A model generated the notes under the pieces. That model made no database searches. It was not told where the DNA came from and saw nothing but the letters and a program-made list of their open reading frames with translations. Made by a program: the position numbers and the translations under genes. Positions 1 through 64,000 of a DNA stretch of 64,000 bases are shown piece after piece; within the stretch, counting starts at the first letter, position 1; the number at the start of each line of letters is the position of its first letter. The stretch is from positions 1-64,000 of IMG/VR virus record IMGVR_UViG_3300023171_000013; one strand, written 5' to 3'. The stretch is from a virus.

Positions 1-46
1 GCAAGCGCATCGCATTTAGCATGGTTTGCCTACTCCTCTTTTTTAT

Positions 47-121
47 GGCCGATTCGTATAGAAGTTAATACACTGTCCTTTCACGACAGGAACAGGGGAG
101 CGTTACCCCTATCGGCTACCA
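47..121 (+). tRNA. tRNA-Glu(UUC), non-canonical elbow
   Basis: Full cloverleaf with 7-bp acceptor stem, anticodon TTC at 80-82 and encoded CCA. The D-loop is AGAAGTTA (A18G19 instead of G18G19) and the T-loop is AGCGTTA (A54 G55 C56 instead of TTC). Confidence 0.85.
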
Positions 122-126
122 CTTTC

Positions 127-204
127 GGGGATGAAGCCACAGAAGACCGGCTACCGCCTTTTAAGCGGATCATGGTGTGACTGCAACTGTCACTGTCCCC
201 ACCA
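127..204 (+). tRNA. tRNA-Lys(UUU), non-canonical elbow
   Basis: Acceptor GGGGATG/TGTCCCC (two wobbles), anticodon TTT at 160-162, encoded CCA. T-stem GTGAC/GTCAC closes the loop TGCAACT, which is canonical except T55 to G. The D-loop contains AAG rather than GG. The first anticodon-stem pair is mismatched. Confidence 0.8.
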
Positions 205-205
205 C

Positions 206-277
206 TTTGCCCTGTTGTAATTTAGCAGACCACCCTTACCGGTCGGGAGTGCTGGTGTAACCCCAGCGGGCGATTCA
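206..277 (+). tRNA. Degenerate tRNA-like unit, isotype unclear
   Basis: A perfect T-arm (GCTGG/CCAGC, loop TGTAACC) and a plausible acceptor (TTTGCCC/GGGCGAT with one mismatch) sit in register with the array. The anticodon stem is poorly paired and no CCA is encoded. A Val-like CTTAC string is present, but a proper Val(UAC) gene exists at 1138-1215. This may be a decaying tRNA. Confidence 0.35.
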
Positions 278-282
278 TTTAC

Positions 283-356
283 TGCGCGTTACGAAAGAAG
301 CTATCGACTCGCCTGCAAAGCGAAGTAGGCCGGAGCATTACCGGCACGCGCATCCA
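283..356 (+). tRNA. tRNA-Cys(GCA), non-canonical elbow
   Basis: Perfect acceptor TGCGCGT/ACGCGCA, anticodon GCA at 315-317, T-stem GCCGG/CCGGC, encoded CCA. The D-loop holds AGAAGCT (A18G19) and the T-loop is AGCATTA (G55 C56). Confidence 0.9.
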
Positions 357-361
357 CTTTC

Positions 362-437
362 GGGCCGTTAGCTCATTTAGTAGAGCAGTTGCTTTGCAAG
401 CATCAGGCGGGGGGAGCAAAGCCCCCACGGTCCACCA
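362..437 (+). tRNA. tRNA-Ala(UGC), non-canonical elbow
   Basis: Acceptor GGGCCGT/ACGGTCC, D-stem GCTC/GAGC with loop ATTTAGTA (A18G19), anticodon TGC at 395-397, T-loop AGCAAAG (G55 C56), encoded CCA. One mismatch in the anticodon stem. Confidence 0.85.
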
Positions 438-441
438 ATTT

Positions 442-516
442 GCGCCTTTGGGATAGTAGCTGTTCGCCAGTCTTCCAAACTGGATCAGGTCGGGGCAGAA
501 CCGACAGGGCGCACCA
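442..516 (+). tRNA. tRNA-Gly(UCC), non-canonical elbow
   Basis: Acceptor GCGCCTT/AGGGCGC, perfect anticodon stem CCAGT/ACTGG with TCC at 474-476, T-stem GTCGG/CCGAC with loop GGCAGAA (G55 C56). D-loop AGTAGCTG lacks GG. CCA encoded. Confidence 0.85.
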
Positions 517-521
517 CTTAC

Positions 522-598
522 GCTTGGAAAGCTCATATAGATGTAGCTCCGTCTTGATAAGGCGAGGGTAGCCGGTGCAAATCCGGCTCCAAGCACCA
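522..598 (+). tRNA. tRNA-Ile(GAU), non-canonical elbow
   Basis: Perfect acceptor GCTTGGA/TCCAAGC, anticodon GAT at 556-558, T-stem GCCGG/CCGGC with loop TGCAAAT. This T-loop is textbook TTCRANY except T55 to G. The D-loop carries AG where GG is expected. Confidence 0.85.
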
Positions 599-607
599 TT
601 ACTTTAC

Positions 608-678
608 AGGTCCGCGTTTGAGAAACAATCGAAACTCCAAATCTCGAAATTCACGTGCAACTCGTGACGGACCTGCCA
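608..678 (+). tRNA. tRNA-Trp(CCA), non-canonical elbow
   Basis: Acceptor AGGTCCG/CGGACCT with G73, anticodon CCA at 637-639, T-stem TCACG/CGTGA with loop TGCAACT (G55). The D-arm is small (TTG/CAA around a five-base loop beginning AG). The anticodon stem has one A-C mismatch. Confidence 0.75.
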
Positions 679-684
679 ATCATC

Positions 685-743
685 TTCTGCCACCGGGTTG
701 CGCTCGGAGTTAATAGCGACACGGACAGTCGCGGCGGAAACCA
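685..743 (+). tRNA. 59-nt mini tRNA-like unit
   Basis: A 7-bp acceptor TTCTGCC/GGCGGAA with A73 and CCA is stacked on a perfect T-arm (GCGAC/GTCGC, loop ACGGACA). Only about 24 bases separate the T-arm from the 5' acceptor strand, enough for one hairpin (CCGG/TCGG) and no D-arm. It sits in register in the array with a normal spacer. Either a severely reduced tRNA or an acceptor/T-arm minihelix remnant; anticodon uncertain. Confidence 0.4.
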
Positions 744-744
744 A

Positions 745-822
745 TTTCCCCAGTGAAACAGAAACCTCTCTACGTTGTGCGCACATGGTAGAGATGCCGT
801 TCAAGTCGGCTAAGGAAAACAT
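745..822 (+). tRNA. Degenerate tRNA-like unit with canonical T-loop
   Basis: The 3' part has a canonical T-loop (TTCAAGT) on a GCCG/CGGC stem, and TTTCC/GGAAA can pair as a weak acceptor. No sensible anticodon arm is present. Instead the middle forms a long hairpin (CTCTAC/GTAGAG around the palindrome TGTGCGCACA). CCA is not encoded. Probably a tRNA remnant. Confidence 0.25.
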
Positions 823-826
823 TTTT

Positions 827-902
827 GGGTCAATAGCTCAGGTAGTAGAGCACTAGTTTGAAACACTAGGTGTCGTTGGGGCAGCACCAACTTGGCCCAC
901 CA
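827..902 (+). tRNA. tRNA-Phe(GAA), non-canonical elbow
   Basis: Complete cloverleaf with all stems paired: acceptor GGGTCAA/TTGGCCC, D-stem GCTC/GAGC with loop AGGTAGTA (A18G19), anticodon GAA at 860-862, T-stem GTTGG/CCAAC with loop GGCAGCA (G55 C56), CCA. Confidence 0.9.
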
Positions 903-903
903 T

Positions 904-976
904 TGCGAGAAGGTCTGTGACCTGCTGAGTCTCATAAGCTCTAGCAAGTATGGTTAGAATCCATATCTCGCATCCA
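904..976 (+). tRNA. tRNA-Met or tRNA-Ile2 (CAU), U19-A56 type
   Basis: Perfect acceptor TGCGAGA/TCTCGCA, anticodon CAT at 933-935, T-stem TATGG/CCATA with loop TTAGAAT (T55 kept, C56 to A). The D-loop TCTGTGA has GT in place of GG, allowing a U19-A56 pair. Whether CAU is read as Met or, after lysidine modification, as Ile cannot be decided here. Confidence 0.8.
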
Positions 977-983
977 CTTTCAT

Positions 984-1058
984 ATGTTCGTAGCCTAGAG
1001 GACAGGCACTTGTTTTGGGAACAAGATAACGTGAGTTCGATTCTCACCGAGCATACCA
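984..1058 (+). tRNA. tRNA-Pro(UGG), canonical elbow
   Basis: All stems pair. Anticodon TGG at 1016-1018. The D-loop has GG (AGAGGAC) and the T-loop is TTCGATT. This is the internal control showing that canonical tRNAs exist in the same array. Confidence 0.92.
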
Positions 1059-1062
1059 CTTT

Positions 1063-1136
1063 GCGGCTATATTGTAATAGTAACATGTTTCTCTGTCTAA
1101 GAAACGTCAGGGGAGCGTAACCCCTTAGCCGCGCCA
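1063..1136 (+). tRNA. tRNA-Asp(GUC), non-canonical elbow
   Basis: Perfect acceptor GCGGCTA/TAGCCGC with G73 (the Asp discriminator), anticodon GTC at 1095-1097, T-stem AGGGG/CCCCT with loop AGCGTAA, D-loop AATAGTA (A18G19), CCA. Confidence 0.88.
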
Positions 1137-1137
1137 T

Positions 1138-1215
1138 TCTCGTATAGCTCAGTCAGGTCAGAGCACCTCCCTTACATGGAGGGGGTCGGGGGATCGAAGC
1201 CCTCTGCGAGAACCA
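1138..1215 (+). tRNA. tRNA-Val(UAC), near-canonical elbow
   Basis: Acceptor TCTCGTA/TGCGAGA, D-loop with GG (AGTCAGGTCA), anticodon TAC at 1173-1175 in stem CCTCC/GGAGG, T-loop ATCGAAG (T55 C56 kept, only T54 changed), CCA. Confidence 0.9.
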
Positions 1216-1221
1216 TTTTAT

Positions 1222-1296
1222 TCCGTTGTGTCTGACAAGCAAAGAGGCGAGCTGTTAACTCGTGATATGTAGGAGCGTTACCTACCGACGGAGCCA
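1222..1296 (+). tRNA. tRNA-Asn(GUU), non-canonical elbow
   Basis: Acceptor TCCGTTG/CGACGGA with G73, anticodon GTT at 1254-1256, T-stem GTAGG/CCTAC with loop AGCGTTA. The D-loop carries AAG instead of GG. CCA encoded. Confidence 0.87.
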
Positions 1297-1303
1297 TCTT
1301 CAT

Positions 1304-1377
1304 TGGGGTTTTGCATAATAGTAGTGCGAGCGGCTTTGACCCGCTATGCGTCGGAGCGTAACCGACAACCCCATCCA
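1304..1377 (+). tRNA. tRNA-Gln(UUG), non-canonical elbow
   Basis: Perfect acceptor TGGGGTT/AACCCCA, D-loop AATAGTA (A18G19), anticodon TTG at 1336-1338 in stem AGCGG/CCGCT, T-loop AGCGTAA (G55 C56), CCA. Confidence 0.9.
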
Positions 1378-1382
1378 TTTTC

Positions 1383-1456
1383 TGGTGCCTAGTGTAGTAG
1401 TAACACGACTCTCTCTGAAAGAGTAATTGCAGGAGCATAACCTGCGGTGCCATCCA
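1383..1456 (+). tRNA. tRNA-Gln(CUG), non-canonical elbow
   Basis: Acceptor TGGTGCC/GGTGCCA (two wobbles), D-stem GTGT/ACAC with loop AGTAGTA, anticodon CTG at 1415-1417 in stem ACTCT/AGAGT, T-loop AGCATAA, CCA. Likely a duplicate of the preceding Gln gene. Confidence 0.88.
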
Positions 1457-1463
1457 TCTTTAT

Positions 1464-1538
1464 TGGTCCGACTCCTAGATACCGAGGAATCCCGCTCTTA
1501 ACGGGAAAAGGAGAGTGGAATTCTCTACGGACCAACCA
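1464..1538 (+). tRNA. tRNA-Lys(CUU), C19-G56 type
   Basis: Perfect acceptor TGGTCCG/CGGACCA, D-stem TCCT/AGGA with loop AGATACCG, anticodon CTT at 1497-1499 in stem TCCCG/CGGGA, T-loop TGGAATT. Both elbow contacts are changed: A18 with G55 and C19 with G56, an inverted G19-C56 pair. Confidence 0.88.
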
Positions 1539-1543
1539 ATTTC

Positions 1544-1582
1544 GGTAGTGGGTTCATTAACCATCAGACTCTCATAAGGTCC
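1544..1582 (+). tRNA. Truncated 5' half of a tRNA(CAU)
   Basis: Reads as acceptor 5' strand GGTAGTG, a mini D-arm (GGTT/AACC around CATT) and an anticodon arm with CAT at 1573-1575. It then stops; a T-arm and 3' acceptor are missing. It closely resembles the 5' half of the tRNA at 2074-2145 on the other side of the HNH gene. Probably a remnant left by the insertion. Confidence 0.55.
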
Positions 1583-1585
1583 GAA

Positions 1586-1620
1586 TTTTCTCATTGATTT
1601 CTAATAAAGAAATGAGAAAA
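1586..1620 (+). other. Hairpin between tRNA fragment and HNH gene
   Basis: TTTTCTCA at about 1586-1593 can pair with TGAGAAAA at about 1613-1620, immediately before the HNH start at 1629. It could be a processing or attenuation hairpin; no U-run follows. Confidence 0.4.
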
Positions 1621-1628
1621 ACAATCCA

Positions 1629-2078
1629 ATGAACAAGCATTGCCCAGATTGTAAAACGGAAAAAGACATTTCATTTTTTAGGAAAAACAAATCTACAAAA
1701 GACGGGCTACAATTTTTGTGTAAATCGTGCCAATCAGATAGATTTAAAAAATATTTAGTTCTTAATAAGAAGAAACATGTAGCACTAGTTACAGCGTCTA
1801 AAGAAAGAAGAAAACGCGCACTACGTGCTTTTCTTGTCGAACACTTTACTAGTAATCCATGCGTGGATTGCGGCGAATCGGATATACGAGTTTTAGAATT
1901 TGACCACAAACCAAACACGGAAAAGTGCAATGGTGTCGCAAGAATAGCCTGTTCCGGACATTCTTTAAAGAAGCTCGTTCAAGAAATAGATAAGTGCGAC
2001 GTGCGATGTAAAAACTGCCACGCGAAAAAAACATTTGCCCGTATGGGCGGATCATGGCACGATGAATATTTAAGGTAG
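1629..2078 (+). CDS. HNH homing-type endonuclease inside the tRNA array
   Basis: The 149-residue protein has an N-terminal zinc-ribbon-like CPDC...CKSC pair (about residues 5-37). Its C-terminal HNH core includes CVDCGE, EFDHKP and CKNCHAKK, the last providing the final catalytic or metal-binding histidine. Proteins of this type nick DNA at a specific site and spread the gene. It is AT-rich compared with the array and lacks the GTTTAACC octamer. Its stop codon (TAG, 2076-2078) lies in the acceptor stem of the tRNA that starts at 2074, and a tRNA 5' fragment lies upstream. Recent insertion into a tRNA(CAU) locus is inferred. Confidence 0.85.
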   Translation: MNKHCPDCKTEKDISFFRKNKSTKDGLQFLCKSCQSDRFKKYLVLNKKKHVALVTASKERRKRALRAFLVEHFTSNPCVDCGESDIRVLEFDHKPNTEKCNGVARIACSGHSLKKLVQEIDKCDVRCKNCHAKKTFARMGGSWHDEYLR

Positions 2079-2145
2079 AGGGTTAAGAAACCATCAGTGC
2101 ATCATAAGCACAGATAAGCGGGAGCGTTACCCGCCTTTACCCCCA
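2074..2145 (+). tRNA. tRNA-Met (CAU) with mini D-arm
   Basis: Acceptor GGTAGAG/CTTTACC, anticodon CAT at 2103-2105, T-stem GCGGG/CCCGC with loop AGCGTTA, CCA. The D-arm is reduced to GGTT/AACC around a four-base loop AAGA, with no position 8-9 linker. Confidence 0.75.
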
Positions 2146-2146
2146 C

Positions 2147-2221
2147 GCTGACTAAGCATTGATAGTGATGCGCTACATTGGTAATGTAGATAGAGGGCTG
2201 CAAGTTCCCTAGTTAGCTCCA
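2147..2221 (+). tRNA. tRNA-Thr(GGU), non-canonical elbow
   Basis: Acceptor GCTGACT/AGTTAGC, D-stem GCAT/ATGC with loop TGATAGTG, anticodon GGT at 2180-2182 in stem CTACA/TGTAG, T-loop TGCAAGT (only T55 changed), CCA. Confidence 0.87.
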
Positions 2222-2226
2222 CTTTT

Positions 2227-2283
2227 GTCTGTCGGGTTGTAACCAAACGAACGGAGTTCCCTCACTAGGAGTTCGGGCAGACA
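2227..2283 (+). tRNA. tRNA-like remnant
   Basis: Acceptor GTCTGTC/GGCAGAC pairs over 7 bp and a GGT/ACC mini D-arm like that of the CAU tRNAs follows. The rest forms one arm (CGAAC/GTTCG) with an 18-base loop. There is no recognisable anticodon arm and no CCA. In register with the array spacing. Confidence 0.3.
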
Positions 2284-2292
2284 ATTATTTAT

Positions 2293-2369
2293 GCGCGTAT
2301 GCTGCAATTGGTAGTCAGGCTTGACTTAGAATCAAGATGTTGGGGGTTCGACTCCCTCTACGCGCACCA
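2293..2369 (+). tRNA. tRNA-Leu(UAG), canonical elbow, short variable arm
   Basis: Perfect acceptor GCGCGTA/TACGCGC, D-loop with GG, anticodon TAG at 2327-2329 in stem CTTGA/TCAAG, T-loop TTCGACT, CCA. The variable region is about 5 bases, unlike the long arm usual for bacterial tRNA-Leu. Confidence 0.88.
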
Positions 2370-2373
2370 CTTT

Positions 2374-2458
2374 CGGGATGTGTTTAACCGCGAATCGGCA
2401 GAGCGGCTTTCCTTAAAAGAAATGATACTTGGGAGTCCGAATCTCCCCATCCCGACCA
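2374..2458 (+). tRNA. tRNA-Leu(UAA) containing a GTTTAACC octamer
   Basis: Perfect acceptor CGGGATG/CATCCCG, D-arm CCGC/GCGG with an 11-base loop containing GG, anticodon TAA at 2414-2416, T-loop TCCGAAT (C55), CCA. The linker between acceptor and D-arm is TGTTTAA, about five bases longer than normal, and carries the phage octamer at 2382-2389. The variable region is about 7 bases, short for Leu. Confidence 0.8.
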
Positions 2459-2460
2459 AT

Positions 2461-2536
2461 GCGGACGTAGCCCAATGTAGAGGCGGCTACCTCAAAAGTA
2501 GTTCATGTGTGATTGCGAGTATCACCGTCCGCACCA
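2461..2536 (+). tRNA. tRNA-Leu(CAA), non-canonical elbow, short variable arm
   Basis: Perfect acceptor GCGGACG/CGTCCGC, D-stem GCC/GGC with AG in the loop, anticodon CAA at 2493-2495, T-stem GTGAT/ATCAC with loop TGCGAGT (G55), CCA. Variable region only 6 bases. Confidence 0.87.
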
Positions 2537-2540
2537 TTTT

Positions 2541-2614
2541 GGCCCATTAGATTAAAAGTAGATCGGTTGATTCTCAATAAACAGAAGAGGGACCGTTACC
2601 CTCATGGGCCACCA
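2541..2614 (+). tRNA. tRNA-Glu(CUC), A18 with C55 C56
   Basis: Perfect acceptor GGCCCAT/ATGGGCC, D-loop AAAAGTA, anticodon CTC at 2573-2575, T-stem GAGGG/CCCTC with loop ACCGTTA (C55 rather than G55), CCA. One mismatch in the anticodon stem. Confidence 0.82.
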
Positions 2615-2619
2615 CTTTC

Positions 2620-2691
2620 TCCGAAGCCCGCCAGTGTCTTTGGTTTAATGAAGTTGTAACTTCAAGAAGCCGTAAAATCGGAACTAGCCCA
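2620..2691 (+). tRNA. Degenerate tRNA-like unit
   Basis: An anticodon-like hairpin TGAAG/CTTCA encloses TTGTAA (six bases, reading Thr UGU or Tyr GUA), and CCG/CGG makes a small T-arm. A CCA precedes the usual CTTT spacer. The acceptor strands do not pair. Probably a decayed tRNA. Confidence 0.25.
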
Positions 2692-2694
2692 CTT

Positions 2695-2781
2695 TGGTTT
2701 GTGCCCTCTATGGCTGTCTGTAAAATAGTTGCTAAAATAATAGAGAAGTCGCAAGTGGCGCGATACCACCATAACCCACCA
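2695..2781 (+). tRNA. tRNA-Tyr(GUA) with long variable arm
   Basis: Anticodon arm GCTGT/ATAGT with loop CTGTAAA (GTA at 2720-2722), a 25-base variable region closable by TTGC/GCAA as expected for bacterial Tyr, T-arm GTGG/CCAC with loop CGCGATA (G55 C56), CCA. The acceptor has several mismatches and the D-arm is small, so borders are approximate. Confidence 0.6.
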
Positions 2782-2782
2782 T

Positions 2783-2873
2783 TCTCCCGTAGTGTAAAGT
2801 AGCACGAACAGCTTATACCTGTTGAGTCCTAGATTTGGGCGCAGTCTCGGTGCGAGTCCGAGCGGGAGAACCA
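2783..2873 (+). tRNA. tRNA-Ile(UAU) with long variable arm
   Basis: Acceptor TTCTCCC/GGGAGA extends through G-C (7 bp), D-loop with AAG, anticodon TAT at 2814-2816 in perfect stem AACAG/CTGTT, T-stem CTCGG/CCGAG with loop TGCGAGT, CCA. The variable region is 22 bases and can form a GTCC/GGGC stem, a class II feature not normal for tRNA-Ile. Confidence 0.8.
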
Positions 2874-2877
2874 CTTT

Positions 2878-2952
2878 GGTCTGTAAGCGTAGAAAGCGAC
2901 GTGCCTTATTTGTAATTAGGATAGCGGGGCGCAAATCCCCGACAGACCTCCA
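2878..2952 (+). tRNA. tRNA-Thr(UGU), non-canonical elbow
   Basis: Perfect acceptor GGTCTGT/ACAGACC, D-stem CGT/ACG with loop AGAAAGCG, anticodon TGT at 2911-2913, T-stem CGGGG/CCCCG with loop CGCAAAT (G55 C56), CCA. Confidence 0.85.
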
Positions 2953-2955
2953 CTT

Positions 2956-3026
2956 GCCGACTGATTAAGAATCCGACTTCACTCGTAATGAAGACGAAGC
3001 GGGCGCGATACCCGCAGTTGGCTCCA
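2956..3026 (+). tRNA. tRNA-Thr(CGU), small D-arm
   Basis: Acceptor GCCGACT/AGTTGGC, three-pair D-arm GAT/ATC with loop TAAGA, anticodon CGT at 2984-2986 in perfect stem CTTCA/TGAAG, T-stem GCGGG/CCCGC with loop CGCGATA, CCA. Confidence 0.83.
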
Positions 3027-3027
3027 C

Positions 3028-3103
3028 GTTGGCTATGGTCTAACAGTAAAGACACGAGGTTGTGATCCTCGGAATACGAGTGCGATTCTCGTTAGCCTCC
3101 CCA
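3028..3103 (+). tRNA. tRNA-His(GUG), non-canonical elbow
   Basis: Perfect anticodon stem CGAGG/CCTCG with GTG at 3062-3064, D-stem GTCT/AGAC with loop AACAGTAA, T-stem ACGAG/CTCGT with loop TGCGATT. G3028 and C3100 match the G-1/C73 identity pair of tRNA-His. The two outermost acceptor pairs are mismatched. Confidence 0.8.
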
Positions 3104-3105
3104 AT

Positions 3106-3180
3106 GGGTTTATCGTCCAATGTATAGGATACGAAGCTTCTACCTTTGAGATGCTGGTTAGATTCCAGCTAGACCCACCA
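3106..3180 (+). tRNA. tRNA-Arg(UCU), U19-A56 type
   Basis: Acceptor GGGTTTA/TAGACCC, D-stem GTCC/GGAT with loop AATGTATA (G18 U19), anticodon TCT at 3139-3141, T-stem GCTGG/CCAGC with loop TTAGATT (T55 A56), CCA. Together with the CAU tRNA at 904-976 it supports a U19-A56 replacement of G19-C56. Confidence 0.87.
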
Positions 3181-3186
3181 CTTTAT

Positions 3187-3266
3187 GCGAATGTATGCCG
3201 CCTGTCTTCGAAACAGGAGAAAGCTAACTGGAATACATGTAGGTTCGACTCCTATCATTCGCGCCA
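3187..3266 (+). tRNA. tRNA-Arg(UCG), no D-arm, long variable region
   Basis: Perfect acceptor GCGAATG/CATTCGC, anticodon TCG at 3208-3210 in stem CCTGT/ACAGG, T-stem GTAGG/CCTAT with canonical loop TTCGACT, CCA. Only seven bases lie between acceptor and anticodon stem, so no D-arm fits. The variable region has about 21 bases and contains GG. Confidence 0.75.
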
Positions 3267-3270
3267 CTTT

Positions 3271-3347
3271 GCAGGTATAATGGCACTGATTCCTAATCAG
3301 GAAGCGCATAACGGATAATGAAGGTTCGACTCCTTTTACCTGCACCA
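3271..3347 (+). tRNA. tRNA-Arg(CCU), no D-arm, long variable region
   Basis: Perfect acceptor GCAGGTA/TACCTGC, anticodon CCT at 3292-3294, T-stem GAAGG/CCTTT with canonical loop TTCGACT, CCA. As in the preceding Arg gene, seven bases replace the D-arm and an 18-base variable region contains a GG. Confidence 0.75.
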
Positions 3348-3354
3348 ATTTTAC

Positions 3355-3446
3355 GGAAGCTGAAGCACCTGCGCTGGGGCGGGGACTCGTCTTGAAAACG
3401 AGATGTCGTTCAATCGGCTGGGGATCGTGCCCTCCGGCTTCCGCCA
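3355..3446 (+). tRNA. tRNA-Ser(UGA)
   Basis: Acceptor GGAAGCT/GGCTTCC, anticodon TGA at 3393-3395 in stem CTCGT/ACGAG, long variable arm as expected for Ser, T-loop ATCGTGC (T55 C56 kept), G73 and CCA. Confidence 0.85.
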
Positions 3447-3454
3447 ACTTTTAT

Positions 3455-3544
3455 GGAAGGTTAACCAGCAAGGTGCTGGCTCTCATTGCTAATGAGAAGG
3501 ACGCATTAAAATGCGTTGGTAATCGTGCTATCAGCCTTCCGCCA
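3455..3544 (+). tRNA. tRNA-Ser(GCU)
   Basis: Acceptor GGAAGGT/GCCTTCC, D-arm CCAGC/GCTGG with loop AAGGT (GG present), anticodon GCT at 3488-3490, variable arm ACGCAT/ATGCGT, T-loop ATCGTGC (T55 C56), G73 and CCA. Last gene of the array. Confidence 0.88.
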
Positions 3545-3625
3545 TCTTCCCCGTCGCGCCTCTAGCCGCAAGACAATGCGCAACAGACCATCACGAATCA
3601 ACGTGTGAACCTATCGGACGCGATA

Positions 3626-3634
3626 GACTAGGGG
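3626..3634 (+). promoter_or_regulatory. CTAGGG element
   Basis: GACTAGGGG lies about 60 bases before the HNH gene at 3692. Similar GACTAGGG strings precede the portal and internal-virion genes on the other strand. A promoter role is only inferred. Confidence 0.3.
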
Positions 3635-3646
3635 TGTTCCTTTTAC

Positions 3647-3660
3647 GCTTACTTCCTTGC
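3647..3660 (+). promoter_or_regulatory. Conserved upstream element GCTTACTTCCTTGC
   Basis: Exact 14-base match to copies at 59393-59406 (+) and 22956-22969 (-), each 30-75 bases before the first gene of an operon. Here it lies 31 bases before the start codon at 3692. Likely a promoter or leader element. Confidence 0.55.
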
Positions 3661-3691
3661 TTCCACCCATAGCTAATTCACCCATTGGCGA

Positions 3692-4300
3692 ATGAACAGC
3701 TTACTAGAACAACCAGTGACTTTGCGCCTCAACTCAGCGTGGCAGGTGATCGGCTTTTCCAATCCGCGCACGGCAATCATTGCCATGACAGGTGGAGAGA
3801 AAGGCCAACGCCCCGCGCTCGCTATGGACATCATCTTCGATGAGAATGGCGAGTTTGCTTCCGCCATCCCTACAGACTGGGAGCATTGGATAAAACTGCC
3901 TATTCGCGCAACGGATGCTGCCATCATGAGCAATCGCGGCCCTATCCGCCTGCCTACCGTGATTGTAAACCCTCGCTACTCTAGGATGCCAATGAAGCTG
4001 CCGCGCTTGACCAAGCAAGCCATCTTCGCCCGCGAGAAGGGGGTTTGTGGCTACTCAGGCAAGAAGCTGTCTAAAAACGAAGCTACAGTAGATCATATCT
4101 TGCCGCGTTCCCGTGGGGGTAAAGACTCATGGGAGAACCTTGTTCTCTGCGATAAGAGGATCAACTTCGATAAGGGTAGCCGGTTAAACGAAGAGATTGG
4201 GCTAAAGCTATCCAAGAAACCAAAAGCTCCTATGCCTATCCCTGCTTCTTCCACCATCACGCAGATCAACCACCCGCATTGGGCCTACTTCCTCAAGTGA
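3692..4300 (+). CDS. HNH endonuclease domain protein
   Basis: The 202-residue protein has an HNH core in its C-terminal half: CGYSGKKL near residue 118, VDHILPRSRGG near 133 and the NLVLCDKRIN stretch near 148. The N-terminal half has no recognised domain. This arrangement is common in bacterial and phage nucleases of unknown target. It opens the rightward operon after the tRNA array and overlaps the next gene slightly. It carries a GTTTAACC octamer, unlike the recently inserted HNH genes, so it is probably a resident gene. Confidence 0.75.
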   Translation: MNSLLEQPVTLRLNSAWQVIGFSNPRTAIIAMTGGEKGQRPALAMDIIFDENGEFASAIPTDWEHWIKLPIRATDAAIMSNRGPIRLPTVIVNPRYSRMPMKLPRLTKQAIFAREKGVCGYSGKKLSKNEATVDHILPRSRGGKDSWENLVLCDKRINFDKGSRLNEEIGLKLSKKPKAPMPIPASSTITQINHPHWAYFLK

Positions 4301-4917
4301 CTCCCATAAATTTCAAAAAGGTCAAGCCGTGGACAAAGAAGAAAACCAAGGAATATACCGAGGCTGATATTACGCCCATTCCTCGCAGCGATATAATCAC
4401 CATAGACCTTCCTGCTTCCGCCATTGTATTCACCGAAGATGACGGAACCCCTATGCGCGAAACCGTAGCGGTTAAACAAAGCAATATAAAGTATATCGAG
4501 TGGGACTTTAGTTTTGGCGACTTCGCAGCAGTAGACAATTTCCATATCCACAAACTACCAATAGCGGGAGCTAGAGAACTTCTACCAATTAGCATACTGA
4601 AACCTACCTCCTACACGCTTCCATATCCAAAAACAGAATCAGGCAAACAATATTACTGCATCATGGTAAAAGCCGAGAGCGATAAGCCATCGAAATCAAT
4701 TCAGGAAATCATGATTTGCGCTATTGGAAATTATAAAGTCACAGATACACCTACTCAAGCTATCCGAACTGGAAACAACGAAGCTGTATTAGATAAAGGA
4801 TCAATAATATCAGCCGCCATCGGCCACAGCTCTTTAGTATGGGAAGATCATGCACATAAAAAGATTCACTACCTAGTCCAGATTGTCCTAGAACCCAGCA
4901 AGCTCACCTATCTATGA
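4279..4917 (+). CDS. Hypothetical protein (212 aa)
   Basis: No family recognised. The only early start in frame is TTG at 4279, overlapping the preceding gene by 22 bases; the next methionine is near residue 59. The N-terminus is lysine-rich and there is no membrane segment. An ATGA overlap with the phosphatase gene downstream suggests translational coupling. Confidence 0.6.
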   Translation: MGLLPQVTPINFKKVKPWTKKKTKEYTEADITPIPRSDIITIDLPASAIVFTEDDGTPMRETVAVKQSNIKYIEWDFSFGDFAAVDNFHIHKLPIAGARELLPISILKPTSYTLPYPKTESGKQYYCIMVKAESDKPSKSIQEIMICAIGNYKVTDTPTQAIRTGNNEAVLDKGSIISAAIGHSSLVWEDHAHKKIHYLVQIVLEPSKLTYL

Positions 4918-5585
4918 ACGAACCCACCTCGCACATTATTATTGGCGACATCCACGGTTGCTTCCGCTCCTTGCAAGCCCTACTCGCCAAGCTACCCCAT
5001 GCTAACGTCAAGTTGGTAGGCGATCTATGCGACCGAGGGCCGCGCTCCGCTCAAGTCTATCAGTGGGCCATCACCAACAATATCGCCTGCGTAATGGGGA
5101 ACCATGAGCACATGCTACTTCTTGCTCACATAGCCCACCTCGACAGCGAGCAATCACCCGAGGACGAACAGAAGAAGCAAGCTGCCAAGGAATACCTTAA
5201 CCTCTGGCTTCGTAATGGAGGAACCGAATGCCTCAAGTCCTACGATCCCACTCAGAGTAAGGAATGGCACAGTGCCATCCCCAAGGCGCACATGCAGTGG
5301 ATCGGATCACTTCCCACTTACTTGCTTTACCCCTTCGATAACCTGCTCATATCTCATACCGGACACGCTTATGGTGCGGACTGCATGGAGACTGCTCTAT
5401 GGGCACACGGCTATCAGTTCCCCAAAGACAAATACTTCCGAATCCTAGGCCACTCAATAACCAAAGAACCTTTCATAACCAACACTTTCGCCAACATCGA
5501 CACCGGCTCTTTCTTAAAGACCGGCAAGATCACCGCCATAGAGTATCCTTCTATGAGAACGTGGAACCAAGCCAACATCGACTGA
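4914..5585 (+). CDS. Metallophosphoesterase / Ser-Thr protein phosphatase
   Basis: Shows the calcineurin-like metal-binding motifs in order: GDIHG (residues 10-14), GDLCDRGP (about 37-44), GNHEH (about 64-68) and SHTGH (about 148). Its 223 residues fit the lambda-phosphatase/PrpE-like group, which hydrolyses phosphate esters on proteins or nucleotides with two metal ions. The substrate is unknown. It overlaps its neighbours by ATGA and TGATG. Confidence 0.88.
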   Translation: MNEPTSHIIIGDIHGCFRSLQALLAKLPHANVKLVGDLCDRGPRSAQVYQWAITNNIACVMGNHEHMLLLAHIAHLDSEQSPEDEQKKQAAKEYLNLWLRNGGTECLKSYDPTQSKEWHSAIPKAHMQWIGSLPTYLLYPFDNLLISHTGHAYGADCMETALWAHGYQFPKDKYFRILGHSITKEPFITNTFANIDTGSFLKTGKITAIEYPSMRTWNQANID

Positions 5586-5902
5586 TGAACACGAAACCTA
5601 ATCTGCCTGAACTACTCGCAGACTACGAAAAAGCCAAAGCCCTAGCCATATCCCGTTTAACCAGCCTAGAGGAACTAACCAATCTCGACTTCCGCTCAGG
5701 CGAACTCAAATCAGTGACCCCACTCAAGCCAATGAAGCTACGTTTTATTAGGGAAATGATAGACTCGGAATATCGCAATAAGCCTGCACCCGAGTATATT
5801 GACCTACTAGTGGACGCATGGAATACCCTCCACCACCTATTTCAAGTCCACTCGGCTTACTTCTCGGCATACAAAGCAGAACAAAGAAATAACCAGCCAT
5901 GA
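5585..5902 (+). CDS. Hypothetical protein (105 aa)
   Basis: Starts at the ATG overlapping the phosphatase stop (TGATG), which fixes the start. Mostly helical and charged, with no known motif. It contains a GTTTAACC octamer read as R-L-T. Confidence 0.6.
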   Translation: MNTKPNLPELLADYEKAKALAISRLTSLEELTNLDFRSGELKSVTPLKPMKLRFIREMIDSEYRNKPAPEYIDLLVDAWNTLHHLFQVHSAYFSAYKAEQRNNQP

Positions 5903-6111
5903 ACCGATCCGAAGAGGATGCTCACGCGAGAGATGCTCAAAACGCAGTCGATGGTTTAATTGATATTATCAAAGACCTCAAAGCCGAACTAAGGGAATCG
6001 GCCGCACAACTTACAATGAGAAATGACCTTATTACGGAACTAAATGAGCGAATCCACGAGCTTGAAACTCAAGCAGCAGAAACAATCACTGCCACTATTA
6101 CAAATGAATGA
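5899..6111 (+). CDS. Small coiled-coil protein (70 aa)
   Basis: Overlaps the preceding gene by ATGA. Residues about 15-60 form a heptad-like, Glu/Leu-rich helix. Function unknown. Confidence 0.6.
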   Translation: MNRSEEDAHARDAQNAVDGLIDIIKDLKAELRESAAQLTMRNDLITELNERIHELETQAAETITATITNE

Positions 6112-6265
6112 AATGCCTTCCCCTATCCTTTGGTCTGTAAACAAACTAACCATAACAAAGCTATGCGATTCATCCTATCGTTTAACCGATGAAGAAGTGA
6201 TCGTGGCAGACTTCATCTCATTTGAACTAGCCGTCTCTTACGCCTACGACGAATTTATCTTATAA
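6104..6265 (+). CDS. Hypothetical protein (53 aa)
   Basis: ATG at 6104 overlaps the end of the previous gene. It encodes a short mixed protein ending in aromatic and acidic residues, with a GTTTAACC octamer within. No family recognised. Confidence 0.5.
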   Translation: MNEMPSPILWSVNKLTITKLCDSSYRLTDEEVIVADFISFELAVSYAYDEFIL

Positions 6266-6268
6266 AAC

Positions 6269-6661
6269 ATGAGCACTCCAAACGAACTCCGACAGACTAA
6301 AGCAGACAGCGCATTAGAAGACCGCGAACGCCGATCATACCAACGCGAATACCTATTCGCTGAATCACAAGACGCCTATGTATCGGCGAAAAAATCAAGA
6401 AACATAAATAACACCAAAATGACCACGCCCACACCTGCCGCCCTTCGCGCTGCTGAAAAACTGTTTGAGAAAACATTCGTAGGATCAACCACGTCACTTG
6501 CCCTTGCTATCGACGAGGCTACCGGACTGCCGGAGCTGATCGCTGTTCTTAAAACTCTAAGCGATGAAGTTTGGGAGCACAATGGCCAACAAACCGATCT
6601 ATGCGGCGCAATTCTTAGCGTTGCCGATGCCCGAGCTATCCTCGCTAAACACTCCGATTAA
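6269..6661 (+). CDS. Hypothetical protein (130 aa)
   Basis: ATG at 6269 gives 130 residues. A later ATG at 6419 (sequence MTTPTPAAL) is an equally plausible start, giving 80 residues. Highly charged N-terminus, helical C-terminus. Function unknown. Confidence 0.55.
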   Translation: MSTPNELRQTKADSALEDRERRSYQREYLFAESQDAYVSAKKSRNINNTKMTTPTPAALRAAEKLFEKTFVGSTTSLALAIDEATGLPELIAVLKTLSDEVWEHNGQQTDLCGAILSVADARAILAKHSD

Positions 6662-6662
6662 C

Positions 6663-7727
6663 ATGAACACCACACCCACCGTTACCGACGCGCACCGCGC
6701 TTTGGCTTCCCGTATCGCAGGAATGTTTTGCGAAGGGGGAGACACTGATGATGCTGTCGCAAAGAAACTCGCCGAGCACGACGCCGCACTGACCGCGCGA
6801 GCCGAAGCCGCAGAGGCGTTGGTGAAGGAGAAGGATAGGGGGCTTGAGTTAGCCGCCAATGAGTTCGATCTCATGGTCGAAGGACTGTTACTAACCAAGA
6901 TTTTTGAAGGCGATGAAAGTCTTCCGCATGGAGGAGACATATCAAAGCATTATCTGACTAAAATCAGGGACTCAATTCGTGCAGCACTTGCCCTCACGCC
7001 CACCAACACGGCCTCCGTGATCGCGGAGTTGCGGGATGAGCTGGCTAAGGTTAAGGCTGAATACGCAGAGGCAAAACACCTTTACATGGAGGCCGATAAA
7101 CGCGCTGAGGAGGCCGCAATCGAAGCATGCGACATAGAGGAAAAGCTCCGCCAAGAACTCGGTCAAGCGGTAGAGGAAAAGGTGAACGTGGTAATGAAGA
7201 AGGACGCCGAGATTGCGCGGCTGACGGAACAGGTTAAATGTCATGTAGCCCGAGGAATCACAATTCAGCACATCCTAAATAATCAGGAGATCGTCACCAG
7301 CACACCCGAAGAAGGCGTTCGTGAGTTAGCGCGCCGTCACCAGCATGGAGTCGGTGTCGTTGAACGCTTCGATGCTCTTCGCAAGAATGCCGAACGCCAG
7401 CGTGACGCCCTGATTCGCGAAGGCACTGAACTTTTGAAATGTGCTAACGCCGCAAAATATGTGGCCAGCAAGATGCCCGACCAAGAATCTACCGATGTTA
7501 TCGAACTGCGAATTGAAAATTGGTTAGCCGCAGTCTCCGGCGCGTCCTCGTCGGCTGAAACCCTGCACAAAGATACGCTCCGTTTGGATTTCGTGCGCAG
7601 GAAATACGCGAACGCTATTCACTATTGCTGCCGTATCGACGGCGATGACTGGAATAACGACTTTTACGGAACGCTTGACCAAGCCATTGAGAGAGACGCA
7701 GCCCGCCAGCCAAAGGAGCAGCCGTGA
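6663..7727 (+). CDS. Large coiled-coil protein (354 aa)
   Basis: ATG at 6663 follows the previous stop by one base; the frame is open further upstream but that part overlaps a gene. Long Ala/Glu/Lys-rich helices at about residues 30-60 and 120-190 suggest coiled coils. The last 40 residues (LRLDFVRRKY...DDWNNDFYGTLDQAI) look like a small globular tail seen at the ends of other phage accessory proteins. Role unknown. Confidence 0.65.
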   Translation: MNTTPTVTDAHRALASRIAGMFCEGGDTDDAVAKKLAEHDAALTARAEAAEALVKEKDRGLELAANEFDLMVEGLLLTKIFEGDESLPHGGDISKHYLTKIRDSIRAALALTPTNTASVIAELRDELAKVKAEYAEAKHLYMEADKRAEEAAIEACDIEEKLRQELGQAVEEKVNVVMKKDAEIARLTEQVKCHVARGITIQHILNNQEIVTSTPEEGVRELARRHQHGVGVVERFDALRKNAERQRDALIREGTELLKCANAAKYVASKMPDQESTDVIELRIENWLAAVSGASSSAETLHKDTLRLDFVRRKYANAIHYCCRIDGDDWNNDFYGTLDQAIERDAARQPKEQP

Positions 7728-7746
7728 GCAGCGGCACAACTAAGCC

Positions 7747-7968
7747 ATGACCCAGCAATTCAACCACCCGGTGTGCCTCCACGTTATCCCAACAGGAAAA
7801 GACCAGATCATCCACCTAGCCCATAGCTCCTGTCACTGTGAACCTAAACAGGACGGAGATAACCGACTCTTCGCCCACCAAACCCAAGACCGTTTAACCG
7901 AAGTCATAGAACAAGCAGGGATACGTGATCCTGATGTTCACTGGATAACCGTAGCAGAACCCCTATAA
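7747..7968 (+). CDS. Hypothetical protein (73 aa)
   Basis: Last gene of the operon, followed at once by a strong terminator. It has a CHCEP motif and several histidines, so metal binding is possible but unproven. Contains a GTTTAACC octamer. Confidence 0.6.
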   Translation: MTQQFNHPVCLHVIPTGKDQIIHLAHSSCHCEPKQDGDNRLFAHQTQDRLTEVIEQAGIRDPDVHWITVAEPL

Positions 7969-7972
7969 CATA

Positions 7973-8001
7973 AGCCTCCCTTTCGGGAGGCTATTTTTTT
8001 T
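7973..8001 (+). terminator. Intrinsic terminator
   Basis: AGCCTCCC pairs with GGGAGGCT around TTTC, followed by a run of eight T. It ends the rightward operon and also separates it from the convergent homing genes. Confidence 0.92.
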
Positions 8002-8002
8002 C

Positions 8003-8290
8003 CTACTCACGGCACCCGGCATTCACATACACTGGCTCATACACCTGCACCAATGGTTTTGGAACAGGCTCATCCCTGTATCGGAAGTAGAACCCATAAG
8101 CCCTCACGTTGTTCCGGCACGCAGTAGCCACGTTTCCTGCCCGTTCTAGGCCACCATTGGCCCTAGCCCATGCCTTCGTGCTCTCCCACTCCTCCCCAGC
8201 CCCATACATATCCCTAGAAACCACTATGGCTTTCTTCTTCCGATCCCACTCGCGGCTCACCGCATCCTGATTCTTGAATGACCTAGGCAT
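8003..8290 (-). CDS. NUMOD1-like DNA-binding protein (95 aa)
   Basis: The start at 8290 is set by a perfect AAGGAGG eight bases upstream; a longer frame exists but is not needed. The pattern WESTKAWARANGG...GNVATACRNN...YGFYFRYRD matches the NUMOD1 repeat of modular homing endonucleases, which binds DNA. No nuclease domain is present, so it is either a free DNA-binding module or the separated tail of a homing gene. Confidence 0.65.
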   Translation of the reverse strand: MPRSFKNQDAVSREWDRKKKAIVVSRDMYGAGEEWESTKAWARANGGLERAGNVATACRNNVRAYGFYFRYRDEPVPKPLVQVYEPVYVNAGCRE

Positions 8291-8459
8291 TGGTATCCTC
8301 CTTCCCTTGCAGAACACCGCGCTTATCCAGACTACCGAGATGAACAGACCACTTGCAGTTGTATGCTCCATACTGTTTTCCGACCCAAAGGCCGCGAGGC
8401 AGTAGAAATCTCACCGCGAGTTTAGCCAGCTTGATACGAACGAGTCTGATTAGTTTCAT
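8283..8459 (-). CDS. Small basic protein (58 aa)
   Basis: The ATG at 8459 is preceded by AGGTGA, and the stop overlaps the next start (ATGCCTAG). The N-terminus (MKLIRLVRIKLAKLAV) is an amphipathic basic helix. Its coding for a real protein is supported by the coupling and by the upstream element at 8504-8518. Confidence 0.55.
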   Translation of the reverse strand: MKLIRLVRIKLAKLAVRFLLPRGLWVGKQYGAYNCKWSVHLGSLDKRGVLQGKEDTNA

Positions 8460-8503
8460 TTCACCTATACCTCAACTCCATTACTCCGACCGATCAAGCA
8501 AGT

Positions 8504-8518
8504 AAGGCGACTCCCTTC
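8504..8518 (-). promoter_or_regulatory. Upstream element (CTTACTTGCTTGA form)
   Basis: On the minus strand this reads GCCTTACTTGCTTGA, a variant of the GCTTACTTNCTTGC element, 45 bases before the 8459 start. Confidence 0.45.
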
Positions 8519-8537
8519 AGTCGCGTTCCATGAAATG

Positions 8538-8549
8538 ACTTACGTAAGT
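8538..8549. promoter_or_regulatory. 12-bp palindrome ACTTACGTAAGT
   Basis: Perfect palindrome in the intergenic region; TTACGTAAGT recurs at 8623-8632, and TTACGTAAG occurs again inside the GIY-YIG gene near 9510. Could be an operator or the homing site of the adjacent nuclease. Confidence 0.35.
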
Positions 8550-8638
8550 CCGAAAAATTTCCAGCCGGTGAGCAATGTTCATTTTTACCTAGCATAGCCT
8601 ATATCGCATATAATTTACTTAATTACGTAAGTGTATGT

Positions 8639-9586
8639 TTAACCGGCATCGGGCAATCGCCATCCACGATAAGACATAACGTTGTGCCCACCAGAACGCT
8701 TTCTTCCTATCATCTTATAGAACATACTCTTATCTCCACCAATCCACCACATTGCCTCATACCGAGACTCAAACTTAACTGTATCTCCATCGGGCGATAT
8801 AAGAGTAATAGGAATTTTAGGATTAGGCGTGCCCTTAATCTTCGGAGCCTTTTGCGGTAACGGTGCCTTATTGCACAAACAGTTCTCCTCGGTCTGTGAC
8901 CATCCCTTGCTCTGATGCTTCGCATCCCGCTCCATCCTCGCCAGATCAGCCGGACATCCCATAACGGATCGAAAAATTTTCCTAGACACATACGAGTATC
9001 GCTTACCCTCCGGTGAATAAACCACATGCCTAGGCGTAGATTCCAAAGCCCATCCTCCCGCATGAAGGTCTCGCCCACTGATAACCGCATAAACCTCCTT
9101 TACCCACAGCCCTTTCTCCTTGGCGAAATTTACGCGGCTCACTACCTCCACAACTTCCAATCCATCAGGAGATACTAAGCGAGCATGTTTAACCCTTGCC
9201 GCCCACCACGACTTAAAAGCCTCCTTATGTTCCGCGTTAGGCCCACCAAACCCTGTCGTGAACACATTGTAGCCCACAGATGGATTACAACTGTCTAGCT
9301 CCTGAATCCAGAACGTCTCCCTATCCCTGACGCTACTCTTAACACATGTCTCCACAATGGCCCACTCCCAGTAGCCAATTTCAAAAACCTTAGCGTCCGA
9401 CGCTATCCCCACCGACTTATGGTATCCACCTTTTATACCGTGAAAATGAAACCTAAGCCTACGCTTCAAATCAGTTGTCCCACCAACATACAACTTACCA
9501 TTTGCCGAATTACGTAAGCAGTAAACAGCACAAATCCCCTTGGCGGGAAACGACTTACTATTAAAACCAGTAAATAAAAATTTCAT
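8639..9586 (-). CDS. GIY-YIG homing endonuclease with NUMOD repeats
   Basis: The N-terminus has the GIY-YIG signature (GICAVYCLRN...KLYVGGTTDLKRRLRFH), which cuts DNA with one metal ion. Two C-terminal blocks, LVSPDGLEVVEV...GWAL and LISPDGDTVKF...GWRL, are NUMOD1-like DNA-binding repeats. An alternative GTG start lies at 9598. Typical free-standing homing gene. Unlike the HNH insertions, it contains two GTTTAACC octamers, one forming its stop codon. Confidence 0.85.
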   Translation of the reverse strand: MKFLFTGFNSKSFPAKGICAVYCLRNSANGKLYVGGTTDLKRRLRFHFHGIKGGYHKSVGIASDAKVFEIGYWEWAIVETCVKSSVRDRETFWIQELDSCNPSVGYNVFTTGFGGPNAEHKEAFKSWWAARVKHARLVSPDGLEVVEVVSRVNFAKEKGLWVKEVYAVISGRDLHAGGWALESTPRHVVYSPEGKRYSYVSRKIFRSVMGCPADLARMERDAKHQSKGWSQTEENCLCNKAPLPQKAPKIKGTPNPKIPITLISPDGDTVKFESRYEAMWWIGGDKSMFYKMIGRKRSGGHNVMSYRGWRLPDAG

Positions 9587-9598
9587 ATACCCCACCAC

Positions 9599-10555
9599 TC
9601 AAAGGCATAGGGGGTCTAAATCAAGATAATTATTTATAGGTAGTGGGCATGTTTGTGAGAGAGGGGATTGGGCAAGGGGGCGTTGTGATAAGACGGGGGG
9701 CAACTAGCGGCGGTGGTTGATGGGGTGGTGGGGTCTGCATGCCTGATGCTTGCGCCTTCCCTGCGTGCTACACGAGCCTTCGCCCATCCCCATCGGTCGG
9801 AGTAGACCTAATCCCTATTGTGCGATGCACTTACACTAGGCAACGCGAGCGGAGCGCATGTGCATCTATGGGAGGAGAACCGAGTCTTTTTTACAAAGAT
9901 TAGGCTAGGCTAACATTGTTAGGAATGGCTAATGGTAGATAGACAGGTCTGTATAGTATCAAAGACCCCTTGCCATAGTTCGTTTCCCGTTACGCCCTAT
10001 TTCGTTTAACCGCTCCGCTTGCCTTGCTTTGGATTGCATTGGACTAGCTCGCTCCGCTCGCCGCTTAGTTTGTTTTCTCCTCTATGGTTAGAGGCTATCG
10101 GCTACCTGATGACTTCGCTTATCTGTCTGTGCTGTCTTCTGTCTCTCGTATTCGTTCTACTGTTCTTTGAGTCCTTGGATAGCCGCGGACCGGTCACGAC
10201 TTAACCCGATCAATCCCCATCAATCCTCCCTCTCTTTGCTCCTTCCAGATCATTTCAAGGCCTATTCCTTCCCATTCTCCCGCATAATCCCCCGTCTCAG
10301 CAGGATACAGCACGCTACAGACGCCTTCCGGCTCCCTATTTCCGGTCATTTCAGGCTTTAGCGCGCCGATAATCAATCCCAAGCCGCCCATCCCTTTCCT
10401 TGTTTTCGCCTTACTTTGTGGTAAAATACTTTATAGTTTAACGCGTTAATATCTCACAATTTAAATACGCATCTAAAAATAATTGGAGTATGAGCTTGAC
10501 CATAATATTCCAATATTACACCTAAGAACTCCGCTAGCTCCCTACTCTCTCACCT
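9599..10555. other. 957-bp non-coding divergent region
   Basis: No convincing gene. The left part is G-rich on the + strand, the right part pyrimidine-rich. A 12-bp inverted repeat, GCGAGCGGAGCG at 9845-9856 and its complement at 10050-10061, encloses about 190 bases with an AT-rich stretch near 9885-9960. A GTTTAACC octamer lies at 10004. Candidate replication origin or control region. Confidence 0.5.
10496..10518 (+). promoter_or_regulatory. Putative promoter/operator before the early operon
   Basis: A TTGACC hexamer (10496-10501) is followed by the perfect palindrome TAATATTCCAATATTA (10503-10518). This looks like a -35 box next to an operator, about 40 bases before the first start codon at 10556. 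No clear -10 box at standard spacing. Confidence 0.4.
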
Positions 10556-10735
10556 ATGAACACCACCGAAAACCACACCGTGAAAACTATTCCCGCTTAT
10601 CTTAAATATGAATCAGACTGCGCCACTGCCGAGCGTGAAATCGCCTCCCGTGAAGTCATCGAGGATGAATTTACCCCACTCACGGAAGACGCCGAGAAGA
10701 CCATTGTTTTAATCGTCGCTTCCCTTTCCCGCTAA
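10556..10735 (+). CDS. Small protein (59 aa), first gene of operon
   Basis: ATG at 10556 to TAA at 10735. Acidic C-terminal half; no family recognised. It lies directly downstream of the palindrome and 24 bases before the ATPase gene. Confidence 0.55.
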   Translation: MNTTENHTVKTIPAYLKYESDCATAEREIASREVIEDEFTPLTEDAEKTIVLIVASLSR

Positions 10736-10759
10736 CAACAACCACAAATCAGCCACCAC

Positions 10760-11845
10760 ATGAACGAAGAACTCAACAAAGCCATTGCAGACATTGCCTT
10801 AAACGCAGTCCGAGCCGGATTGACCGACGGAAAAATCAAGATCAACTTCCCCGCTTCCGCTATTCGTGACCTCGTAAAGAACGAAGCCCCCGCCATCGCC
10901 AAGAGCGAAGCCGAGAAGGCCGTTGCCTCCGTCAACAAGGCACTTGAAGCCGTCAAAATTGACCTTCAAGCCCTTCACCTCACCCACGCCGAACGGATTG
11001 CCAACCTTGAGAAAGCCGCCCCTCAGTCCGCTTGCCAAGAAGTTAAGATTATCACCCAGCAGAAGACCAAGAAACTTGAAGGGCTTTTCCACGCCCAGTT
11101 TTCCGAAGTGGTTAAACGTTTGCAGGTAAATGCCCAGATCAAGCGCGGGGTTTGGCTCCATGGCGCAGCCGGAGGCGGCAAGACCACCCTTGCGATTCAA
11201 GCCGCCGAAGCTCTGGACGTTAAGTTTGTGCCCATCTTTGGTTCCCCCACCCTCACCGATACGAAGCTCCTTGGCTACACGAACGCAGGCAATGGTGAGT
11301 TCGTTAAAGGTTCTATCTATGACGCCTATGCCTGCCCCGAAGCCCACGAACGCGGCGCATTGCTCTTTATTGACGAGGCAGACGCAGGGGAATTCATGCT
11401 GGTTTTGAACGCCCTACTTGCCAACGACTACTACCGATTTAGCAATGGCGAGGTTTTACATCGGCCCAAGCGTTTCTACATCCTCGCAGCCGCCAACACC
11501 CTCGGCACTGGCTCCCAGAATGGCTACCGCCGCGCGACTTTGGACTTTGCCAGCCGCGACCGCTTCACCCCTTACCAGTTGAACTACGACGAAGCCCTTG
11601 AAACCAAGGTTGCAGGCAATCCAGAGGTAAGTAAATGGGTTTTCAAAGCCCGCAAATGGATTTCCGAGCACATCCAAGGCGGCAGCCTCACCCCACGCAC
11701 CCACTTTGCCGTAGCAGCCTACCACGCCGCAGGCATTGCAGGCGCCGACGCAGAAGCGATTGCCCCCACGCTATCGCCTGACAACTGGAAAGCCCTAAAA
11801 TCGGCCTGCCCAGCCTTCCCCGCACTAGCCGCCGCAAGAGCTTAA
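10760..11845 (+). CDS. MoxR-like AAA+ ATPase
   Basis: After about 125 helical residues it has Walker A GAAGGGKT (135-142), Walker B LLFIDEAD (201-208), a sensor-1 AAANT (243-247) and a candidate arginine finger in RRATLDFASRDRF. This is the MoxR/AAA_5 pattern. Such ATPases usually act as chaperones that work with a von Willebrand A partner; the next gene is a candidate partner. It starts without a Shine-Dalgarno sequence. An octamer copy lies at 11110. Confidence 0.85.
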   Translation: MNEELNKAIADIALNAVRAGLTDGKIKINFPASAIRDLVKNEAPAIAKSEAEKAVASVNKALEAVKIDLQALHLTHAERIANLEKAAPQSACQEVKIITQQKTKKLEGLFHAQFSEVVKRLQVNAQIKRGVWLHGAAGGGKTTLAIQAAEALDVKFVPIFGSPTLTDTKLLGYTNAGNGEFVKGSIYDAYACPEAHERGALLFIDEADAGEFMLVLNALLANDYYRFSNGEVLHRPKRFYILAAANTLGTGSQNGYRRATLDFASRDRFTPYQLNYDEALETKVAGNPEVSKWVFKARKWISEHIQGGSLTPRTHFAVAAYHAAGIAGADAEAIAPTLSPDNWKALKSACPAFPALAAARA

Positions 11846-11849
11846 TCCC

Positions 11850-12875
11850 ATGTCCGCTAAACTACCAGATGGGTGCATTGAGCCGCTAGACTTCCTGCAC
11901 GACGTTGCCGCCCCGTGGCGCACCCACGAAAAGCGCATGGCACTTGCTAAAGCTCAAGGCTCAGGCAACCCAACGCAGGCTTGCGCCAATTGGGAAATAT
12001 ACGCCGACAATAACCCTCCCCACCCTTGCAACCTCATCCTATTGCCTGACCTTGCCACCGCTTGCTCTGTTTTCATGCAAGGCAATGGCAAAGCATATGG
12101 AGGAGGATTTACCTATAACGCCGAGGAGGTTATTGCCCACGTCACCGGCCAGAAATGCCACATCAATCCCGACTTACTCACCCGCATCACCGCATTATCT
12201 GACCGTTTAGCCGATGCTGTCCGAGAGATGCAGCCCACCCTTGCAGCAACCCCTAAGCACTACCGCGCAGAGATGGGAGATATTTGGGACGCGGGATTGA
12301 TTGCAGAAGGAGACGAACGCCCTTGCTTTGCGCCTCGCTTCGACGGACCAGAGCCAAGCAAGGGACAAGGAAACGGAGCCTACCGAATCCTTATCAACAC
12401 CGATACTAGCTTTGGGCGCTCCGACTCTGAAAATCTCGCAACCACGCTTTGCCTTTGCAATGTCCTCTCTCACTTTGGCCCAGTTGAGATTTGGACGCAG
12501 CAAGGCTGGCTATCGTCAAATAACACAAACCCCACCTCTCGCTCATCTGGTATTGTTTGTTTTCGAGTCGGCGAACTGGGATCAATCAACCCGTCAGCCC
12601 TCGCGTTTTGGCTTGGCTCCCCATTCCGCGACAGTGTTTTTTCCTATGTCATCAGCCGCCAGCTAGGACGCTCAACATCAGGTTGCAGCCAGTCCCCCGC
12701 AGTCCCTTGCGACTGGTTTAGCTCTAACGCCACCGGAGCCAAGCAGCCCAGCGGAGAAGAGGCTTTGAAAGACCCCAACAGCCCCGCAGGAAAGGCAGAA
12801 CTCAAAAACCTCGCAGCCTACCTTGTCACCGTCTGCGAGGGGATCATCTACCCCGCCGCCACCGAAAACGTTTAA
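11850..12875 (+). CDS. VWA-like partner of the MoxR ATPase (341 aa)
   Basis: Begins four bases after the ATPase gene. Residues 178-195 read YRILINTDTSFGRSDSEN, resembling the first strand and metal-site loop (DxSxS) of a von Willebrand A fold, followed by a helix and the strand GPVEIWTQQ. The fit to the metal site is imperfect, so this is an inference from motif and position. The stop codon lies in a GTTTAACC octamer. Confidence 0.5.
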   Translation: MSAKLPDGCIEPLDFLHDVAAPWRTHEKRMALAKAQGSGNPTQACANWEIYADNNPPHPCNLILLPDLATACSVFMQGNGKAYGGGFTYNAEEVIAHVTGQKCHINPDLLTRITALSDRLADAVREMQPTLAATPKHYRAEMGDIWDAGLIAEGDERPCFAPRFDGPEPSKGQGNGAYRILINTDTSFGRSDSENLATTLCLCNVLSHFGPVEIWTQQGWLSSNNTNPTSRSSGIVCFRVGELGSINPSALAFWLGSPFRDSVFSYVISRQLGRSTSGCSQSPAVPCDWFSSNATGAKQPSGEEALKDPNSPAGKAELKNLAAYLVTVCEGIIYPAATENV

Positions 12876-12893
12876 CCGAATCCATATATCATC

Positions 12894-13466
12894 ATGAACA
12901 ACAATGACACAATAGAATGCAGCGTGACCTTAACCGAGGAAGACGCTCCGCCAGCTATTCAGCAGGTAATCACTAAACCTTACGCTCCGCTCCCCGCCCC
13001 CACAGGCGGCGACCGTGAACAATGGCTCTCTCAAGCCGCCCAACTCATCCACGGCAAACCCCTCGCCATGCCGATTTCCTACGGGTTCGGAAGAGGCGGC
13101 ACCCGCAGCGCAAAAGGCTACTCCATCCACCAAGACGACAGCGGCAGCCCACAACTCTTCATTCACCCGACCACCCGTAACGCCGCAGAGCTTTGCGCAC
13201 GCATCATGCAAGCAAGCGACGCAGAGCGGACATCATGCCTAATTTACCCCGAAACAATGGCCGCAGTATACGCCGCTCAACTGCCCCCATTCCCCACCGA
13301 AGGATTGCCCCCCACGAGCAACGAGAACAAGGACGGAATTCGGCAGATCAAATGCCTTTGCCCTTCGTGCGGTTTCACCATGCGGACTAGTGCCAAATGG
13401 ATTGCCAAGGGACTACCAACGTGCGCTTGCGGCACCCAAATCATTTCAACCCTCACCACTGTTTAA
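12894..13466 (+). CDS. Zinc-ribbon protein (190 aa)
   Basis: The C-terminus has CPSC...CACG (about residues 155-180), a four-cysteine zinc ribbon with the MRTSAKWIAKG spacer seen at the tails of SprT-like phage proteins. No HExxH protease motif is present. The middle is unassigned. Follows the MoxR/VWA-like pair and may belong with it. Its stop codon also lies in an octamer. Confidence 0.6.
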   Translation: MNNNDTIECSVTLTEEDAPPAIQQVITKPYAPLPAPTGGDREQWLSQAAQLIHGKPLAMPISYGFGRGGTRSAKGYSIHQDDSGSPQLFIHPTTRNAAELCARIMQASDAERTSCLIYPETMAAVYAAQLPPFPTEGLPPTSNENKDGIRQIKCLCPSCGFTMRTSAKWIAKGLPTCACGTQIISTLTTV

Positions 13467-13469
13467 CCG

Positions 13470-13616
13470 ATGCACCTTGCCAACCTTCCCCCCCGCTATC
13501 GCCCCATCGTAAACCAAACTCCAACCAACAAAGCCCCTTCCATTCCGTTCGTTCTACTTATCGCCTCCCCAGTCTCATTTTTCGCCGCTTGGCTCATCCT
13601 TAACCTTTTCAACTAA
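13470..13616 (+). CDS. Small membrane protein (48 aa)
   Basis: ATG at 13470, three bases after the preceding stop. One hydrophobic segment near the C-terminus (PFVLLIASPVSFFAAWLIL). Function unknown. Confidence 0.5.
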   Translation: MHLANLPPRYRPIVNQTPTNKAPSIPFVLLIASPVSFFAAWLILNLFN

Positions 13617-13624
13617 TACCACAC

Positions 13625-14131
13625 ATGAAAACTAAACCTCTCGCAGTATGCGCAGACAACGCAATCGGTCTTTCCGCTCCTTCAAATGAAGTCATTGACC
13701 TGATTAACGCCCTAAACAACTCCGCAGCCGTACACACCTTCGGAGAAAAGGACGATACCAAGATGAACCCGCCGCCGGACTCCATCCCTTGCACGCTTGC
13801 CGGAGAACTGGACAGCGACGAGGAAGCCAGCCAAGGAGCCGCCACCGAAGAAGAAGCGGACACCGACCTTGACGACGAAGCCAACGAGGAGCAAGCCGAA
13901 GATTCCGACTCCGACGAACAGGACCAGCAAGACAACGAGCCGAGCACGAGCGAAGCCGAGAAGGAACAAGAGAAGAAGGAGCAGGAAGCCAAGGACGCCG
14001 CCCGCTGGCACGACTACGCATGCGCCTTTGCCTCTAATGGCACATTTAAGCCCGAACATGTGGCCGCCGCCGCAGGCGCAAACGCATCGGCTTTGCTTGA
14101 CGCTTTCAAGGCCCGTTTTCCCAACGCCTAA
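13625..14131 (+). CDS. Acidic protein (168 aa)
   Basis: Residues about 45-125 are almost entirely Glu, Asp, Ala and Gln, a disordered polyanion that could mimic DNA. The last 45 residues form a small globular tail (WHDYACAFASNGTF...). The polyanion might bind a host DNA-binding protein, but this is speculation. Confidence 0.6.
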   Translation: MKTKPLAVCADNAIGLSAPSNEVIDLINALNNSAAVHTFGEKDDTKMNPPPDSIPCTLAGELDSDEEASQGAATEEEADTDLDDEANEEQAEDSDSDEQDQQDNEPSTSEAEKEQEKKEQEAKDAARWHDYACAFASNGTFKPEHVAAAAGANASALLDAFKARFPNA

Positions 14132-14154
14132 CCAACCCCACAAAAACAAATACC

Positions 14155-14280
14155 ATGAACACAAGAGCCAACAAACACGCCCGAGCAGCCATCACCGCCC
14201 ATTTCATCGGGCCGACCAACACCAAGCCCGCCCGCATTTATATGTCCCGCAAGCCCTGCAAAGATTGGGCAGCCAGCTAA
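14155..14280 (+). CDS. Small basic protein (41 aa)
   Basis: ATG at 14155 to TAA at 14280; Arg/Lys/Ala-rich. Weakly supported by its place between two real genes with no competing frame. Confidence 0.4.
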   Translation: MNTRANKHARAAITAHFIGPTNTKPARIYMSRKPCKDWAAS

Positions 14281-14326
14281 CCCAAAACCCCCCATTGGCC
14301 GGAGTCACTAAGGCCTGTTTAACCCA

Positions 14327-14542
14327 ATGAACCACTCACCCGCTACATTCTACGCAGTCCGCGCCGGACAAGCCAACGACCACCGACTAGCCCGAGCGAA
14401 CGCCGCCACCTTAGAAGCCGCCAAGGACGCCGCCAGCCATTTCCCCTACGCCGAGGTTTACAAGGTGGAGGAAGCCGATCCCCGCCACATGCTCAGTAAT
14501 CGCAAAACCATCCTTGTTTATTCTCACGACCGCACCCAATGA
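14327..14542 (+). CDS. Hypothetical protein (71 aa)
   Basis: Starts three bases after an octamer copy (14317-14324). The pattern FYAVRAGQANDHRLARANAATLEAAKDAA suggests a small alpha/beta protein. It overlaps the next start by ATGA. Confidence 0.5.
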   Translation: MNHSPATFYAVRAGQANDHRLARANAATLEAAKDAASHFPYAEVYKVEEADPRHMLSNRKTILVYSHDRTQ

Positions 14543-14628
14543 AACTCGAAACCATCTTTGAACTCACATGCCTAACCACTCTTTCGGTCTGCGCGTGGGG
14601 TTTAGTAATCGCTCAACTCACCCAATGA
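14539..14628 (+). CDS. Tiny membrane peptide (29 aa)
   Basis: Coupled by ATGA overlaps at both ends, which argues for translation. It encodes one hydrophobic helix (TCLTTLSVCAWGLVIA). Confidence 0.45.
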   Translation: MKLETIFELTCLTTLSVCAWGLVIAQLTQ

Positions 14629-14981
14629 AAAACGACCTACACGAAATAAAGAAGCAACCCAGCCAGCCAGAGCCAACCGCTCAGGCTATGCTCGCAGCTA
14701 TCGCCATCAACACAAAGACTGATGCGATTCTAAGAGAAATGGGAGTCCCCACCGGAGAAATGGACGCCGAGTGCCACCGTTTAACCGCTCAGATGATCGA
14801 CGAACGCGCAAACATTCCCATGCTCCTTGGCGCACTCGAAAGAAGCAAAGCTGTCCAACAAACCCAACTTGCTTTTTGGGAGAAGTGCCACGCATCCACA
14901 AAGACAGACTTCGCAAAGAACATGGCAGAGCTTTGCCGCCTATCCATTGCCATCATCGACACATCCACGTCCCTAGAATGA
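14625..14981 (+). CDS. Hypothetical protein (118 aa)
   Basis: Start fixed by the ATGA overlap at 14625. Helical, charged; no family recognised. Contains an octamer at 14779. Confidence 0.55.
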   Translation: MKNDLHEIKKQPSQPEPTAQAMLAAIAINTKTDAILREMGVPTGEMDAECHRLTAQMIDERANIPMLLGALERSKAVQQTQLAFWEKCHASTKTDFAKNMAELCRLSIAIIDTSTSLE

Positions 14982-15163
14982 AACGCGCCCCTCGCCCAGC
15001 TACCTCCTCATCCATAGTAAACCAAATCCTTTCAATGGCAGCCAGCGGCACCCCGCAGAAGGCCATAGCCCTTGATCTCGGCATCGCACAACCAACCGTA
15101 AGCAAGCTCATGCGTCGTCATGGTCTTGCCCGCTACCAAAAGAAACCAAAACAAACCACATGA
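14978..15163 (+). CDS. Small helix-turn-helix protein (61 aa)
   Basis: ATGA-coupled start at 14978. Residues about 14-50 (VNQILSMAASGTPQKAIA...PTVSKLMRRHG) match a Hin/resolvase-type HTH. Probably a transcription regulator of this operon. Confidence 0.65.
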   Translation: MKRAPRPATSSSIVNQILSMAASGTPQKAIALDLGIAQPTVSKLMRRHGLARYQKKPKQTT

Positions 15164-15456
15164 ACGCAATAGAACACCAGACCTACGAATCCCCTGCCTC
15201 CTCCACTATTCGCACCCTCGAATACCTGTTCACCAAATACCAGAACCAACTCGACACACCCGCAGAACACACCATCACCCTAAAAACTACCGACCTTCGC
15301 CGCATGGCAGACGAAGACAAAGCCAACGCCCTACGCCTCTATAACCAAGGCAACGGGCTTTCGCCTCAAGCCATAGCGGACGAGTTAGGCTTTAGTTGTG
15401 CCGCGATCACGGGATTCCTTCACCGCGTAGGAGCACGCAAGCGTTTAACCAAATGA
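15160..15456 (+). CDS. HTH protein (98 aa)
   Basis: Coupled by ATGA. The C-terminal part (LRLYNQGNGLSPQAIADEL...AAITGFLHRVG) is a resolvase-like HTH similar to that of the preceding protein. Ends within an octamer at 15443. Confidence 0.6.
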   Translation: MNAIEHQTYESPASSTIRTLEYLFTKYQNQLDTPAEHTITLKTTDLRRMADEDKANALRLYNQGNGLSPQAIADELGFSCAAITGFLHRVGARKRLTK

Positions 15457-15749
15457 GCTGCGAACAAGTAAGGAAAAGCAAATGCGCCACCTGTCCCTTC
15501 CGTGAAGGCTCACCTTACGAACACCTGCGCGACTACCTAACCGAAGCCTCGCTTAAACAAGGACGCATCTGCCACTCCACCGGAGTCTCGGCTATCAAAC
15601 AAACAAAGCTCCCCGAAAAGATTTGCAGGGGTAGCCGTGATTTACAGTTAGCCTACATGCACGCAGCAGGCGTGATCGAACAACCCACAGACGCCGCATG
15701 GTCTAAGAAGTGGGAAGAAGTTAAGAAACAAAACAAAGCCAACCAATGA
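15453..15749 (+). CDS. Cys-rich protein (98 aa)
   Basis: Start at 15453 by ATGA overlap. Cysteines at the N-terminus (CEQ...CATCPF), then CHSTG and CRGS, suggest metal or iron-sulfur binding. This CxxCPFR pattern is seen in small phage proteins of unknown role. Confidence 0.55.
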   Translation: MSCEQVRKSKCATCPFREGSPYEHLRDYLTEASLKQGRICHSTGVSAIKQTKLPEKICRGSRDLQLAYMHAAGVIEQPTDAAWSKKWEEVKKQNKANQ

Positions 15750-15973
15750 ATAATCCAGAAGAACAAGCACAGACTCAGCTAAACAGTAACGAAAACGCGC
15801 CAGCGTTTAACCAACAAAAATACAATAAGATGTGCGCAGACCGCATTGATTTCTGTGTTTACGTCCAAAACGTGGTCAACCCATCGCGCATATCCACCGG
15901 ACAGGAGCCTATGAAACATCAAGATGCTTGGGCCTGCTATAACCTTATCACCAGCGGAATCTTTCGCAACTAA
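15746..15973 (+). CDS. Hypothetical protein (75 aa)
   Basis: Coupled to its upstream gene by ATGA. Asn/Gln-rich N-terminus. Octamer at 15805. Function unknown. Confidence 0.5.
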   Translation: MNNPEEQAQTQLNSNENAPAFNQQKYNKMCADRIDFCVYVQNVVNPSRISTGQEPMKHQDAWACYNLITSGIFRN

Positions 15974-15982
15974 ACCAACCCA

Positions 15983-16432
15983 ATGAAACTCGACAAACAA
16001 AACCTATGGCGGGGAACCCACAAGGGCATCTCCTTTAAGATCGTTCAATGGAACATCGACCACAACTTCCCTGAAATCTACAGCCCTACCGGAACGTGGA
16101 ACTACTACGTTTTTATTCACGAAACCACTGTTGCAAAACCAATCTTTGAAAAGCTATGGCTGCCCGCAAAGTTAGAGAAGATCATCCCTAAGTCTCGCGG
16201 CTGGGTTACTCACGACTACTACGTTCCTTTCGGCTCCATCGACATGCACGGAGGCATCACCTTCTACGCAAAGCACGGCGAGATTGAAGGCTTCCGCGCA
16301 GTAGAAATCGGCTGCGATTACAACCACCTCTACGACAATCAAACCGCGTGGACCGTGGAAATGGTTCACGCTGACTGCATCAGAACTATCAACCACCTTA
16401 TCGAAACCTTTAACATCGAAGTAAAAGAATGA
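15983..16432 (+). CDS. Hypothetical protein (149 aa)
   Basis: Rich in aromatic residues and alternating strands (YYVFIHETTV, WVTHDYYVPFG, YNHLYDNQTAW), compatible with a beta fold. No family recognised. Confidence 0.6.
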   Translation: MKLDKQNLWRGTHKGISFKIVQWNIDHNFPEIYSPTGTWNYYVFIHETTVAKPIFEKLWLPAKLEKIIPKSRGWVTHDYYVPFGSIDMHGGITFYAKHGEIEGFRAVEIGCDYNHLYDNQTAWTVEMVHADCIRTINHLIETFNIEVKE

Positions 16433-16749
16433 ATACCGAAACCAACCAAAAGAAATTCACCGTCCCTGTTACTCAATTCATACGTCCTCATCGCGGCATA
16501 CGTGAGGAGACTACCGAAATCAGCGAGGCACTACGCCCCAAGTTTGAACTCATGCAGAAACTCAATTGCCGACTAACCGCAGAGGTTCTGCCTACTGGAC
16601 ACGTATCGCTTTGTATCGAGCAGCCTTCTCTTGGCGATGTGGATTGCCGAATTGCAACCAACGGCCCGCAAGTTCAGGAGAAAATAGAGGCTATGCTAGG
16701 CGACTTCACAGAAGAATCGTTTAACCAATTCAAGGAGGTAATGAGCTAA
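16429..16749 (+). CDS. Hypothetical protein (106 aa)
   Basis: ATGA-coupled. The middle (LTAEVLPTGHVSLCIEQPSLGD) looks like a beta hairpin. Octamer at 16719. Function unknown. Confidence 0.55.
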   Translation: MNTETNQKKFTVPVTQFIRPHRGIREETTEISEALRPKFELMQKLNCRLTAEVLPTGHVSLCIEQPSLGDVDCRIATNGPQVQEKIEAMLGDFTEESFNQFKEVMS

Positions 16750-17081
16750 TGAGCACCAAAAACAAAACCATCCAGCAAATCTGCGACGAAGACACAGGCG
16801 ATTCCTCGCTCATCACCAACCTAGTCCGACGCGGGAAGGAACTAGAGGCAGAGAAAAACAAGATGCTGACTGACTGGTTAACCGAGCGAGCTATCTTTAC
16901 TAAACAAATTGAAAACCTACTCCAAGACAAGGCGCGGCTCGATTGGCTGGAACTCACCGAAGGGATAGAGAACGGAGAGAAATACGAAATTGAATGCTCC
17001 ATCACCTACAAAGGAAATACCGGAAGCCAACCGATGTTTCCAGCCACACGCGCAGGTATCGACGACGCTCGCCGTGCCTAA
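16749..17081 (+). CDS. Hypothetical coiled-coil protein (110 aa)
   Basis: Start overlaps the preceding stop (TAATG). Residues about 30-70 are a charged helix ending in ARLDWLEL, a pattern seen at the end of phage coiled-coil proteins. Terminator follows. Confidence 0.55.
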   Translation: MSTKNKTIQQICDEDTGDSSLITNLVRRGKELEAEKNKMLTDWLTERAIFTKQIENLLQDKARLDWLELTEGIENGEKYEIECSITYKGNTGSQPMFPATRAGIDDARRA

Positions 17082-17105
17082 GCCTAAGCACACCCCATCA
17101 ATCCT

Positions 17106-17138
17106 ATACCCCCTCGCTGGCATGGAGGGGGTATTTCT
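17106..17138 (+). terminator. Intrinsic terminator
   Basis: ATACCCCCTC pairs with GAGGGGGTAT over 10 bp around a nine-base loop, followed by TTCTTT. Confidence 0.85.
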
Positions 17139-17176
17139 TTCTCCGCAGGACAACGCCCACCTGCTACGCAAAACCA

Positions 17177-17491
17177 ATGCAATCAAGTCAGTCCGACCCC
17201 ACAAAAAAACCCGCCTCCTTTTACGGACAGCGGGAGTGTTTAACCACGAAGAAGGGAGATAAACCAAACATGAACTCATTAAGTATAATAAACTCAATTG
17301 ATTCCCCCCGATGCGGAACCTATATCGAGTGCCAATTTGGCAGAACTCGACGCTGTTCTAAAACAGACGATCAATGCGCGTCATGCGCTTTGATTCAGTC
17401 CGAAATGATCATTACTGCACTTAGCGAGGAACTAGATCGCAGAGAATCAAGACAATCTATAGTCGAAGTCGAAATAGATCACGGAGCTTAG
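17177..17491 (+). CDS. Cys-containing protein (104 aa)
   Basis: Lies beyond the terminator. ATG at 17177; the ATG at 17270 is an alternative giving 73 residues. Several cysteines (CGTYIEC, RRCSK, CASC) suggest a small metal site. Its stop overlaps the convergent gene by four bases. Confidence 0.45.
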   Translation: MQSSQSDPTKKPASFYGQRECLTTKKGDKPNMNSLSIINSIDSPRCGTYIECQFGRTRRCSKTDDQCASCALIQSEMIITALSEELDRRESRQSIVEVEIDHGA

Positions 17492-17937
17492 CTCTCACTA
17501 AAAGGAACCAACCTCTTGCTGTAAACTACCCTCAAATAACCATAGTCCACACCAGTCAGTTCCCCTGCTTTCTTTAGGCACTTGGTAAACGTTCCAAAAC
17601 CAGCGCGGTATAGCTTATATGCTCTCTCAATAGCGTATGTAAGCTGCCGCGCTTCATACTTTTTACCCACAAACTCACGTTGCACCGTCATTGCATCCTT
17701 ACCCCTACGCTTGATAGCAAGCGCGTGCTTCTTAATCGAGTCCACCTTTACACCCGTCACCTCTTGCGCTGCCTTCATCCCATGAGTCGCCGCATACCGC
17801 ACCGCCTCATCCAACTGCATGATGGAATACTTTCGCATACGTAACCCACGCTTTGCATTGGGGTTTAACCGAAGATACTCCTGTGCTGAGGCAGAGCCAA
17901 GGTCTGTAGTTCTCTGGATAGAGGGCAGAGGAGTCAT
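17488..17937 (-). CDS. Hypothetical DNA-binding-like protein (149 aa)
   Basis: Basic, helical protein. The segment YAATHGMKAAQEVTGVKVDS resembles an HTH. It is the distal gene of a leftward operon that begins near 19043. Octamer at 17863. Confidence 0.5.
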   Translation of the reverse strand: MTPLPSIQRTTDLGSASAQEYLRLNPNAKRGLRMRKYSIMQLDEAVRYAATHGMKAAQEVTGVKVDSIKKHALAIKRRGKDAMTVQREFVGKKYEARQLTYAIERAYKLYRAGFGTFTKCLKKAGELTGVDYGYLRVVYSKRLVPFSES

Positions 17938-18146
17938 TTAATAACCTCCATCACCTTAATATCAGAACCAATGTCCACTGTCTGTGCCTGCTTGAACTCT
18001 ATAAGATCATCCTTGGCTTCATTAAAAGTAGAGCGAGCCTTTGGTTTGATATTAAAGAAAGCCAACCCATCAGGAGAATGCTGGGCATAGAAATACACCC
18101 ATTCACCACCAATTTGTTTAACCACCACTCTATAACGAGGTTTCAT
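17934..18146 (-). CDS. Hypothetical protein (70 aa)
   Basis: Overlaps its neighbours by ATGA. Beta-rich start (RYRVVVKQIGGEWVYFYAQ). Octamer at 18116. Function unknown. Confidence 0.5.
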   Translation of the reverse strand: MKPRYRVVVKQIGGEWVYFYAQHSPDGLAFFNIKPKARSTFNEAKDDLIEFKQAQTVDIGSDIKVMEVIK

Positions 18147-18385
18147 TTAGAATATAAAGCAGAACGTAGAATTTCAAACGAGGCTTCTGCGCGTTCACCC
18201 CATTCACTTTCTCGTCCATTCGCATTATCAATTGCCTCATTAATCGCTGTGAGCAGCTTTGTATTCTGCCGTTCAAGGCGTCCGGCAAACTCAGCATCAA
18301 CCAATTGAAGCGTGCTCTTTTCTGGCAACTTTCTCCAATCGCTAAGCGGAGATTTTAGTTCGTCTGTTTTAGGTGTATCACTCAT
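18143..18385 (-). CDS. Hypothetical protein (80 aa)
   Basis: ATGA-coupled to the next gene. Begins MSDTPKTDELKS, a start seen in many small phage proteins that end in a helical region. Function unknown. Confidence 0.5.
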   Translation of the reverse strand: MSDTPKTDELKSPLSDWRKLPEKSTLQLVDAEFAGRLERQNTKLLTAINEAIDNANGRESEWGERAEASFEILRSALYSK

Positions 18386-18393
18386 AGGTTTAT

Positions 18394-18810
18394 TTATTTT
18401 TGGTTCGCTTGCTTGGCTTCCACGGAGTCAGGCCCGAAGACTGAGATTTCGATTCGTTCTTCTGCATCCGTTTTGACTTTGATTTGCTCTGCGATGTCCA
18501 GCCTGATGTCTTGTTGTCGATCATCAGGGATACAACCGATATAGCGGAGGCAATCCAACTCCCACTTACAGAATTGGTTGTCGAAATCGGTTGGGATTTT
18601 TCTATACACCTCAATGCGGATAAGAAATCTGCCTGCGCCTGCTTTTTTGCTTTCAACCGCTGCCAATGTCCCATCGACAAGACTGCATTCAGGGATAAGC
18701 ACCTGCGCTTGATTACTATTTTGAACGGATATGCTTCCGCCGGAAACGGAATAGCCTTTCCTTCCTGTGATTTCGGCAAGCTGCTCACTGGTTAAACGAG
18801 GGCTGGGCAT
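18394..18810 (-). CDS. rusA: RusA-like Holliday junction resolvase
   Basis: The 138-residue protein has the RusA signature: an acidic and basic track PTDFDNQFCKWELDCLRY followed by GCIPDDRQ, giving the conserved Asp residues that bind metal, then a beta strand ERIEISV. RusA resolves recombination intermediates or branched DNA before packaging. An octamer copy (18790) lies near its start and forms the stop codon of the upstream gene, which overlaps by 19 bases. Confidence 0.75.
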   Translation of the reverse strand: MPSPRLTSEQLAEITGRKGYSVSGGSISVQNSNQAQVLIPECSLVDGTLAAVESKKAGAGRFLIRIEVYRKIPTDFDNQFCKWELDCLRYIGCIPDDRQQDIRLDIAEQIKVKTDAEERIEISVFGPDSVEAKQANQK

Positions 18811-19043
18811 GTGACTCCTTCGATCACCGGCTCACTCACCGGAGCTTGCAACGCGGGACCACCCGATTCCTTCCAGTCTAGAAACATACGCACAGTCTTA
18901 CCAATCTGCTCAGGGGTAAGCTCGAAGTGCCAACACAACGCCTCCGCAATCATCTGTGAAGTCAATGCATCGGCCTGTATCTTGGCTACGTCACTGTTCA
19001 CTTGGCGCATAAACTTCTTCCGGCTCTGTCGTTTTGGTTTCAT
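18792..19043 (-). CDS. Hypothetical protein (83 aa)
   Basis: Basic N-terminus, then a helical region (SQMIAEALCWHFELTPEQIGK). Its stop codon is inside an octamer. Function unknown. Confidence 0.5.
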   Translation of the reverse strand: MKPKRQSRKKFMRQVNSDVAKIQADALTSQMIAEALCWHFELTPEQIGKTVRMFLDWKESGGPALQAPVSEPVIEGVTCPALV

Positions 19044-19146
19044 TAGTTAAATTCCTTTATCGTTCATAGATTAGTTCTCCTTGTTTCTCTATTTTTAATA
19101 GCATCAAGTCAACCATAACTCGGCGTGGGCGTGTCTTTGGTCGGGT

Positions 19147-19287
19147 TCATTTCGGGCGTCCTTTCTTGCAGATTATTCCGTCTCTTCCCAAAACTGCACC
19201 GCAATGCCTGCATACATATCTGCGTCCTTTGTTGTCCCAAAATTCCTCGTATGAATGGCCATCGCCTAAGTCGATATAGGTGCTCAT
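19147..19287 (-). CDS. Small zinc-finger protein (46 aa)
   Basis: Start at 19287 is set by AAAGGAG nine bases upstream and an ATGA overlap with the preceding mini-gene. CRHCG and a later C suggest a zinc knuckle. Confidence 0.55.
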   Translation of the reverse strand: MSTYIDLGDGHSYEEFWDNKGRRYVCRHCGAVLGRDGIICKKGRPK

Positions 19288-19361
19288 GCGGCTCCTTTCT
19301 GCGCTCGCTTGGCCAAAATTAAAGCAATACATGCGGTTAGGGCGCGGTTTCTAGTAGTCAT
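19284..19361 (-). CDS. Leader-like peptide (25 aa)
   Basis: ATG at 19361, stop overlapping the next ATG. A hydrophobic segment (ALTACIALILA) is followed by basic residues. It lies 34 bases after an upstream element. Either a tiny membrane peptide or a translational leader. Confidence 0.4.
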   Translation of the reverse strand: MTTRNRALTACIALILAKRAQKGAA

Positions 19362-19394
19362 GAATGCATACAAATCCAGCAGGCTTATGAACCG

Positions 19395-19410
19395 TCAACT
19401 AAGTAAGCAT
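19395..19410 (-). promoter_or_regulatory. Upstream element (GCTTACTTAGTTGA form)
   Basis: On the minus strand reads ATGCTTACTTAGTTGA, matching the first eight bases of the 14-base element. Precedes the 19361 and 19287 starts. Confidence 0.4.
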
Positions 19411-19766
19411 CAGTAGTTATCCAACAACCCATTCTCCCTAGACCAAGATTTATTTTGCTCAATGCGTTCATGCATCTCCCTACACACCGCCAGCCACTTA
19501 CTCGTATCGTTTAACCGCGAGCCGTAGCGTTTGGAAACATGGTGAATATCGGTAGCCAGCGGAACCTCACGCTCCCACCTAAAAGGATGCGCTGTGTATC
19601 TGCCCCCCTTGGCAATCACCTCGGCTTCATCTATTCCGTTTATCTTCATAAACGCCTGACAATATGGATGGGCTAATAGGTAGTCTTTTCGTAGCTTGGA
19701 ATACTCCCTGAGTTCTTTGCTTCGCTTACCACTCACACGTTTAATAGCACACCGTTTCATGCGCAC
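19410..19766 (-). CDS. HNH-type nuclease-like protein (118 aa)
   Basis: Contains ATDIHHVSKRYGS, then KWLAVCREMHERIEQN: the HH and later C...H of an HNH fold. It resembles the small phage HNH proteins related to recombination functions. Lies upstream of RusA in a DNA-processing operon. Confidence 0.65.
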   Translation of the reverse strand: MRMKRCAIKRVSGKRSKELREYSKLRKDYLLAHPYCQAFMKINGIDEAEVIAKGGRYTAHPFRWEREVPLATDIHHVSKRYGSRLNDTSKWLAVCREMHERIEQNKSWSRENGLLDNY

Positions 19767-19945
19767 TCCCTCGCTCTCACATCCAGCCTAGCTGGCTCAA
19801 CGTAGCGACCATATTTAGCCTCTACCCTAAGTGCTCCTTCTGCTGCGAGCTTCGCTAGCTCCTGCCAGTTTACACGTTCATGCCTTTCCCTTACACCACT
19901 CTTGATGCTATATGCCTTAGATTCACTGCCGTTGCGTCTCTTCAT
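19757..19945 (-). CDS. Hypothetical basic protein (62 aa)
   Basis: Overlaps both neighbours. Lys/Arg/Glu-rich with an NWQELAKLAAEGALRVEA helix. Function unknown. Confidence 0.5.
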   Translation of the reverse strand: MKRRNGSESKAYSIKSGVRERHERVNWQELAKLAAEGALRVEAKYGRYVEPARLDVRARECA

Positions 19946-20229
19946 TGTTCTTCCTTTTTATTTTTATCGAATTGGTCAAAGCGTTTAACCGCCCACACTG
20001 CGAACTTTCTACGAGCGTCGATTATGTGTGAGCAAGCACGAGTTGGTATATGGCCGCGTTTCAACACGGGTGTATAACTAGTTTCCGCCCAACGGCAGAC
20101 ACAAAACCCCCAGCCCTCAAGCCCCGCCAAATCCACCAAGTAACTAGCCCCACCTTCTGACTTACTTGGGATAAGCCAGCGAGTAGGGTAGTCGTATGGC
20201 TCCTCAACTTTTAGTGGAGGTATTGGCAT
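19942..20229 (-). CDS. SWIM-like zinc-finger protein (95 aa)
   Basis: SYLVDLAGLEGWGFCVC followed by CSHI about 25 residues later fits the CxC...CxH SWIM zinc motif, which binds DNA or proteins. ATGA-coupled downstream. Octamer at 19983. Confidence 0.6.
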   Translation of the reverse strand: MPIPPLKVEEPYDYPTRWLIPSKSEGGASYLVDLAGLEGWGFCVCRWAETSYTPVLKRGHIPTRACSHIIDARRKFAVWAVKRFDQFDKNKKEEQ

Positions 20230-20347
20230 AAACGAAAACTAGATTTGGCATCGTATAGACCTTACTTCCAATTGGTCCACCATACCGAGATAGATCACGG
20301 CACACAAATCCCAAAAGCTTTGGATCGAGCTTAATGGTTATATTCAT
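20204..20347 (-). CDS. Small protein (47 aa)
   Basis: ATG at 20347, just after the end of the nuclease gene, to a TGA at 20204, overlapping the SWIM gene start by 26 bases. Begins MNITIKLDPKLLGF and is beta-rich. It fills an otherwise empty slot in a packed operon. Confidence 0.5.
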   Translation of the reverse strand: MNITIKLDPKLLGFVCRDLSRYGGPIGSKVYTMPNLVFVYANTSTKS

Positions 20348-20352
20348 ATTGG

Positions 20353-21207
20353 TTAAACAAGGTTCACATCTACGGTTACTGAGTCATCCGATGGAGCCAC
20401 ATGCACCCCACCGCGTTGCTCCTTCAACTCCCACAAACCAGCAGGCCAATGGTCACGGTCACATGAGTAGAGGTATGCCGCGCACAGGAACTCATTCATC
20501 CCCTGCTCCTGCTCCTCTGCTGTCCACCACTTAGCCACCGGCTCACAGGGTTCACCTGAGTTTATAGCCAGCGATACTACCCGAGGCAAGGAACCACCAT
20601 GTTTCTTCTGGTAGCACCGTGCATAGAAAGCCAACTGTCTCACCCATGATTGATAGAAAGAGGGCTTTGCCCACTTTCCAGTCTTGGTCTTCTTAAATCC
20701 AGTAGTCTTGAAATCTACAATACATGGTTCACCAGCATGATTATAAAACACCATGTCCGTCTTGCCCGCAAAGCCAATGTCTTCATCTGCCATCATCAGT
20801 TCATTGCCGATGACACTTCCCACGTTCGCACACAACCAAGGCACGCACGCATTGTAATGCTCGGCTACGTTGTCATCATTACAGGCCAGAGGATAATGCT
20901 CTAGTGCGTTATGAAGCGCAGTCCCAAAGTCCGCAGCATCCGTGCGTTTAACCTCGGACAGATTAGCAATGCGTTCCTTGTATTGCTCTACGCTTTCAAC
21001 AGGACCACGAGGGTTGTTGATTACAGCATCCAGCATGTTGCCGCGAATCCATATATCAAGACCAACGTTAGCCACCATCTTGAGGGCCATGGTAGCAGAA
21101 GCATACAGCTTCCCCTCGCGTGCCTCCTTGATAGAAGCACCATAGGCAGACTCAACTACTCCATCAGGGAGTAGTCGGTAGAAATGGCTTACATCATTCT
21201 TGCTCAT
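20353..21207 (-). CDS. PD-(D/E)XK exonuclease (RecB/Cas4-like fold)
   Basis: The 284-residue protein shows ALHNALEHYP (helix with His), GKTDMVFYNHAG (Asp) and CIVDFKTTG (the D-F-K active-site core), then a Gln-containing helix SWVRQLAFYARCY. This is the RecB-type PDDEXK order, typical of phage exonucleases in recombination. It lies next to an SSB-like gene, as expected for a recombination module. Confidence 0.8.
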   Translation of the reverse strand: MSKNDVSHFYRLLPDGVVESAYGASIKEAREGKLYASATMALKMVANVGLDIWIRGNMLDAVINNPRGPVESVEQYKERIANLSEVKRTDAADFGTALHNALEHYPLACNDDNVAEHYNACVPWLCANVGSVIGNELMMADEDIGFAGKTDMVFYNHAGEPCIVDFKTTGFKKTKTGKWAKPSFYQSWVRQLAFYARCYQKKHGGSLPRVVSLAINSGEPCEPVAKWWTAEEQEQGMNEFLCAAYLYSCDRDHWPAGLWELKEQRGGVHVAPSDDSVTVDVNLV

Positions 21208-21427
21208 GGTGTGTGTTCATTCGTTCAGCAACCTCGGTAGATAGAAAAAACATCGAGACGAAGTAGATAACCACAAGATAAACTACGCCCAACAGACCAT
21301 GTTTAACCAGATCGCACCAGCCCAATACATACACCATGAATGGGATAACGATGAGTAGCAGACAGAATAGCTTCATCGTATACCCTTGCACCATATAAGC
21401 GATTATATGAATGATAGTTTTTAACAT
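21194..21427 (-). CDS. Small membrane protein (77 aa)
   Basis: Three hydrophobic stretches, including KLFCLLLIVIPFMVYVLGW and LLGVVYLVVIYFVSMFFL. Alternative start at 21376 (MKLF). Overlaps the nuclease start. Function unknown; could be an inner-membrane accessory protein. Confidence 0.55.
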   Translation of the reverse strand: MLKTIIHIIAYMVQGYTMKLFCLLLIVIPFMVYVLGWCDLVKHGLLGVVYLVVIYFVSMFFLSTEVAERMNTHHEQE

Positions 21428-21527
21428 AAAATTGAACCGTTACTCTGAACGGAAAAGTCACACACACTTTGTCCTAGAGAAAAAGACAGGCAGGTGTCGC
21501 CTCATACCACATACATCATGCAACAAC

Positions 21528-21552
21528 CCCAGCCGGTAACAAGCCGACTGGG
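21528..21552. other. Intergenic hairpin
   Basis: CCCAG pairs with CTGGG and CGG with CCG around AACAAG-type loop bases. No T-run follows, so it is not a clear terminator. Confidence 0.35.
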
Positions 21553-21586
21553 AAATTAATTAAGTAAGTATTTTTGCGTAGCACCC

Positions 21587-22354
21587 TTACTCTGGTGCGC
21601 CATCAAAAGGAACATCCTCATCCACATTAGTTTCCTGCGGAGGTGGCGTTGGCTTTGTCGGCTCCTTGGGCTTATCCGCTACCGTAAGCGTTGCCGTGAT
21701 GGGAAGCTCCTCCTTGAAATGAAGGTTCTCCTTCATCCCTTGAATGAACAACGAAGCAGTCATCGACTGTTTAATGTCATCCGTAAGCCCCAGCTTCTTT
21801 TGCTTGGAATCAGCCAGCAAATAGCAGCACTCCCAAAAGTTAGAAAGCATCTCCAAAGATACGGCAGACTGTGAACCCTGTGTTCGCGCTAACACACTAC
21901 GGCTAGGTTCCGACTGACCCGCATTTCCCGTCTGTTTAACCGGAGCGGAAGCAACAGGAGTAGCATTCGTAACCCCACCATTGGCAGCTTGGAATGCCTC
22001 AACCGTCTGGATCGTGGCACTCTTACTCACCTCAAGCTCACGATCAATCTTGGTTTTGTCTTTGTAGTTAGGCTTGTCCTTAGCCTTCAACCCAAAGATT
22101 CCCTTCGGTCCCTTGTTGCTGTGGAACACAAACGTCCTACCTTTGTGTTCAGACAAGTCGCTATGTCCCCAGAAGGAACAGCGAATCTCGCCAGTGGAAT
22201 CACGGAGCACAACGTTCTGCACAGTAGTAGCCTTGTCGGTGCCAGCGTTTACGTCACGACGTTCATACACCGCTTTGATTTCTGCCTGCACAGCCATGAC
22301 GGTTTCGCCGTCTGACTTGTCACTGATAACCTGCCTGATAGTAGTAATATTCAT
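21587..22354 (-). CDS. SSB-like OB-fold protein (255 aa)
   Basis: The N-terminal half (VVLRDSTGEIRCSFWGHSDL...GRTFVFHS...FGLKAKD) has the strand pattern of an OB fold. A Gln/Ser/Thr linker leads to an acidic, Pro-rich tail ending in DEDVPFDGAPE, as in single-stranded DNA-binding proteins whose acidic tips recruit replication partners. Position beside the exonuclease supports this. Octamer at 21934. Confidence 0.65.
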   Translation of the reverse strand: MNITTIRQVISDKSDGETVMAVQAEIKAVYERRDVNAGTDKATTVQNVVLRDSTGEIRCSFWGHSDLSEHKGRTFVFHSNKGPKGIFGLKAKDKPNYKDKTKIDRELEVSKSATIQTVEAFQAANGGVTNATPVASAPVKQTGNAGQSEPSRSVLARTQGSQSAVSLEMLSNFWECCYLLADSKQKKLGLTDDIKQSMTASLFIQGMKENLHFKEELPITATLTVADKPKEPTKPTPPPQETNVDEDVPFDGAPE

Positions 22355-22533
22355 TTAGTGGAAAATGGAGAAGTTTTGTTTGCGAGGCGATTAAGCATAG
22401 CCTCTTTGCCAGCTAGATAACCTAGCGAGAAAAGAAAACGCTCACGGGTAGCTGCATCGCTAGGCATGAGCATAGCATGAATGGTTTCCTCATAGGCTTT
22501 CTCTGCCTCTTGCATTAGATTAATGGAAGACAT
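22351..22533 (-). CDS. Hypothetical protein (60 aa)
   Basis: Start taken at 22533 (MSSINLMQEAEKAYEE) since the frame further upstream covers another small gene. Helical. ATGA overlap with the SSB-like gene. Confidence 0.5.
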   Translation of the reverse strand: MSSINLMQEAEKAYEETIHAMLMPSDAATRERFLFSLGYLAGKEAMLNRLANKTSPFSTK

Positions 22534-22537
22534 TGGA

Positions 22538-22687
22538 TTATTGCAGCCATAGCGTGAAGAGACGACCCACGCCAACAAGCACAGCAATGACGATAACGCC
22601 TGCGCCAAGATCATCACCATCATCAACCTTTTTTCCCAACACCATGCCAATACCAAACACTCCGAAGAAACAAAGTAATAGAGTCAT
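22538..22687 (-). CDS. Small membrane protein (49 aa)
   Basis: ATG at 22687, TAA at 22538. Two hydrophobic segments (LLLCFFGVFGIGMVLG and GVIVIAVLVGVG) separated by KKVDDGDD. Function unknown. Confidence 0.5.
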   Translation of the reverse strand: MTLLLCFFGVFGIGMVLGKKVDDGDDLGAGVIVIAVLVGVGRLFTLWLQ

Positions 22688-22693
22688 GGTAGT

Positions 22694-22882
22694 TTAGTAT
22701 TTCCAGAACACGGTGCCGTCATCCGAAATACCCACCTTGTCATTGAGCCAGAGCGCACCAATCGCGTTGGCTCCATCGTCGGGATACTTGGTAACGATGG
22801 CATCGTGGCTCATCGAAGTCTTAGTTTGAAGCTCCTTGGAAATAAGAGCGTAGGCAGCTTTAAGGGAGTCGGTAAGGTTCAT
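22694..22882 (-). CDS. Hypothetical protein (62 aa)
   Basis: First gene of the leftward DNA-metabolism block after an upstream element. Soluble, with a helical N-terminus. Function unknown. Confidence 0.5.
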   Translation of the reverse strand: MNLTDSLKAAYALISKELQTKTSMSHDAIVTKYPDDGANAIGALWLNDKVGISDDGTVFWKY

Positions 22883-22955
22883 GGTTTTGATGGGTCTAGA
22901 TTAGACGACGCATTGTTTGTTTCGCCCTTGAGAAAGAGAGAAACGAAAACACGAC

Positions 22956-22969
22956 GCAAGGAAGTAAGC
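22956..22969 (-). promoter_or_regulatory. Conserved upstream element GCTTACTTCCTTGC
   Basis: Exact minus-strand copy of the element at 3647 and 59393; 74 bases before the 22882 start, in the gap after the giant virion gene. Confidence 0.55.
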
Positions 22970-22979
22970 AGAGAATCTC

Positions 22980-25900
22980 TTACTTCTTATCCTTCACCAT
23001 CTCATTGCCCAGCCGAGCAAGCTCCGCAAGTTGCTGTCGCCCCAGTTGAATATCGTCCTTCAAATCAGGACGCTTATCCACCAGTCCTTCCAGCATACGA
23101 ATGTCCGAGTATAGCCCAGTCATCTTTTGATTTATGCCATTGAGAACTTGGTAATTACGAAGCTCATCTTGATTCTCCCGAATGAGTTCCCGCGCTCGCT
23201 CCTCATCCCCCTTGTTCATCGCAGACTTAATCCCTTCGTAGATAGCCGCGCTTCGCTCATACTCGGCATAGAACCTGTTGAGTTGTTCACCCCCACGAGT
23301 GGTAGTGAATGCACGCTTCATGTCTTCCGCGAGAGAGCGTGTCTTCGTAGTCTCCCCAGTGACCGCAGAGATAGCTTGGTCCGCAGCCCACATAGCCGTT
23401 GAGCCAGCAACTCCCGTGTAGTTCTTCGCCAGATAATCAATCTTGATCGGGCTGATATTCAGCGCAGCCCCAATCTCACGAGCCACAAGCGGAGTCGTAG
23501 CCTTGTATTGATCGGCAGGAGGAAGCTTTTGCAAGTAGCGAGGAACCACCTGTTGGCCTGAGAAGAAGTTACGGTTAACCGTATCGGAAGCCTCCAACAG
23601 AGGACGCACCGCTTGAGGAGTGGCGAAGCTCATCAGCTTGTTTGCATCCGGCTCAAACGGAGTCACGAATCCGAACAGGTCCGACAGCGCAGCAGTGAAG
23701 AGTTGTGGCTTACCTTCTGCCTGCGCAAACCCATACATATCTTCGACAATGCGACGAGGAGACTGAGCCAGTCCACTTACCCCAGTAGGAAGAGGGAGTT
23801 TGATGGCGAGATAGTTTCCATCCTCATCCTTCAGCCCCATAGGATGAAGGATAATTAGGTTACGATTACGCTCATCTTCCGTCAGGTCCATGTAGGCCTT
23901 GGCGCGTTCAGGCGTAGCAAGATTGTAGGCCGTAGCAGTAGCCAGCGCAGCCCCACCAGCAACCATAGCCTTGAGAGCGTAGGCAGCAGGAGCCTGCTTG
24001 AATGCCTTCACGTTGGCGCGAGTGCCTTGGATACCAGCATTGAGATAGAGGAATACCCCATTGAGCGCACGTCCCCACTCACCCTTGTTGAGATAGTTGG
24101 CCGAACGTTCCTGCGATTCGTAAGCAGCCTTGAGAAAGATGTTATCCAAGGTAGCTTCATCTCCTTCAAGCACCCCTTGCTTGCTACGTTTAACCAGACC
24201 CTGCTCAATGGCTGGACCAGCCAAGCGATCAATCTCGTTCTTGAACACAGCAAGTCGGCCCATGTCTTCAAAGGCAGAGATGGTATCTTCAATTCTGCGA
24301 AGTGCCTGCATTGGTCGCTCACTCACAGGGATATTACCCATCAGTCGGCTTACTGTAACCTTACTCTCCCCCGGAGAACGGAACTGTTCAGTGAAGTTGA
24401 AACGCCCAGCGTATTGTTCCCAGCGTTTAACCAATTCACTGTCCACGGGCTGACCTGTGCGCTTGGCATACTCAGGAATGCGGGATGCAAACGCGCTCTT
24501 AATTCCCGTCCCATAATTCTTGAGCAGATTAGGAATATCTCGGAACTCCTTAGTGTTAACAACCACCTGCGCCATGTCGCGCGGAATCTGACGCAAAGCG
24601 AACGTAGGGTTGAGCGAGGTAAACCCAGCACGTCCCACACGGACAGGCAGATTCATGATCTTGGCGAACAGCCCCATTGCTGGAACGTTCAATCCCTTGG
24701 CGGCTTCCTCCATTTCCTTTGGCACCTCGGCTTCCAGCTTTTCGCCTTCGTGCATGAAGCTGATCTTGTGCTTTGCTTTGGCGATAGCCTCTTTGTCTTT
24801 AATCACTTCGCCGTTACCAACCCAATTGCCTTGGTCTGTCTTATCGACATAGGAACGATCAACAATCACCGGCTTACCGAACTCGTCCAATGCAGGCTTT
24901 CCTTGTGCATCCAGCATACGGTAGCCTCCTCCACCACTAATAGGTTCTAAGATGCCCGTAGCGCGAAGCGGCGACCCATCGGGTGCGCTCCTAAACAATT
25001 GCTTGATACCCGTGGACTCTCCGAGCCATTGAGAAGAACCAAGATTCACCCATGAGCGAGCGGTTGCGTTACGCCCACCCTGTTCAAACGTGGCATAAGC
25101 CCGACCGAAAACTTCCTCCAAAGGAGACTCGATACCACGTTCAGAACCAAGAAACTTCTGAACCAATGTCTGCCCGCTGATAGATGCCGTGGATTTACCA
25201 CTGCGAATTGCAGACGTAAGACCCGAAGCAATCTCATCCGAATCAAAGATACGGCTGAAAGGAACGTAGTCAGGATAAACCTTAACCAGCCAGTCAGCCA
25301 AGTCTCGGCTCACCAGACTATCGCTCACGGATTGCTCCAATAGCTGACGGTAGATGCCATTAACAAACTTGGCATGCGTCTCCATGATAGGAGCAAGCGA
25401 CGCCACGAAGTCAGCCGCAACTTGCTTGGTAATTCCTCCACCCACCTCTTCCTCACTTGCTCCCATTGCGTAACGAGTAAGTGCCTGCTTGGAGATAAGG
25501 TATTTGTCCAGTTGGCTGCGGAACGTTTCGTTGTCCATACCAGCAGCCTTGGCCGCAGCAGGTAACGTAGTCGTAACAAAGTCTGCCAGTCCTGATTCCT
25601 TAATGAAACTCGTAGCCTGAGTCTGATTATTCATGCCGCGAGTTGGCGTGATGATACGAGGATCAACCACTGGGTCTAAGAACTTCCCCGCCTCACGCTC
25701 GGCTAGATCGGCCATGCGATATACCGCTTCGTTTGCCGTCACTAGCTTTCGCTCGAAATAACGAACGGTATCTAATGCGCTTTCCTTTAGTGTTTTCTCT
25801 GCACCTTTACGCTGACCTTCGTTCATCGCGTCAATCTCGGCAGCCTTCTTGGCCGGATCAAATCCCTTGCTTGGTCCTGCCTGCACAGCAGCAATCACCG

Positions 25901-28658
25901 GCCCACTCATTCCAGCGAATGGAGTTCCCTTGGTTTGCTCCGCGATAATCTCATTCAGCTTAACCACCTGAGCCATGAGTTCAGCACGAGTCTGCTTCTT
26001 TGCCGCAGGCTTCGCGGCTGCCTGTGCCACAGCCCCCAGCTTTTCTAGCTGTCCAGCCGATGCCTCTACGCCCAGCCTTTGAGCAAGACGACGAATACCA
26101 GCAGCACCCAAGCTCATCACGCCCATACCTATCAGAGCATTTTGCAAGCGACGTTCCTGATATGCTTCATCGCTCTCCCCTTCTTCTTGTTGGGTTAGCC
26201 CGTAGCCAGCCACTGCACCAATGAGAGGTTCGCCAACAGACGGAAGCGTAGAGTTTCCGATAATACCAAGAGCGCGAGGAGCCTTGGGAATGGTTGCAGA
26301 TTCCAGAGCATCCAACGCCTCCTGCTTATTGAATCCAATCAGCCCGTCATAAGGATACGGTTGGCCTCCGTTAACCTTACGATCAGTCTCATACCACCAC
26401 CCGTTTTCAGGGTTACGATACATGCGATACTTCTCATCGCCAATAGTCACATCGTAGTTTCCATCCGTAGCAAAGTCCGATGCGCGTTTAACCACGGGCT
26501 TACTGCCAACCGCAACGGGATCAGCCGATGCAGCCCTACCCCTGTTCGCAGCAGGCAACTCCATCTCCACGCGCTTAGGCTCTATACGGGTTCCAGTGCC
26601 ACCAGAGAACGCATTGTTGATTGCGTTGATCGCATCCACCTCAGTTTCCAAAGGCGGATAACCGTCAGCAGCTAGTGCTTCGTTCAGACTCTCTCGAATA
26701 CGGTCAAAGCTCAGTCCATCCTCGGTATTCTTTGCCGCCACGAATCGCTTAGGAAGACCATTACCCAGCAGATCATCTATCTCTCCATCGTAAACCCCGC
26801 GAGCAATCTTCACATTACCGCTGTCCATCGCTTCACGAATCACTTGTGCCGCAGGCTTAACCCCAGCCGCAAGCTCCTCTTCGTAGCGAGCAAGCGCGGC
26901 CATTGCAGCCTCATCTCCCATAGACGATTGAATGTTTAACCGTTCAAGTTGCAGCGCATCACGAGCCGCATTCCCATCGGCAACCATTTTCTCACGACGT
27001 TGACGCACACGACGACTCTCGCCAGTTGGAAGCGTTTCATTTGCCAGTGTATCTAGCTCTTTCTCGATAGCACGAAGACGCTTTTCCTGCCTCCCCCTTG
27101 CCCATCCCTTGCTATTTGGAATCTCTGCCTTCCCCTCTCCTTCAATTCCAATAACCATGCGTTGCGGCCCCGTGCGAATAACCCCAGCAGGTTCTTCGAT
27201 TGCAGCAGGCACAACCTCATCCGTTCCAGCAAGCACAGCCTGCCCCATAGCAGGCTCATCAATAACCGGAGCAGGCTCACCGGCCAACGATGCGATATAG
27301 GCTTGAGCGTCTTCTGTAGAATTGAACTCATCCACAACATTACCTTGTCCATCTTGAACAAAGATAGACCCATCTGGATCAGTCACTACGTTTAACCCCG
27401 CAGACTCGGCTTCCAATAACTGTTCTCCCAATGGTGCCTGCTTGGCAACAGGAGCAACCCCTGAAATTTCATTGGCAGCAGCGTTGACGTTCTCAAGTGA
27501 TCCAGCACCCATCGCGGTATCAGCTTGGCTAGCCAGCGAAGGAGAAGTAGAAGCTGGGGGAACATCCACCGTAAGCGTTGCCTCAATGTTATCAGGAGGC
27601 AAAAGAATGGATGCTGATTCAGCAGCACTAATCGGCTGATTAGCCTGTTCAAATACTTGTGCCGACAAAGCAGCAGGGCGTGTGCGACGGGCAATATCCA
27701 ACGGCCCTTCCACATTGGCATTGGCCAATTCAATATCGCTCAAAGTGGGAACATCGCGCAAACCAGCAAGTTGTTCATCCTGCGTAAATCCACGCGCAAC
27801 TTTCGGGTCTTCTTGCGCTCGAACCATCGCAATGAACGACGCAAGTTCTTCATCATCCATCATGGCCGTATCACGATTGGCAGCCTGTTGCGCCCCTTGC
27901 TCCACTACTACCTCTCGGTAAGGAATGATTCGCGCAACTTCTTCATTCGTTAATTCATTAAGCCCAATCTGTTCTTCCAATTTACTTAGTTCTTGTGCGC
28001 TCATCTTCCGACGAGCAGCGCGACTAAGCGGCTTGGCTACCGCCTCAAAACCTGTTCTCAGCGCACCAGCACCCACACCCATTGTGCCAGCATCAATGGC
28101 TACCTTGAGAGGATCAACCTCACCACGAGTTTCTAGTTGTTCAGCCACACTGCCAGCAGCCCCAGCAGCACCCAAACGGAGCGCATCTTTACCCGCAGCA
28201 CGCAGCACCGGCATAACCCCACGACCTACGGTGCCAGCAGCAGGAATAGCATTCATTGCGCCTTCCGCCAGTGTGCGAGAAAGGGAGTAATCAAACTTAT
28301 CACCACGAGCAATCTCGCGCCGTTGAACAATGTCTGCCCCTAATGCGCCACCAGCCACACCACCAATAGCCGCCCCCCCCGGCACAGGGGTAAGGAACCC
28401 CAACCCTGCCCCGCCAAGACCAGCACCAGCAGAAATAGCCACATCCCCCACGGTTTCCATTACCGTAGCATCTAGGTCTTCGCGTTCACGAATCAAATCA
28501 GCCGCCGTAAGGATGTCTTTCGCTAGAGCTTCATCACCACCCGCCTCTTGCTGGTTCAAGCCATACCAAGATTTGAACAACGCACGCTTCGTATCTAAGT
28601 CACCATTAACGTAGAGCGGATCAGACTTAACGACCGAGAAAGGGACTAGGTTTGCCAT
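22980..28658 (-). CDS. Giant internal virion / polyvalent protein (1892 aa)
   Basis: The largest gene in the window. Gly/Ala-rich hydrophobic stretches occur near residues 70-100, about 780-830 and about 1560-1590 (YALKAMVAGGAALATATAYN). The C-terminal third (MNLPVRVGRAGFTSLNPTF, then FALRQIPRDMAQ) resembles large polyvalent proteins of podoviruses thought to be ejected with DNA. No lytic transglycosylase or RNA-polymerase motif was seen. Upstream GGGAG gives a plausible ribosome site. Five octamer copies. Confidence 0.7.
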   Translation of the reverse strand: MANLVPFSVVKSDPLYVNGDLDTKRALFKSWYGLNQQEAGGDEALAKDILTAADLIREREDLDATVMETVGDVAISAGAGLGGAGLGFLTPVPGGAAIGGVAGGALGADIVQRREIARGDKFDYSLSRTLAEGAMNAIPAAGTVGRGVMPVLRAAGKDALRLGAAGAAGSVAEQLETRGEVDPLKVAIDAGTMGVGAGALRTGFEAVAKPLSRAARRKMSAQELSKLEEQIGLNELTNEEVARIIPYREVVVEQGAQQAANRDTAMMDDEELASFIAMVRAQEDPKVARGFTQDEQLAGLRDVPTLSDIELANANVEGPLDIARRTRPAALSAQVFEQANQPISAAESASILLPPDNIEATLTVDVPPASTSPSLASQADTAMGAGSLENVNAAANEISGVAPVAKQAPLGEQLLEAESAGLNVVTDPDGSIFVQDGQGNVVDEFNSTEDAQAYIASLAGEPAPVIDEPAMGQAVLAGTDEVVPAAIEEPAGVIRTGPQRMVIGIEGEGKAEIPNSKGWARGRQEKRLRAIEKELDTLANETLPTGESRRVRQRREKMVADGNAARDALQLERLNIQSSMGDEAAMAALARYEEELAAGVKPAAQVIREAMDSGNVKIARGVYDGEIDDLLGNGLPKRFVAAKNTEDGLSFDRIRESLNEALAADGYPPLETEVDAINAINNAFSGGTGTRIEPKRVEMELPAANRGRAASADPVAVGSKPVVKRASDFATDGNYDVTIGDEKYRMYRNPENGWWYETDRKVNGGQPYPYDGLIGFNKQEALDALESATIPKAPRALGIIGNSTLPSVGEPLIGAVAGYGLTQQEEGESDEAYQERRLQNALIGMGVMSLGAAGIRRLAQRLGVEASAGQLEKLGAVAQAAAKPAAKKQTRAELMAQVVKLNEIIAEQTKGTPFAGMSGPVIAAVQAGPSKGFDPAKKAAEIDAMNEGQRKGAEKTLKESALDTVRYFERKLVTANEAVYRMADLAEREAGKFLDPVVDPRIITPTRGMNNQTQATSFIKESGLADFVTTTLPAAAKAAGMDNETFRSQLDKYLISKQALTRYAMGASEEEVGGGITKQVAADFVASLAPIMETHAKFVNGIYRQLLEQSVSDSLVSRDLADWLVKVYPDYVPFSRIFDSDEIASGLTSAIRSGKSTASISGQTLVQKFLGSERGIESPLEEVFGRAYATFEQGGRNATARSWVNLGSSQWLGESTGIKQLFRSAPDGSPLRATGILEPISGGGGYRMLDAQGKPALDEFGKPVIVDRSYVDKTDQGNWVGNGEVIKDKEAIAKAKHKISFMHEGEKLEAEVPKEMEEAAKGLNVPAMGLFAKIMNLPVRVGRAGFTSLNPTFALRQIPRDMAQVVVNTKEFRDIPNLLKNYGTGIKSAFASRIPEYAKRTGQPVDSELVKRWEQYAGRFNFTEQFRSPGESKVTVSRLMGNIPVSERPMQALRRIEDTISAFEDMGRLAVFKNEIDRLAGPAIEQGLVKRSKQGVLEGDEATLDNIFLKAAYESQERSANYLNKGEWGRALNGVFLYLNAGIQGTRANVKAFKQAPAAYALKAMVAGGAALATATAYNLATPERAKAYMDLTEDERNRNLIILHPMGLKDEDGNYLAIKLPLPTGVSGLAQSPRRIVEDMYGFAQAEGKPQLFTAALSDLFGFVTPFEPDANKLMSFATPQAVRPLLEASDTVNRNFFSGQQVVPRYLQKLPPADQYKATTPLVAREIGAALNISPIKIDYLAKNYTGVAGSTAMWAADQAISAVTGETTKTRSLAEDMKRAFTTTRGGEQLNRFYAEYERSAAIYEGIKSAMNKGDEERARELIRENQDELRNYQVLNGINQKMTGLYSDIRMLEGLVDKRPDLKDDIQLGRQQLAELARLGNEMVKDKK

Positions 28659-28697
28659 AGATGTATTTCTCCCTAGAGTTAAGGAGGCTCCATGTTA

Positions 28698-28706
28698 CCT
28701 AGTCAA
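28698..28706 (-). promoter_or_regulatory. TTGACTAGG element
   Basis: Minus strand reads TTGACTAGGTAACATGG, about 40 bases before the 28658 start. Related CTAGGG strings precede other operons. Confidence 0.35.
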
Positions 28707-28722
28707 TCCAACTCCCCCTCAA

Positions 28723-29976
28723 TTATCGAGTGGATTGCGGACGTGGCGGAATGAAAAGCTCAGGCATCGTAATCGGCGCAGCCACAGTGACCGGCGACGG
28801 ATTTCTCAACTCACGAAGATAAGCAGGAATGTTGCTCGGCGCAGGTGGTTCAATACCGGCAGCAGAACGAATCCTCTGTTGAGCCGCAGCCAGAGCATCA
28901 ACATCTACGACAGCAGCCTCAGCAGCAGGCGCAGAAACAGGACCATCAATCAATAAATTGACAGCAGGACGTTGCCCTCCTCCTCCCACAACAAGATCAT
29001 TAAGGCCATCCTGAGAAACCCTATCCCCACCACCACCGAACCAGCTAAAGATTCCCCCTCCACCATTTGCGGGAACATCGGTAGCAGACGGAACAAGAAC
29101 CTCTGGCATCGTCTGGATATTATAGGACGGCAGCCTTGCTCCCCTTCCGTCTCCACTAACCGGCTTAAACATCTGCGAAAGAGGATCGAACTTTGTAGCA
29201 ATTGCACCGGGGATAACCTTGGGATCGGAAGTCCATTCACCCGTGCGCTTGTCGATAACACCAATTGCCACGCCACCATCCGAAGTGGTAAGCTCCTTTA
29301 GTTCTAGATTCTTATTGCCTGCCGCCTCTTGCTTGGCGAGTTGAGTTTCCAGTTTCTCACGCTCAACAGCAACCCTGTCCTGCAATACCTGCAAACGCGC
29401 AGATTCATTGGCCTGCTTATTAGCACGATCCGCAGCCTTGATAGCCACGTCCTTACCAGAAACAACAGCCGTTGGCTTATTTCGCGTAACCACCTCTCCA
29501 GAAGGAAGCCGCACCTGTTGAACAATCCCCTGCTCTTGATTGGTGAAAGTATTTGAAGGAGAAAGCCAGTCTCCACCCTGCGTGTAAACCCCAGTCTCAT
29601 CCAGCACTACAGGCATAGCAGCATTGATAGCCGCCTTTCGCTGTGCATCTTCAAGTGCAAGCGCAGTCATTGCCTTACGGGTATTCGCACCATCAGCCTG
29701 TTCTTGTAGTGAAGCCAATTGAAGCGCAGCCAATGCCCTACGGTCAGGCGCGAGGGCAGCCTGTTCTTGTGCCGCAGCCAACTGCATATCCGCCAACCCA
29801 CGCCGAATAGGACGTAGCGCAGCCTGTTCCTTACTGGCATAGTAATCATTCACCAGCCCCATTCCTTGGGATATGCCCGCGCCAATACGAGACAGGTCGG
29901 CCCCTAGCAAACGAGGATCAACCAATCCGGGATCAACCCGCTGAGATACCTGAGCACTTCCTGTGGGAATCGCCAT
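28723..29976 (-). CDS. Putative internal virion protein (417 aa)
   Basis: Residues about 45-110 contain Ala/Gln/Leu-rich near-repeats (LADMQLAAAQEQAAL, LAALQLASLQEQA), a long helix. The C-terminus is Pro/Val/Ala-rich and flexible. Position between two other virion genes in a podovirus-like order suggests an ejected or internal core protein. AT-rich leader without Shine-Dalgarno. Confidence 0.5.
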   Translation of the reverse strand: MAIPTGSAQVSQRVDPGLVDPRLLGADLSRIGAGISQGMGLVNDYYASKEQAALRPIRRGLADMQLAAAQEQAALAPDRRALAALQLASLQEQADGANTRKAMTALALEDAQRKAAINAAMPVVLDETGVYTQGGDWLSPSNTFTNQEQGIVQQVRLPSGEVVTRNKPTAVVSGKDVAIKAADRANKQANESARLQVLQDRVAVEREKLETQLAKQEAAGNKNLELKELTTSDGGVAIGVIDKRTGEWTSDPKVIPGAIATKFDPLSQMFKPVSGDGRGARLPSYNIQTMPEVLVPSATDVPANGGGGIFSWFGGGGDRVSQDGLNDLVVGGGGQRPAVNLLIDGPVSAPAAEAAVVDVDALAAAQQRIRSAAGIEPPAPSNIPAYLRELRNPSPVTVAAPITMPELFIPPRPQSTR

Positions 29977-30030
29977 TTTAGGGTAGTTTTATTTTTATTA
30001 GATATTTGGCAACAGATTTCTATTTACAGG

Positions 30031-30741
30031 ATGGCACTAACTCAATACTTGAGTGCTCAGATTTCTATGAAAAGAAAACACTTCTTTAAGACAAACGACA
30101 AAATTGGTCGGCTTACATTGATCGACGAAGGCCCACGCGCACGAGATGGACACCGCCAATGGAACACCGTTTGTGATTGCGGAACAAATAAGATCGTGTG
30201 CGAAAAACAGCTAATAGCCGGAACATCAAAATCGTGCGGATGCCTCCAGCGCGAACTAGGAGGAAGAAGATCAACTAGACACGGCCTTTCCGCATGGAAT
30301 AAAGAAAAACAAAGCTATCTTTACATCACTTGGAACTCAATAATTCAAAGAACACAAAACCCGAACAACCATGGATACGCACATTACGGAGCCAGAGGAA
30401 TAGGGCTACATCCTGAATGGCGATTCGATTTTAAAAAATTCCTTATCGACATAGAATCCGAATTGGGCATTCGTCCCTCTAAGGATTACTCATTGGATAG
30501 AATAAATAACGATGCAGGCTATATTCCCGGAAACCTTAGATGGGCTACAAGGAAACAACAAAAGCGAAATAGCCGGACAACTAAGATGGTAACTTTTATG
30601 GGGATTCAAAAACCCCAAATTGAGTGGGCTGAAACATATGGAATTCCAGCAAGCATTCTTTCCGCACGCCTCACAAGCGGATGGGAAATCAGAAAAGCTC
30701 TCGAAACCCCAGTGAGGTATAAAGCCACGTTTGTAGAGTAG
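30031..30741 (+). CDS. HNH homing-type endonuclease, opposite strand
   Basis: Contains YLYITWNSIIQRTQNP, YGARGIGLHPEW and SLDRINNDAGYIPGNLRWAT, the HNH variant common in phage homing genes, plus a CDCG...CGC zinc-like N-terminus. Start may be 30031 or 30067. It reads rightward inside a leftward virion block, is AT-richer and lacks the octamer: a mobile insertion. Paralogous to 45611-46333. Confidence 0.85.
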   Translation: MALTQYLSAQISMKRKHFFKTNDKIGRLTLIDEGPRARDGHRQWNTVCDCGTNKIVCEKQLIAGTSKSCGCLQRELGGRRSTRHGLSAWNKEKQSYLYITWNSIIQRTQNPNNHGYAHYGARGIGLHPEWRFDFKKFLIDIESELGIRPSKDYSLDRINNDAGYIPGNLRWATRKQQKRNSRTTKMVTFMGIQKPQIEWAETYGIPASILSARLTSGWEIRKALETPVRYKATFVE

Positions 30742-30744
30742 CCA

Positions 30745-31659
30745 TTAAGCGTAGAGTCCTTGATTGAAGTTATAGGTAGGTGTTGCTACAGGTTTCGCCG
30801 CAGGAGCAACCGTAGCAGGCTGATTCGCCATGTAACCAAGACCAGCACCAGCAAGCTGCCCACCCAGTTGACCGAACGAGTTCCACATTTGGGATTTAAC
30901 CGCAGCATTTTGTTGTGCAACCGCATTGGCTCCATTGCTATTGCCAATCGCAATATCAGCGATACTGCCTTGAGAAAGACCAACTTGAGGACGCTCGATA
31001 GCCTGTCCCAAAGTAGCAAGAGCCTGACGCCGACCAAACCCAGTATTACTCAAGTTGCTAATACCCCCCAATGCATTGAACTGATTAGCTAGTTCACCCT
31101 GACCAGCATTGAAATAAGCCTGTCCCGACGACAACGCATTGGTTAAACGATTGTCTCTTAATTGAAGAGAGGTAAGTCCAAGATCACGAGCCGCAAGATC
31201 ACGCCCCAATCCCAACCCACCACCCATTGATCCAGCCGCGTTAGCAGCGGAGATTCTTGCTACTTGATTCCTTACATCCAACGGGATTTCTCCACCCAAA
31301 GCTAGATCGGCAGCAGCTACATCGTTTGCCTGCTTCAAAAGAGCCATATCCCCACCACCGGTGCCATTCAGAATCGCCGCATATCTATCCCTCAAAAGAC
31401 TAGTGTATTGATCCTCGCCCGACATATCCCCGAGTAAATCCTTAATGGATTGACTGCGAAGCAAAGCAACCTCCGGCGTAAGTTCATTCTCAAGAGCAAT
31501 AGAGGCCCGTGCATTCTTGCCAGCAATACCAGATGCCTGACTATTAAGAGCATCAATATCAATACTCTTCGCGGAAGTCTTCCCTGACTTTGCCGCCTGG
31601 CTTGAGGCTACACCGCCGATGACTGCACTACCGACAATTGCTGTTGCTACTGCGCTCAT
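30745..31659 (-). CDS. Putative internal virion protein (304 aa)
   Basis: Begins with a small hydrophobic Gly/Ala helix (ATAIVGSAVIGGVASSQAA), then long Ala/Gln/Asn-rich helical parts. Such proteins follow the tail genes in T7-like podoviruses and are ejected. Octamer at 31141. Function inferred from position and composition. Confidence 0.5.
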   Translation of the reverse strand: MSAVATAIVGSAVIGGVASSQAAKSGKTSAKSIDIDALNSQASGIAGKNARASIALENELTPEVALLRSQSIKDLLGDMSGEDQYTSLLRDRYAAILNGTGGGDMALLKQANDVAAADLALGGEIPLDVRNQVARISAANAAGSMGGGLGLGRDLAARDLGLTSLQLRDNRLTNALSSGQAYFNAGQGELANQFNALGGISNLSNTGFGRRQALATLGQAIERPQVGLSQGSIADIAIGNSNGANAVAQQNAAVKSQMWNSFGQLGGQLAGAGLGYMANQPATVAPAAKPVATPTYNFNQGLYA

Positions 31660-31660
31660 G

Positions 31661-32506
31661 TTATAAGTTGTGTATTTGGGCTAAAGGTTCTCGGTAATCA
31701 ATAACAATCTCCTCCCCAACGTTTCCCCCGCACTGTCCTTCGATTGGACGGATTGCATGAAGATAGATATTGCCGTCATCAGAAAATACCATGTGCGCAT
31801 TAGGCGTATTGCTATGGTTTGTAAATCTCCCAAGCGGAGTCCGTTTATTCCCAATCTTTGCAACCCCAACAAGTTCCCCGTTTGAATAGTCTGCTGTTGC
31901 AAAGACTCCCCTGCCATGGATCAGCGATGGTCCTAGCTGATATTTGTAAGTTCCAGCAGGCATTTGAATCATGTCGTCCTCGTTAAGAACAACTGCATCA
32001 ACATCATACTGCTTGAACCCCTTTTCATCTAAAAGAAACTGATAGTCATTTCTCGCAGCCATTGCCAACAACAACTTACTTTCATTTATTGGCCTTCGGT
32101 TAAACGATTCAGATTTTGTGAGTAATGTGGATTCTAGTTTTTCAACATCTCTCTCTTCTGTTTTGTATAAGTTATACCACACAACATCCTCATGGATATA
32201 CCCTATCTTTCTTCCTGCATCTCCTTGAAAAACCATAGGAGCGGAAAGCTCTTTCGTTGTTCCATCATTCAGAAGAACGGTAACTCTTCCCTTCGCAAAG
32301 ATGTTTGTGTGGGGAAAATTCTGATGATGACCAACAACAAAAGCCCCAGCGGGAAGCCTTACCTCACGAAGATAAACCCCATCCTCGGGGAAGTGGTGAA
32401 ACACCTCACACTTTACTTGTTCATTTTCAAGCATCGCTTTTTCTAGATTCTCTACCTCAAATCCGGTGATTTCCCCGATGGCACTAAGTGAATCCCTTGA
32501 GTTCAT
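31661..32506 (-). CDS. Cupin-SET fusion protein (281 aa)
   Basis: Residues about 40-110 resemble a cupin-like barrel (REVRLPAGAFVVGHHQN...HTNIFAKGRVTVLL). The C-terminal 90 residues form a SET domain: SLIHGRGVFATADYSNGEL, RFTNHSNTPNAHMVF and EEIVIDYRE, the NHS...P.A and GEE...DY hallmarks of lysine methyltransferases. SET enzymes transfer a methyl group from S-adenosylmethionine to lysine. The target here is unknown; its place between virion genes suggests a virion or host protein. Octamer at 32098. Confidence 0.7.
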   Translation of the reverse strand: MNSRDSLSAIGEITGFEVENLEKAMLENEQVKCEVFHHFPEDGVYLREVRLPAGAFVVGHHQNFPHTNIFAKGRVTVLLNDGTTKELSAPMVFQGDAGRKIGYIHEDVVWYNLYKTEERDVEKLESTLLTKSESFNRRPINESKLLLAMAARNDYQFLLDEKGFKQYDVDAVVLNEDDMIQMPAGTYKYQLGPSLIHGRGVFATADYSNGELVGVAKIGNKRTPLGRFTNHSNTPNAHMVFSDDGNIYLHAIRPIEGQCGGNVGEEIVIDYREPLAQIHNL

Positions 32507-33570
32507 TACGTCTTGATAATTACGTTTGTTGCCAAAACAGGCATGGTCTTATTGACTCCAAATGCCGCTGAATCTTGAACATAAACTACAGCATCAATAA
32601 ATCTAGTTACATCAAATCCAGCCCCGTAATTCCCAATAACGATAAAATCATTTTCTGTTTTTGTAAAACTATATGCCTGCGTTGGGTTTGCATCTAAAAC
32701 CGCTCCACTTACTATAACTGAATAAGCAGCAGAAGGAGCAGCATTAGTAAGTGTTACTTTTGGAGAACCAGAATTGTATTCAACATTTGCCACATTGTAG
32801 CTTGCCTCAATACCGCCGCTTTGTGACCACCTAACCCACGCAAACGGAAGCTGACTCTTAACAATACCACCATCACTCGTAATTGCATTGGCCTCGGAAC
32901 CAGCCGCCTGACCAAGAACCCAATTCGTAGCACCCGTAGCCGACCCAGTTCCTACTCCCACCAATGTTCTTCCACGTAAATCTGGAAGATTAAAAGTAGT
33001 CAGCAGATCGCCCGCGCCATAAGTTGTTCCGATTATTGAAAACAATGAAGCATAGGTCACACGACTAATAGCCGCACCATTACATACGAGATACCCCGTT
33101 GGCGAAGCTGACCCAGCAAACGGAAGCATTGTGCCGGTTGGAACAGCAGCGTTCACCTTCGTATCTATCTCCGCTTTTGAATAGAAAACGTCCGCATAAA
33201 CATCTGTCCAAGCCCCACTGTAATACTTGAATATCCCCTGTCCCTTCCCAGCACCATCTAGCTTGATCCAAACATCATACTTTGTCTCGTCAGGCTCCGT
33301 CGCTGACAGCACATATTTGAGTGATTCCTGTTCTAGAACCAATGGACCATATGCACCAATTCCATCCTTCCATACCCTCCACGTAATGCCGTTAAGGAGG
33401 AAAGGCCCAGCGTTATACACCGGCTCGATTGCTCCTGATACAAACAAAGCGAACTCTGCCTGACTCTCAATTTGAAGTGCCGTCGCAAGAGCGTCCAAGA
33501 ATTGCTGAGGCGTGTATTTTGCGTTAGGAGGAAGCGATCCGGGACGAATTGTTAGCGGAAGAACATTCAT
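32506..33570 (-). CDS. Tail fibre with tail-collar domain
   Basis: Residues about 145-200 match the phage tail-collar domain: GTMLPFAGSASPTGYLVCNG...YASLFSIIGTTYGAGD...FNLPDLRGRTLVGVG. Such proteins trimerise at the tail tip and help bind the host. Start overlaps nothing upstream. The C-terminus is beta-rich. Confidence 0.8.
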   Translation of the reverse strand: MNVLPLTIRPGSLPPNAKYTPQQFLDALATALQIESQAEFALFVSGAIEPVYNAGPFLLNGITWRVWKDGIGAYGPLVLEQESLKYVLSATEPDETKYDVWIKLDGAGKGQGIFKYYSGAWTDVYADVFYSKAEIDTKVNAAVPTGTMLPFAGSASPTGYLVCNGAAISRVTYASLFSIIGTTYGAGDLLTTFNLPDLRGRTLVGVGTGSATGATNWVLGQAAGSEANAITSDGGIVKSQLPFAWVRWSQSGGIEASYNVANVEYNSGSPKVTLTNAAPSAAYSVIVSGAVLDANPTQAYSFTKTENDFIVIGNYGAGFDVTRFIDAVVYVQDSAAFGVNKTMPVLATNVIIKT

Positions 33571-33615
33571 TGCGATATTGGTTAAACGGTGGATTCGTTG
33601 GTTACAAGTAACATC

Positions 33616-35568
33616 TTAGGCATTATCGTTAGCAATCAACCACGATGCTTTCTGAATAGCCGCGATTGTCGCCAGTCTATCAGCAGCCTCCTCGCTTAGT
33701 ATCGTCGTAACTGTAGCCTCTGCACACACCTCGACATCGCTTCCCTCTTTCTGGACACACTCAATCTTCGTTGAACTCACGGGCATGAATGGGCCATTCT
33801 GAACAAACAAAGATTCGTTTGATCCACAACCATCAAAAGAAAGCGTGCGAGGAGCCTGTTCATCTTCTTCACAAGCACCACCATAATTCTCTGCATCGGG
33901 TCTAGCAAAAAGTCTAATTCCATTCACTCCAAGCGCACCATGCCATACAACCAAAAGCGAAAATGCACGGTCGATATTGTTTGGAATATTTGATTCTACA
34001 CCGCACGCATTACAATCGTTTGGAGAATCTAGCTCGCCCGTCTTTATCGTGCGAAACTGAGGACGATTCCCGAAGAAGTTCTGATCGCCTTCCGCATCAC
34101 CATAAAGCTGTCCATAAAACACCTGCCCCTCGGAAGCCACGATACGCTTTTCCATGATCTTCTGAAACCCTCCCTTTTGTCCTGCTACAAACACACCAAA
34201 CTCAACAGGACCATAAATCTCGCAGGCATAAATCTCGGCATACTCAAAACGCTTCCTATCCCCATTACCAAATGCGTATTCCTTGGTTTGCAAGAAGCAC
34301 TCAATAGGCGTTCCGTTGTCGGCAGGCTCTTGTATGAACGCCTCCCAAATACGGTTTGATCCATCATAGTCCTTTGAAACAAAGAAGGTTCTTTCCTCTG
34401 AGAACACTTGTCCATGCGCCCAACATACCGGACGCCAGCCAGTCCAATAAGATGCCCATGAATTTGCATCCGTTCCTTCCTGACCAAACGGGTCTTGGTC
34501 TAGTGCCCAAGTATGAGTGTTATAAGAATCCCCATACGGCACACTCATAAGCATGTAGTTCTCGTGGCTCACGCCAGCGATACGGCTCAGGTCTGAACCT
34601 ACAGCATACTTACTCGCCATCATCTCATTATCTTGAATCGACAGCTTCGATGAAAGATTTGCCCGAATGGCAGAGTTAAGCGACATCAACCCCTTTGGGC
34701 TATACCACCAGATCAATCCGTATTGAGTCGTGATAGAAAGAGGCGCAACACATCCAATGTTTGGGAGAACCGTCTTCTGGAAGTCCACCGTAGTTAGCCA
34801 CTGGTAACGGTTCTGGATAGAAGAACGAATGAAAATTCCTTCGTTCTCAGTAAACACAATGATGCCATCCTGATCCGTTGTTTCCACCATACCCGTGCAA
34901 GCAGAAGGCAGATAGAAAGCCCGCGCTTCATTGATATACTGAGTCTCCGTAAACTTTAGTGGGTTCCCAATATCCGAAGCAAACACCTGATTCTCCCTAC
35001 TCACCCATAGCCGGTTATTGCTCCACACGCTCCACAGTCCAACGGGGGTTTCATCCATTCCCTCTGGTGTAATTTCTTCCCCAGATTGAGTGGGGTTAAG
35101 GTGCCGAGAGGCAGACCCATCCCACATCGCCGCACGAGTAAGCCCATCCTGCATGATAAGGACCGCCCGCGGACTATCTAGGAATGTGATCTCGCCTAGA
35201 TCGTTATACGAAGTAGATTGAAGGCAGGTCGTAAAACTAATGAATCGGCTAAATGGTGCAAACTGTAGATTAGAAAGCTGGGTGTAGGTCTTAAATGGCG
35301 GCGCACTAACGTAGATTTTCCCATCTACCGCAGCTACTTGATAAGGGTATCCGCTCGCAGGACTAAACAAAGTCATCCCTTGAAGGTTGCCATCAGGCAA
35401 ACGTAACAATGAGCGCGAACCCGGACGAGTCTTTGCCACACCACCACGGCAGGTAATGTTCTGCCCAGCAACATAGGCCGTAGCTTCAAGCTGCAATGGC
35501 TGCGAATAGCTATCCATCCCCGTTACAAACGAAGATGACCCGTCTGTTAATTGGCCGGAGTCTGGCAT
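33616..35568 (-). CDS. Tail nozzle-like protein (650 aa)
   Basis: Long beta-rich protein with repeated Trp/Tyr strands (YPYQVAAVDGKIYVSA, PVGLWSVWSNNRLWVS). Length, fold and position after the adaptor-like gene match the tail tubular B/nozzle proteins of podoviruses. Assignment rests on context. Confidence 0.55.
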   Translation of the reverse strand: MPDSGQLTDGSSSFVTGMDSYSQPLQLEATAYVAGQNITCRGGVAKTRPGSRSLLRLPDGNLQGMTLFSPASGYPYQVAAVDGKIYVSAPPFKTYTQLSNLQFAPFSRFISFTTCLQSTSYNDLGEITFLDSPRAVLIMQDGLTRAAMWDGSASRHLNPTQSGEEITPEGMDETPVGLWSVWSNNRLWVSRENQVFASDIGNPLKFTETQYINEARAFYLPSACTGMVETTDQDGIIVFTENEGIFIRSSIQNRYQWLTTVDFQKTVLPNIGCVAPLSITTQYGLIWWYSPKGLMSLNSAIRANLSSKLSIQDNEMMASKYAVGSDLSRIAGVSHENYMLMSVPYGDSYNTHTWALDQDPFGQEGTDANSWASYWTGWRPVCWAHGQVFSEERTFFVSKDYDGSNRIWEAFIQEPADNGTPIECFLQTKEYAFGNGDRKRFEYAEIYACEIYGPVEFGVFVAGQKGGFQKIMEKRIVASEGQVFYGQLYGDAEGDQNFFGNRPQFRTIKTGELDSPNDCNACGVESNIPNNIDRAFSLLVVWHGALGVNGIRLFARPDAENYGGACEEDEQAPRTLSFDGCGSNESLFVQNGPFMPVSSTKIECVQKEGSDVEVCAEATVTTILSEEAADRLATIAAIQKASWLIANDNA

Positions 35569-35577
35569 AGTCTGCTA

Positions 35578-36549
35578 CTAGTAAAACATTCCTTCCGCAC
35601 CGCAACTCCATTCATCAGTTCGGATAACTTGAGGTGCAGAAAGAGCCGTTGCAGGTTTGCGTGACTCAGCCTCTTCGCTCAACAAACGCGATGCCTCATT
35701 TTCCGCAGCACGAGCCTGCTCAAAGTTATTAGCATCACGGAACTTCACCGCTTTAACCGCAAGCAGCAAAGCCTCTCGATTATCCAAGTTGATCCAGTCC
35801 TCACGACTAATAATCTCCGTCGTCTTTTTCTTGTAGGCAATGCGCACATGCCGAGTTCCAGCAGGAGCATTAACACGAAGCCTGCGATAAGACGGATCAA
35901 GCTCCCACGGTTGATAATACCCAAGCCGGTAAAGCTCCTCGGTAGTCGCTAGAGGATTCACGGCAACCAACTCAACATATCCATTGGTATCTACTTTCTG
36001 CACTCGATCAATTCGAGCAATAGCCGGAGCAGTGGAGTTCACCGAAGGAAACCCAAATACCAAAGGAACAAGAAACCCGTCCACTGTTTGATCTACTACA
36101 TCGCCATCTGTAGAAAAGATTCTATCACCGTTAGAATCCCATCCAAACACACGGACAACCTTATTGTTATCGGACGCTTTCTCTGGCTTGGCTATCAGTT
36201 TAACCGGACCTGCAAGGTCACGAATAATAGGAACATTCTGCGAGAGAATATCCGAGTAACCGCAATCAGTCTTTAGTTCAGAACCGACACCATTCAAGTG
36301 ATACTGGAACCACTGATCCCTCAGAAGAGTAGGACGGCAACCAGCATTCACCGCTAGAACCGTCTCTACTTCGTAAGGCAGTGTAACTACCCCTTCGTTC
36401 AGAGTAATGTCTATAAATGCAACCGTTGGGTCAAACACTCCCTTGTTAGAGAGCAGACGAACAGCATCGGATAGACGACGGAATACCGTAGCCTCATCAC
36501 ACTTGCCCAAAGCCGCAACCACATCGGAATATATGAACGAAACACGCAT
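35578..36549 (-). CDS. Tail tubular A / adaptor-like protein (323 aa)
   Basis: Helical N-terminus (SDVVAALGKCDEATVFRRLSDAVRLL) followed by beta strands, then a helical end (REALLLAVKAVKFRDANNF). It lies directly upstream of the nozzle-like gene, as gatekeeper/adaptor proteins do. Octamer at 36198. Confidence 0.5.
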   Translation of the reverse strand: MRVSFIYSDVVAALGKCDEATVFRRLSDAVRLLSNKGVFDPTVAFIDITLNEGVVTLPYEVETVLAVNAGCRPTLLRDQWFQYHLNGVGSELKTDCGYSDILSQNVPIIRDLAGPVKLIAKPEKASDNNKVVRVFGWDSNGDRIFSTDGDVVDQTVDGFLVPLVFGFPSVNSTAPAIARIDRVQKVDTNGYVELVAVNPLATTEELYRLGYYQPWELDPSYRRLRVNAPAGTRHVRIAYKKKTTEIISREDWINLDNREALLLAVKAVKFRDANNFEQARAAENEASRLLSEEAESRKPATALSAPQVIRTDEWSCGAEGMFY

Positions 36550-36554
36550 AAAGA

Positions 36555-36917
36555 TTACTCGTCTTCTTCATCCTTCGATCCACGGCTGATCTTCTCGAAA
36601 GTAGCATCAAGGTCTTCTGTCGATTCTTTGTCTTCCTCGCGCTTATCTGCGTAATCAACCACCGCACCATCACTACCGATTTCATGGACCTCAAGCTCAA
36701 GGGTCTTTTCCCCTTCGCTGGGTTCACGATAACCAAGGATACGGAACTTGATCGTAGCTACGCCGAAACCATCTTCATCTACCTCCATCTTAGGAATGCT
36801 TTTCCCACGAATGTAAAGACAGGGATATTCTTTTCTCTTCTTTCCTTCTTCTTTGGAATCAGAATTGCAGCAGGGAGAACAGGTTTCCCACTCATACGAA
36901 ACGTCATGCATTTTCAT
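36555..36917 (-). CDS. Acidic hypothetical protein (120 aa)
   Basis: N-terminal CSPCC and a very acidic C-terminal third (DKREEDKESTEDLD). Unknown; sits in the virion block. Confidence 0.5.
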   Translation of the reverse strand: MKMHDVSYEWETCSPCCNSDSKEEGKKRKEYPCLYIRGKSIPKMEVDEDGFGVATIKFRILGYREPSEGEKTLELEVHEIGSDGAVVDYADKREEDKESTEDLDATFEKISRGSKDEEDE

Positions 36918-36959
36918 CGTGAATTAATTTAGATTAGCTGTTTGGTTAAACGGCAAGAC

Positions 36960-37274
36960 TTATCGTTGCCATTTAGAAATTGGACATTTGCTTGCAGCGA
37001 GCTTCACTTTTATCCCGCTACACCCGCACGCCTCGCACTTACCAAGTCCTTTATATCCCCTAGGATTCCAGTTGAGACAACCAAGGCAAGTAGCCTTCCG
37101 CTCTGCCACCACTTCATCAGTAGCTAGAACGGGTTGATTCTTCGCCATCAGCTTCGCGCTAGAGATAGCCACCCCGCCAAGATTCCTCGCCATTGAAATA
37201 ATCGTAGGCTTGTGATTGGCCGGAGTCTCTACCTCCATTCTCTTTGTCAGTGGATTGTAGGTTCGTTTAGCCAT
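36960..37274 (-). CDS. Rubredoxin-like zinc-ribbon protein (104 aa)
   Basis: CLGCLNW and CEACGCSG provide a four-cysteine metal site at about residues 57-85. Preceded by an octamer in the downstream gap (36944). Function unknown. Confidence 0.55.
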   Translation of the reverse strand: MAKRTYNPLTKRMEVETPANHKPTIISMARNLGGVAISSAKLMAKNQPVLATDEVVAERKATCLGCLNWNPRGYKGLGKCEACGCSGIKVKLAASKCPISKWQR

Positions 37275-37301
37275 AAATTATGATTGTTTTCTCGGGCTTC
37301 G

Positions 37302-37991
37302 TCAGAAGCTATAAAAAGAAAGTGAACCAGTAATCCCATATCCGCTACCCATAGCTGTTCCAACAAGCCTCGCCTCCCACTCCAATTCGTAGCCCGCAAT
37401 GGTCGCCGTTCCAGTAGCCTCTATACTACCCCCCGTAAAAGCCCCATTGGGGTTCTTTATAACGATAGCCGAAGCCTCTGCGCCACTATGATCCAACGTA
37501 AATCGGTAATAGAGCCTCCACCTCTGAGATGTAAAATCGAATGCAAGCGCAAATCCCGCAGTTAGCGATTCGTTGGCTTCATCTCCAAGATAAATTGCCG
37601 TTCCCACTCCTATCACTTTATCACTCGTAAAACCAGACACGCGATCATCAGGCTCTGTCGCCGCCGCATCTGGATTTATGCTGGCTCCATTCTGTGCCAT
37701 AACACCAGAAAAAGTAAAAGCATCAAACTCAGCATCCTGAATTGGAAGTGGCAGTATTAAAGCCCTGCTAAATGAAGTGCTTTCAGGCGGTGGAGTTAGA
37801 TAGGTAAGCGTCCCAGTGGGAATAAACTGAATAGACTCAAGTAGCCACCATAGGCGACGCGCCTCAGCCAGCCCCTTATCCCCGCCCGTCTCATCCAAAG
37901 CCACATAATCGTAATCTCCCGCTGGTAATGGCGCAGATGATGGCGGGAATGGAAGCGGCCTAGGATGCTTAAATGGTGCAGCAATACTCAT
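37302..37991 (-). CDS. Hypothetical beta-rich virion protein (229 aa)
   Basis: Pro-rich start, then alternating strands and Gly/Ser turns typical of appendage proteins. No catalytic motif seen. Coupled to the next gene by overlap. Confidence 0.45.
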   Translation of the reverse strand: MSIAAPFKHPRPLPFPPSSAPLPAGDYDYVALDETGGDKGLAEARRLWWLLESIQFIPTGTLTYLTPPPESTSFSRALILPLPIQDAEFDAFTFSGVMAQNGASINPDAAATEPDDRVSGFTSDKVIGVGTAIYLGDEANESLTAGFALAFDFTSQRWRLYYRFTLDHSGAEASAIVIKNPNGAFTGGSIEATGTATIAGYELEWEARLVGTAMGSGYGITGSLSFYSF

Positions 37992-38551
37992 AGTGTTTCG
38001 TAGATAAGCCAGCCGTCAAAGAAAGTATCTGTGTCTGAATTGTATAGTCCGCCGAAGAATTCAACCGTATATCCACTTGGTGCATCCGGCTCCTCTCCGC
38101 TTCCATTTAAATGAACCCACAGCACACCAAGCCCACCACCACCATCCACCGTCACATTAAGATTAAACGATACCCAACCAAAATCCTCCATCTCGTCATC
38201 CAATCCCGTTGAAAGAAAGTTCCTCTCAACGGGCGTTCCACCATCATCAATAGTATATTCAGCCAAAACAGGAGGGCTAGGCGGCGAACACTCCAATGCT
38301 GCTTCCGCTTGTGCCGTAGCCACAGCCAACGCCTGTGCATCGGCTATCTCTTGGCTCTGATAGGACACATACTCACCCGCTGGAATGGTAACTTCAACAG
38401 GAGTTCCCGTAAGTGGTGGAGTGCAGGTGGCCGTATAGCTCTGTTCAGTATTCTCAAATCGCGTAGCCACATCATCATTGAGCACAGCCCTATACCCAAG
38501 ATTTGCTACCCTTGGAGTGATTGGAACTAGGCTTCTGAATGGGCATCCCAT
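37988..38551 (-). CDS. Hypothetical beta-rich virion protein (187 aa)
   Basis: Contains TCTPPLTGTPVEVTIPAGEY and Gly-rich strands. Probably an accessory appendage protein. Coupled downstream. Confidence 0.45.
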   Translation of the reverse strand: MGCPFRSLVPITPRVANLGYRAVLNDDVATRFENTEQSYTATCTPPLTGTPVEVTIPAGEYVSYQSQEIADAQALAVATAQAEAALECSPPSPPVLAEYTIDDGGTPVERNFLSTGLDDEMEDFGWVSFNLNVTVDGGGGLGVLWVHLNGSGEEPDAPSGYTVEFFGGLYNSDTDTFFDGWLIYETL

Positions 38552-38555
38552 ACCA

Positions 38556-38738
38556 TTACTCCTTGGTCTTTTCTTTCCTCAGAAGCGAGCGAATTGTCAG
38601 AAGCGAAACAATAAGCGCGGCAAGGCCCGCGCTTATCTGGATAAACCACGTTATCTGCCCCTGCCATGAAGTAACAGCCCCAGTCCATGCTAAGATATTT
38701 CCTCCAAAGAGTTTCACTTTGTCTGTTATTTCGTTCAT
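38556..38738 (-). CDS. Holin-like membrane protein (60 aa)
   Basis: One strong membrane segment (WFIQISAGLAALIVSLLTI) followed by a short basic tail RSLLRKEKTKE. Size and topology fit a small holin. It neighbours a lipoprotein gene, suggesting a lysis pair, though no endolysin was recognised. Confidence 0.45.
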   Translation of the reverse strand: MNEITDKVKLFGGNILAWTGAVTSWQGQITWFIQISAGLAALIVSLLTIRSLLRKEKTKE

Positions 38739-38770
38739 AGGTATTTTTTCAATTAAAATATGAGGGATTG

Positions 38771-38780
38771 CCCTAGTTAT
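38771..38780 (-). promoter_or_regulatory. CTAGGG element
   Basis: Minus strand reads ATAACTAGGG, 33 bases before the 38738 start. Weak member of the CTAGGG group. Confidence 0.25.
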
Positions 38781-39458
38781 TTAAGCCCTCTCTGACTTAT
38801 CATGCAACCGATTTGAATGCATCATTGTTGCAGTAAACCCGCCAGTAACTACAAGCCCTACAATTACCCAAGTTGGATTTTTGTAAGCCCACTCGTAGGC
38901 AAATCCTATAGCGAATAGCGTTGCGCCGAATGCAAGCACGCCAAAAATCACTTGCTTTCCAATGATCGGGAAAGCCGCAGTTATGCTAGATAAAGCAAAG
39001 AATCCGAAAACAGAAATCGCCATTACTACAGAGCCACCACCCATAAGAGACGCCCTAAGCCAGAAAAAGAATCTGTCATTTGCCTTAACCACTTCCGCCA
39101 TAAGCGCAGCCTTTTCCTTTTCGCCTTCTGCTTCCTTTCGCTTGTAGGCATCTATAATGACATTGAACTGAGAAGCCGGAGCCTTACGCACCGATTCTCG
39201 TTGAGACGCCGTAGCAGCCTTGATTTCACCAGCAATAGGCGATGGAAACAAGGCGAACCAATCATCCACTCTTGAATCAATTCTATCCGCCCAATCTATC
39301 ACACTGCGATCCTTTCCATCCTGTGCCTCAAACAATGGCTTTGCATCAATAGGCTGCCGCACAACAGGGAGCACGCTCTTGCAAGCAGGAAGGAAAATGC
39401 TCACGGAAAACAAACACCAGATAAGCACCACACGAACACACAGATTTTTATTACTCAT
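38781..39458 (-). CDS. Lipoprotein with C-terminal membrane segments (spanin-like?)
   Basis: Start at 39458 gives a signal sequence ending in the lipobox FLPAC. A helical periplasmic part (KRKEAEGEKEKAALMAEVV) is followed by three hydrophobic segments. Outer-membrane lipidation plus inner-membrane helices recalls a one-protein spanin, but the usual form has one C-terminal helix. A host with two membranes is implied if correct. Confidence 0.45.
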   Translation of the reverse strand: MSNKNLCVRVVLIWCLFSVSIFLPACKSVLPVVRQPIDAKPLFEAQDGKDRSVIDWADRIDSRVDDWFALFPSPIAGEIKAATASQRESVRKAPASQFNVIIDAYKRKEAEGEKEKAALMAEVVKANDRFFFWLRASLMGGGSVVMAISVFGFFALSSITAAFPIIGKQVIFGVLAFGATLFAIGFAYEWAYKNPTWVIVGLVVTGGFTATMMHSNRLHDKSERA

Positions 39459-39462
39459 AAAA

Positions 39463-39900
39463 TTATATGATAGCCCAAGTATCGGCTGCGATCTTAACAA
39501 GCCTACGACTCAACCCATCCCCTAGATTAAACGGTGCAGAATATCCACGAATCGTGGTGGCCCCATCAATCGTGAGTGCCGTGATCTGAAACAGCGTGGA
39601 GATAATTACCTCTTGCCCAATAGTGCTATTCGCATCCGACGGCAAAGTTACCGTATGCGTTGCAATGGTTCCGGCTCCTTCAAGATTCAGGAGCTGATTA
39701 AACTCATCGTCATTAAAAAGAGTAGTTCCTGCATCCACGGGAACCGCGTCTATCACATCCATGCGCAGGCTAACGTGCCGCGAAGTAAAGTCAGAATACT
39801 TAATCGCCAACCCACCAGTCGTGGTTGCCCCTAACGCAATTGCGCCAGCCCTAACCGGCCATGAGGAAAGAACCGTTTGAAGAAGCGAAAGATTTGCCAT
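39463..39900 (-). CDS. Small fibre-like protein (145 aa)
   Basis: Its last 60 residues (LPSDANSTIGQEVIIST, ITALTIDGATTIRG, AADTWAII) match the end of the tailspike at 41892-45326, pointing to a shared C-terminal module. The N-terminus is a short hydrophobic helix. Confidence 0.55.
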   Translation of the reverse strand: MANLSLLQTVLSSWPVRAGAIALGATTTGGLAIKYSDFTSRHVSLRMDVIDAVPVDAGTTLFNDDEFNQLLNLEGAGTIATHTVTLPSDANSTIGQEVIISTLFQITALTIDGATTIRGYSAPFNLGDGLSRRLVKIAADTWAII

Positions 39901-39911
39901 ACAACAAACGG

Positions 39912-40544
39912 CTAAACTGAATACAGAACTCCATCAACAACTAATTCCCCATCAACTTCGATAGGGAAAGAAAAGGGACTCTGTGTATTCGCAAACACCT
40001 CGAATCTTCCACCGGCAGGAATAGCTAATGGAACCGCACCAAAATTTGATCCCAACAAACTCATTCCTTTTACAATACCATCGCGGTAAACAAACCCCCA
40101 TAGCTCTTGCATCACCGCCGCATTCACTTGCGCCAAACGAGTTCCCAGTCCAACCGATGGATTGCCTGCATCACCATTAGCATTAGCCACGGTTAGCCCA
40201 GCCGAAACACCAAGCGTGCGAACAGCCGAAGTCCCATCACTTCGTTTAACCAATATACCCCCTGCTAGAGCGGACAACGACTCAAGAAACACAGTTCTTT
40301 GAAGGCCTCCAATATTTGCCAATGCCTGCAATGGATCGGCTACATCCGAAAGATTATTCGCCTTCTGCAAAAACTCTTCCCCAGTATTTCCATTCTGCTC
40401 CGCAAACAGATTAAGAATAGCCTTGGTCGCAAGCACAGCAAACGCCTCCTGCCCAATAGGAGGATTTGGAACCTGCTGTGCCGCGAGTAGCTCTAGCAGG
40501 TTTTGCTCCGGCGATGTGACCTGATTATAAACCGGCAGAGCCAT
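39912..40544 (-). CDS. Tail fibre protein (210 aa)
   Basis: N-terminal PVYNQVTSPEQNLLELL resembles that of the tailspike (PTFNENITPDDNVRALL), suggesting the same virion anchor. The rest is Gly/Asn/Ala-rich. Octamer at 40244. Confidence 0.5.
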   Translation of the reverse strand: MALPVYNQVTSPEQNLLELLAAQQVPNPPIGQEAFAVLATKAILNLFAEQNGNTGEEFLQKANNLSDVADPLQALANIGGLQRTVFLESLSALAGGILVKRSDGTSAVRTLGVSAGLTVANANGDAGNPSVGLGTRLAQVNAAVMQELWGFVYRDGIVKGMSLLGSNFGAVPLAIPAGGRFEVFANTQSPFSFPIEVDGELVVDGVLYSV

Positions 40545-40549
40545 AGAGT

Positions 40550-41881
40550 TTAGTCCAAGATTTCCTGTCCACGAGTGTATGCGATCACCATGTTGGTTGA
40601 TGAAGTGCGAATACGAGTAAGCACATTGGCAGGAATCTCTCCTGACAAGTTAAGATCGTCTGCCCCAGTAAAGGTGAGAAGTCCAATAGACTTGGAAACC
40701 TGCGAAACCGTCACCCACGTTGAACCGCCATTGCTGGAATATTCCAAGAACGCAGAGCCCGAACCACTCAGAAGCGCAGCAAGGCTCCACGAAACATTGA
40801 TTGAATAATTCAACCTAGCACGGCGAGTAGATGAAACGGTATAGTTGGAATTCAGCGAACGAGCTACATTATCATTTTGAACAATCGCTACTCGATCTAC
40901 CGTAAGACTTCCACTTGTCGTAACATTTCCAGAAACAGTGAGAGTTGAAGATGAAATACCTACACTCGTTACGGTTCCGCCAGAATTAGTGTCTGTCGCG
41001 TTTACTACATATGGGCTTCCACTAGTTCCACTTCCAGTTATTGTTACATTTGTGCCCTGAGAAATTCGACCATTGATTGTTGTAACAGTCCCTGCATTCC
41101 CAGTAATATTCGTTTGATCCCCAGTGTTTGTGCCGGATAGATTAGAACCAGAGATTGATCCCGATGCCGTTACAGACGATGGAGTAATTGTCCCAAGCGT
41201 AATGGTAATTGCCGGAGTTGTCCCAGCATTAGCCACAGAACCACTCACCCCATTGGCCGAAGTAACGGATACGCTAGTTACCGTTCCCGTGGATGAAGTA
41301 TATCCATTGGGATTGCTCGCCCCATTATATGGGGTGTAGCCAAGGGCCGTAACAACATCACCACTGGCAATAGACTGCAAAGCGGAATCGGCTTTAACCA
41401 AACTTGCAATAGTAGCCGAATCCAAGGCCAGTGTGCGATTTGCCGAAAGACTTCCACCACCCGTCAATCCAGTTCCTGCCGTAATCGTGGTTGCCTTGTC
41501 TGCCTTACCACTAATATCCACAGCAGCAGCAGCCGTGGTTGCCGCGTTATCAGCATACGTCTGCGTCGCGTAGTTAGTGACAACATCCGTGGGCGTTGGC
41601 ATGGTGTCAGGATCGAGTTGAATAATCTCCCCCGTAACAACCATGAAACCGGCGGTTGTATCAAACTGATACGTCTTATATGCAGAACCATTCCAACCAA
41701 ACAATAACGGATTAGTGGGAGTGTCCCAAGCTGGATCAGTAAGTTGATAAATGTCATACGCCGAGTTATCGGCACGCCGCTTATCAAATCTAAAATCATT
41801 TGCAGCGGCAAACATCGAGCCCGTGCCGAAGCAGAGAACCGCGATAATCGAGAATAATAGAAGGGATGATCTTGTCTTCAT
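40550..41881 (-). CDS. Secreted fibre-like protein with signal peptide (443 aa)
   Basis: The start at 41881 follows the tailspike stop closely and yields a classic signal peptide (MKTRSSLLLFSIIAVLCFG, then AA). The rest is Thr/Ser/Gly-rich with repeats like TVTSVSVTS and GTNTGDQTN found in bacterial and phage fibres. A cleaved export signal on a virion fibre is unusual. Confidence 0.6.
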   Translation of the reverse strand: MKTRSSLLLFSIIAVLCFGTGSMFAAANDFRFDKRRADNSAYDIYQLTDPAWDTPTNPLLFGWNGSAYKTYQFDTTAGFMVVTGEIIQLDPDTMPTPTDVVTNYATQTYADNAATTAAAAVDISGKADKATTITAGTGLTGGGSLSANRTLALDSATIASLVKADSALQSIASGDVVTALGYTPYNGASNPNGYTSSTGTVTSVSVTSANGVSGSVANAGTTPAITITLGTITPSSVTASGSISGSNLSGTNTGDQTNITGNAGTVTTINGRISQGTNVTITGSGTSGSPYVVNATDTNSGGTVTSVGISSSTLTVSGNVTTSGSLTVDRVAIVQNDNVARSLNSNYTVSSTRRARLNYSINVSWSLAALLSGSGSAFLEYSSNGGSTWVTVSQVSKSIGLLTFTGADDLNLSGEIPANVLTRIRTSSTNMVIAYTRGQEILD

Positions 41882-41891
41882 GGAATAAAAA

Positions 41892-44800
41892 TTAAGGAGA
41901 AACGACAGCAGCCCAAGTGTTAGCTGCCATCTTTTGGAACGAAACACTCTCGTTTACATTGAGCGTGGTCGGATTACCAAGAATCGTCGTGGCATTGGCC
42001 ACTGTTAGGGCCGTGATCTGCTGGGTCGTAAAAATGCGCTCAACTTGCCCTATGCGACTGTTAGCATTACTAGGTAGATTCACCGTAAGCGCAGCAAGCG
42101 TTCCAGCGGGCGTGAGGTAGAGCGTGTTGTCCACCGCATTGTCCGTCATGCTCACTGTTTGCCCAGTGGTAGGAGTAACGGTTTGAACCGTGGCCAAAAC
42201 AGCTTTTTCGAGACTCGTAAGCGGTGTTCCAATAAATGGAAGAATAACCCCTTCAACCATTCCAGCAAAATCAGAATAGCCAGCACCGTTTGGATGCAGC
42301 GTATCGTAATTAAATCCGAGAGATACGGCGTTAGCATACGAAGTATAACGGGCATCCGAATCAACGAAAATCGCACCACGATTGGCCGCGACTGTCTTCA
42401 TCGCCGTGATGTAAGAGGCCCATAGCGCGGGACGATTCGCCGTGGTAAACGGAATCGGAGCCGCGATGATTACAGAACCTGATAGCAGAGCCTTCACAAC
42501 AATCGCATCTAGGTTCGTCTGATACGTAGCGGCAGGCACATTCGCCACGACATCATTAATGCCGATATTGATTAGCGTAAGATCGGGAGCCAGTGTGCCT
42601 AGCGTGATGAGCGGCCCCCAAGTGGCTGAACCGTCGTTGAAGTTTCCACTCGTGTATCCACCGATACCTACGTTTATGACCGAAATATTCGGTGCGGTCG
42701 AATCGTATGCAATCATGCTCACGACAAAGCAAGAGCCGGATACACGCTTCGCATTTAACGTATGCACGCCAAGCGGACAACTGATGGTCTGCTTGGAAAT
42801 CGTGGACGCCCCGTTCGCCGTAATCGTTGCCAATGCCGCTCCTCCATCTACGTCAATCGTGAAAACGCCGCCACTACCATTAACATACATCACCTCGATG
42901 GTATCGAATCGCTCAGTGGCAGTGAATGCTAACGCATTTGTCGTAGTATTGTTGAAGAAGCAAAGATACTGGTAAGTCTCGACCCAGCCCGCACCAATGG
43001 AAAGCCGAGGATCATAACCAGCAAACGCACCTCCTGTGTTTCCACTCAGCCATGAAGAATTGCGTGCGGAGTAACCAGCCGCAGTAAGACTGGCCACTAA
43101 CTGGCTGGGATAGGAAAGAGCTTTGCAATTCGCATACGTTGCAGCCCCAGTTGACCCGAAGCCAGCGGTATTAGAATCGCCGAGGGCCACAATCTTAACG
43201 TTGGTCTTGGCTCCTGTGCGCAGCTTGGCAATAGCCGCGCGTGCCTTATCCAGATTCGCCGAGATGATTTGGTCGGAACTCCTAGCTCCATCGGCATCAA
43301 TCAACTTACCAATCGTCGCAGCCTTAATATCGGCTGTTGTGGCAATGTCGGCAGACGACAAATATCCATGACCCCATTTCTGCCACGAAGAACCGTTATA
43401 AATCTGAACTCCATCACCTGCCGTAGTGCTGAAAATCGTGTCCCACGTTGCAGGAGTAATGGATGCCTTTGTAACAGGCATATCATGGCCAATCCAGCGA
43501 ATGGTGCCAGCATCTTTAACCATCGTAGAACCACTGCCCCCAACGCTCAAATTGCCGGAGCTTTTTACGATTACATTTGATGCTGCGTTTGCACATCTAA
43601 CAATCGTAGAAGTTATTCCAGAAAATGAATTTCCTGAAATGGTTAGGCTTGCTGGACATTGGAAATAGAAACAAGTTACGTTTCCATTTACGACATTTCC
43701 TGTGAAAACTACATTGATAGCAGGAGTTACAGACTGTGTATTCACGACTCTATCTAGTCCGTAAATAACTGAGTTTCCAATGATTGCGTTAACTATGGTT
43801 CCAGACGATACGGTAGAAGCTACAGCGAATGCAGTTCCAACAGTTTTGATATTGCAGTCTGAAATATCTAAGTTAGTTAATGTTCCTGATACTTGAACTA
43901 TGTGTGAAGTCAGGGCTACGCTAGATAGAAAGTCTAGCCCTCGAATGGAAAGATTCGTGACGGTTCCGACAATATTACCAAGAACAGACGTAGATCCGCC
44001 AGCTTGTTTGATAAGCCAGTCAGTAAACACAACATCAGTCATTGTGGAGCCTGAACTTGAAAGAAGTAGGGAAACTGCTGAAGTAAGCGGGTTCAGAACT
44101 ACGCCGGTGGCACGTAAATATTGAGTGCTACAAACATTCCCTTGGGGATTCGTCCCTTGCTGATTGAAGAGATTGCTGGACTGTGATTTAGCAGAAAGTC
44201 CATCAATGGAAACAGATCGAATGTCGTTCCCAAGAATCACATAAGCGTAAGTCTCTGCCTTTACGCCTGAAATAGAGATGTCTTCAACGATTCCAAGCCC
44301 TCCATAGGTATGGCCTGGTGTCTCAAGGTCCAAATCTTGAGTCATATTAAAAATGACTGGACCGTCGCTTTTCACATCACGAACTACGATGTGCTGAACA
44401 TAAGACGCGTTAGTCGCGCCAGCTAAAAACTTAACCGTCGTGCGATTAGGATTATTGATAGATGTTATTCCCTCAACAAGTCCGAAAGTAATGGGACCAG
44501 CCTTTGGCGTAGAGGTAGTCCAATCCATCGCATTGAGTGCCACCACATCATCACCAAGCGTATCCGCTCGGATGCCCCGGATCACGAAGTTATCCGATTT
44601 TGAGATGTGCATACCGTCCTTGTAGCATCGGTCGAAGAAGATATTCTCTGCACGCCAATATGAACCCATGATCTGGATTCCGAACCCACCAGAGTCATAC
44701 ACACGGACATTCTCAACAATTAGGTTTGTTACACCAATGAAACTCATCGTTCCGCGGGCGCCCAGAAGAGGGCTTACCTTGTCAGTTGGAGCGTAAGCGG

Positions 44801-45326
44801 TGTTTCCTCCTCGGTAATTGTAATCCCACGTTCCACCGCGAACCGTAATATTTGTATCCGTATATGGAGCATCCAATAGCATGTTGCGATTCCGCAGCAT
44901 GCATACCTGCGCGGTGCTCGTTGATCGGATTGTAGCAGCACTTTCCATTTCAAGAGTTACGCCGGAATCAATCAAGAGGCGGTTGGAAATCATATATGCC
45001 CCCGTGCTAGCTGGAACAAATACGGTGCCACCACCTGCTGCGAATGTCGCATCTAGTGCGGCTTGAATAGCCAAAGTGTCGTCAGTTGTTCCATCGCCTT
45101 TTGCTCCATAAGGAGAATTTTTGACATTTATGAATCCAAGCGCAGATACACCAATTGATCCAGAAACCTTCTGCTCTGCATTAAACGCAGTTTTGGCAAT
45201 CAATACATCAAATGGCTGCCAGCCATTAGGCATCGCTGCCGTTGCGCCAGTTAGCTTCTGCTCTTGAAGCAAGGCGCGAACATTGTCGTCCGGTGTAATG
45301 TTTTCATTAAAAGTAGGTGTAGCCAT
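41892..45326 (-). CDS. Tailspike: pectate-lyase-like beta helix plus SGNH esterase
   Basis: Start at 45326 (MATPTFNEN) chosen over a longer frame. Near residue 75 KNSPYGAKGDGTTDDTLAI is the pectate-lyase-3 signature of polysaccharide-degrading spikes, followed by a long beta helix. Residues about 730-1050 form an SGNH hydrolase (VALGDSNTAGFGS, GIND, DTLHPNGAGY). The end repeats the small fibre's C-terminal module. It probably cleaves and deacetylates host surface glycan. No octamer copies in this 3.4 kb, suggesting recent acquisition. Confidence 0.82.
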   Translation of the reverse strand: MATPTFNENITPDDNVRALLQEQKLTGATAAMPNGWQPFDVLIAKTAFNAEQKVSGSIGVSALGFINVKNSPYGAKGDGTTDDTLAIQAALDATFAAGGGTVFVPASTGAYMISNRLLIDSGVTLEMESAATIRSTSTAQVCMLRNRNMLLDAPYTDTNITVRGGTWDYNYRGGNTAYAPTDKVSPLLGARGTMSFIGVTNLIVENVRVYDSGGFGIQIMGSYWRAENIFFDRCYKDGMHISKSDNFVIRGIRADTLGDDVVALNAMDWTTSTPKAGPITFGLVEGITSINNPNRTTVKFLAGATNASYVQHIVVRDVKSDGPVIFNMTQDLDLETPGHTYGGLGIVEDISISGVKAETYAYVILGNDIRSVSIDGLSAKSQSSNLFNQQGTNPQGNVCSTQYLRATGVVLNPLTSAVSLLLSSSGSTMTDVVFTDWLIKQAGGSTSVLGNIVGTVTNLSIRGLDFLSSVALTSHIVQVSGTLTNLDISDCNIKTVGTAFAVASTVSSGTIVNAIIGNSVIYGLDRVVNTQSVTPAINVVFTGNVVNGNVTCFYFQCPASLTISGNSFSGITSTIVRCANAASNVIVKSSGNLSVGGSGSTMVKDAGTIRWIGHDMPVTKASITPATWDTIFSTTAGDGVQIYNGSSWQKWGHGYLSSADIATTADIKAATIGKLIDADGARSSDQIISANLDKARAAIAKLRTGAKTNVKIVALGDSNTAGFGSTGAATYANCKALSYPSQLVASLTAAGYSARNSSWLSGNTGGAFAGYDPRLSIGAGWVETYQYLCFFNNTTTNALAFTATERFDTIEVMYVNGSGGVFTIDVDGGAALATITANGASTISKQTISCPLGVHTLNAKRVSGSCFVVSMIAYDSTAPNISVINVGIGGYTSGNFNDGSATWGPLITLGTLAPDLTLINIGINDVVANVPAATYQTNLDAIVVKALLSGSVIIAAPIPFTTANRPALWASYITAMKTVAANRGAIFVDSDARYTSYANAVSLGFNYDTLHPNGAGYSDFAGMVEGVILPFIGTPLTSLEKAVLATVQTVTPTTGQTVSMTDNAVDNTLYLTPAGTLAALTVNLPSNANSRIGQVERIFTTQQITALTVANATTILGNPTTLNVNESVSFQKMAANTWAAVVSP

Positions 45327-45351
45327 AGTATGGCCAAAACTCATCCATTAA

Positions 45352-45389
45352 TTGGTTAAACAGTCAACCCATTATTTACGTTTAACCAA
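45352..45389. repeat. Inverted pair of octamers upstream of tailspike
   Basis: TTGGTTAAAC and GTTTAACCAA form a 10-bp inverted repeat separated by 18 bases, 26-60 bases before the tailspike start. The only place where two octamer copies face each other this closely. Confidence 0.7.
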
Positions 45390-45573
45390 CCGTGCAGTGA
45401 GTAGAACCGCCTTCATTTGCAAATCTCTATCATTCCCCTTGCAGGCGCACACATCTCCACACTCCACCCCTTGCTGTATGCAAAGTAGCCGCAAGTTTAC
45501 CACGAGCTTGAGCCATAGACTATTCTCGTTATCTTGCTGGCTTGGTAGTGCTGGTTGCATAGGAGTTACTTGG

Positions 45574-45590
45574 TTGACATTAGGGGATTT
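45574..45590 (+). promoter_or_regulatory. Putative promoter of the HNH gene
   Basis: TTGACATTAGGGG precedes the HNH start at 45611; it combines a -35-like TTGACA with the AGGG part of the CTAGGG group. Confidence 0.3.
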
Positions 45591-45610
45591 CGGTAAAGTT
45601 TTGGCAAACT

Positions 45611-46333
45611 ATGGCATTCAAAAAACACTTCTTAGCTGGGCAGAAATTCGGCAGGCTTACAATGATAGACATATCCGGTAAGGGAACGGGCGGAAAATAT
45701 ATGTGGAACGCAGTCTGTGACTGTGGGACCAAAAAAGCCGTAAGCCAAAAAGACGTGCTCAACGGAAAAGTAGCCTCTTGTGGCTGCATTAGAACTGAAC
45801 AGATTGTTAAACGTAGCACAACGCACGGTGGTTGTCCTCGTGATTCCAGTGGACACCATTGGCTCTACGGCACATGGCAAAACATAATTACCCGATGCTT
45901 TGACCCAACCGCAAAAGCCTATTCCGCCTATGGGGCTGTTGGAAAAGGATGCTATGAACCATGGAGAGAATTTTCAGTATTCCGCGATTACATTGAAACC
46001 GAACTTGGCCCTAAGCCTACGGACAAACACACCCTTGACCGCATAGATGGAACCAAGGGTTATTTCCCAAATAACATCCGGTGGAATACGCCAAGCGGAC
46101 AGGCCCGAAATCGTTCATCCTGTCACTATCTTACCCATGAGGGGATCACCATGACAATGACTGAATGGAGCGAGAAAACGGGCATTCCTTACAGCGCATT
46201 ACAGACTAGAATCAAGCATCTTAAATGGACCATAGAACGTGCCTTAACTACCCCAGTAATGAAGAACAAAAGGCGGGATGAAAAGACCTATATAGATTCA
46301 CAATGGGTTAATGGATTACTCTCTATGAGCTAA
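45611..46333 (+). CDS. HNH homing-type endonuclease, opposite strand
   Basis: Same family as 30031-30741: GRLTMIDISGKGTGG, VCDCGTKK, then LYGTWQNIITRCFDP, YGAVGKGCYEPW and TLDRIDGTKGYFPNNIRWNT. 240 residues. Inserted between the tailspike and capsid genes, reading against them, without octamer copies. Ends just before a terminator. Confidence 0.85.
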   Translation: MAFKKHFLAGQKFGRLTMIDISGKGTGGKYMWNAVCDCGTKKAVSQKDVLNGKVASCGCIRTEQIVKRSTTHGGCPRDSSGHHWLYGTWQNIITRCFDPTAKAYSAYGAVGKGCYEPWREFSVFRDYIETELGPKPTDKHTLDRIDGTKGYFPNNIRWNTPSGQARNRSSCHYLTHEGITMTMTEWSEKTGIPYSALQTRIKHLKWTIERALTTPVMKNKRRDEKTYIDSQWVNGLLSMS

Positions 46334-46336
46334 ATA

Positions 46337-46368
46337 AAAAGACTCCCTCAAACGAGGGAGTCTTTGCT
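46337..46368. terminator. Bidirectional intrinsic terminator
   Basis: AAAGACTCCCTC pairs with GAGGGAGTCTTT over 12 bp around AAAC, flanked by A-rich and T-rich ends. Serves the HNH gene and the convergent capsid gene. Confidence 0.92.
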
Positions 46369-46401
46369 TTAACGGCGTCTTCTAATAACTTTATAAGTTA
46401 T

Positions 46402-47631
46402 TTAGATAGAGTCAGTAACAATATCATCGCAGGTGATATTTAGACCCAAATCTTGCGCACAGCGCTTATAGAGAATTGGGATCACTCCGTGTGGTCGGCG
46501 TGATTGAAAGGCTCTGGCAATTTGATACAAAAAATTTCCGAAGTCTCCAAACTTGTTACACGAATCCTTAGCATAGAACCAGCTTAGTTCGCCCATAACA
46601 AACTGCGCATCAAACTTCATCAAGCCTTCACCAATGAAACGCTCGGGGACGAGACGCTTGAAAGTGCCCTTGGAAATCAGGAAGCCTACTTCATACTGCG
46701 CATTCACCCAGTCAGGGTTAGTAGCGTTTTCCACACCGTAGTCAGTAACCGTCTCTACGAGAGGCTCAATGAAGTTAGGGAAACCAGAACCATTGACCGT
46801 ATTGAAACGAAGCGGCTGTTGGTCAATGGCCATCTTGATCTGACGGTAAGGGAACTCAACGAAGGCATACTTCATCAGAGCGTCCTTGGTATCCTTGAAG
46901 GAACCAGCCACGGCAGCGAGCACGTCCTGCTTCACACCAGCCTCATTGCGGAGAGCTTCCACCTGCTCAGAACCGGCAACAAAGATGAAGTGCTGTCCAG
47001 CACCATCACCGAAGAACTCAGGCGAGAGATTATCGCGCATATAGTTCGAGAGAGCCACGAGGAACTTGTAGGTCACAGGAGCCGAAGGAACACCACCAAG
47101 GAAGTTCACAGCCACCTGATTGTAGCCACCAGTCAGAATCTGACCAAGGGAGGTTGCACCCGTATTCAACACAGCCTTAACACCCGAAAGGGTAAGAAGC
47201 TGGGCGCGAATGTCAGCCGAGTTCAGGGTCTTAACGGCGTCCTTGAGATTCATTTCCGCAACGCGGTAGGAATCCAGAACGGCGTAACGAGCCTGATTCA
47301 AACAGATCACCGGACCTTCACCACGCAGCGTTTGCAGCTTGGTCGTAAATTCGGTCTGTCCATACTTGGCAACGGGGCCGGAAGTATTACACTGTTCAAT
47401 GGTGTCAGCAAAGGAAGGAACCGTGAGGCTCTGTCCAGTCACCATGCGGTTAGTAACAAGAGTGCGGATTTCCGTTCCCGAGTTATTGGGAGTGGTTCCA
47501 CCTTCGATGACATTAGCATAAGGATCGTTAAGCGCGATGTAGCGAATAACTTCCTGACGGAGAGAAGAAACCTGATTGGCGATGCCTTGGGAGTATTGCT
47601 CCGGGGTCAGATCGCAGTATGAAGTAGCCAT
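46402..47631 (-). CDS. Major capsid protein candidate (409 aa)
   Basis: Chosen by size, position between the scaffold/portal block and the tail genes, its own terminator and an AT-rich leader. It has the mixed alpha/beta look of HK97-fold capsids with an extended N-terminus (SLRQEVIRYIALNDPYANV). No octamer copy. No sequence signature proves it. Confidence 0.6.
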   Translation of the reverse strand: MATSYCDLTPEQYSQGIANQVSSLRQEVIRYIALNDPYANVIEGGTTPNNSGTEIRTLVTNRMVTGQSLTVPSFADTIEQCNTSGPVAKYGQTEFTTKLQTLRGEGPVICLNQARYAVLDSYRVAEMNLKDAVKTLNSADIRAQLLTLSGVKAVLNTGATSLGQILTGGYNQVAVNFLGGVPSAPVTYKFLVALSNYMRDNLSPEFFGDGAGQHFIFVAGSEQVEALRNEAGVKQDVLAAVAGSFKDTKDALMKYAFVEFPYRQIKMAIDQQPLRFNTVNGSGFPNFIEPLVETVTDYGVENATNPDWVNAQYEVGFLISKGTFKRLVPERFIGEGLMKFDAQFVMGELSWFYAKDSCNKFGDFGNFLYQIARAFQSRRPHGVIPILYKRCAQDLGLNITCDDIVTDSI

Positions 47632-47746
47632 AAAATAAAACTATGAAATAAGAATTGAGTTGTTGGTGCGCAAACAGACAGGAACCGAAGCACCGTATTA
47701 AACCGGCTCCATCTTTCTCCTGCTCCTTGGCGACTGGAACAATCAT
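47528..47746 (-). CDS. Small frame overlapping the capsid start, with perfect Shine-Dalgarno
   Basis: AAGGAGGGTGA lies directly before ATG at 47746. The 72-residue frame runs 100 bases into the capsid gene out of phase. It may be a translated leader that feeds ribosomes to the capsid gene, or the strong site may be a chance match. Low confidence as a protein. Confidence 0.3.
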   Translation of the reverse strand: MIVPVAKEQEKDGAGLIRCFGSCLFAHQQLNSYFIVLFYGYFILRSDPGAILPRHRQSGFFSPSGSYSLHRA

Positions 47747-47777
47747 TCACCCTCCTTATGAGGGGCCATGTTTTATA

Positions 47778-47784
47778 CCCTAGG
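47778..47784 (-). promoter_or_regulatory. CTAGGGTATAAAAC promoter-like site
   Basis: Minus strand reads CCTAGGGTATAAAACATGG, combining the CTAGGG string with a TATAAA box about 140 bases before the capsid start. Candidate late promoter. Confidence 0.4.
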
Positions 47785-47850
47785 CGACTTGCGGCGAATT
47801 GTGCCTACAACCGCGAATCTCAATTGGCACTCCTGACTAGAAACACTCGT

Positions 47851-48642
47851 TTAACCAACAGTCAATAACTTTTTACGCACAGCTTCAATTCCTTGCATCG
47901 TCTTGATTCCGTGGAGCCATACGCAAAAAATCTTTTCTCCGTATAGCGGATTGCTGGCCATGCCATATCCCTTGGCCTCCCACAAATACTCTTCGCCTTT
48001 CCATGGATTATCATCAGTCCCCAACCTATAGTCGGAAAAGATCAGCCTGCTCGCCATCCCATTCCCGCACATATTGCCCGAGTGATAAGCGTCCCAACCT
48101 ACGTTAGAAGGAGAATGAAGTATGCTGCGATTCTTCTTCCAGTAGTCGATAGCCATAATGCAATTCCCGTTGATGTGCTTCCCTCCTGCATCTCCTTTCT
48201 CTAACCAAGGCCCAAGAACATACTTCCCGTTTTCTCGGCACTTCCACCACTCTGCCTTCAACTGGTCAATCCAATCCTTAACTAATGGAACACAATCGCA
48301 CTCCATGAACATCACTGCATCTATGTTCAGTCCCTTTCTTTGCAGATTTATAGCCGCCCGCAGACTATCTCCCATCATTGCATTTGGTCCGGCAGGCCAG
48401 CCCTTTGCTACACGATCCGTCTTGTGCGTGATAACGTGCTCAAACTTGGTCATTACCATGTCCCTTAGAGCAGGATCAGGAACCATATCATAACGATGCG
48501 TAAGCATTACCACGACATCAGAACGTTTAACGTCCTCTAGGTCACAGATAAGCCGCAATAGTTCCTTCCCTTGGTGGTAGTCCAAGGGAGACATCTGCAT
48601 ATTAAGCAGAATCTTACCGCGTGCGGGAGAGGATTTTTTCAT
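47851..48642 (-). CDS. Glycosyltransferase-like protein
   Basis: Start taken at 48642 (MKKSSPARG); 48669 is possible. AVMFMECDCVPLVKDWIDQL is a GT-A-type acidic (DxD-like) site and HINGNCIMAIDYW the acceptor side. Second of four such genes between capsid and scaffold. Its stop codon is inside an octamer. Confidence 0.6.
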   Translation of the reverse strand: MKKSSPARGKILLNMQMSPLDYHQGKELLRLICDLEDVKRSDVVVMLTHRYDMVPDPALRDMVMTKFEHVITHKTDRVAKGWPAGPNAMMGDSLRAAINLQRKGLNIDAVMFMECDCVPLVKDWIDQLKAEWWKCRENGKYVLGPWLEKGDAGGKHINGNCIMAIDYWKKNRSILHSPSNVGWDAYHSGNMCGNGMASRLIFSDYRLGTDDNPWKGEEYLWEAKGYGMASNPLYGEKIFCVWLHGIKTMQGIEAVRKKLLTVG

Positions 48643-49366
48643 ATTGTTCTTTTGCTTTGTCTGCTCCACCCCAACTCCAACCTTGAATCAGTTTGTTTGC
48701 TGGTGTTGGTTCTTTGTCTAAGTCGATAATTGCGTATCTCTCTGGACAATAAACTAGGCAGTAACTGCCGATAGTATTGAACTCAGAGAAATGGCAAGCT
48801 GGATAGTTTCCGGGTTGTTTCAGAACCCACTCCGCAAATGGAATCCCATGCTTGAAGTCCATATGCTCGCGCAGTTCACGATAGGTATTCCGATGATGAA
48901 CCGCAGGGTGCCGGGCCATCGTCTCATAGTTACACACCATACCTAGTGCTGCATTGGTAGGCCTCTGCCAGATATACCAAGGCTCACTCGGCTTGTAGGT
49001 GCGTATAAGCAACTGTGGCTTACCTTCCGTGAAGTAATCAGAAGGCGTTACCTCTTCCGTGAAGATACAGTCTGAGTCGATATGCAGGATGTAAGCCGCG
49101 TTTTTGCAGATAATATCGGCATTCATCTTCATCACCTGATGATGGTTAAACTCATAACCTTTCTTCGGGATATAGGTTTTCACCTCGATAGGTAAATCAT
49201 CGCGCTCAAATCGGGATGCTAATGAAACAAACATCGCCGCATCATCCACGGGGCACACGATACTTACGCCGCCAAAGCCCTTAGCGAACTTCGCAATGGA
49301 GCGTATGCAGAACACTGCCCAATCGTAATCCTTACGATAGGTTACTAGCAGAATATCAGTTCTCAT
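48614..49366 (-). CDS. Glycosyltransferase-like protein (250 aa)
   Basis: DILLVTYRKDYDWAVFCIRS followed by YILHIDSDCIF is the GT-A nucleotide-sugar site with a DxD motif. ACHFSEFNTIGSYCLVY resembles the acceptor region of the same family. Octamer at 49144. Confidence 0.7.
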   Translation of the reverse strand: MRTDILLVTYRKDYDWAVFCIRSIAKFAKGFGGVSIVCPVDDAAMFVSLASRFERDDLPIEVKTYIPKKGYEFNHHQVMKMNADIICKNAAYILHIDSDCIFTEEVTPSDYFTEGKPQLLIRTYKPSEPWYIWQRPTNAALGMVCNYETMARHPAVHHRNTYRELREHMDFKHGIPFAEWVLKQPGNYPACHFSEFNTIGSYCLVYCPERYAIIDLDKEPTPANKLIQGWSWGGADKAKEQYEKILSRTR

Positions 49367-49367
49367 C

Positions 49368-50024
49368 TTAGTGGCGGGTAAATGGCATCACGAGTTTAGC
49401 TAGCTTCGTTCCTTTTTCAGCCAGCACCTTACCCAGCTTGTGCGCCGTTGCGTCAAAGAACCGATGACCTAACACCCTCACCTTGATTTCACCATGGAGC
49501 CATTCAGCCCACTCGGGATACTCGGACAGGTAGGGAGGATTCTTGCAGGTATCCTTGAGATACTTCGCTACGTTCTTGCTGATCCAGAAAGCCGCGCCGC
49601 CGGTTCCGGCTACTTCCCCCGATTCCTCCTTATGATCCAGCGTAGCCACACAGGCCCATGCTTTGCTCAATTGTGCCGCGAGGCGAACGCGGTTAAGGGT
49701 GTCCGGCCCCTTGGCGTCCAGAATCACCCTGTCTTCAAGCAGAACCCCGTAGCCATTGTCAGGCAGTTCCTTTGCCAGCACAGCAAGCGCGTCGTTTACC
49801 GTGGGATTATCAGCATACTTTTCTTCAAAGACTACTCCCTTGACCTTTAGGTATGGGATTTCCTCGGGTCGATTGAGCAAGATTACTTTGCTTGCCGCGT
49901 TTAACCACGAGTCAAGGGCGAGTTGCTGGATAGCTTGTGCCTGCTCTTTCTTCTTTCCTTTAGGCGGAAGTATCTTGGCTACGACAGCATTGTAACGAAC
50001 TAGACGATTATTAACGATATGCAT
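49368..50024 (-). CDS. Glycosyltransferase-like protein (218 aa)
   Basis: Start at 50024 abuts the preceding gene. LALDSWLNAASKVILLNRPE and DNPTVNDALAVLAKE resemble the first half of a GT-A domain, and GGAAFWISKN the later part. The acidic site is not obvious, so it may be inactive. Octamer at 49899. Confidence 0.45.
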   Translation of the reverse strand: MHIVNNRLVRYNAVVAKILPPKGKKKEQAQAIQQLALDSWLNAASKVILLNRPEEIPYLKVKGVVFEEKYADNPTVNDALAVLAKELPDNGYGVLLEDRVILDAKGPDTLNRVRLAAQLSKAWACVATLDHKEESGEVAGTGGAAFWISKNVAKYLKDTCKNPPYLSEYPEWAEWLHGEIKVRVLGHRFFDATAHKLGKVLAEKGTKLAKLVMPFTRH

Positions 50025-50025
50025 T

Positions 50026-50241
50026 TTACTCTGATTTTTTTTGTTTCTTGAAATCTCCATCAGCATCACAGTGAACAGGCGGATAGCCATGCTTACGGAT
50101 ATTCCAATGGCGCATAATGCGATTGGGTAGAATCACGATGATTCCCCATATCACATTGCCCAACAAACTGCACAATACAGCGACAAGGAAAAAGGTGAGC
50201 CACGGATGCTCACCCATGAATTTTAAGGCTTCTGTATTCAT
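50026..50241 (-). CDS. Small membrane protein (71 aa)
   Basis: One hydrophobic segment (LTFFLVAVLCSLLGNVIWGIIVIL) with a basic C-terminus. Located within the glycosyltransferase cluster. Confidence 0.5.
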   Translation of the reverse strand: MNTEALKFMGEHPWLTFFLVAVLCSLLGNVIWGIIVILPNRIMRHWNIRKHGYPPVHCDADGDFKKQKKSE

Positions 50242-50244
50242 AGA

Positions 50245-51159
50245 TTAGAAACTGGTATTCTGCGGGCCAAAATGAGTTTCGCCAGTATGTAAGCAGATAA
50301 GTCCGGTATCCACAAACACCGGCAGGCCGATCTTGCCTGCCCTCAAGCAGAACGCAACATCTTCCCCCTGCCCAACAAGATCAGGAGTGAAGTAACCCAC
50401 TGGCTTTCCCTCTGTTTGAGGAATAATATGCGGCCATTCCTTTTCCGCAGCTTCCTTCATCTTCACAAATACCGAACGATGAATCCTCATCATGCCCGTG
50501 CCAGTCCAGCGTTGCTCCCGTAATGAACCGAGTTGGTTGTAATCGTGAAGCTCCGCATTTGCTTTAACCGAAGAGAATCCATCTGAGCATTGCGCCCGGC
50601 CCTTATCATGCCGCCCATAGTAAAGCGCACCAACGATAGGCACGTTCTCTCCATGGGACATGATCCGGTTAAACGCCGATAGCTTCGTGAACTTAGTTGG
50701 GATATTGGCTTTGTATCGTTGCGCGAACAGAGCTTCGTTACCGAAGGGTAAGATCATGTCGTCATCGACAAAGATACACCACTCGGCATCCGACTTGAGG
50801 AACTTATCCACGAGCGTATTCCGGCTCTCATGTATAAGCGTGCGCTTTTCAGTCATAATCCCAATCTTCTCAGGACCATACTTTGCGTAGTTGGCAAACA
50901 GAGTGAAATGGGTTTCGAGGGACACACTGCGATAAACAGGAAGCAGGAGCATTACCTTGCGCCCCTCCCACTGGATAACCTCATGCGGCTTCTCCTTAGC
51001 TTCATCTTCCAATACCTTTTCGATAGCTTCAATGGATGGCGAGGATTTACCCTTACGCCAGTTGTAGATACTCTGGCAGGTTACGCCAAAGTATCGTGCC
51101 GCTTCCGCTGGACCAAGTTGTTCGCACTTGGCCAGCACCTTTTCGATTAAAATAGGCAT
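50245..51159 (-). CDS. HTH-glycosyltransferase fusion (304 aa)
   Basis: Residues about 14-50 (GPAEAARYFGVTCQSIYNWR...) form an XRE/Cro-like HTH. The rest is a GT-A domain with WCIFVDDDMILPFG (DxD) and LICLHTGETHFG near the end. Fusion of a DNA-binding head to a sugar transferase is unusual and could bring glycosylation to DNA or regulate the cluster. Octamer at 50667. Confidence 0.7.
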   Translation of the reverse strand: MPILIEKVLAKCEQLGPAEAARYFGVTCQSIYNWRKGKSSPSIEAIEKVLEDEAKEKPHEVIQWEGRKVMLLLPVYRSVSLETHFTLFANYAKYGPEKIGIMTEKRTLIHESRNTLVDKFLKSDAEWCIFVDDDMILPFGNEALFAQRYKANIPTKFTKLSAFNRIMSHGENVPIVGALYYGRHDKGRAQCSDGFSSVKANAELHDYNQLGSLREQRWTGTGMMRIHRSVFVKMKEAAEKEWPHIIPQTEGKPVGYFTPDLVGQGEDVAFCLRAGKIGLPVFVDTGLICLHTGETHFGPQNTSF

Positions 51160-51179
51160 ATTGGTTTAGTTCGTTAATC

Positions 51180-52583
51180 TTAACCTTGCCCACCAGCAAT
51201 GGCATCAAGTTCTTCCTCAAGAGTGCGGGGCTTTGCTGCCTTCTTTTCCTCCTGCTTTCCACCAGCAATAGAAGATTTCTTTGGCGTCGTAGTTGACGCG
51301 CCGCGCACCTTATCCAACTCCGCCTTGAGTTTGGCAATCTCAACATCCTTTTCTTTGTTCGTTGCCTCAGCTTTGGCAAGTGATCGTTTAACTGGATAGA
51401 GCAGCGTGGCATCTTTGACCATCGCTAGATATTCGTCGGGATCGGTTGTGCCAATAGACGCCTTGAGCACATCCCGCAGTTGCTTGCGATAAATGTTCTC
51501 TTCTTTGATTTCTTTGGCCTTTTCAGGCGAGGCATCAGCAGGGGCAACCAAATCCTTAAATGAATCATCTTCGTTCGTCAGCTTGGCCACAAACGCCTCT
51601 ACCTTAGCCTTGAGTCCAGTCGAGCGTTCCTGTTGGGCTTTCTCTTGCGCCGTGAAATATTCCTTGGCCTTGCCTTTTTCGGTTTCGATATACCTCACCT
51701 TTTCAGATGCGAGACGAGCCTGCTCCTGAATAGCAGAATCCAAGGCCAAAGCATCAGCAGGATTGTTATCCGTAAGCGTATCACGAATACGGTTAAACAG
51801 TTCCTTTGCCGTTACGCTCTTACCATCGGCCAGCTTGTAGCTCTTGTTCAGCCGCGCAAACTTAGCCAATCCCCCTTCATCATTAATTAGCTTAATAAGC
51901 CCTTCCCCCGCAGCGTTCTGTTTCAGAATATCAGAAATCTCGGCATCTTTGGCTACAATGGCGTCATCAAACTTCGCCTTCACCTCGGGATCAGATTCAA
52001 GCTGGTAACGACGACGATACATAGCCAGTTCGTCAATCTGCTTCTGCACATCAGGATTCGCGCTACCCGATTCCGTTAACTTCTTTTCCAGATCAGCCAG
52101 CGCGGTAGCCTTTTCGGTCAGTTCAGCCTTAGTGGTAGCCACGATCCTGTTTGTCTCTTCAACCTTGTGAAGCAGAGCCTTAATGCGGCGGGCGGTCTTC
52201 GGCTTGTCCAATGGCGAAGGAGCCAAGTCCTCGTCCTTCAAGTCGGAATAGTCATCCTCCTTGGTTTCAGTGGAAGCATCGGGCTTTGCCTCTTCCTTCT
52301 TTTCCTCTTTCTTCGTTGAGGCATTATCGAAGTCAGAACCTACACCAGCATCCTCTTTCTTTTCTTCCTTCTTTTCCTCGACCACCGGCTTTTCCTCAGC
52401 AGCTTTATCCTCTTTAGCGAACGGGTCTTTACCCTCCCCGAAAGCATCGAAAATCCCAGCTAGGGATTCTACTCCGCTTGAAGCAACCAAGGGCTTACCG
52501 TTGTCGATAATTTCCTTTTGTGCATTATTGTCAGCAGCAGGCGGCGTGTCCTGCTTGTTTTCTTCCGTAGTATTTTCAGCCAT
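51180..52583 (-). CDS. Scaffold-like protein (467 aa)
   Basis: Mostly Glu/Lys/Ala-rich helices (about residues 55-100 and 180-330) with an acidic, low-complexity N-terminus. Composition and place between portal and capsid genes fit a podovirus scaffolding protein. Octamer at 51791. Confidence 0.6.
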   Translation of the reverse strand: MAENTTEENKQDTPPAADNNAQKEIIDNGKPLVASSGVESLAGIFDAFGEGKDPFAKEDKAAEEKPVVEEKKEEKKEDAGVGSDFDNASTKKEEKKEEAKPDASTETKEDDYSDLKDEDLAPSPLDKPKTARRIKALLHKVEETNRIVATTKAELTEKATALADLEKKLTESGSANPDVQKQIDELAMYRRRYQLESDPEVKAKFDDAIVAKDAEISDILKQNAAGEGLIKLINDEGGLAKFARLNKSYKLADGKSVTAKELFNRIRDTLTDNNPADALALDSAIQEQARLASEKVRYIETEKGKAKEYFTAQEKAQQERSTGLKAKVEAFVAKLTNEDDSFKDLVAPADASPEKAKEIKEENIYRKQLRDVLKASIGTTDPDEYLAMVKDATLLYPVKRSLAKAEATNKEKDVEIAKLKAELDKVRGASTTTPKKSSIAGGKQEEKKAAKPRTLEEELDAIAGGQG

Positions 52584-52612
52584 AAATTATTTTTGGTTTG
52601 TGTCAGTCTTTT

Positions 52613-52855
52613 TTACTTTCCGTCTGGTCGCTTAGACAACCCCTTTTCGGCAAGGATAGCCGCGAGGTCGTCGACATGGATACAGTCACACATGCAAGCA
52701 CCGGAATGCTGCGTGGGCAACGGGGCAATCTGGCCATTACAATAATCCTTACCCTGCGTCGCATTGTAAAGAACGCCGAGATGCGTCACATTTCCGCCGT
52801 TAAGCTGAACAATCACGTCGCCATTCTTTGCTTCTCTTCCATTTCTATAGTGCAT
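52613..52855 (-). CDS. Hypothetical protein (80 aa)
   Basis: GREAKNGDVIVQLNGGNVTHLGVLYN suggests a small SH3-like barrel; CMCDC may bind metal. Commonly small genes of this kind lie near portal genes. Confidence 0.5.
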   Translation of the reverse strand: MHYRNGREAKNGDVIVQLNGGNVTHLGVLYNATQGKDYCNGQIAPLPTQHSGACMCDCIHVDDLAAILAEKGLSKRPDGK

Positions 52856-52873
52856 ATTTTTAATATTTAATTA

Positions 52874-53125
52874 TTACCTGTCGAGAGTGTCGTCTGCATC
52901 ACTAGTCTCCAAATCCCCCTTGAGGGATGAAAGCTTTTCCATTTCCTTTAAGCATTGACCCCAGCCCTGAGTCTGCCCCGAAGTAAAATGCATCACATGC
53001 GCTTGCTCGCTAATGGAAATCGAAGGAGTCAAGTATGCGAGGTATCCCTTGAGTTCTTCCCCCGCCTCTGTGTTCAGGAATTTGGCAATAGCCATCTTCC
53101 CCTTCTTGGTTAGTTCTTGGTTCAT
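52874..53125 (-). CDS. Hypothetical protein (83 aa)
   Basis: Helical protein with TKKGKMAIAKFLNTEAGEEL; acidic tail. Coupled by ATGA to the HNH gene. Function unknown. Confidence 0.5.
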   Translation of the reverse strand: MNQELTKKGKMAIAKFLNTEAGEELKGYLAYLTPSISISEQAHVMHFTSGQTQGWGQCLKEMEKLSSLKGDLETSDADDTLDR

Positions 53126-53793
53126 TGGTTTTCTAAAATTCGTTTATCTATCCATGCCCTAGCCGATACGACATCATCAATTTTATTTGATTTAATCAAG
53201 TTATCTTTAGCCCAAAGTGGTTGTAAGTTTGTGTAGTGGCAAAGTGCTAGAATTTCTTCGGTGGTTTTCGCAAAGCTTATCGGAATTATATGATCCAACT
53301 GCCATCCGTTGTTGCCCCAGTTTTCCCAATTCATGCCTTCTGAAAACAAGGATTCTAGGTGGGATTTAATTTCGGGCAATGAAGCGCCAAGATACTTCGG
53401 AATAGTTTTAGTTGCTGATAGTTTTGATTTCCTGATGATTTTACCTGTTCTCTGAATTGCCGCCCACCTTAATTTGAAAACAGGATCAGTTTCTCTTAGT
53501 CGTTTAATTCGCGCTGAATTATTTTTTATCATCCTATTCTTGTTAATCGGATAAACTCTCTGCGAATATAATCTCCTCATTTCTTTTACGTGAGGCTTTT
53601 GAGAGTAGTTTGTGTTTTTTTGATAATCTGCGGCTTTTTGAATTATTGATTTTTTATTCTTTTCGTAGTGAAATTTTCTGGCAGCAAGACGAACCGTTGA
53701 GTAAGACTTGAATTTTAGTTCGGGGATAAATCCCCTACTAGTGTCCCACCAAACATGCCCAGTAACCGGACAAATATCTCCCCGTTTAGGCAA
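53122..53793 (-). CDS. HNH endonuclease (223 aa)
   Basis: WQLDHIIPISFAKTTEEILA and YTNLQPLWAKDNLIKSNKI are the HNH core. AT-richer than the portal and scaffold genes beside it, with Lys/Asn-rich protein and no octamer: probably inserted in the same orientation as the host operon. Overlaps the portal stop by eight bases. Confidence 0.82.
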   Translation of the reverse strand: MPKRGDICPVTGHVWWDTSRGFIPELKFKSYSTVRLAARKFHYEKNKKSIIQKAADYQKNTNYSQKPHVKEMRRLYSQRVYPINKNRMIKNNSARIKRLRETDPVFKLRWAAIQRTGKIIRKSKLSATKTIPKYLGASLPEIKSHLESLFSEGMNWENWGNNGWQLDHIIPISFAKTTEEILALCHYTNLQPLWAKDNLIKSNKIDDVVSARAWIDKRILENQ

Positions 53794-55843
53794 TTGGCTG
53801 GACTCCTTGATTTGATTGCTGCGCCATAGCTTCCGCCGCTTGGTTGAGCGCCTTTTCGTATTCTGAAATCTTGTGCTTCGTAGGGTTCACTTCGTCCTTT
53901 GGCCATGTCTTCTTAGACACACCCTGCGCGTAGTGGGCCGCGAAGTGTTGCAGAGCAAGTTGAGCCACATTCAACTTACCGCCCTGAATTAGATTAGGAA
54001 TACCCGCCTCAACCACCTGACCATGCACCCAGTCATTATCCTGCGGCAGCACCGGCACAGCCATTCCTTGCATCATAGCGGAGTTTTCAAGCGTCTGTTG
54101 GCTCTGCGCCAATAGAACCTGAGATTGGTCGCCTTCTGGCAGCAATACGTTCTCCGCAAAGTGCATCCCGCCCGCAGCCTCAGCTTGCACCAGTTCAAGC
54201 GCACGTTGGTTATACAGGGGATTACCTACCTTGCTTGCCGCAAATGCAGCCCTCTGTTGTGCTGCGAACGGGGTAAAGTCGGTAATCGTCTGGATCGTCG
54301 GCTGCGTAACCAAAAGCAAAATCTCTTCATCCGTTAGAACCTCGCGCAACTTAGCACGCAGTTTCTTAGCCACGTCATCAGGCGAATCAGGATCGGTTAA
54401 ACGAATAGTGATCGTGTTAATCAACTGAGCTACCTGCATCAGCCAATTATCCAACAATGCCTGTTGAAGCTCTTGCTCCTTCTGTATGTTAGCGTTTACT
54501 TGCGCGGCCTTAATGTCGGACGGAGACAAGGGAATCGGCGGCACATACGCACCAATCTTTTCCTGCGCCAATCGAGTCATCTGCACATCCAGAGACATAT
54601 ACGCCTCAACGTTCTGAGGAAGTGCCGCCGCAGCACCGTTATACATTCCACCCGATACAATCATCATCGTATCGTTGACGGTAAGTTTAACCGCATTGGC
54701 GTCCTTGGCGTCAGCCACCTGAATCTTTAGCTTGTTCTGGTTACGCAGGTTATCAATGGAGTCGTTGCGAATCTTCTCAACCTGCACGGACATATCGTAA
54801 AGAATCTGTCCACCACCCCAGCTACCCTGAATAGTTCCATCACCGTAATCAAACACGAGTGGAACACATACGCGCTCCATCGTTTCATAAGCGTCTTCCT
54901 TTTCATAAAGGAGTGCCTTTCCCTCACCCTTAGCCTCACGCAAAAGAATGTAGTGACTTACCTTGCCATCATATTCTCGTGCAAAAAGATGATAGGTTTG
55001 GACCAGCTTAGTTCCCTTCGCATAGGAGTAAGACTGGGTAGATTGACGAATCAGTTCCTCATATGAACGCTGTTCAGAATTACTTGAGTCAGCCGGAGCA
55101 GGTGCAGAATCATTCACTGCCTTAACCACTCCCTCTTCGTTCCAGTTCTTTAATCCTGCATCTTTGTTTTTCTTAAGGAGAGCCAAGAGTTCACCCGGCT
55201 TGTAGTCCCACTTCACACAGAAGAATGCAATGTCCTCATCCATGATTTCCGTGCCTGATGGGACAAACCCCTTATCCATGCGAATCAGAGACGGACGCCA
55301 TTCGTATTGATCGAAGTATGCCGCGTATCCCACACCAAAAATACCTACCTCACGAGCCAACCCGCGAATAAAGAAATTCCACTTCTTCCAGCTACGGATA
55401 GCTTCCGTTACTTGCGTTCGGAAATACTGGGTCTTTTCGATTCCGTTAGGCCAGCTAATCGGAAGCTGTGAAGCAGTCAGATACTTCGCCTGCGCCACCG
55501 GCATATAGAACCTAGGGGGAATCTTACCGCACTCAGTTGAAAGGAAACCCGTAGAGATGTTCGTCTTCCATGCCTTACCTTGATTCTTTAGTGTGCGAGA
55601 ATTATAGGGACGATCCCCATTCAGCTTTGCTGTGATTTGTGCCGAATGCCCTACCCCCTTATCCCAGTCTTGCACCAAGCGTTCACAAATATCAAAGGCT
55701 TGGCTCGCACTTGTTATAACGCGCTCTGCCTCTAGCTTTCCACCTTCCTTCACGTTAGGCGAGTTCCCCATGTAGTTGGGATCGTCAACGTCCTCTTCGT
55801 CGCCAAGAAAATCAGGTTTCATATATAGGGAATTAGCTGCCAA
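53786..55843 (-). CDS. Portal protein (685 aa)
   Basis: Length and the long helical stretch with QVEKIRNDSIDNLRNQNKLK fit podovirus portal (head-tail connector) proteins. It starts TTG at 55843 or ATG at 55822. The portal is the ring through which terminase pumps DNA. Two octamer copies (54395, 54685). An eight-codon leader with a strong ribosome site overlaps the start. Confidence 0.72.
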   Translation of the reverse strand: MAANSLYMKPDFLGDEEDVDDPNYMGNSPNVKEGGKLEAERVITSASQAFDICERLVQDWDKGVGHSAQITAKLNGDRPYNSRTLKNQGKAWKTNISTGFLSTECGKIPPRFYMPVAQAKYLTASQLPISWPNGIEKTQYFRTQVTEAIRSWKKWNFFIRGLAREVGIFGVGYAAYFDQYEWRPSLIRMDKGFVPSGTEIMDEDIAFFCVKWDYKPGELLALLKKNKDAGLKNWNEEGVVKAVNDSAPAPADSSNSEQRSYEELIRQSTQSYSYAKGTKLVQTYHLFAREYDGKVSHYILLREAKGEGKALLYEKEDAYETMERVCVPLVFDYGDGTIQGSWGGGQILYDMSVQVEKIRNDSIDNLRNQNKLKIQVADAKDANAVKLTVNDTMMIVSGGMYNGAAAALPQNVEAYMSLDVQMTRLAQEKIGAYVPPIPLSPSDIKAAQVNANIQKEQELQQALLDNWLMQVAQLINTITIRLTDPDSPDDVAKKLRAKLREVLTDEEILLLVTQPTIQTITDFTPFAAQQRAAFAASKVGNPLYNQRALELVQAEAAGGMHFAENVLLPEGDQSQVLLAQSQQTLENSAMMQGMAVPVLPQDNDWVHGQVVEAGIPNLIQGGKLNVAQLALQHFAAHYAQGVSKKTWPKDEVNPTKHKISEYEKALNQAAEAMAQQSNQGVQPIA

Positions 55844-55868
55844 GTCCTTCGTCTTTCATATCTGTATC
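55842..55868 (-). CDS. Eight-residue leader peptide before portal
   Basis: TAGGAGGATACAG places a perfect ribosome site before an ATG (about 55868); the frame reads MKDEGLGS then stops across the TTG of the portal. Probably couples translation to the portal gene. Confidence 0.35.
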
Positions 55869-55891
55869 CTCCTACCCTGATACCCGATAAA

Positions 55892-55901
55892 CCCTAGTCA
55901 A
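55892..55901 (-). promoter_or_regulatory. TTGACTAGGG element before portal
   Basis: Minus strand TTGACTAGGG followed by TTTATCGGGTATCAGGG, about 50 bases before the portal start. Member of the CTAGGG group. Confidence 0.4.
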
Positions 55902-55963
55902 ATCTTTTTTACTAGATCATAGGCTTATTCCGCGAAGAACACGATTTACTATGTTTCTCCGTA

Positions 55964-57328
55964 TTATTCCTCTACGCCCATGCTAAAGAAGGTAGCAATT
56001 GGCCGTTTAAACAGAAGATCGCAAGTTGCCATACCTTCACCACGTCCTTTTGCCTGAATCAGTTTTGCCTCAACTTCACGCACGTCTTGGTCATTAAAAT
56101 TCTGAGGAACCCCTGTAGAGTCCTTGGCGTTCCAATGTATAAATACCACACGGTCACTATCTTGCTCAATATTTCCCGACTCACGCAAGTCTGAACACCT
56201 AGGCTCACGCTCCTCTTTCTCTACACTACGGCCAATCTGACAGAGCAATACGATAGGGATATTCAAATCCACTGCCAGATCATGCAGGGCTTTTGTGATC
56301 CTGCCGATAGCCAAGTCTCGCGTCTCATGCTTCTGTTGCTCCACATCGTAAATTTGTAGGTAGTCGATAAGCACCGCCTTTGGCTTACTCATTTGCACCA
56401 TAGCGCGGATACGGGCGAATACCTGAGAGAATGTCTTATCTCTATCGTGAATGCGGAGGTTCTTAACCTTCTTTAGCTCCTTGAGCGCATTAGAGAACTC
56501 CAAGAGTTCTTTGTGGTGGAGTTTTCCGTAACGCGCATCACGCCAGCCATAACCGCAGTTTGATTGAGCAAAGAGAAATGGAAGCTGACCAATAGGCATT
56601 TCTCGGCTGAATAGATCAACAGGCCCGTGCTTGTTTGCCCAATGGTAGGCTAGTTGACGCGCAACGCAGGATTTACCACGAGACGGACGCGCAGCCACAA
56701 TTACTAGCTCCCCCTTCTGAATTGGCCCTAGAAAGCGATTAGCGTCCTTCCAAGGCCATTCCAGTCCCACATCCTCATCCGACTGTTCCCCTTTAGCTAT
56801 GCGCTCCACGCGGGCAATAGCTTCGTCGCACGCCTCGCTCATGGTCTTTTGCTTTTCCAGTCCTTCGCGTAGAGCCAAGCAATCCTCTACCACTTGGATG
56901 AACTTTGCCGCGTCTCCCTCATAGGAGTAGCTTGCCGAAATCAGGTTCTCGCCAGCCTTGATTAGCTCACGCTGCATGTAGAGTTCCTGAATCTTTTCGA
57001 TGAACACCTTTGACTGCATCGGAGTAGGCAAAAGATTTGCCACTTTCCCTAGGTATCCATGCCCACCGATCTTATCCAACTTACCCAGCTTCTTTAGCTC
57101 CTCGGCTACTACCATCATCGAAAGCTCTTTGCCGTTCTTATGCAGCCATAGAGCGGTCTTCCAGAGCAGACCATTGTTTGGGAAGTAGAAACTTTTCTCC
57201 TCTATCTTGCCGTCGATTGCCTCAAGTAAAATCTCGCTACCCCCTTCCATGAAGATACAGCAAAGTAGCCCCATTTCCATATCATTGCTATTTGGGGCCA
57301 CTCGTGAGCCATCGGTAGGTTGTTCCAT
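55964..57328 (-). CDS. dnaB: Replicative DNA helicase (DnaB-like)
   Basis: Start at 57328 (MEQPTDGSR); the frame upstream is open but includes the promoter-like element. The N-terminal domain (LLWKTALWLHKNGKELS) precedes RecA-like motifs: Walker A AARPSRGKS, Walker B VLIDYLQIYD, and IPIVLLCQIGRSVEK. It unwinds the replication fork as a hexamer. The only replisome protein in the window. Confidence 0.88.
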   Translation of the reverse strand: MEQPTDGSRVAPNSNDMEMGLLCCIFMEGGSEILLEAIDGKIEEKSFYFPNNGLLWKTALWLHKNGKELSMMVVAEELKKLGKLDKIGGHGYLGKVANLLPTPMQSKVFIEKIQELYMQRELIKAGENLISASYSYEGDAAKFIQVVEDCLALREGLEKQKTMSEACDEAIARVERIAKGEQSDEDVGLEWPWKDANRFLGPIQKGELVIVAARPSRGKSCVARQLAYHWANKHGPVDLFSREMPIGQLPFLFAQSNCGYGWRDARYGKLHHKELLEFSNALKELKKVKNLRIHDRDKTFSQVFARIRAMVQMSKPKAVLIDYLQIYDVEQQKHETRDLAIGRITKALHDLAVDLNIPIVLLCQIGRSVEKEEREPRCSDLRESGNIEQDSDRVVFIHWNAKDSTGVPQNFNDQDVREVEAKLIQAKGRGEGMATCDLLFKRPIATFFSMGVEE

Positions 57329-57368
57329 TGGTTGAGGCGGAAAGGTAAGTCCTCGCTCACTAGGGAAT

Positions 57369-57382
57369 GCAAGTAAGTAAGC
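57369..57382 (-). promoter_or_regulatory. Upstream element GCTTACTTACTTGC
   Basis: One-base variant of the 14-base element, 41 bases before the dnaB start on the minus strand. Confidence 0.5.
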
Positions 57383-57494
57383 TGGACAAGAGTATCCGCA
57401 AATCTTTGCTTGTTTCGCCTTCCTTCGGTGGAATAGCAGGATGACCAAGCAAGAACGAATCAAGCTGATGCTTTTCGCAGGAAGGAACTATTTT

Positions 57495-57510
57495 CACTTA
57501 CCTGCTTGAC
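57495..57510 (+). promoter_or_regulatory. Upstream element (CTTACCTGCTTGAC form)
   Basis: CACTTACCTGCTTGAC on the plus strand, diverging from the dnaB element and 36 bases before the structured RNA. Confidence 0.45.
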
Positions 57511-57519
57511 TTGCTACGA

Positions 57520-57634
57520 ACCAATCTCCTTTGTCACTCGAATCCGAACGGCGTGACAACTGTGAGGAAACTTACAGATTACGCCGTTCACCTAAGAACC
57601 GATCTGGCCCGTCACGCCCTAGGTCGGTTTTTTT
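57520..57634 (+). ncRNA. Probable small structured RNA
   Basis: Outer stem GAACGGCGT/ACGCCGTTC (57546-57554 with 57581-57589), inner stem CTGTGAG/CTTACAG capped by a GAAA tetraloop (57567-57570), then an intrinsic terminator. Upstream element at 57495. The 5' end is a guess. A frame of 94 codons crosses it but would be cut by the terminator. No match to a known RNA family was recognised. Confidence 0.55.
57597..57634 (+). terminator. Intrinsic terminator of the small RNA
   Basis: AACCGATCT pairs with AGGTCGGTT (one wobble) and is followed by seven T. Confidence 0.85.
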
Positions 57635-58013
57635 GTGCCCGCGATTATCGAACGACGCACAAACGAATAGACCTAGTTATCCTAGTTTGGAGGCGAAGGG
57701 TCCGGCCACGTATCAGCAAAGGCACCGGAACGATATATAACAGTTTTTCAGGCGTGACCCTTTTCCGCTTTCAGTCACGCGAAGTCGCAAGCTAAGTTGC
57801 GGCAAGGACGATTCAGGGGGTGCCAACTAAGGGCGGGCTTGTCCCACCGCTCAAAAGACACCTAGCTAGCCGTGATGAGTTTCACGGATGGGGCTCTAAT
57901 TTAACGAAGGAACTGTGATTTATCGCGTCTATTTTCTGCCCCTTTACCGGAGCGGAGGAAAGCGTGCTGGGGATAATTTAACGAAGTTCTAAAACATTAA
58001 CCTCCTGTTAATA
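57635..58013 (+). other. Non-coding leader with hairpin and direct repeats
   Basis: No convincing gene. CCGTGA...TCACGG forms a hairpin near 57870-57886, and TAATTTAACGAAG occurs twice (57897-57909, 57974-57986), the second 28 bases before the next start. Could be a regulated 5' leader. Confidence 0.45.
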
Positions 58014-58250
58014 ATGCAAATACACTCAAGAAAAAGATTTAAGAAAGCGAAGACTAAGAAAGGTAGAGCAAGACAAGCAAACAACTATCAAATAGCTAAG
58101 TTAAGGTCTTCAGGACTTTTTGATTCATCACAACGTGGTAAGCTAAAGATTCACCGTATTTCCGATATGTCGCCCGAAGAACGGGCCGAATTTGGCTTAC
58201 TTCCTTTACAGGAATCCGACAACATCCCAGCTAAACCCTATGGCCTCTGA
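58014..58250 (+). CDS. Small basic protein (78 aa)
   Basis: N-terminal 30 residues are Lys/Arg-rich (RKRFKKAKTKKGRARQANN), likely nucleic-acid binding. First gene of the rightward small-gene operon. Confidence 0.55.
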   Translation: MQIHSRKRFKKAKTKKGRARQANNYQIAKLRSSGLFDSSQRGKLKIHRISDMSPEERAEFGLLPLQESDNIPAKPYGL

Positions 58251-58530
58251 CCCTATCTACAAAACATTTGAAGACTTAACCAAGTTCATCAACGGCTACG
58301 AAGCCGAACGTCAATCTCGACCAAGTAAAAGATGGCAGAACGACAAAAGGATTCCTCAAGAACTTTGCGCGGCCATGATTAAGGCTAGTGATGCTAAACG
58401 AGAGTTACGCGAAGCTGCCGCTAAAGCCCGCATAGATGCTGCTCGTTACGATAATAAGGCAGATGAATTTTCAATGATTCAACAACGCCTGCGCATTGAA
58501 CTACACGAGTCAGTTGATAACCACGAATAA
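58240..58530 (+). CDS. Hypothetical helical protein (96 aa)
   Basis: Start at 58240 (MASDPIYKT), overlapping the preceding stop. Long charged helix at residues 45-90. Function unknown. Confidence 0.55.
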   Translation: MASDPIYKTFEDLTKFINGYEAERQSRPSKRWQNDKRIPQELCAAMIKASDAKRELREAAAKARIDAARYDNKADEFSMIQQRLRIELHESVDNHE

Positions 58531-58535
58531 TCCCC

Positions 58536-58850
58536 ATGACCCAACAATTCAATCCCAAAACCCGCCTCGGCAACCGATTCAAAGCCTTCCGCGAAAAGAA
58601 AGCCCTTGGTCGCCCTCCTGAGTTCCAAAAGACGGAAGACCGATTAAAGACCGAGGCTTGCCGAAAATCAGTGAACACAAATGAAATGAAAGATGGCGAG
58701 CATCCGGTTGAAGTCTCCCATCAGCTTACCGACTACCGCAATGGCAACGAAGTTCTCGCCACGAAGAAGATGGATAGGCTTTACGCCTATGGCCTCAACT
58801 ACCGACTCAATGGAACCGGCTTTGCTTGGGCGGTTAAGACCGGATACTAA
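58536..58850 (+). CDS. Hypothetical basic protein (104 aa)
   Basis: N-terminus RLGNRFKAFREKKALGRPP is basic; the C-terminus is mixed. The ending KxxAFREKK resembles the end of the protein at 60482-60775. Function unknown. Confidence 0.5.
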   Translation: MTQQFNPKTRLGNRFKAFREKKALGRPPEFQKTEDRLKTEACRKSVNTNEMKDGEHPVEVSHQLTDYRNGNEVLATKKMDRLYAYGLNYRLNGTGFAWAVKTGY

Positions 58851-58855
58851 CCCAC

Positions 58856-59191
58856 ATGAAGCTCATAATCGCAGGTGGCAGAGACTACGAACTCGACGGA
58901 GCCGACTACGACAAGCTAGACGCGATCAAGGGCATTACTGAAATTGTTTCAGGCGGAGCCACGGGCGCAGATGCTTGCGGAGAATTCTATGCCGGTGTAA
59001 ACAATATTCCGGTTAAACGGTTTCCTGCTGATTGGGGTCTTTACGGTAAAGTCGCTGGTCCTATCCGTAATCGTAAGATGGCAGATTATGCGGACGCTGT
59101 TGCCTTGTTCAAAGGAGACAAAGGAACAGCCAATATGCGTGCAGAGGCACAACGCGTAGGCTTAATCATCTACGACTTCACCTCCACATGA
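58856..59191 (+). CDS. SLOG-domain (DprA/YpsA-like) protein (111 aa)
   Basis: MKLIIAGGRDY, VSGGATGADACGEFYA and VAGPIRNRKMADYADA are the glycine-rich nucleotide-binding loops of the YspA/YpsA-like SLOG family, Rossmann proteins that bind nucleotide ligands. In phages they are common and of unknown function, with possible roles in NAD or nucleotide signalling. Octamer at 59011. Confidence 0.8.
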   Translation: MKLIIAGGRDYELDGADYDKLDAIKGITEIVSGGATGADACGEFYAGVNNIPVKRFPADWGLYGKVAGPIRNRKMADYADAVALFKGDKGTANMRAEAQRVGLIIYDFTST

Positions 59192-59388
59192 AAATCAGAA
59201 TCGACAAATGCACTTCTCCCTCTGCTTGGTATGCCAACCGAGTAGGCGAAGTCCTGCCTGTTGTTCGCTTTGAAGCCAACCGCCACCCAGCACAAGGAAT
59301 ACCCGAAGACGTGTATTGGTGCCGCGAGGGTGGAACCTACAACGCACTCAACTACGTTCGCCGCTCTGATGCCACCGAGGTAGATTGA
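59188..59388 (+). CDS. Hypothetical protein (66 aa)
   Basis: ATGA-coupled to the SLOG gene. Contains CTSPSAWYANRVGEVLPV and REGGTYNALNYVRRSD, a small beta domain common in phage proteins of unknown role. Confidence 0.55.
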   Translation: MKIRIDKCTSPSAWYANRVGEVLPVVRFEANRHPAQGIPEDVYWCREGGTYNALNYVRRSDATEVD

Positions 59389-59392
59389 TTCT

Positions 59393-59406
59393 GCTTACTT
59401 CCTTGC
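59393..59406 (+). promoter_or_regulatory. Conserved upstream element GCTTACTTCCTTGC
   Basis: Exact 14-base match to 3647 and 22956; 40 bases before the 59447 start. Confidence 0.55.
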
Positions 59407-59446
59407 CCACTCACAATTTCTCCTCCGTATCTCTCAATCAGAACCT

Positions 59447-59692
59447 ATGAAATATCCAAATAATCCAGAAGTAATTGTTACAGTAGAAAAAATCAACAAT
59501 GATGGCGATACGGTTAATCATGGCGATAAAATCGCTGGAATTGAAGTTCGCCAACCAGAAGGAGCACACGATGCCGAAGTAACTATTGATATTCGTAACC
59601 ACACCCGAAGCGGTAATCTCGTGCTTCGATTCCCATTCACTGAATTTATGGCTGCTCTTTCATTAGCTACCGTAAACACGGTGCGTGACTAA
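59447..59692 (+). CDS. Hypothetical protein (81 aa)
   Basis: Beta-rich (AEVTIDIRNHTRSGNLVLRFPF). First gene after an upstream element. Function unknown. Confidence 0.55.
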   Translation: MKYPNNPEVIVTVEKINNDGDTVNHGDKIAGIEVRQPEGAHDAEVTIDIRNHTRSGNLVLRFPFTEFMAALSLATVNTVRD

Positions 59693-59702
59693 TTAAAACC
59701 AA

Positions 59703-60236
59703 ATGAGCACGAAAAAGAACAAGATCACGAAACTTCCGAAAGGATTGCCGGATTGTCCTAAACCACCAGTTGGATGCTACTGGAAATATATGGGTAGTGG
59801 ATGGCTAAGTAAGTGTGAACTCTATATTTTTATTAATCCAAATGATGATAACAGATGGTTCTATGGACATGGACAATCAGCCGGATTCTATAATGTTCAT
59901 TACTGCATTCCGATCAAGCACCCCGCGCCGTCCCATGCCGACTGTGATGCAGCCAAACTGGATCGTGTCTTGAAGCTGGCCGAAAAACTGCGCCCGAAGA
60001 TGGACGCGCTGGACCGCAAGACCCGCAAGGTTCTCGAAGCCGAGGGGCGTAAGACAATCGCAGCAGGCGCGAAGGTGAACAAAACGAAGTCTGAACGCTG
60101 GACGTATTCAGCCTACCGCGCGAATCTCAAGCTCGATGGTAAAACTTTCGCCATCGTCACGCCCAACGGGAAGGATGCGTTGTCCGACGAAGACGCTCGG
60201 ACCATGCTGGACGCGCTGAACGGAGGCCGCAAGTGA
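59703..60236 (+). CDS. Hypothetical protein (177 aa)
   Basis: N-terminal aromatic part (PVGCYWKYMGSGWLS, WFYGHGQSAGFY) then Lys-rich helix and a small C-terminal domain. Base composition changes from AT-rich to GC-rich near residue 75, suggesting a fusion. Function unknown. Confidence 0.55.
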   Translation: MSTKKNKITKLPKGLPDCPKPPVGCYWKYMGSGWLSKCELYIFINPNDDNRWFYGHGQSAGFYNVHYCIPIKHPAPSHADCDAAKLDRVLKLAEKLRPKMDALDRKTRKVLEAEGRKTIAAGAKVNKTKSERWTYSAYRANLKLDGKTFAIVTPNGKDALSDEDARTMLDALNGGRK

Positions 60237-60478
60237 ACACCTACCTACTTATCATCTGCGCCGCGATCCTCGCAGTGTTCATCCTTTGCCTACTCGCCTA
60301 CCGAATGGGCCATCGCCACGGCGTAATGGATGCAGACAAGTTTGCCCACCAACAAGGATTCAAACGCGGCTACGACACAGCTTGGGTAGATCGTCAAATC
60401 CATGACGCCAAACAGAGGGAACTCCGCACAGGCCGTTGCCCACAAGGACGCTTCACGAAGAAGCCCCAAATTGGTTAA
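60233..60478 (+). CDS. Small membrane-anchored protein (81 aa)
   Basis: N-terminal membrane segment (YLLIICAAILAVFILCLLAY) followed by a basic soluble part. ATGA-coupled. Its stop codon lies in an octamer. Confidence 0.55.
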   Translation: MNTYLLIICAAILAVFILCLLAYRMGHRHGVMDADKFAHQQGFKRGYDTAWVDRQIHDAKQRELRTGRCPQGRFTKKPQIG

Positions 60479-60481
60479 ACG

Positions 60482-60775
60482 ATGCCAACGGACGAATACC
60501 AGAGGGAACGCAATCGGCTAAAGATGGCTGTATACCGAGCGCGTAATATTGAGAAGTGCCGCGAACAATCGAGACAAGCCGTAAGGCGTATGCGAGAACG
60601 GCTAAAAGCAGAAGGTAAACCGCGCACCATAGAACCTAAACGTATCCTCGCCAAACAACTTCGTCCGAAACCAGTAGTAAAACTAACGCGTGCACCAAAG
60701 AAACCAGCTAAACCAATCGACCGCATATCCCTTTTGAGAGAGCGGTTCATGGCCTTTAGAGAAAAGAAACAATGA
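60482..60775 (+). CDS. Basic coiled-coil protein (97 aa)
   Basis: Arg/Lys-rich throughout, with a leading helix like a basic DNA-binding region (RERNRLKMAVYRARNIEKCR). Function unknown. Confidence 0.55.
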   Translation: MPTDEYQRERNRLKMAVYRARNIEKCREQSRQAVRRMRERLKAEGKPRTIEPKRILAKQLRPKPVVKLTRAPKKPAKPIDRISLLRERFMAFREKKQ

Positions 60776-60948
60776 AATACACTAAATCCCTAATCACCAT
60801 CTACACATTGGTAGCTATCATTACCTTTGGTCATGTATGGAATCGACCATGGACCGAGCAACTGAAAAACAGCGAAGGCTTACTATTGGTAAGCGCAACA
60901 GCAAGTGCGGCTTGGCCTTTTTATTGGTCTGTCATAGCATGGGAATAA
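60772..60948 (+). CDS. Small membrane protein (58 aa)
   Basis: ATG at 60772 overlaps the preceding stop. Two hydrophobic segments (SLITIYTLVAIITFGHV and LLLVSATASAAWPFYW). Confidence 0.5.
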   Translation: MKYTKSLITIYTLVAIITFGHVWNRPWTEQLKNSEGLLLVSATASAAWPFYWSVIAWE

Positions 60949-60956
60949 AAAAGTGG

Positions 60957-60990
60957 GAGGGCGTTAACGAATGATACGCCCCTAGGGTTG
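60957..60990 (+). other. Hairpin with CTAGGG element
   Basis: GGGCGT pairs with ACGCCC around 11 bases, followed by CCTAGGGTTG. It lies before the 61119 gene; terminator or leader function unknown. Confidence 0.35.
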
Positions 60991-61118
60991 AACTATCGAG
61001 GATAACCAGAAACCCCGCACTCGCCCTTTTACCCGAGAACAATCCGTAGTGTGCCGCGAAGCCTTAGCAAGAACTGAATCTAAGATTCGATAAACAAAGA
61101 ATGATTAGCTAATAATTT

Positions 61119-61382
61119 ATGGATACAATCTTCAAATACCCTATTGAAATTACAGATAAACAAACTCTGCAAATACCGTCGCAGTCCTCTCCGCTTTACG
61201 CTGGACTAGACCCCAATGGGAAACCCTGCATTTGGTGCTGCGTAGATAGTAACAAGACTAACCACGAGGTTACAGTTTATGTTGTCGGAACAGGCAACCC
61301 AATGCCCGAGCGCAACCCCACACTTATCTATGTCGGTAGCTTTGTGCAAAGATCGTTTGTATGGCATATCTTCATGCGCTAA
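61119..61382 (+). CDS. Conserved small phage protein (87 aa)
   Basis: FKYPIEITDKQTLQIPS...GKPCIWCCVD...VVGTGNPMPE...YVGSFVQRSFVWHIF follows a pattern seen in many small phage proteins of unknown function. Ends five bases before the convergent gene. Confidence 0.65.
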   Translation: MDTIFKYPIEITDKQTLQIPSQSSPLYAGLDPNGKPCIWCCVDSNKTNHEVTVYVVGTGNPMPERNPTLIYVGSFVQRSFVWHIFMR

Positions 61383-61386
61383 AACA

Positions 61387-61959
61387 TTACCCTAGTTTCC
61401 GAACAAAGCACGCCTCTGGTGAACGCTCCTTGTTCGACTCAGAAAACTTAGGCTTGTGCATGTAGGTAGCCACGGATGTAGCCCACTTATGCAACCGGCA
61501 GAATGAGTCATCCAGTGGTGTAGCCCTCATCCCCTTGAGAAGCGCAGCCCTGCGCTCCATTTCCTCTGTCTCAGGAGAGTAGGCCCAGTCTATCTCCGAT
61601 GCATATTTGCATCCCTCGCACCCCGGCCAACGTTCCTTTGCCTCGGTCTTTGAGCAAAGCGTTACATTCCCTGCCTTATATACTTCGCTTAACCATTCGC
61701 GTAGGGGCTGGATATGCGCAGGGATACCCACGGGTTTCGGCGGCATACCATCATCCAAGATAAGCCAAGGAGCTATTGTTTCGTAATAGCCAAGAACATC
61801 CTGCTTCGGAGTTCCTAACGGCCATGAGTTCGCCAGCCGATAATCCTGCACCGCCTTTACAAGATCAGGAAAACTATCGGCACGAATAATCTGCCCCCTA
61901 TCGGTGAAGTGATGACCGCCTATTGGCTTACGCTGTGCGCTAGGATTGATATGTTTCAT
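61387..61959 (-). CDS. Hypothetical Cys-containing protein (190 aa)
   Basis: CSKTEAKERWPGCEGCKYAS and later CRLH and CFVR suggest a metal site. Distal gene of the terminase operon. Function unknown. Confidence 0.5.
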   Translation of the reverse strand: MKHINPSAQRKPIGGHHFTDRGQIIRADSFPDLVKAVQDYRLANSWPLGTPKQDVLGYYETIAPWLILDDGMPPKPVGIPAHIQPLREWLSEVYKAGNVTLCSKTEAKERWPGCEGCKYASEIDWAYSPETEEMERRAALLKGMRATPLDDSFCRLHKWATSVATYMHKPKFSESNKERSPEACFVRKLG

Positions 61960-62201
61960 TCTTCTTTTTCCTCCTCCTTGGCCTCAACAGTATCAAAAAC
62001 CTGTTCGCTGCTCAGTTCCATCTCATCACAAACATCCGTCTCCCTATCAGGGAAGCAAACGTCGTAACGAGGAACCAGCCTATCCGACATTAGGAATACG
62101 TTAATCACTATGCCTCGTTCGCCGCTCAAGGCGTGATACACAATATCTCCTACCCAAAATCGGGTAAGCACTATCCGTTTTGTTAGCTCAGGTTGTTTCA
62201 T
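61956..62201 (-). CDS. Hypothetical protein (81 aa)
   Basis: A barrel-like N-terminus (VLTRFWVGDIVYHALSGERG) with an acidic end. Overlaps terminase and the next gene by ATGA, so likely cotranslated. Confidence 0.55.
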   Translation of the reverse strand: MKQPELTKRIVLTRFWVGDIVYHALSGERGIVINVFLMSDRLVPRYDVCFPDRETDVCDEMELSSEQVFDTVEAKEEEKEE

Positions 62202-64000
62202 AGTTCTAGGTTATCCTTACCATTTCCTTCCCCGCAAATAGAATCCGGCTCATCCACCGTTTCCTGTTTAACCGATTCAGAGTCTTGTGAGGTATGCCGA
62301 GAATCAATCTGCTCCACCATACCGGGTAAAACATGCCCCCTTGTCCTGACTAACTGGACACACTGAATCACACTGTCTGCTTCGTCACAGCTACGTTGAT
62401 TTCTCGCCTTATACTCATCCTTGCTCTCCACCTTCATAGTTGCGTTTTTCGCATACCTGAATCGGCGAGAACTCAACTGGACATTGATCGGAGACGAAGG
62501 AACTACAGGGTTAATCACAATAGCCCCCACAGTTGGGTTTAACCACTCACGGAAGGCAAACCACATTTCAGAGCTTATCCCTTGGAAACGATTAGACGCA
62601 GGCTCTTGGTCTTCTGAAAGCACCATCAGGTCTGTCGCACCATCACCCCAGTTGATACCCATGATCTTCCCCCAGTATTTGGTAAGGTGAGAGAACGTGC
62701 CAAGTCCATTACCGGACTTATCCACTACCACCCACTCAGGAGCAATCCCCAGCATCTTGCAACGCCCAGTGATTTCCTCGCTCATCTGAATAGAGTCATA
62801 GGATTTCTCCATCTGGATAATCTGGTGAATCTCCAAGACGTGACGCGGCTTCTTCTTCCCCGCGCTCGTGCGATCCAAGTAGTCCTCATACTTCCCATCC
62901 TGTCTTCGCCAGCCTTTAGCCAGCCCCCATTTGAAGACAGTCATCTGTGCCGTGTCCGCTCCTTGGAACGCTAGGTCCACACTTGCTCCCATCGTCGGCT
63001 TACCGAGCCACACAGGTTCACCGCGTGCCTCAGTAGTCCACGTTGCAGGAATAATCGTATTCGCACTACCCTTAACAGGTGGCCAACCACGGCAGAAGCA
63101 AAAATATGAAGGGGAACTATCTGCACCATCACCCTTTAGGTAATTAAGAAATCCCTCGTAAGTCTGAATGCCGGGATAGATTTCCTTCTTCGCCAGAACA
63201 TTCTCCGACTGCGCACCATCTAGGCGCGTAACATGCCACCCCTTCTTGCTCTCCCACTCATAGAGTTTATCCAAGTCATCCTCAATCCATCCATGCATAG
63301 GCTCTGCCATTTGCACAACCAGTTTGCTCATATCCTCGGGGTTAAACGCCAACGCAATCTTAACGTGATCCTTCCCCTTGATTGACCCCTTGATGGATTC
63401 AAAGTCCGTGAATGGACCAACCGGCCAATTCTGTGTTTCATCCCCTAGCACGCGAAGCCGTGACATGAACCCGAATCGAGGATGCTCAGTCTTGCGAACA
63501 GGCTTTGGCTTAAACCCCTTCAAGTCACCCGTAGAACTAGACGAGTGTTTAACCGCAACCCCGTGGAATCCAAAGTAAGGTCCGGCATCCGTCATCCCGA
63601 TAAACAGATCATGCTCACGGTAGGTAATATTTTGCTCGTCGTTATCCGTAATTGGAACCGCCGCAGCCTTGAGCAATGACCAGATATGCGCAAAAAGATT
63701 TGTCTTCAAGTGGCCCTCGTCTCGGGAGATAACCTTGATCGTCGTAAAATAAGGGTCACGAATCCAGTCCAAAAGCATCCAAGCTCCTGCGCTATAAGTC
63801 TTTGAGGATGACGCAGCACCTTGCAAGAGAATGAGATTATGGCTACTAAGAGATTCAAATACTCTACGCACAAACATCGGCTCCACGTTGAACATGGTAT
63901 TGCCCCACAGGAGGGTAGCCGCTAAAAGGTAATCGTCATTATCCAGCAAACGTTGCAGGAATGCCCTCACGATAATCTTAGCCTCGGCATACTGCGCAAC
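62198..64000 (-). CDS. terL: Large terminase subunit, 5' end beyond window
   Basis: The frame stays open to the window edge (before the GTG at 63970), so the start is missing. Visible motifs: an unusual Walker A LLQGAASSSKTYSAG, Walker B-like LRVLGDE, then nuclease residues VDLAFQGADTAQ, VVVDKSGNG and EADSVIQC. It packages DNA through the portal and cuts concatemers. Four octamer copies. Confidence 0.85.
   Translation of the reverse strand, partial: VAQYAEAKIIVRAFLQRLLDNDDYLLAATLLWGNTMFNVEPMFVRRVFESLSSHNLILLQGAASSSKTYSAGAWMLLDWIRDPYFTTIKVISRDEGHLKTNLFAHIWSLLKAAAVPITDNDEQNITYREHDLFIGMTDAGPYFGFHGVAVKHSSSSTGDLKGFKPKPVRKTEHPRFGFMSRLRVLGDETQNWPVGPFTDFESIKGSIKGKDHVKIALAFNPEDMSKLVVQMAEPMHGWIEDDLDKLYEWESKKGWHVTRLDGAQSENVLAKKEIYPGIQTYEGFLNYLKGDGADSSPSYFCFCRGWPPVKGSANTIIPATWTTEARGEPVWLGKPTMGASVDLAFQGADTAQMTVFKWGLAKGWRRQDGKYEDYLDRTSAGKKKPRHVLEIHQIIQMEKSYDSIQMSEEITGRCKMLGIAPEWVVVDKSGNGLGTFSHLTKYWGKIMGINWGDGATDLMVLSEDQEPASNRFQGISSEMWFAFREWLNPTVGAIVINPVVPSSPINVQLSSRRFRYAKNATMKVESKDEYKARNQRSCDEADSVIQCVQLVRTRGHVLPGMVEQIDSRHTSQDSESVKQETVDEPDSICGEGNGKDNLEL

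Follow-up and report, generated by a model that had tools for sequence, protein, structure and literature searches.

The contacts G18-Psi55 and G19-C56 at the tRNA elbow are regarded as near-universal and are embedded in gene finders, tRNA-folding models, and enzyme recognition rules. Other combinations of D- and T-loops can reportedly work in suppressor tRNAs selected by Zagryadskaya, Steinberg and co-workers in 2003-2004; those came from artificial selection in a single tRNA, whereas the rewired elbows described here are natural and occur in many tRNAs. The staphylococcal non-proteinogenic tRNA-Gly has the T-loop TGCAAAT, likewise with G55C56. It is one isoacceptor, with UU or CU at positions 18-19 and weak EF-Tu T-stem pairs (PMC4052509). 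A phage tRNA gene cluster was defined as at least 15 tRNA genes at a density of at least 2 per kb in a survey that relied on standard finders (PMC6409571). An anti-defence role has been proposed for phage and plasmid tRNA clusters or arrays (PMC6409571, PMC5966550, PMC12803027), and resistance to anticodon nucleases has been suggested for phage tRNAs (PMC10264068). Damaged tRNAs elicit a response from RtcB operons (PMC7790460), and in Anabaena the repressor TrcR is common to a 26-gene tRNA operon and rtcB (PMC10272220). A description of an A18/G55 elbow was not found in the literature searched, the key suppressor-tRNA papers lying outside that search.

The tRNA array of the phage window

The window analyzed comprises 64,000 nucleotides (positions 1 to 64,000 of IMG/VR record IMGVR_UViG_3300023171_000013). 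A relaxed cloverleaf scan detected about 30 tRNA-like units at 47-3544, 24 of them high-scoring and about 6 weaker; at the same cut-off, zero matches were obtained in the remainder of the window and in one 20-kb shuffled sequence. With about 30 units in 3.5 kb, the array is a phage tRNA gene cluster by the definition above and is like the phage and plasmid clusters of PMC6409571, PMC5966550, and PMC12803027 in gene density and near-full amino-acid range; the elbow change is absent from the available parts of those descriptions. The 24 high-scoring units share with the standard bacterial elongator tRNA (RF00005) the four cloverleaf stems, a 7-nt anticodon loop with U33, a 7-nt T-loop, and an encoded CCA end, and known identity marks, the G3-U70 of Ala among them, are retained. 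The standard tRNA has G18 and U55, whereas 19 window units (17 high-scoring and 2 weaker) have A18G19 with G55C56, and their 54-58 pair is often A-U, G-G, or C-A.

All features given here lie on the + strand. The units with A18G19 and G55C56 are, with D-loop and T-loop in brackets, tRNA-Glu(UUC) at 47..121 (AGAAGTTA, AGCGTTA), tRNA-Lys(UUU) at 127..204 (ACAGAAGACC, TGCAACT), tRNA-Cys(GCA) at 283..356 (AAGAAGCTA, AGCATTA), tRNA-Ala(UGC) at 362..437 (ATTTAGTA, AGCAAAG), which carries the G3-U70 pair, tRNA-Gly(UCC) at 442..516 (AGTAGCT, GGCAGAA), tRNA-Ile(GAU) at 522..598 (CATATAGATGT, TGCAAAT), tRNA-Trp(CCA) at 608..678 (TGAGAAAC, TGCAACT), and tRNA-Phe(GAA) at 827..902 (AGGTAGTA, GGCAGCA). They continue with tRNA-Asp(GUC) at 1063..1136 and tRNA-Gln(UUG) at 1304..1377 (both AATAGTA, AGCGTAA), tRNA-Asn(GUU) at 1222..1296 (GACAAGCAA, AGCGTTA), tRNA-Gln(CUG) at 1383..1456 (AGTAGTA, AGCATAA), a CAU-anticodon tRNA with a weak D-arm at 2074..2145 (T-loop AGCGTTA), tRNA-Thr(GGU) at 2147..2221 (TGATAGTG, TGCAAGT), tRNA-Leu(CAA) at 2461..2536 (CAATGTAGA, TGCGAGT), and a UAU-anticodon tRNA with a long variable arm at 2783..2873 (AAAGTA, TGCGAGT). 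The last three are tRNA-Thr(UGU) at 2878..2952 (AGAAAGCG, CGCAAAT), tRNA-Thr(CGU) at 2956..3026, also with a weak D-arm (T-loop CGCGATA), and tRNA-His(GUG) at 3029..3103 (AACAGTAA, TGCGATT), which has the G before position 1 and C73. An HNH endonuclease gene lies within the array at 1629..2078.

Five units keep the canonical GG with U55C56, namely tRNA-Pro(UGG) at 984..1058 (AGAGGAC, TTCGATT), tRNA-Val(UAC) at 1138..1215 (AGTCAGGTCA, ATCGAAG), tRNA-Leu(UAG) at 2293..2369 (CAATTGGTAGT, TTCGACT), tRNA-Ser(UGA) at 3355..3446 (T-loop ATCGTGC), and tRNA-Ser(GCU) at 3455..3544 (CAAGGTG, ATCGTGC). In two others the 19-56 pair is flipped with compensation: tRNA-Lys(CUU) at 1464..1538 has A18C19 with G55G56, giving C-G (AGATACCG, TGGAATT), and tRNA-Arg(UCU) at 3106..3180 has G18U19 with U55A56, giving U-A (AATGTATA, TTAGATT). 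The sole exception named for the window is tRNA-Glu(CUC) at 2541..2614, with A18G19 and C55C56 (AAAAGTA, ACCGTTA). A CAU-anticodon unit of weaker fold at 904..976 has U55A56 (T-loop TTAGAAT), and two Arg-like units, UCG at 3187..3266 (Rfam 39 bits) and CCU at 3271..3347 (32 bits), lack a D-arm at the expected position and share the T-loop TTCGACT. An earlier note, made from the letters alone, had counted about 20 rewired units, given four example T-loops (AGCGTTA, TGCAAAT, GGCAGCA, and CGCGATA), and named Pro, Val, and Leu(UAG) as canonical; the count stands at 19, all four loops are present, and the two Ser units past its end join the canonical class. The two compensated units, Lys(CUU) and Arg(UCU), had not been picked out there.

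The few units that are degenerate or lack a D-arm would fit decaying genes or chance cloverleaves, but the stems of the main class are intact and CCA is encoded, the shuffled sequence yielded zero false units, and covariation at 18/55, at 19/56, and at 54/58 extends over a large number of tRNAs (see below); for the main class this explanation is refuted and its probability negligible.

ARAGORN called 10 tRNAs over the window, and Rfam RF00005 at the gathering score found 12 units when the whole window was searched and 15 when the array was searched alone. The array therefore seems small in standard annotation. Over 17 loci, ARAGORN recovered 126 of 230 rewired units versus 89 of 95 canonical ones; about half of the rewired units are missed, and the tRNA content of phages and some bacteria is therefore under-counted.

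Covariation of the elbow positions

The comparison set consisted of 1,483 tRNAs from other phages and bacteria, at loci collected by T-loop pattern, so that the counts describe these loci and not frequencies in nature. GG accompanies U55C56 in 98% and AG accompanies G55C56 in 96%. Among the rarer elbow classes, the predicted 18-19 dinucleotide occurred in 60 of 70 D-loops (shuffled mean 30.6, maximum 46, 10,000 shuffles). For 402 tRNAs with 7-nt D-loops, positions 18 and 55 were G-U in 195 and A-G in 175 (Fisher p 3e-88), and the association persisted with the search-pattern T-loops excluded (G-U 195, A-G 91). G18-G55 combinations in the tables were set aside as mostly an effect of register shift in Leu D-loops. 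Positions 54 and 58 covary as well (in the G55C56 class, U-A 203, A-U 172, G-G 67, and C-A 33).

By this comparison, position 18 is dependent on 55 and 19 on 56, and vice versa, and a direct A18-G55 contact is suggested by the mutual dependence. The earlier note had held that the two loops change together and are not decaying, and had proposed 18/55 and 19/56 covariation in other arrays as the test; this covariation is present and bears the claim out, in a form stronger than the note gave it. That the elbow has been replaced by a matching alternative is thus almost certain from the sequences compared.

Both elbow types were found for all 20 amino acids, often within one array, and phage tRNAs of high mutual similarity differ chiefly in elbow type. 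These observations favor a neutral exchange, in which G18-U55 and A18-G55 would be equally good, a double change would convert one to the other, and less-constrained phage or spare arrays would accumulate the alternative with no evasion involved. We consider this possible, at somewhat over a one-in-three chance; it leaves unexplained the one-type arrays and the array positions in Verrucomicrobia described below.

Occurrence in bacteria and other phages

In a 900-kb one-contig Saccharibacteria genome, the only tRNA-Cys found has A18G19 with G55C56, and it is alone in this among the 41 tRNAs read. The 18/55 rule held without exception in 46 Saccharibacteria tRNA-Cys orthologues. On an RpoB tree of 28 Saccharibacteria, positions 18 and 55 of this single-copy housekeeping tRNA switched jointly about 8 times with zero intermediates, at least 5 of the switches being on strongly supported branches. 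The flips go back and forth, and in the genome read they concern a single tRNA; this resembles neutral exchange more than sustained evasion. On this genomic evidence the A18/G55 form is one that serves translation in Saccharibacteria; the window units are very probably translation tRNAs, and we infer that those of the phage array are expressed and charged.

A function outside normal translation, raised in the earlier note with the staphylococcal peptidoglycan tRNA-Gly as precedent, would fit the loss of GG at 18-19, which the two share. The parallel goes no further than that, since the staphylococcal UU or CU is unmatched (PMC4052509) whereas the AG of the window tRNAs keeps 19-56 paired and nearly all amino acids are involved. 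The Saccharibacteria tRNA-Cys also argues against such a diversion, which we regard as highly improbable.

Verrucomicrobia have chromosomal arrays, the largest with 34 units, that are rewired almost throughout, and whole arrays combining 20-34 unrelated isoacceptors show a single elbow type with few departures. Rewired arrays are a minority trait in this group, the strict pattern occurring in 11 of 145 genomes and true arrays in 3 of these 11 (G012, G274, and G220). RtcB, RlaP, and slipin genes lie near them, often adjoining; among loci with three or more G55 units, 13 of 34 showed RtcB linkage, versus 2 of 84 others, a contrast whose statistical significance is overstated because neighbors are partly shared by descent. 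The proximity of RtcB and RlaP suggests that the arrays are spare sets drawn on when tRNAs are damaged. The Anabaena trn operon, compared by description and not by sequence, is similar in being a spare set co-repressed with rtcB and induced by translational stress; the available part of its description does not contain the elbow change (PMC10272220). The RtcB/RlaP-linked arrays are nearly wholly rewired, whereas the window array is mixed, with its five canonical units. RtcB was not found in the record of the window phage, and tblastn with three Verrucomicrobia RlaP frames gave zero matches in the window. From the similar arrays, our guess for the host of the phage would be Verrucomicrobia.

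Rewired tRNAs also occur in cultured phages, as tRNA-Cys of Mycobacterium phage Reindeer, reached from the arrays of other loci, and tRNA-His of a Salmonella Seunavirus, reached from a window-array match. In a blastn comparison of the window array with isolated phages, only the canonical Val unit was represented among the matches listed. Recognizable tRNAs were absent from the two nearest relatives by TerL and portal, and a directly homologous array for comparison is missing for this reason.

Interpretation

Our best explanation as a whole, held with somewhat more confidence than doubt, is a phage-borne replacement tRNA set with an alternative elbow. The array would supply a working elongator tRNA set with few gaps, and in most of its tRNAs the universal G18-U/Psi55 and G19-C56 elbow has been swapped for A18 with G55, with 19-56 still in Watson-Crick pairing and 54-58 being U-A, A-U, G-G, or C-A. 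The set would stand in when host tRNAs are cut or exhausted; the changed elbow would shield it from nucleases or modifying enzymes that read the GG/T-Psi-C elbow and would still be accepted by the ribosome, EF-Tu, and synthetases. For the replacement role the chances appear even. Evasion as the reason for the change is put forward tentatively; escape from tRNA-cutting defences, suggested in the earlier note, is plausible and gains from the RtcB/RlaP neighbors in Verrucomicrobia. The absence of RtcB from the window phage and of recognizable tRNAs from the nearest relatives found was counted against the explanation as a whole.

Avoided U55 modification, also suggested in the earlier note, does follow from the sequence: G55 chemically removes the target base of TruB, and many rewired T-loops lack U54 too. 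G55 and the altered 54 would bar Psi55 and T54, and a tRNA made late, in a burst, would fold its elbow without host TruB and TrmA. As the reason for the change this is unlikely, as most carrier bacteria have TruB and the gain from independence is doubtful. Under ordinary conditions E. coli can do without TruB. TruB loss as a general cause of rewiring was rejected, the gene being present in 5 of 6 bacterial genomes tested.

Beyond the replacement set of a single phage, a second, parallel A18-G55 repertoire common to bacteria and phages may be kept as a response to tRNA damage, with rewired sets by RtcB/RlaP replacing normal tRNAs destroyed by enzymes that recognize the standard elbow; this wider proposal is rather doubtful.

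The A18/G55 elbow looks like a real working tRNA form that recurs in many other phages, in Verrucomicrobia, and in Saccharibacteria. It occurs in nature repeatedly and covaries cleanly; as such it would reveal what the elbow cannot do without, and the rewired tRNAs can serve directly as probes of TruB, RNase P, EF-Tu, and tRNA nucleases. The association with RtcB/RlaP points toward the use of spare tRNAs in response to tRNA damage, for which cultured phages and Geminisphaera colitermitum TAV2 are suitable test systems.

tRNA array of the phage

The full virus record in IMG/VR is 66,703 bases, of which the window is bases 1-64000, and its ends share a repeat of ~127 bases. Past this repeat, the last 16 bases of the record (3188-3203 of locus L009) repeat the Glu tRNA in the inverse sense, which is probably an assembly artefact. 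Closely spaced tRNA-like units fill the plus strand at 47-3544, and a relaxed cloverleaf scan was purpose-written to find them. ARAGORN reported 10 tRNAs in the window and Rfam 12 at the gathering score (15 with the array stretch searched alone); the relaxed scan recognised 24 well-formed units in the array along with several that were weaker, with anticodons covering nearly all amino acids, and 0 units at the same cut-off in the rest of the window and in one shuffled 20-kb sequence.

The earlier note had read D-loop and T-loop as changed together, with Pro, Val, and Leu-UAG standard, and the unit-by-unit elbows bear this out. A18G19 occurs with G55C56 (rewired) in 17 well-formed and 2 weaker units, and the standard GG occurs with U55C56 in Pro, Val, Leu-UAG, Ser-GCU, and Ser-UGA. 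Covariation of 19-56 is already present inside the array, because this pair is preserved through changes on both sides in Lys-CUU, where A18C19 meets G55G56, and in Arg-UCU, where G18U19 meets U55A56. The one clear exception is Glu-CUC, with A18G19 and C55C56.

Several units are unusual in other ways. Two Arg-like units at 3187-3266 (UCG) and 3271-3347 (CCU) have just 7-9 bases between the acceptor and anticodon arms, a variable region of ~20 bases in which a GG stretch resembles a D-loop, and T-loops of the standard TTC kind; they are D-armless or rearranged tRNAs. A unit of 60-odd bases at 679-748 (acceptor TTCTGCC/GGCGGAA, ACCA end, T-arm GCGAC[ACGGACA]GTCGC) is without a D-arm. A tRNA that combines a UAU anticodon with a long variable arm (2783-2873) recurs, rewired and standard, in phages and Verrucomicrobia arrays (loci L095, L226, and L208, genome G274, and phage DLP_6); its amino acid is uncertain, the annotation in DLP_6 being Ile. 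Within 1543-2145, an HNH gene is flanked on one side by the truncated 5' half of a CAU tRNA, which has a hairpin, and on the other by an intact CAU tRNA, an arrangement suggestive of insertion into a tRNA gene together with a replacement copy. Elsewhere, the phage encodes a SET-domain protein (31661-32506) and an 1892-aa protein with an LPD38 domain (22980-28658), probably an internal virion protein.

Covariation of the elbow

Comparison loci full of tRNA arrays that include rewired units were collected by a T-loop pattern scan of IMG/VR and GTDB genomes. Among 979 distinct tRNAs of the viral set, those with 7-nt D-loops carried G18 in 99% of cases when the T-loop had U55C56 and A18 in 92% when it had G55C56, with G19 either way. 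With the genomes added (1,370 tRNAs), 18x55 combinations in 7-nt D-loops were G-U 195, A-G 175, and few others (Fisher 3e-88); leaving out T-loops of the search pattern gave G-U 195 and A-G 91. The G18-G55 cases are for the most part Leu D-loops read out of register. The prediction rule was G18 with U55, A18 with G55, and 19 pairing with 56; when it was applied to the rare classes (U55A56, U55U56, G55G56, G55A56, G55U56, and U55G56) among 1,483 tRNAs, the 18-19 dinucleotide was as predicted in 60 of 70, against a mean of 30.6 and a maximum of 46 in 10,000 shuffles, the 18-19 assignment in long D-loops being a containment test and not a structural alignment. The covariation at 18/55 and 19/56 in other arrays that had been set beforehand as a test was thus found, and 54-58 covaries too (U-A, A-U, G-G, and C-A). 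We infer that A18 and G55 touch, perhaps from A18 N6 to G55 O6, and G55 may make a GNRA-like turn that replaces the Psi55 U-turn.

Both elbow types were seen in all 20 amino acids. Rewiring was least frequent in Leu (23/111), Ser (14/59), and Arg (16/82) versus 497/1,297 overall, these being shares within loci gathered by a T-loop pattern. The low share of Leu agrees with the role of G18G19 and of the 18-55, 19-56, and 54-58 contacts as leucine identity elements (PMC9976931).

Among cultured phages, the annotated tRNA-Cys of Mycobacterium phage Reindeer has D-loop GAGTTAGTTA and T-loop GGCAGAT, and the corresponding place in its relative Rey is taken by a standard tRNA-Cys with an identical T-stem; in both phages, the array adjoins a gene annotated as an RtcB-type tRNA splicing ligase. 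In Salmonella phage vB_SEnST11_KE23, a tRNA-His that the annotation lacks has T-loop CGCGATA.

Saccharibacteria tRNA-Cys

ARAGORN found 41 tRNAs in Saccharibacteria 47-87 (one contig, 900,471 bases, 32 kb masked). The only tRNA-Cys among them is rewired, and Gly-GCC and Pro-UGG have compensated 19-56 pairs. A match to this tRNA-Cys occurs in 125 of the 147 genomes of the class, and 18/55 was A/G or G/U in all 46 orthologues read. An RpoB tree built for 28 of these shows ~8 changes of elbow state, at least 5 of them on branches with strong support, and at every change 18 and 55 switched jointly (p 0.0625 by sign test when just the 5 strongest pairs are counted). These switches are the strongest evidence that 18 and 55 are interdependent and that the ribosome uses both forms. 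As the comparisons show, the alternative elbow is a form that translation uses and that coupled change maintains. Because tRNA-Cys flips freely between elbow states here, neutral exchange between the forms is the main rival to a protective purpose.

Genomic setting and possible purpose

Chromosomal Verrucomicrobia arrays are rewired almost throughout and are a minority trait among 145 sampled Verrucomicrobia. One has 34 units (1,305,042-1,308,639 of a 5.96-Mb contig), that of Geminisphaera colitermitum TAV2 ~27, and other loci 19-20. Genes for RNA repair are found close by. In TAV2, RtcB lies ~2.5 kb from the rewired array, and genes for a McrC-like DUF2357-PDDEXK_7 protein, an AAA protein, and a D12 methylase (L377 1408-6321) lie within a few kb of both, a defence-island setting. 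The G274 array neighbours sigma-70, slipin, DUF4145, and two RlaP genes, with RtcB at 3 kb; RtcB is ~3 kb from the rewired array in G220, rewired tRNAs lie within 1.5 kb of RtcB genes in G029 (one flanked on both sides), and RlaP is present on the L224 contig. Overall, RtcB or RlaP was found in 13/34 genome loci with at least 3 G55 units versus 2/84 others (p 9e-7, which is too small because the genomes are related).

Lost Psi55 synthesis was ruled out as a general cause, since TruB is present in 5 of 6 tested bacterial genomes that carry rewired tRNAs. Damaged tRNAs trigger RtcB operons (PMC7790460), and in Anabaena TrcR co-represses a 26-tRNA operon and rtcB (PMC10272220). Anticodon-nuclease resistance has been proposed for phage tRNAs in PMC10264068, the text of which mentions neither D-loop nor T-loop; the elbow change itself may confer such resistance. 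Our best guess at the purpose of the rewired arrays is that they are replacement sets against tRNA damage or depletion.
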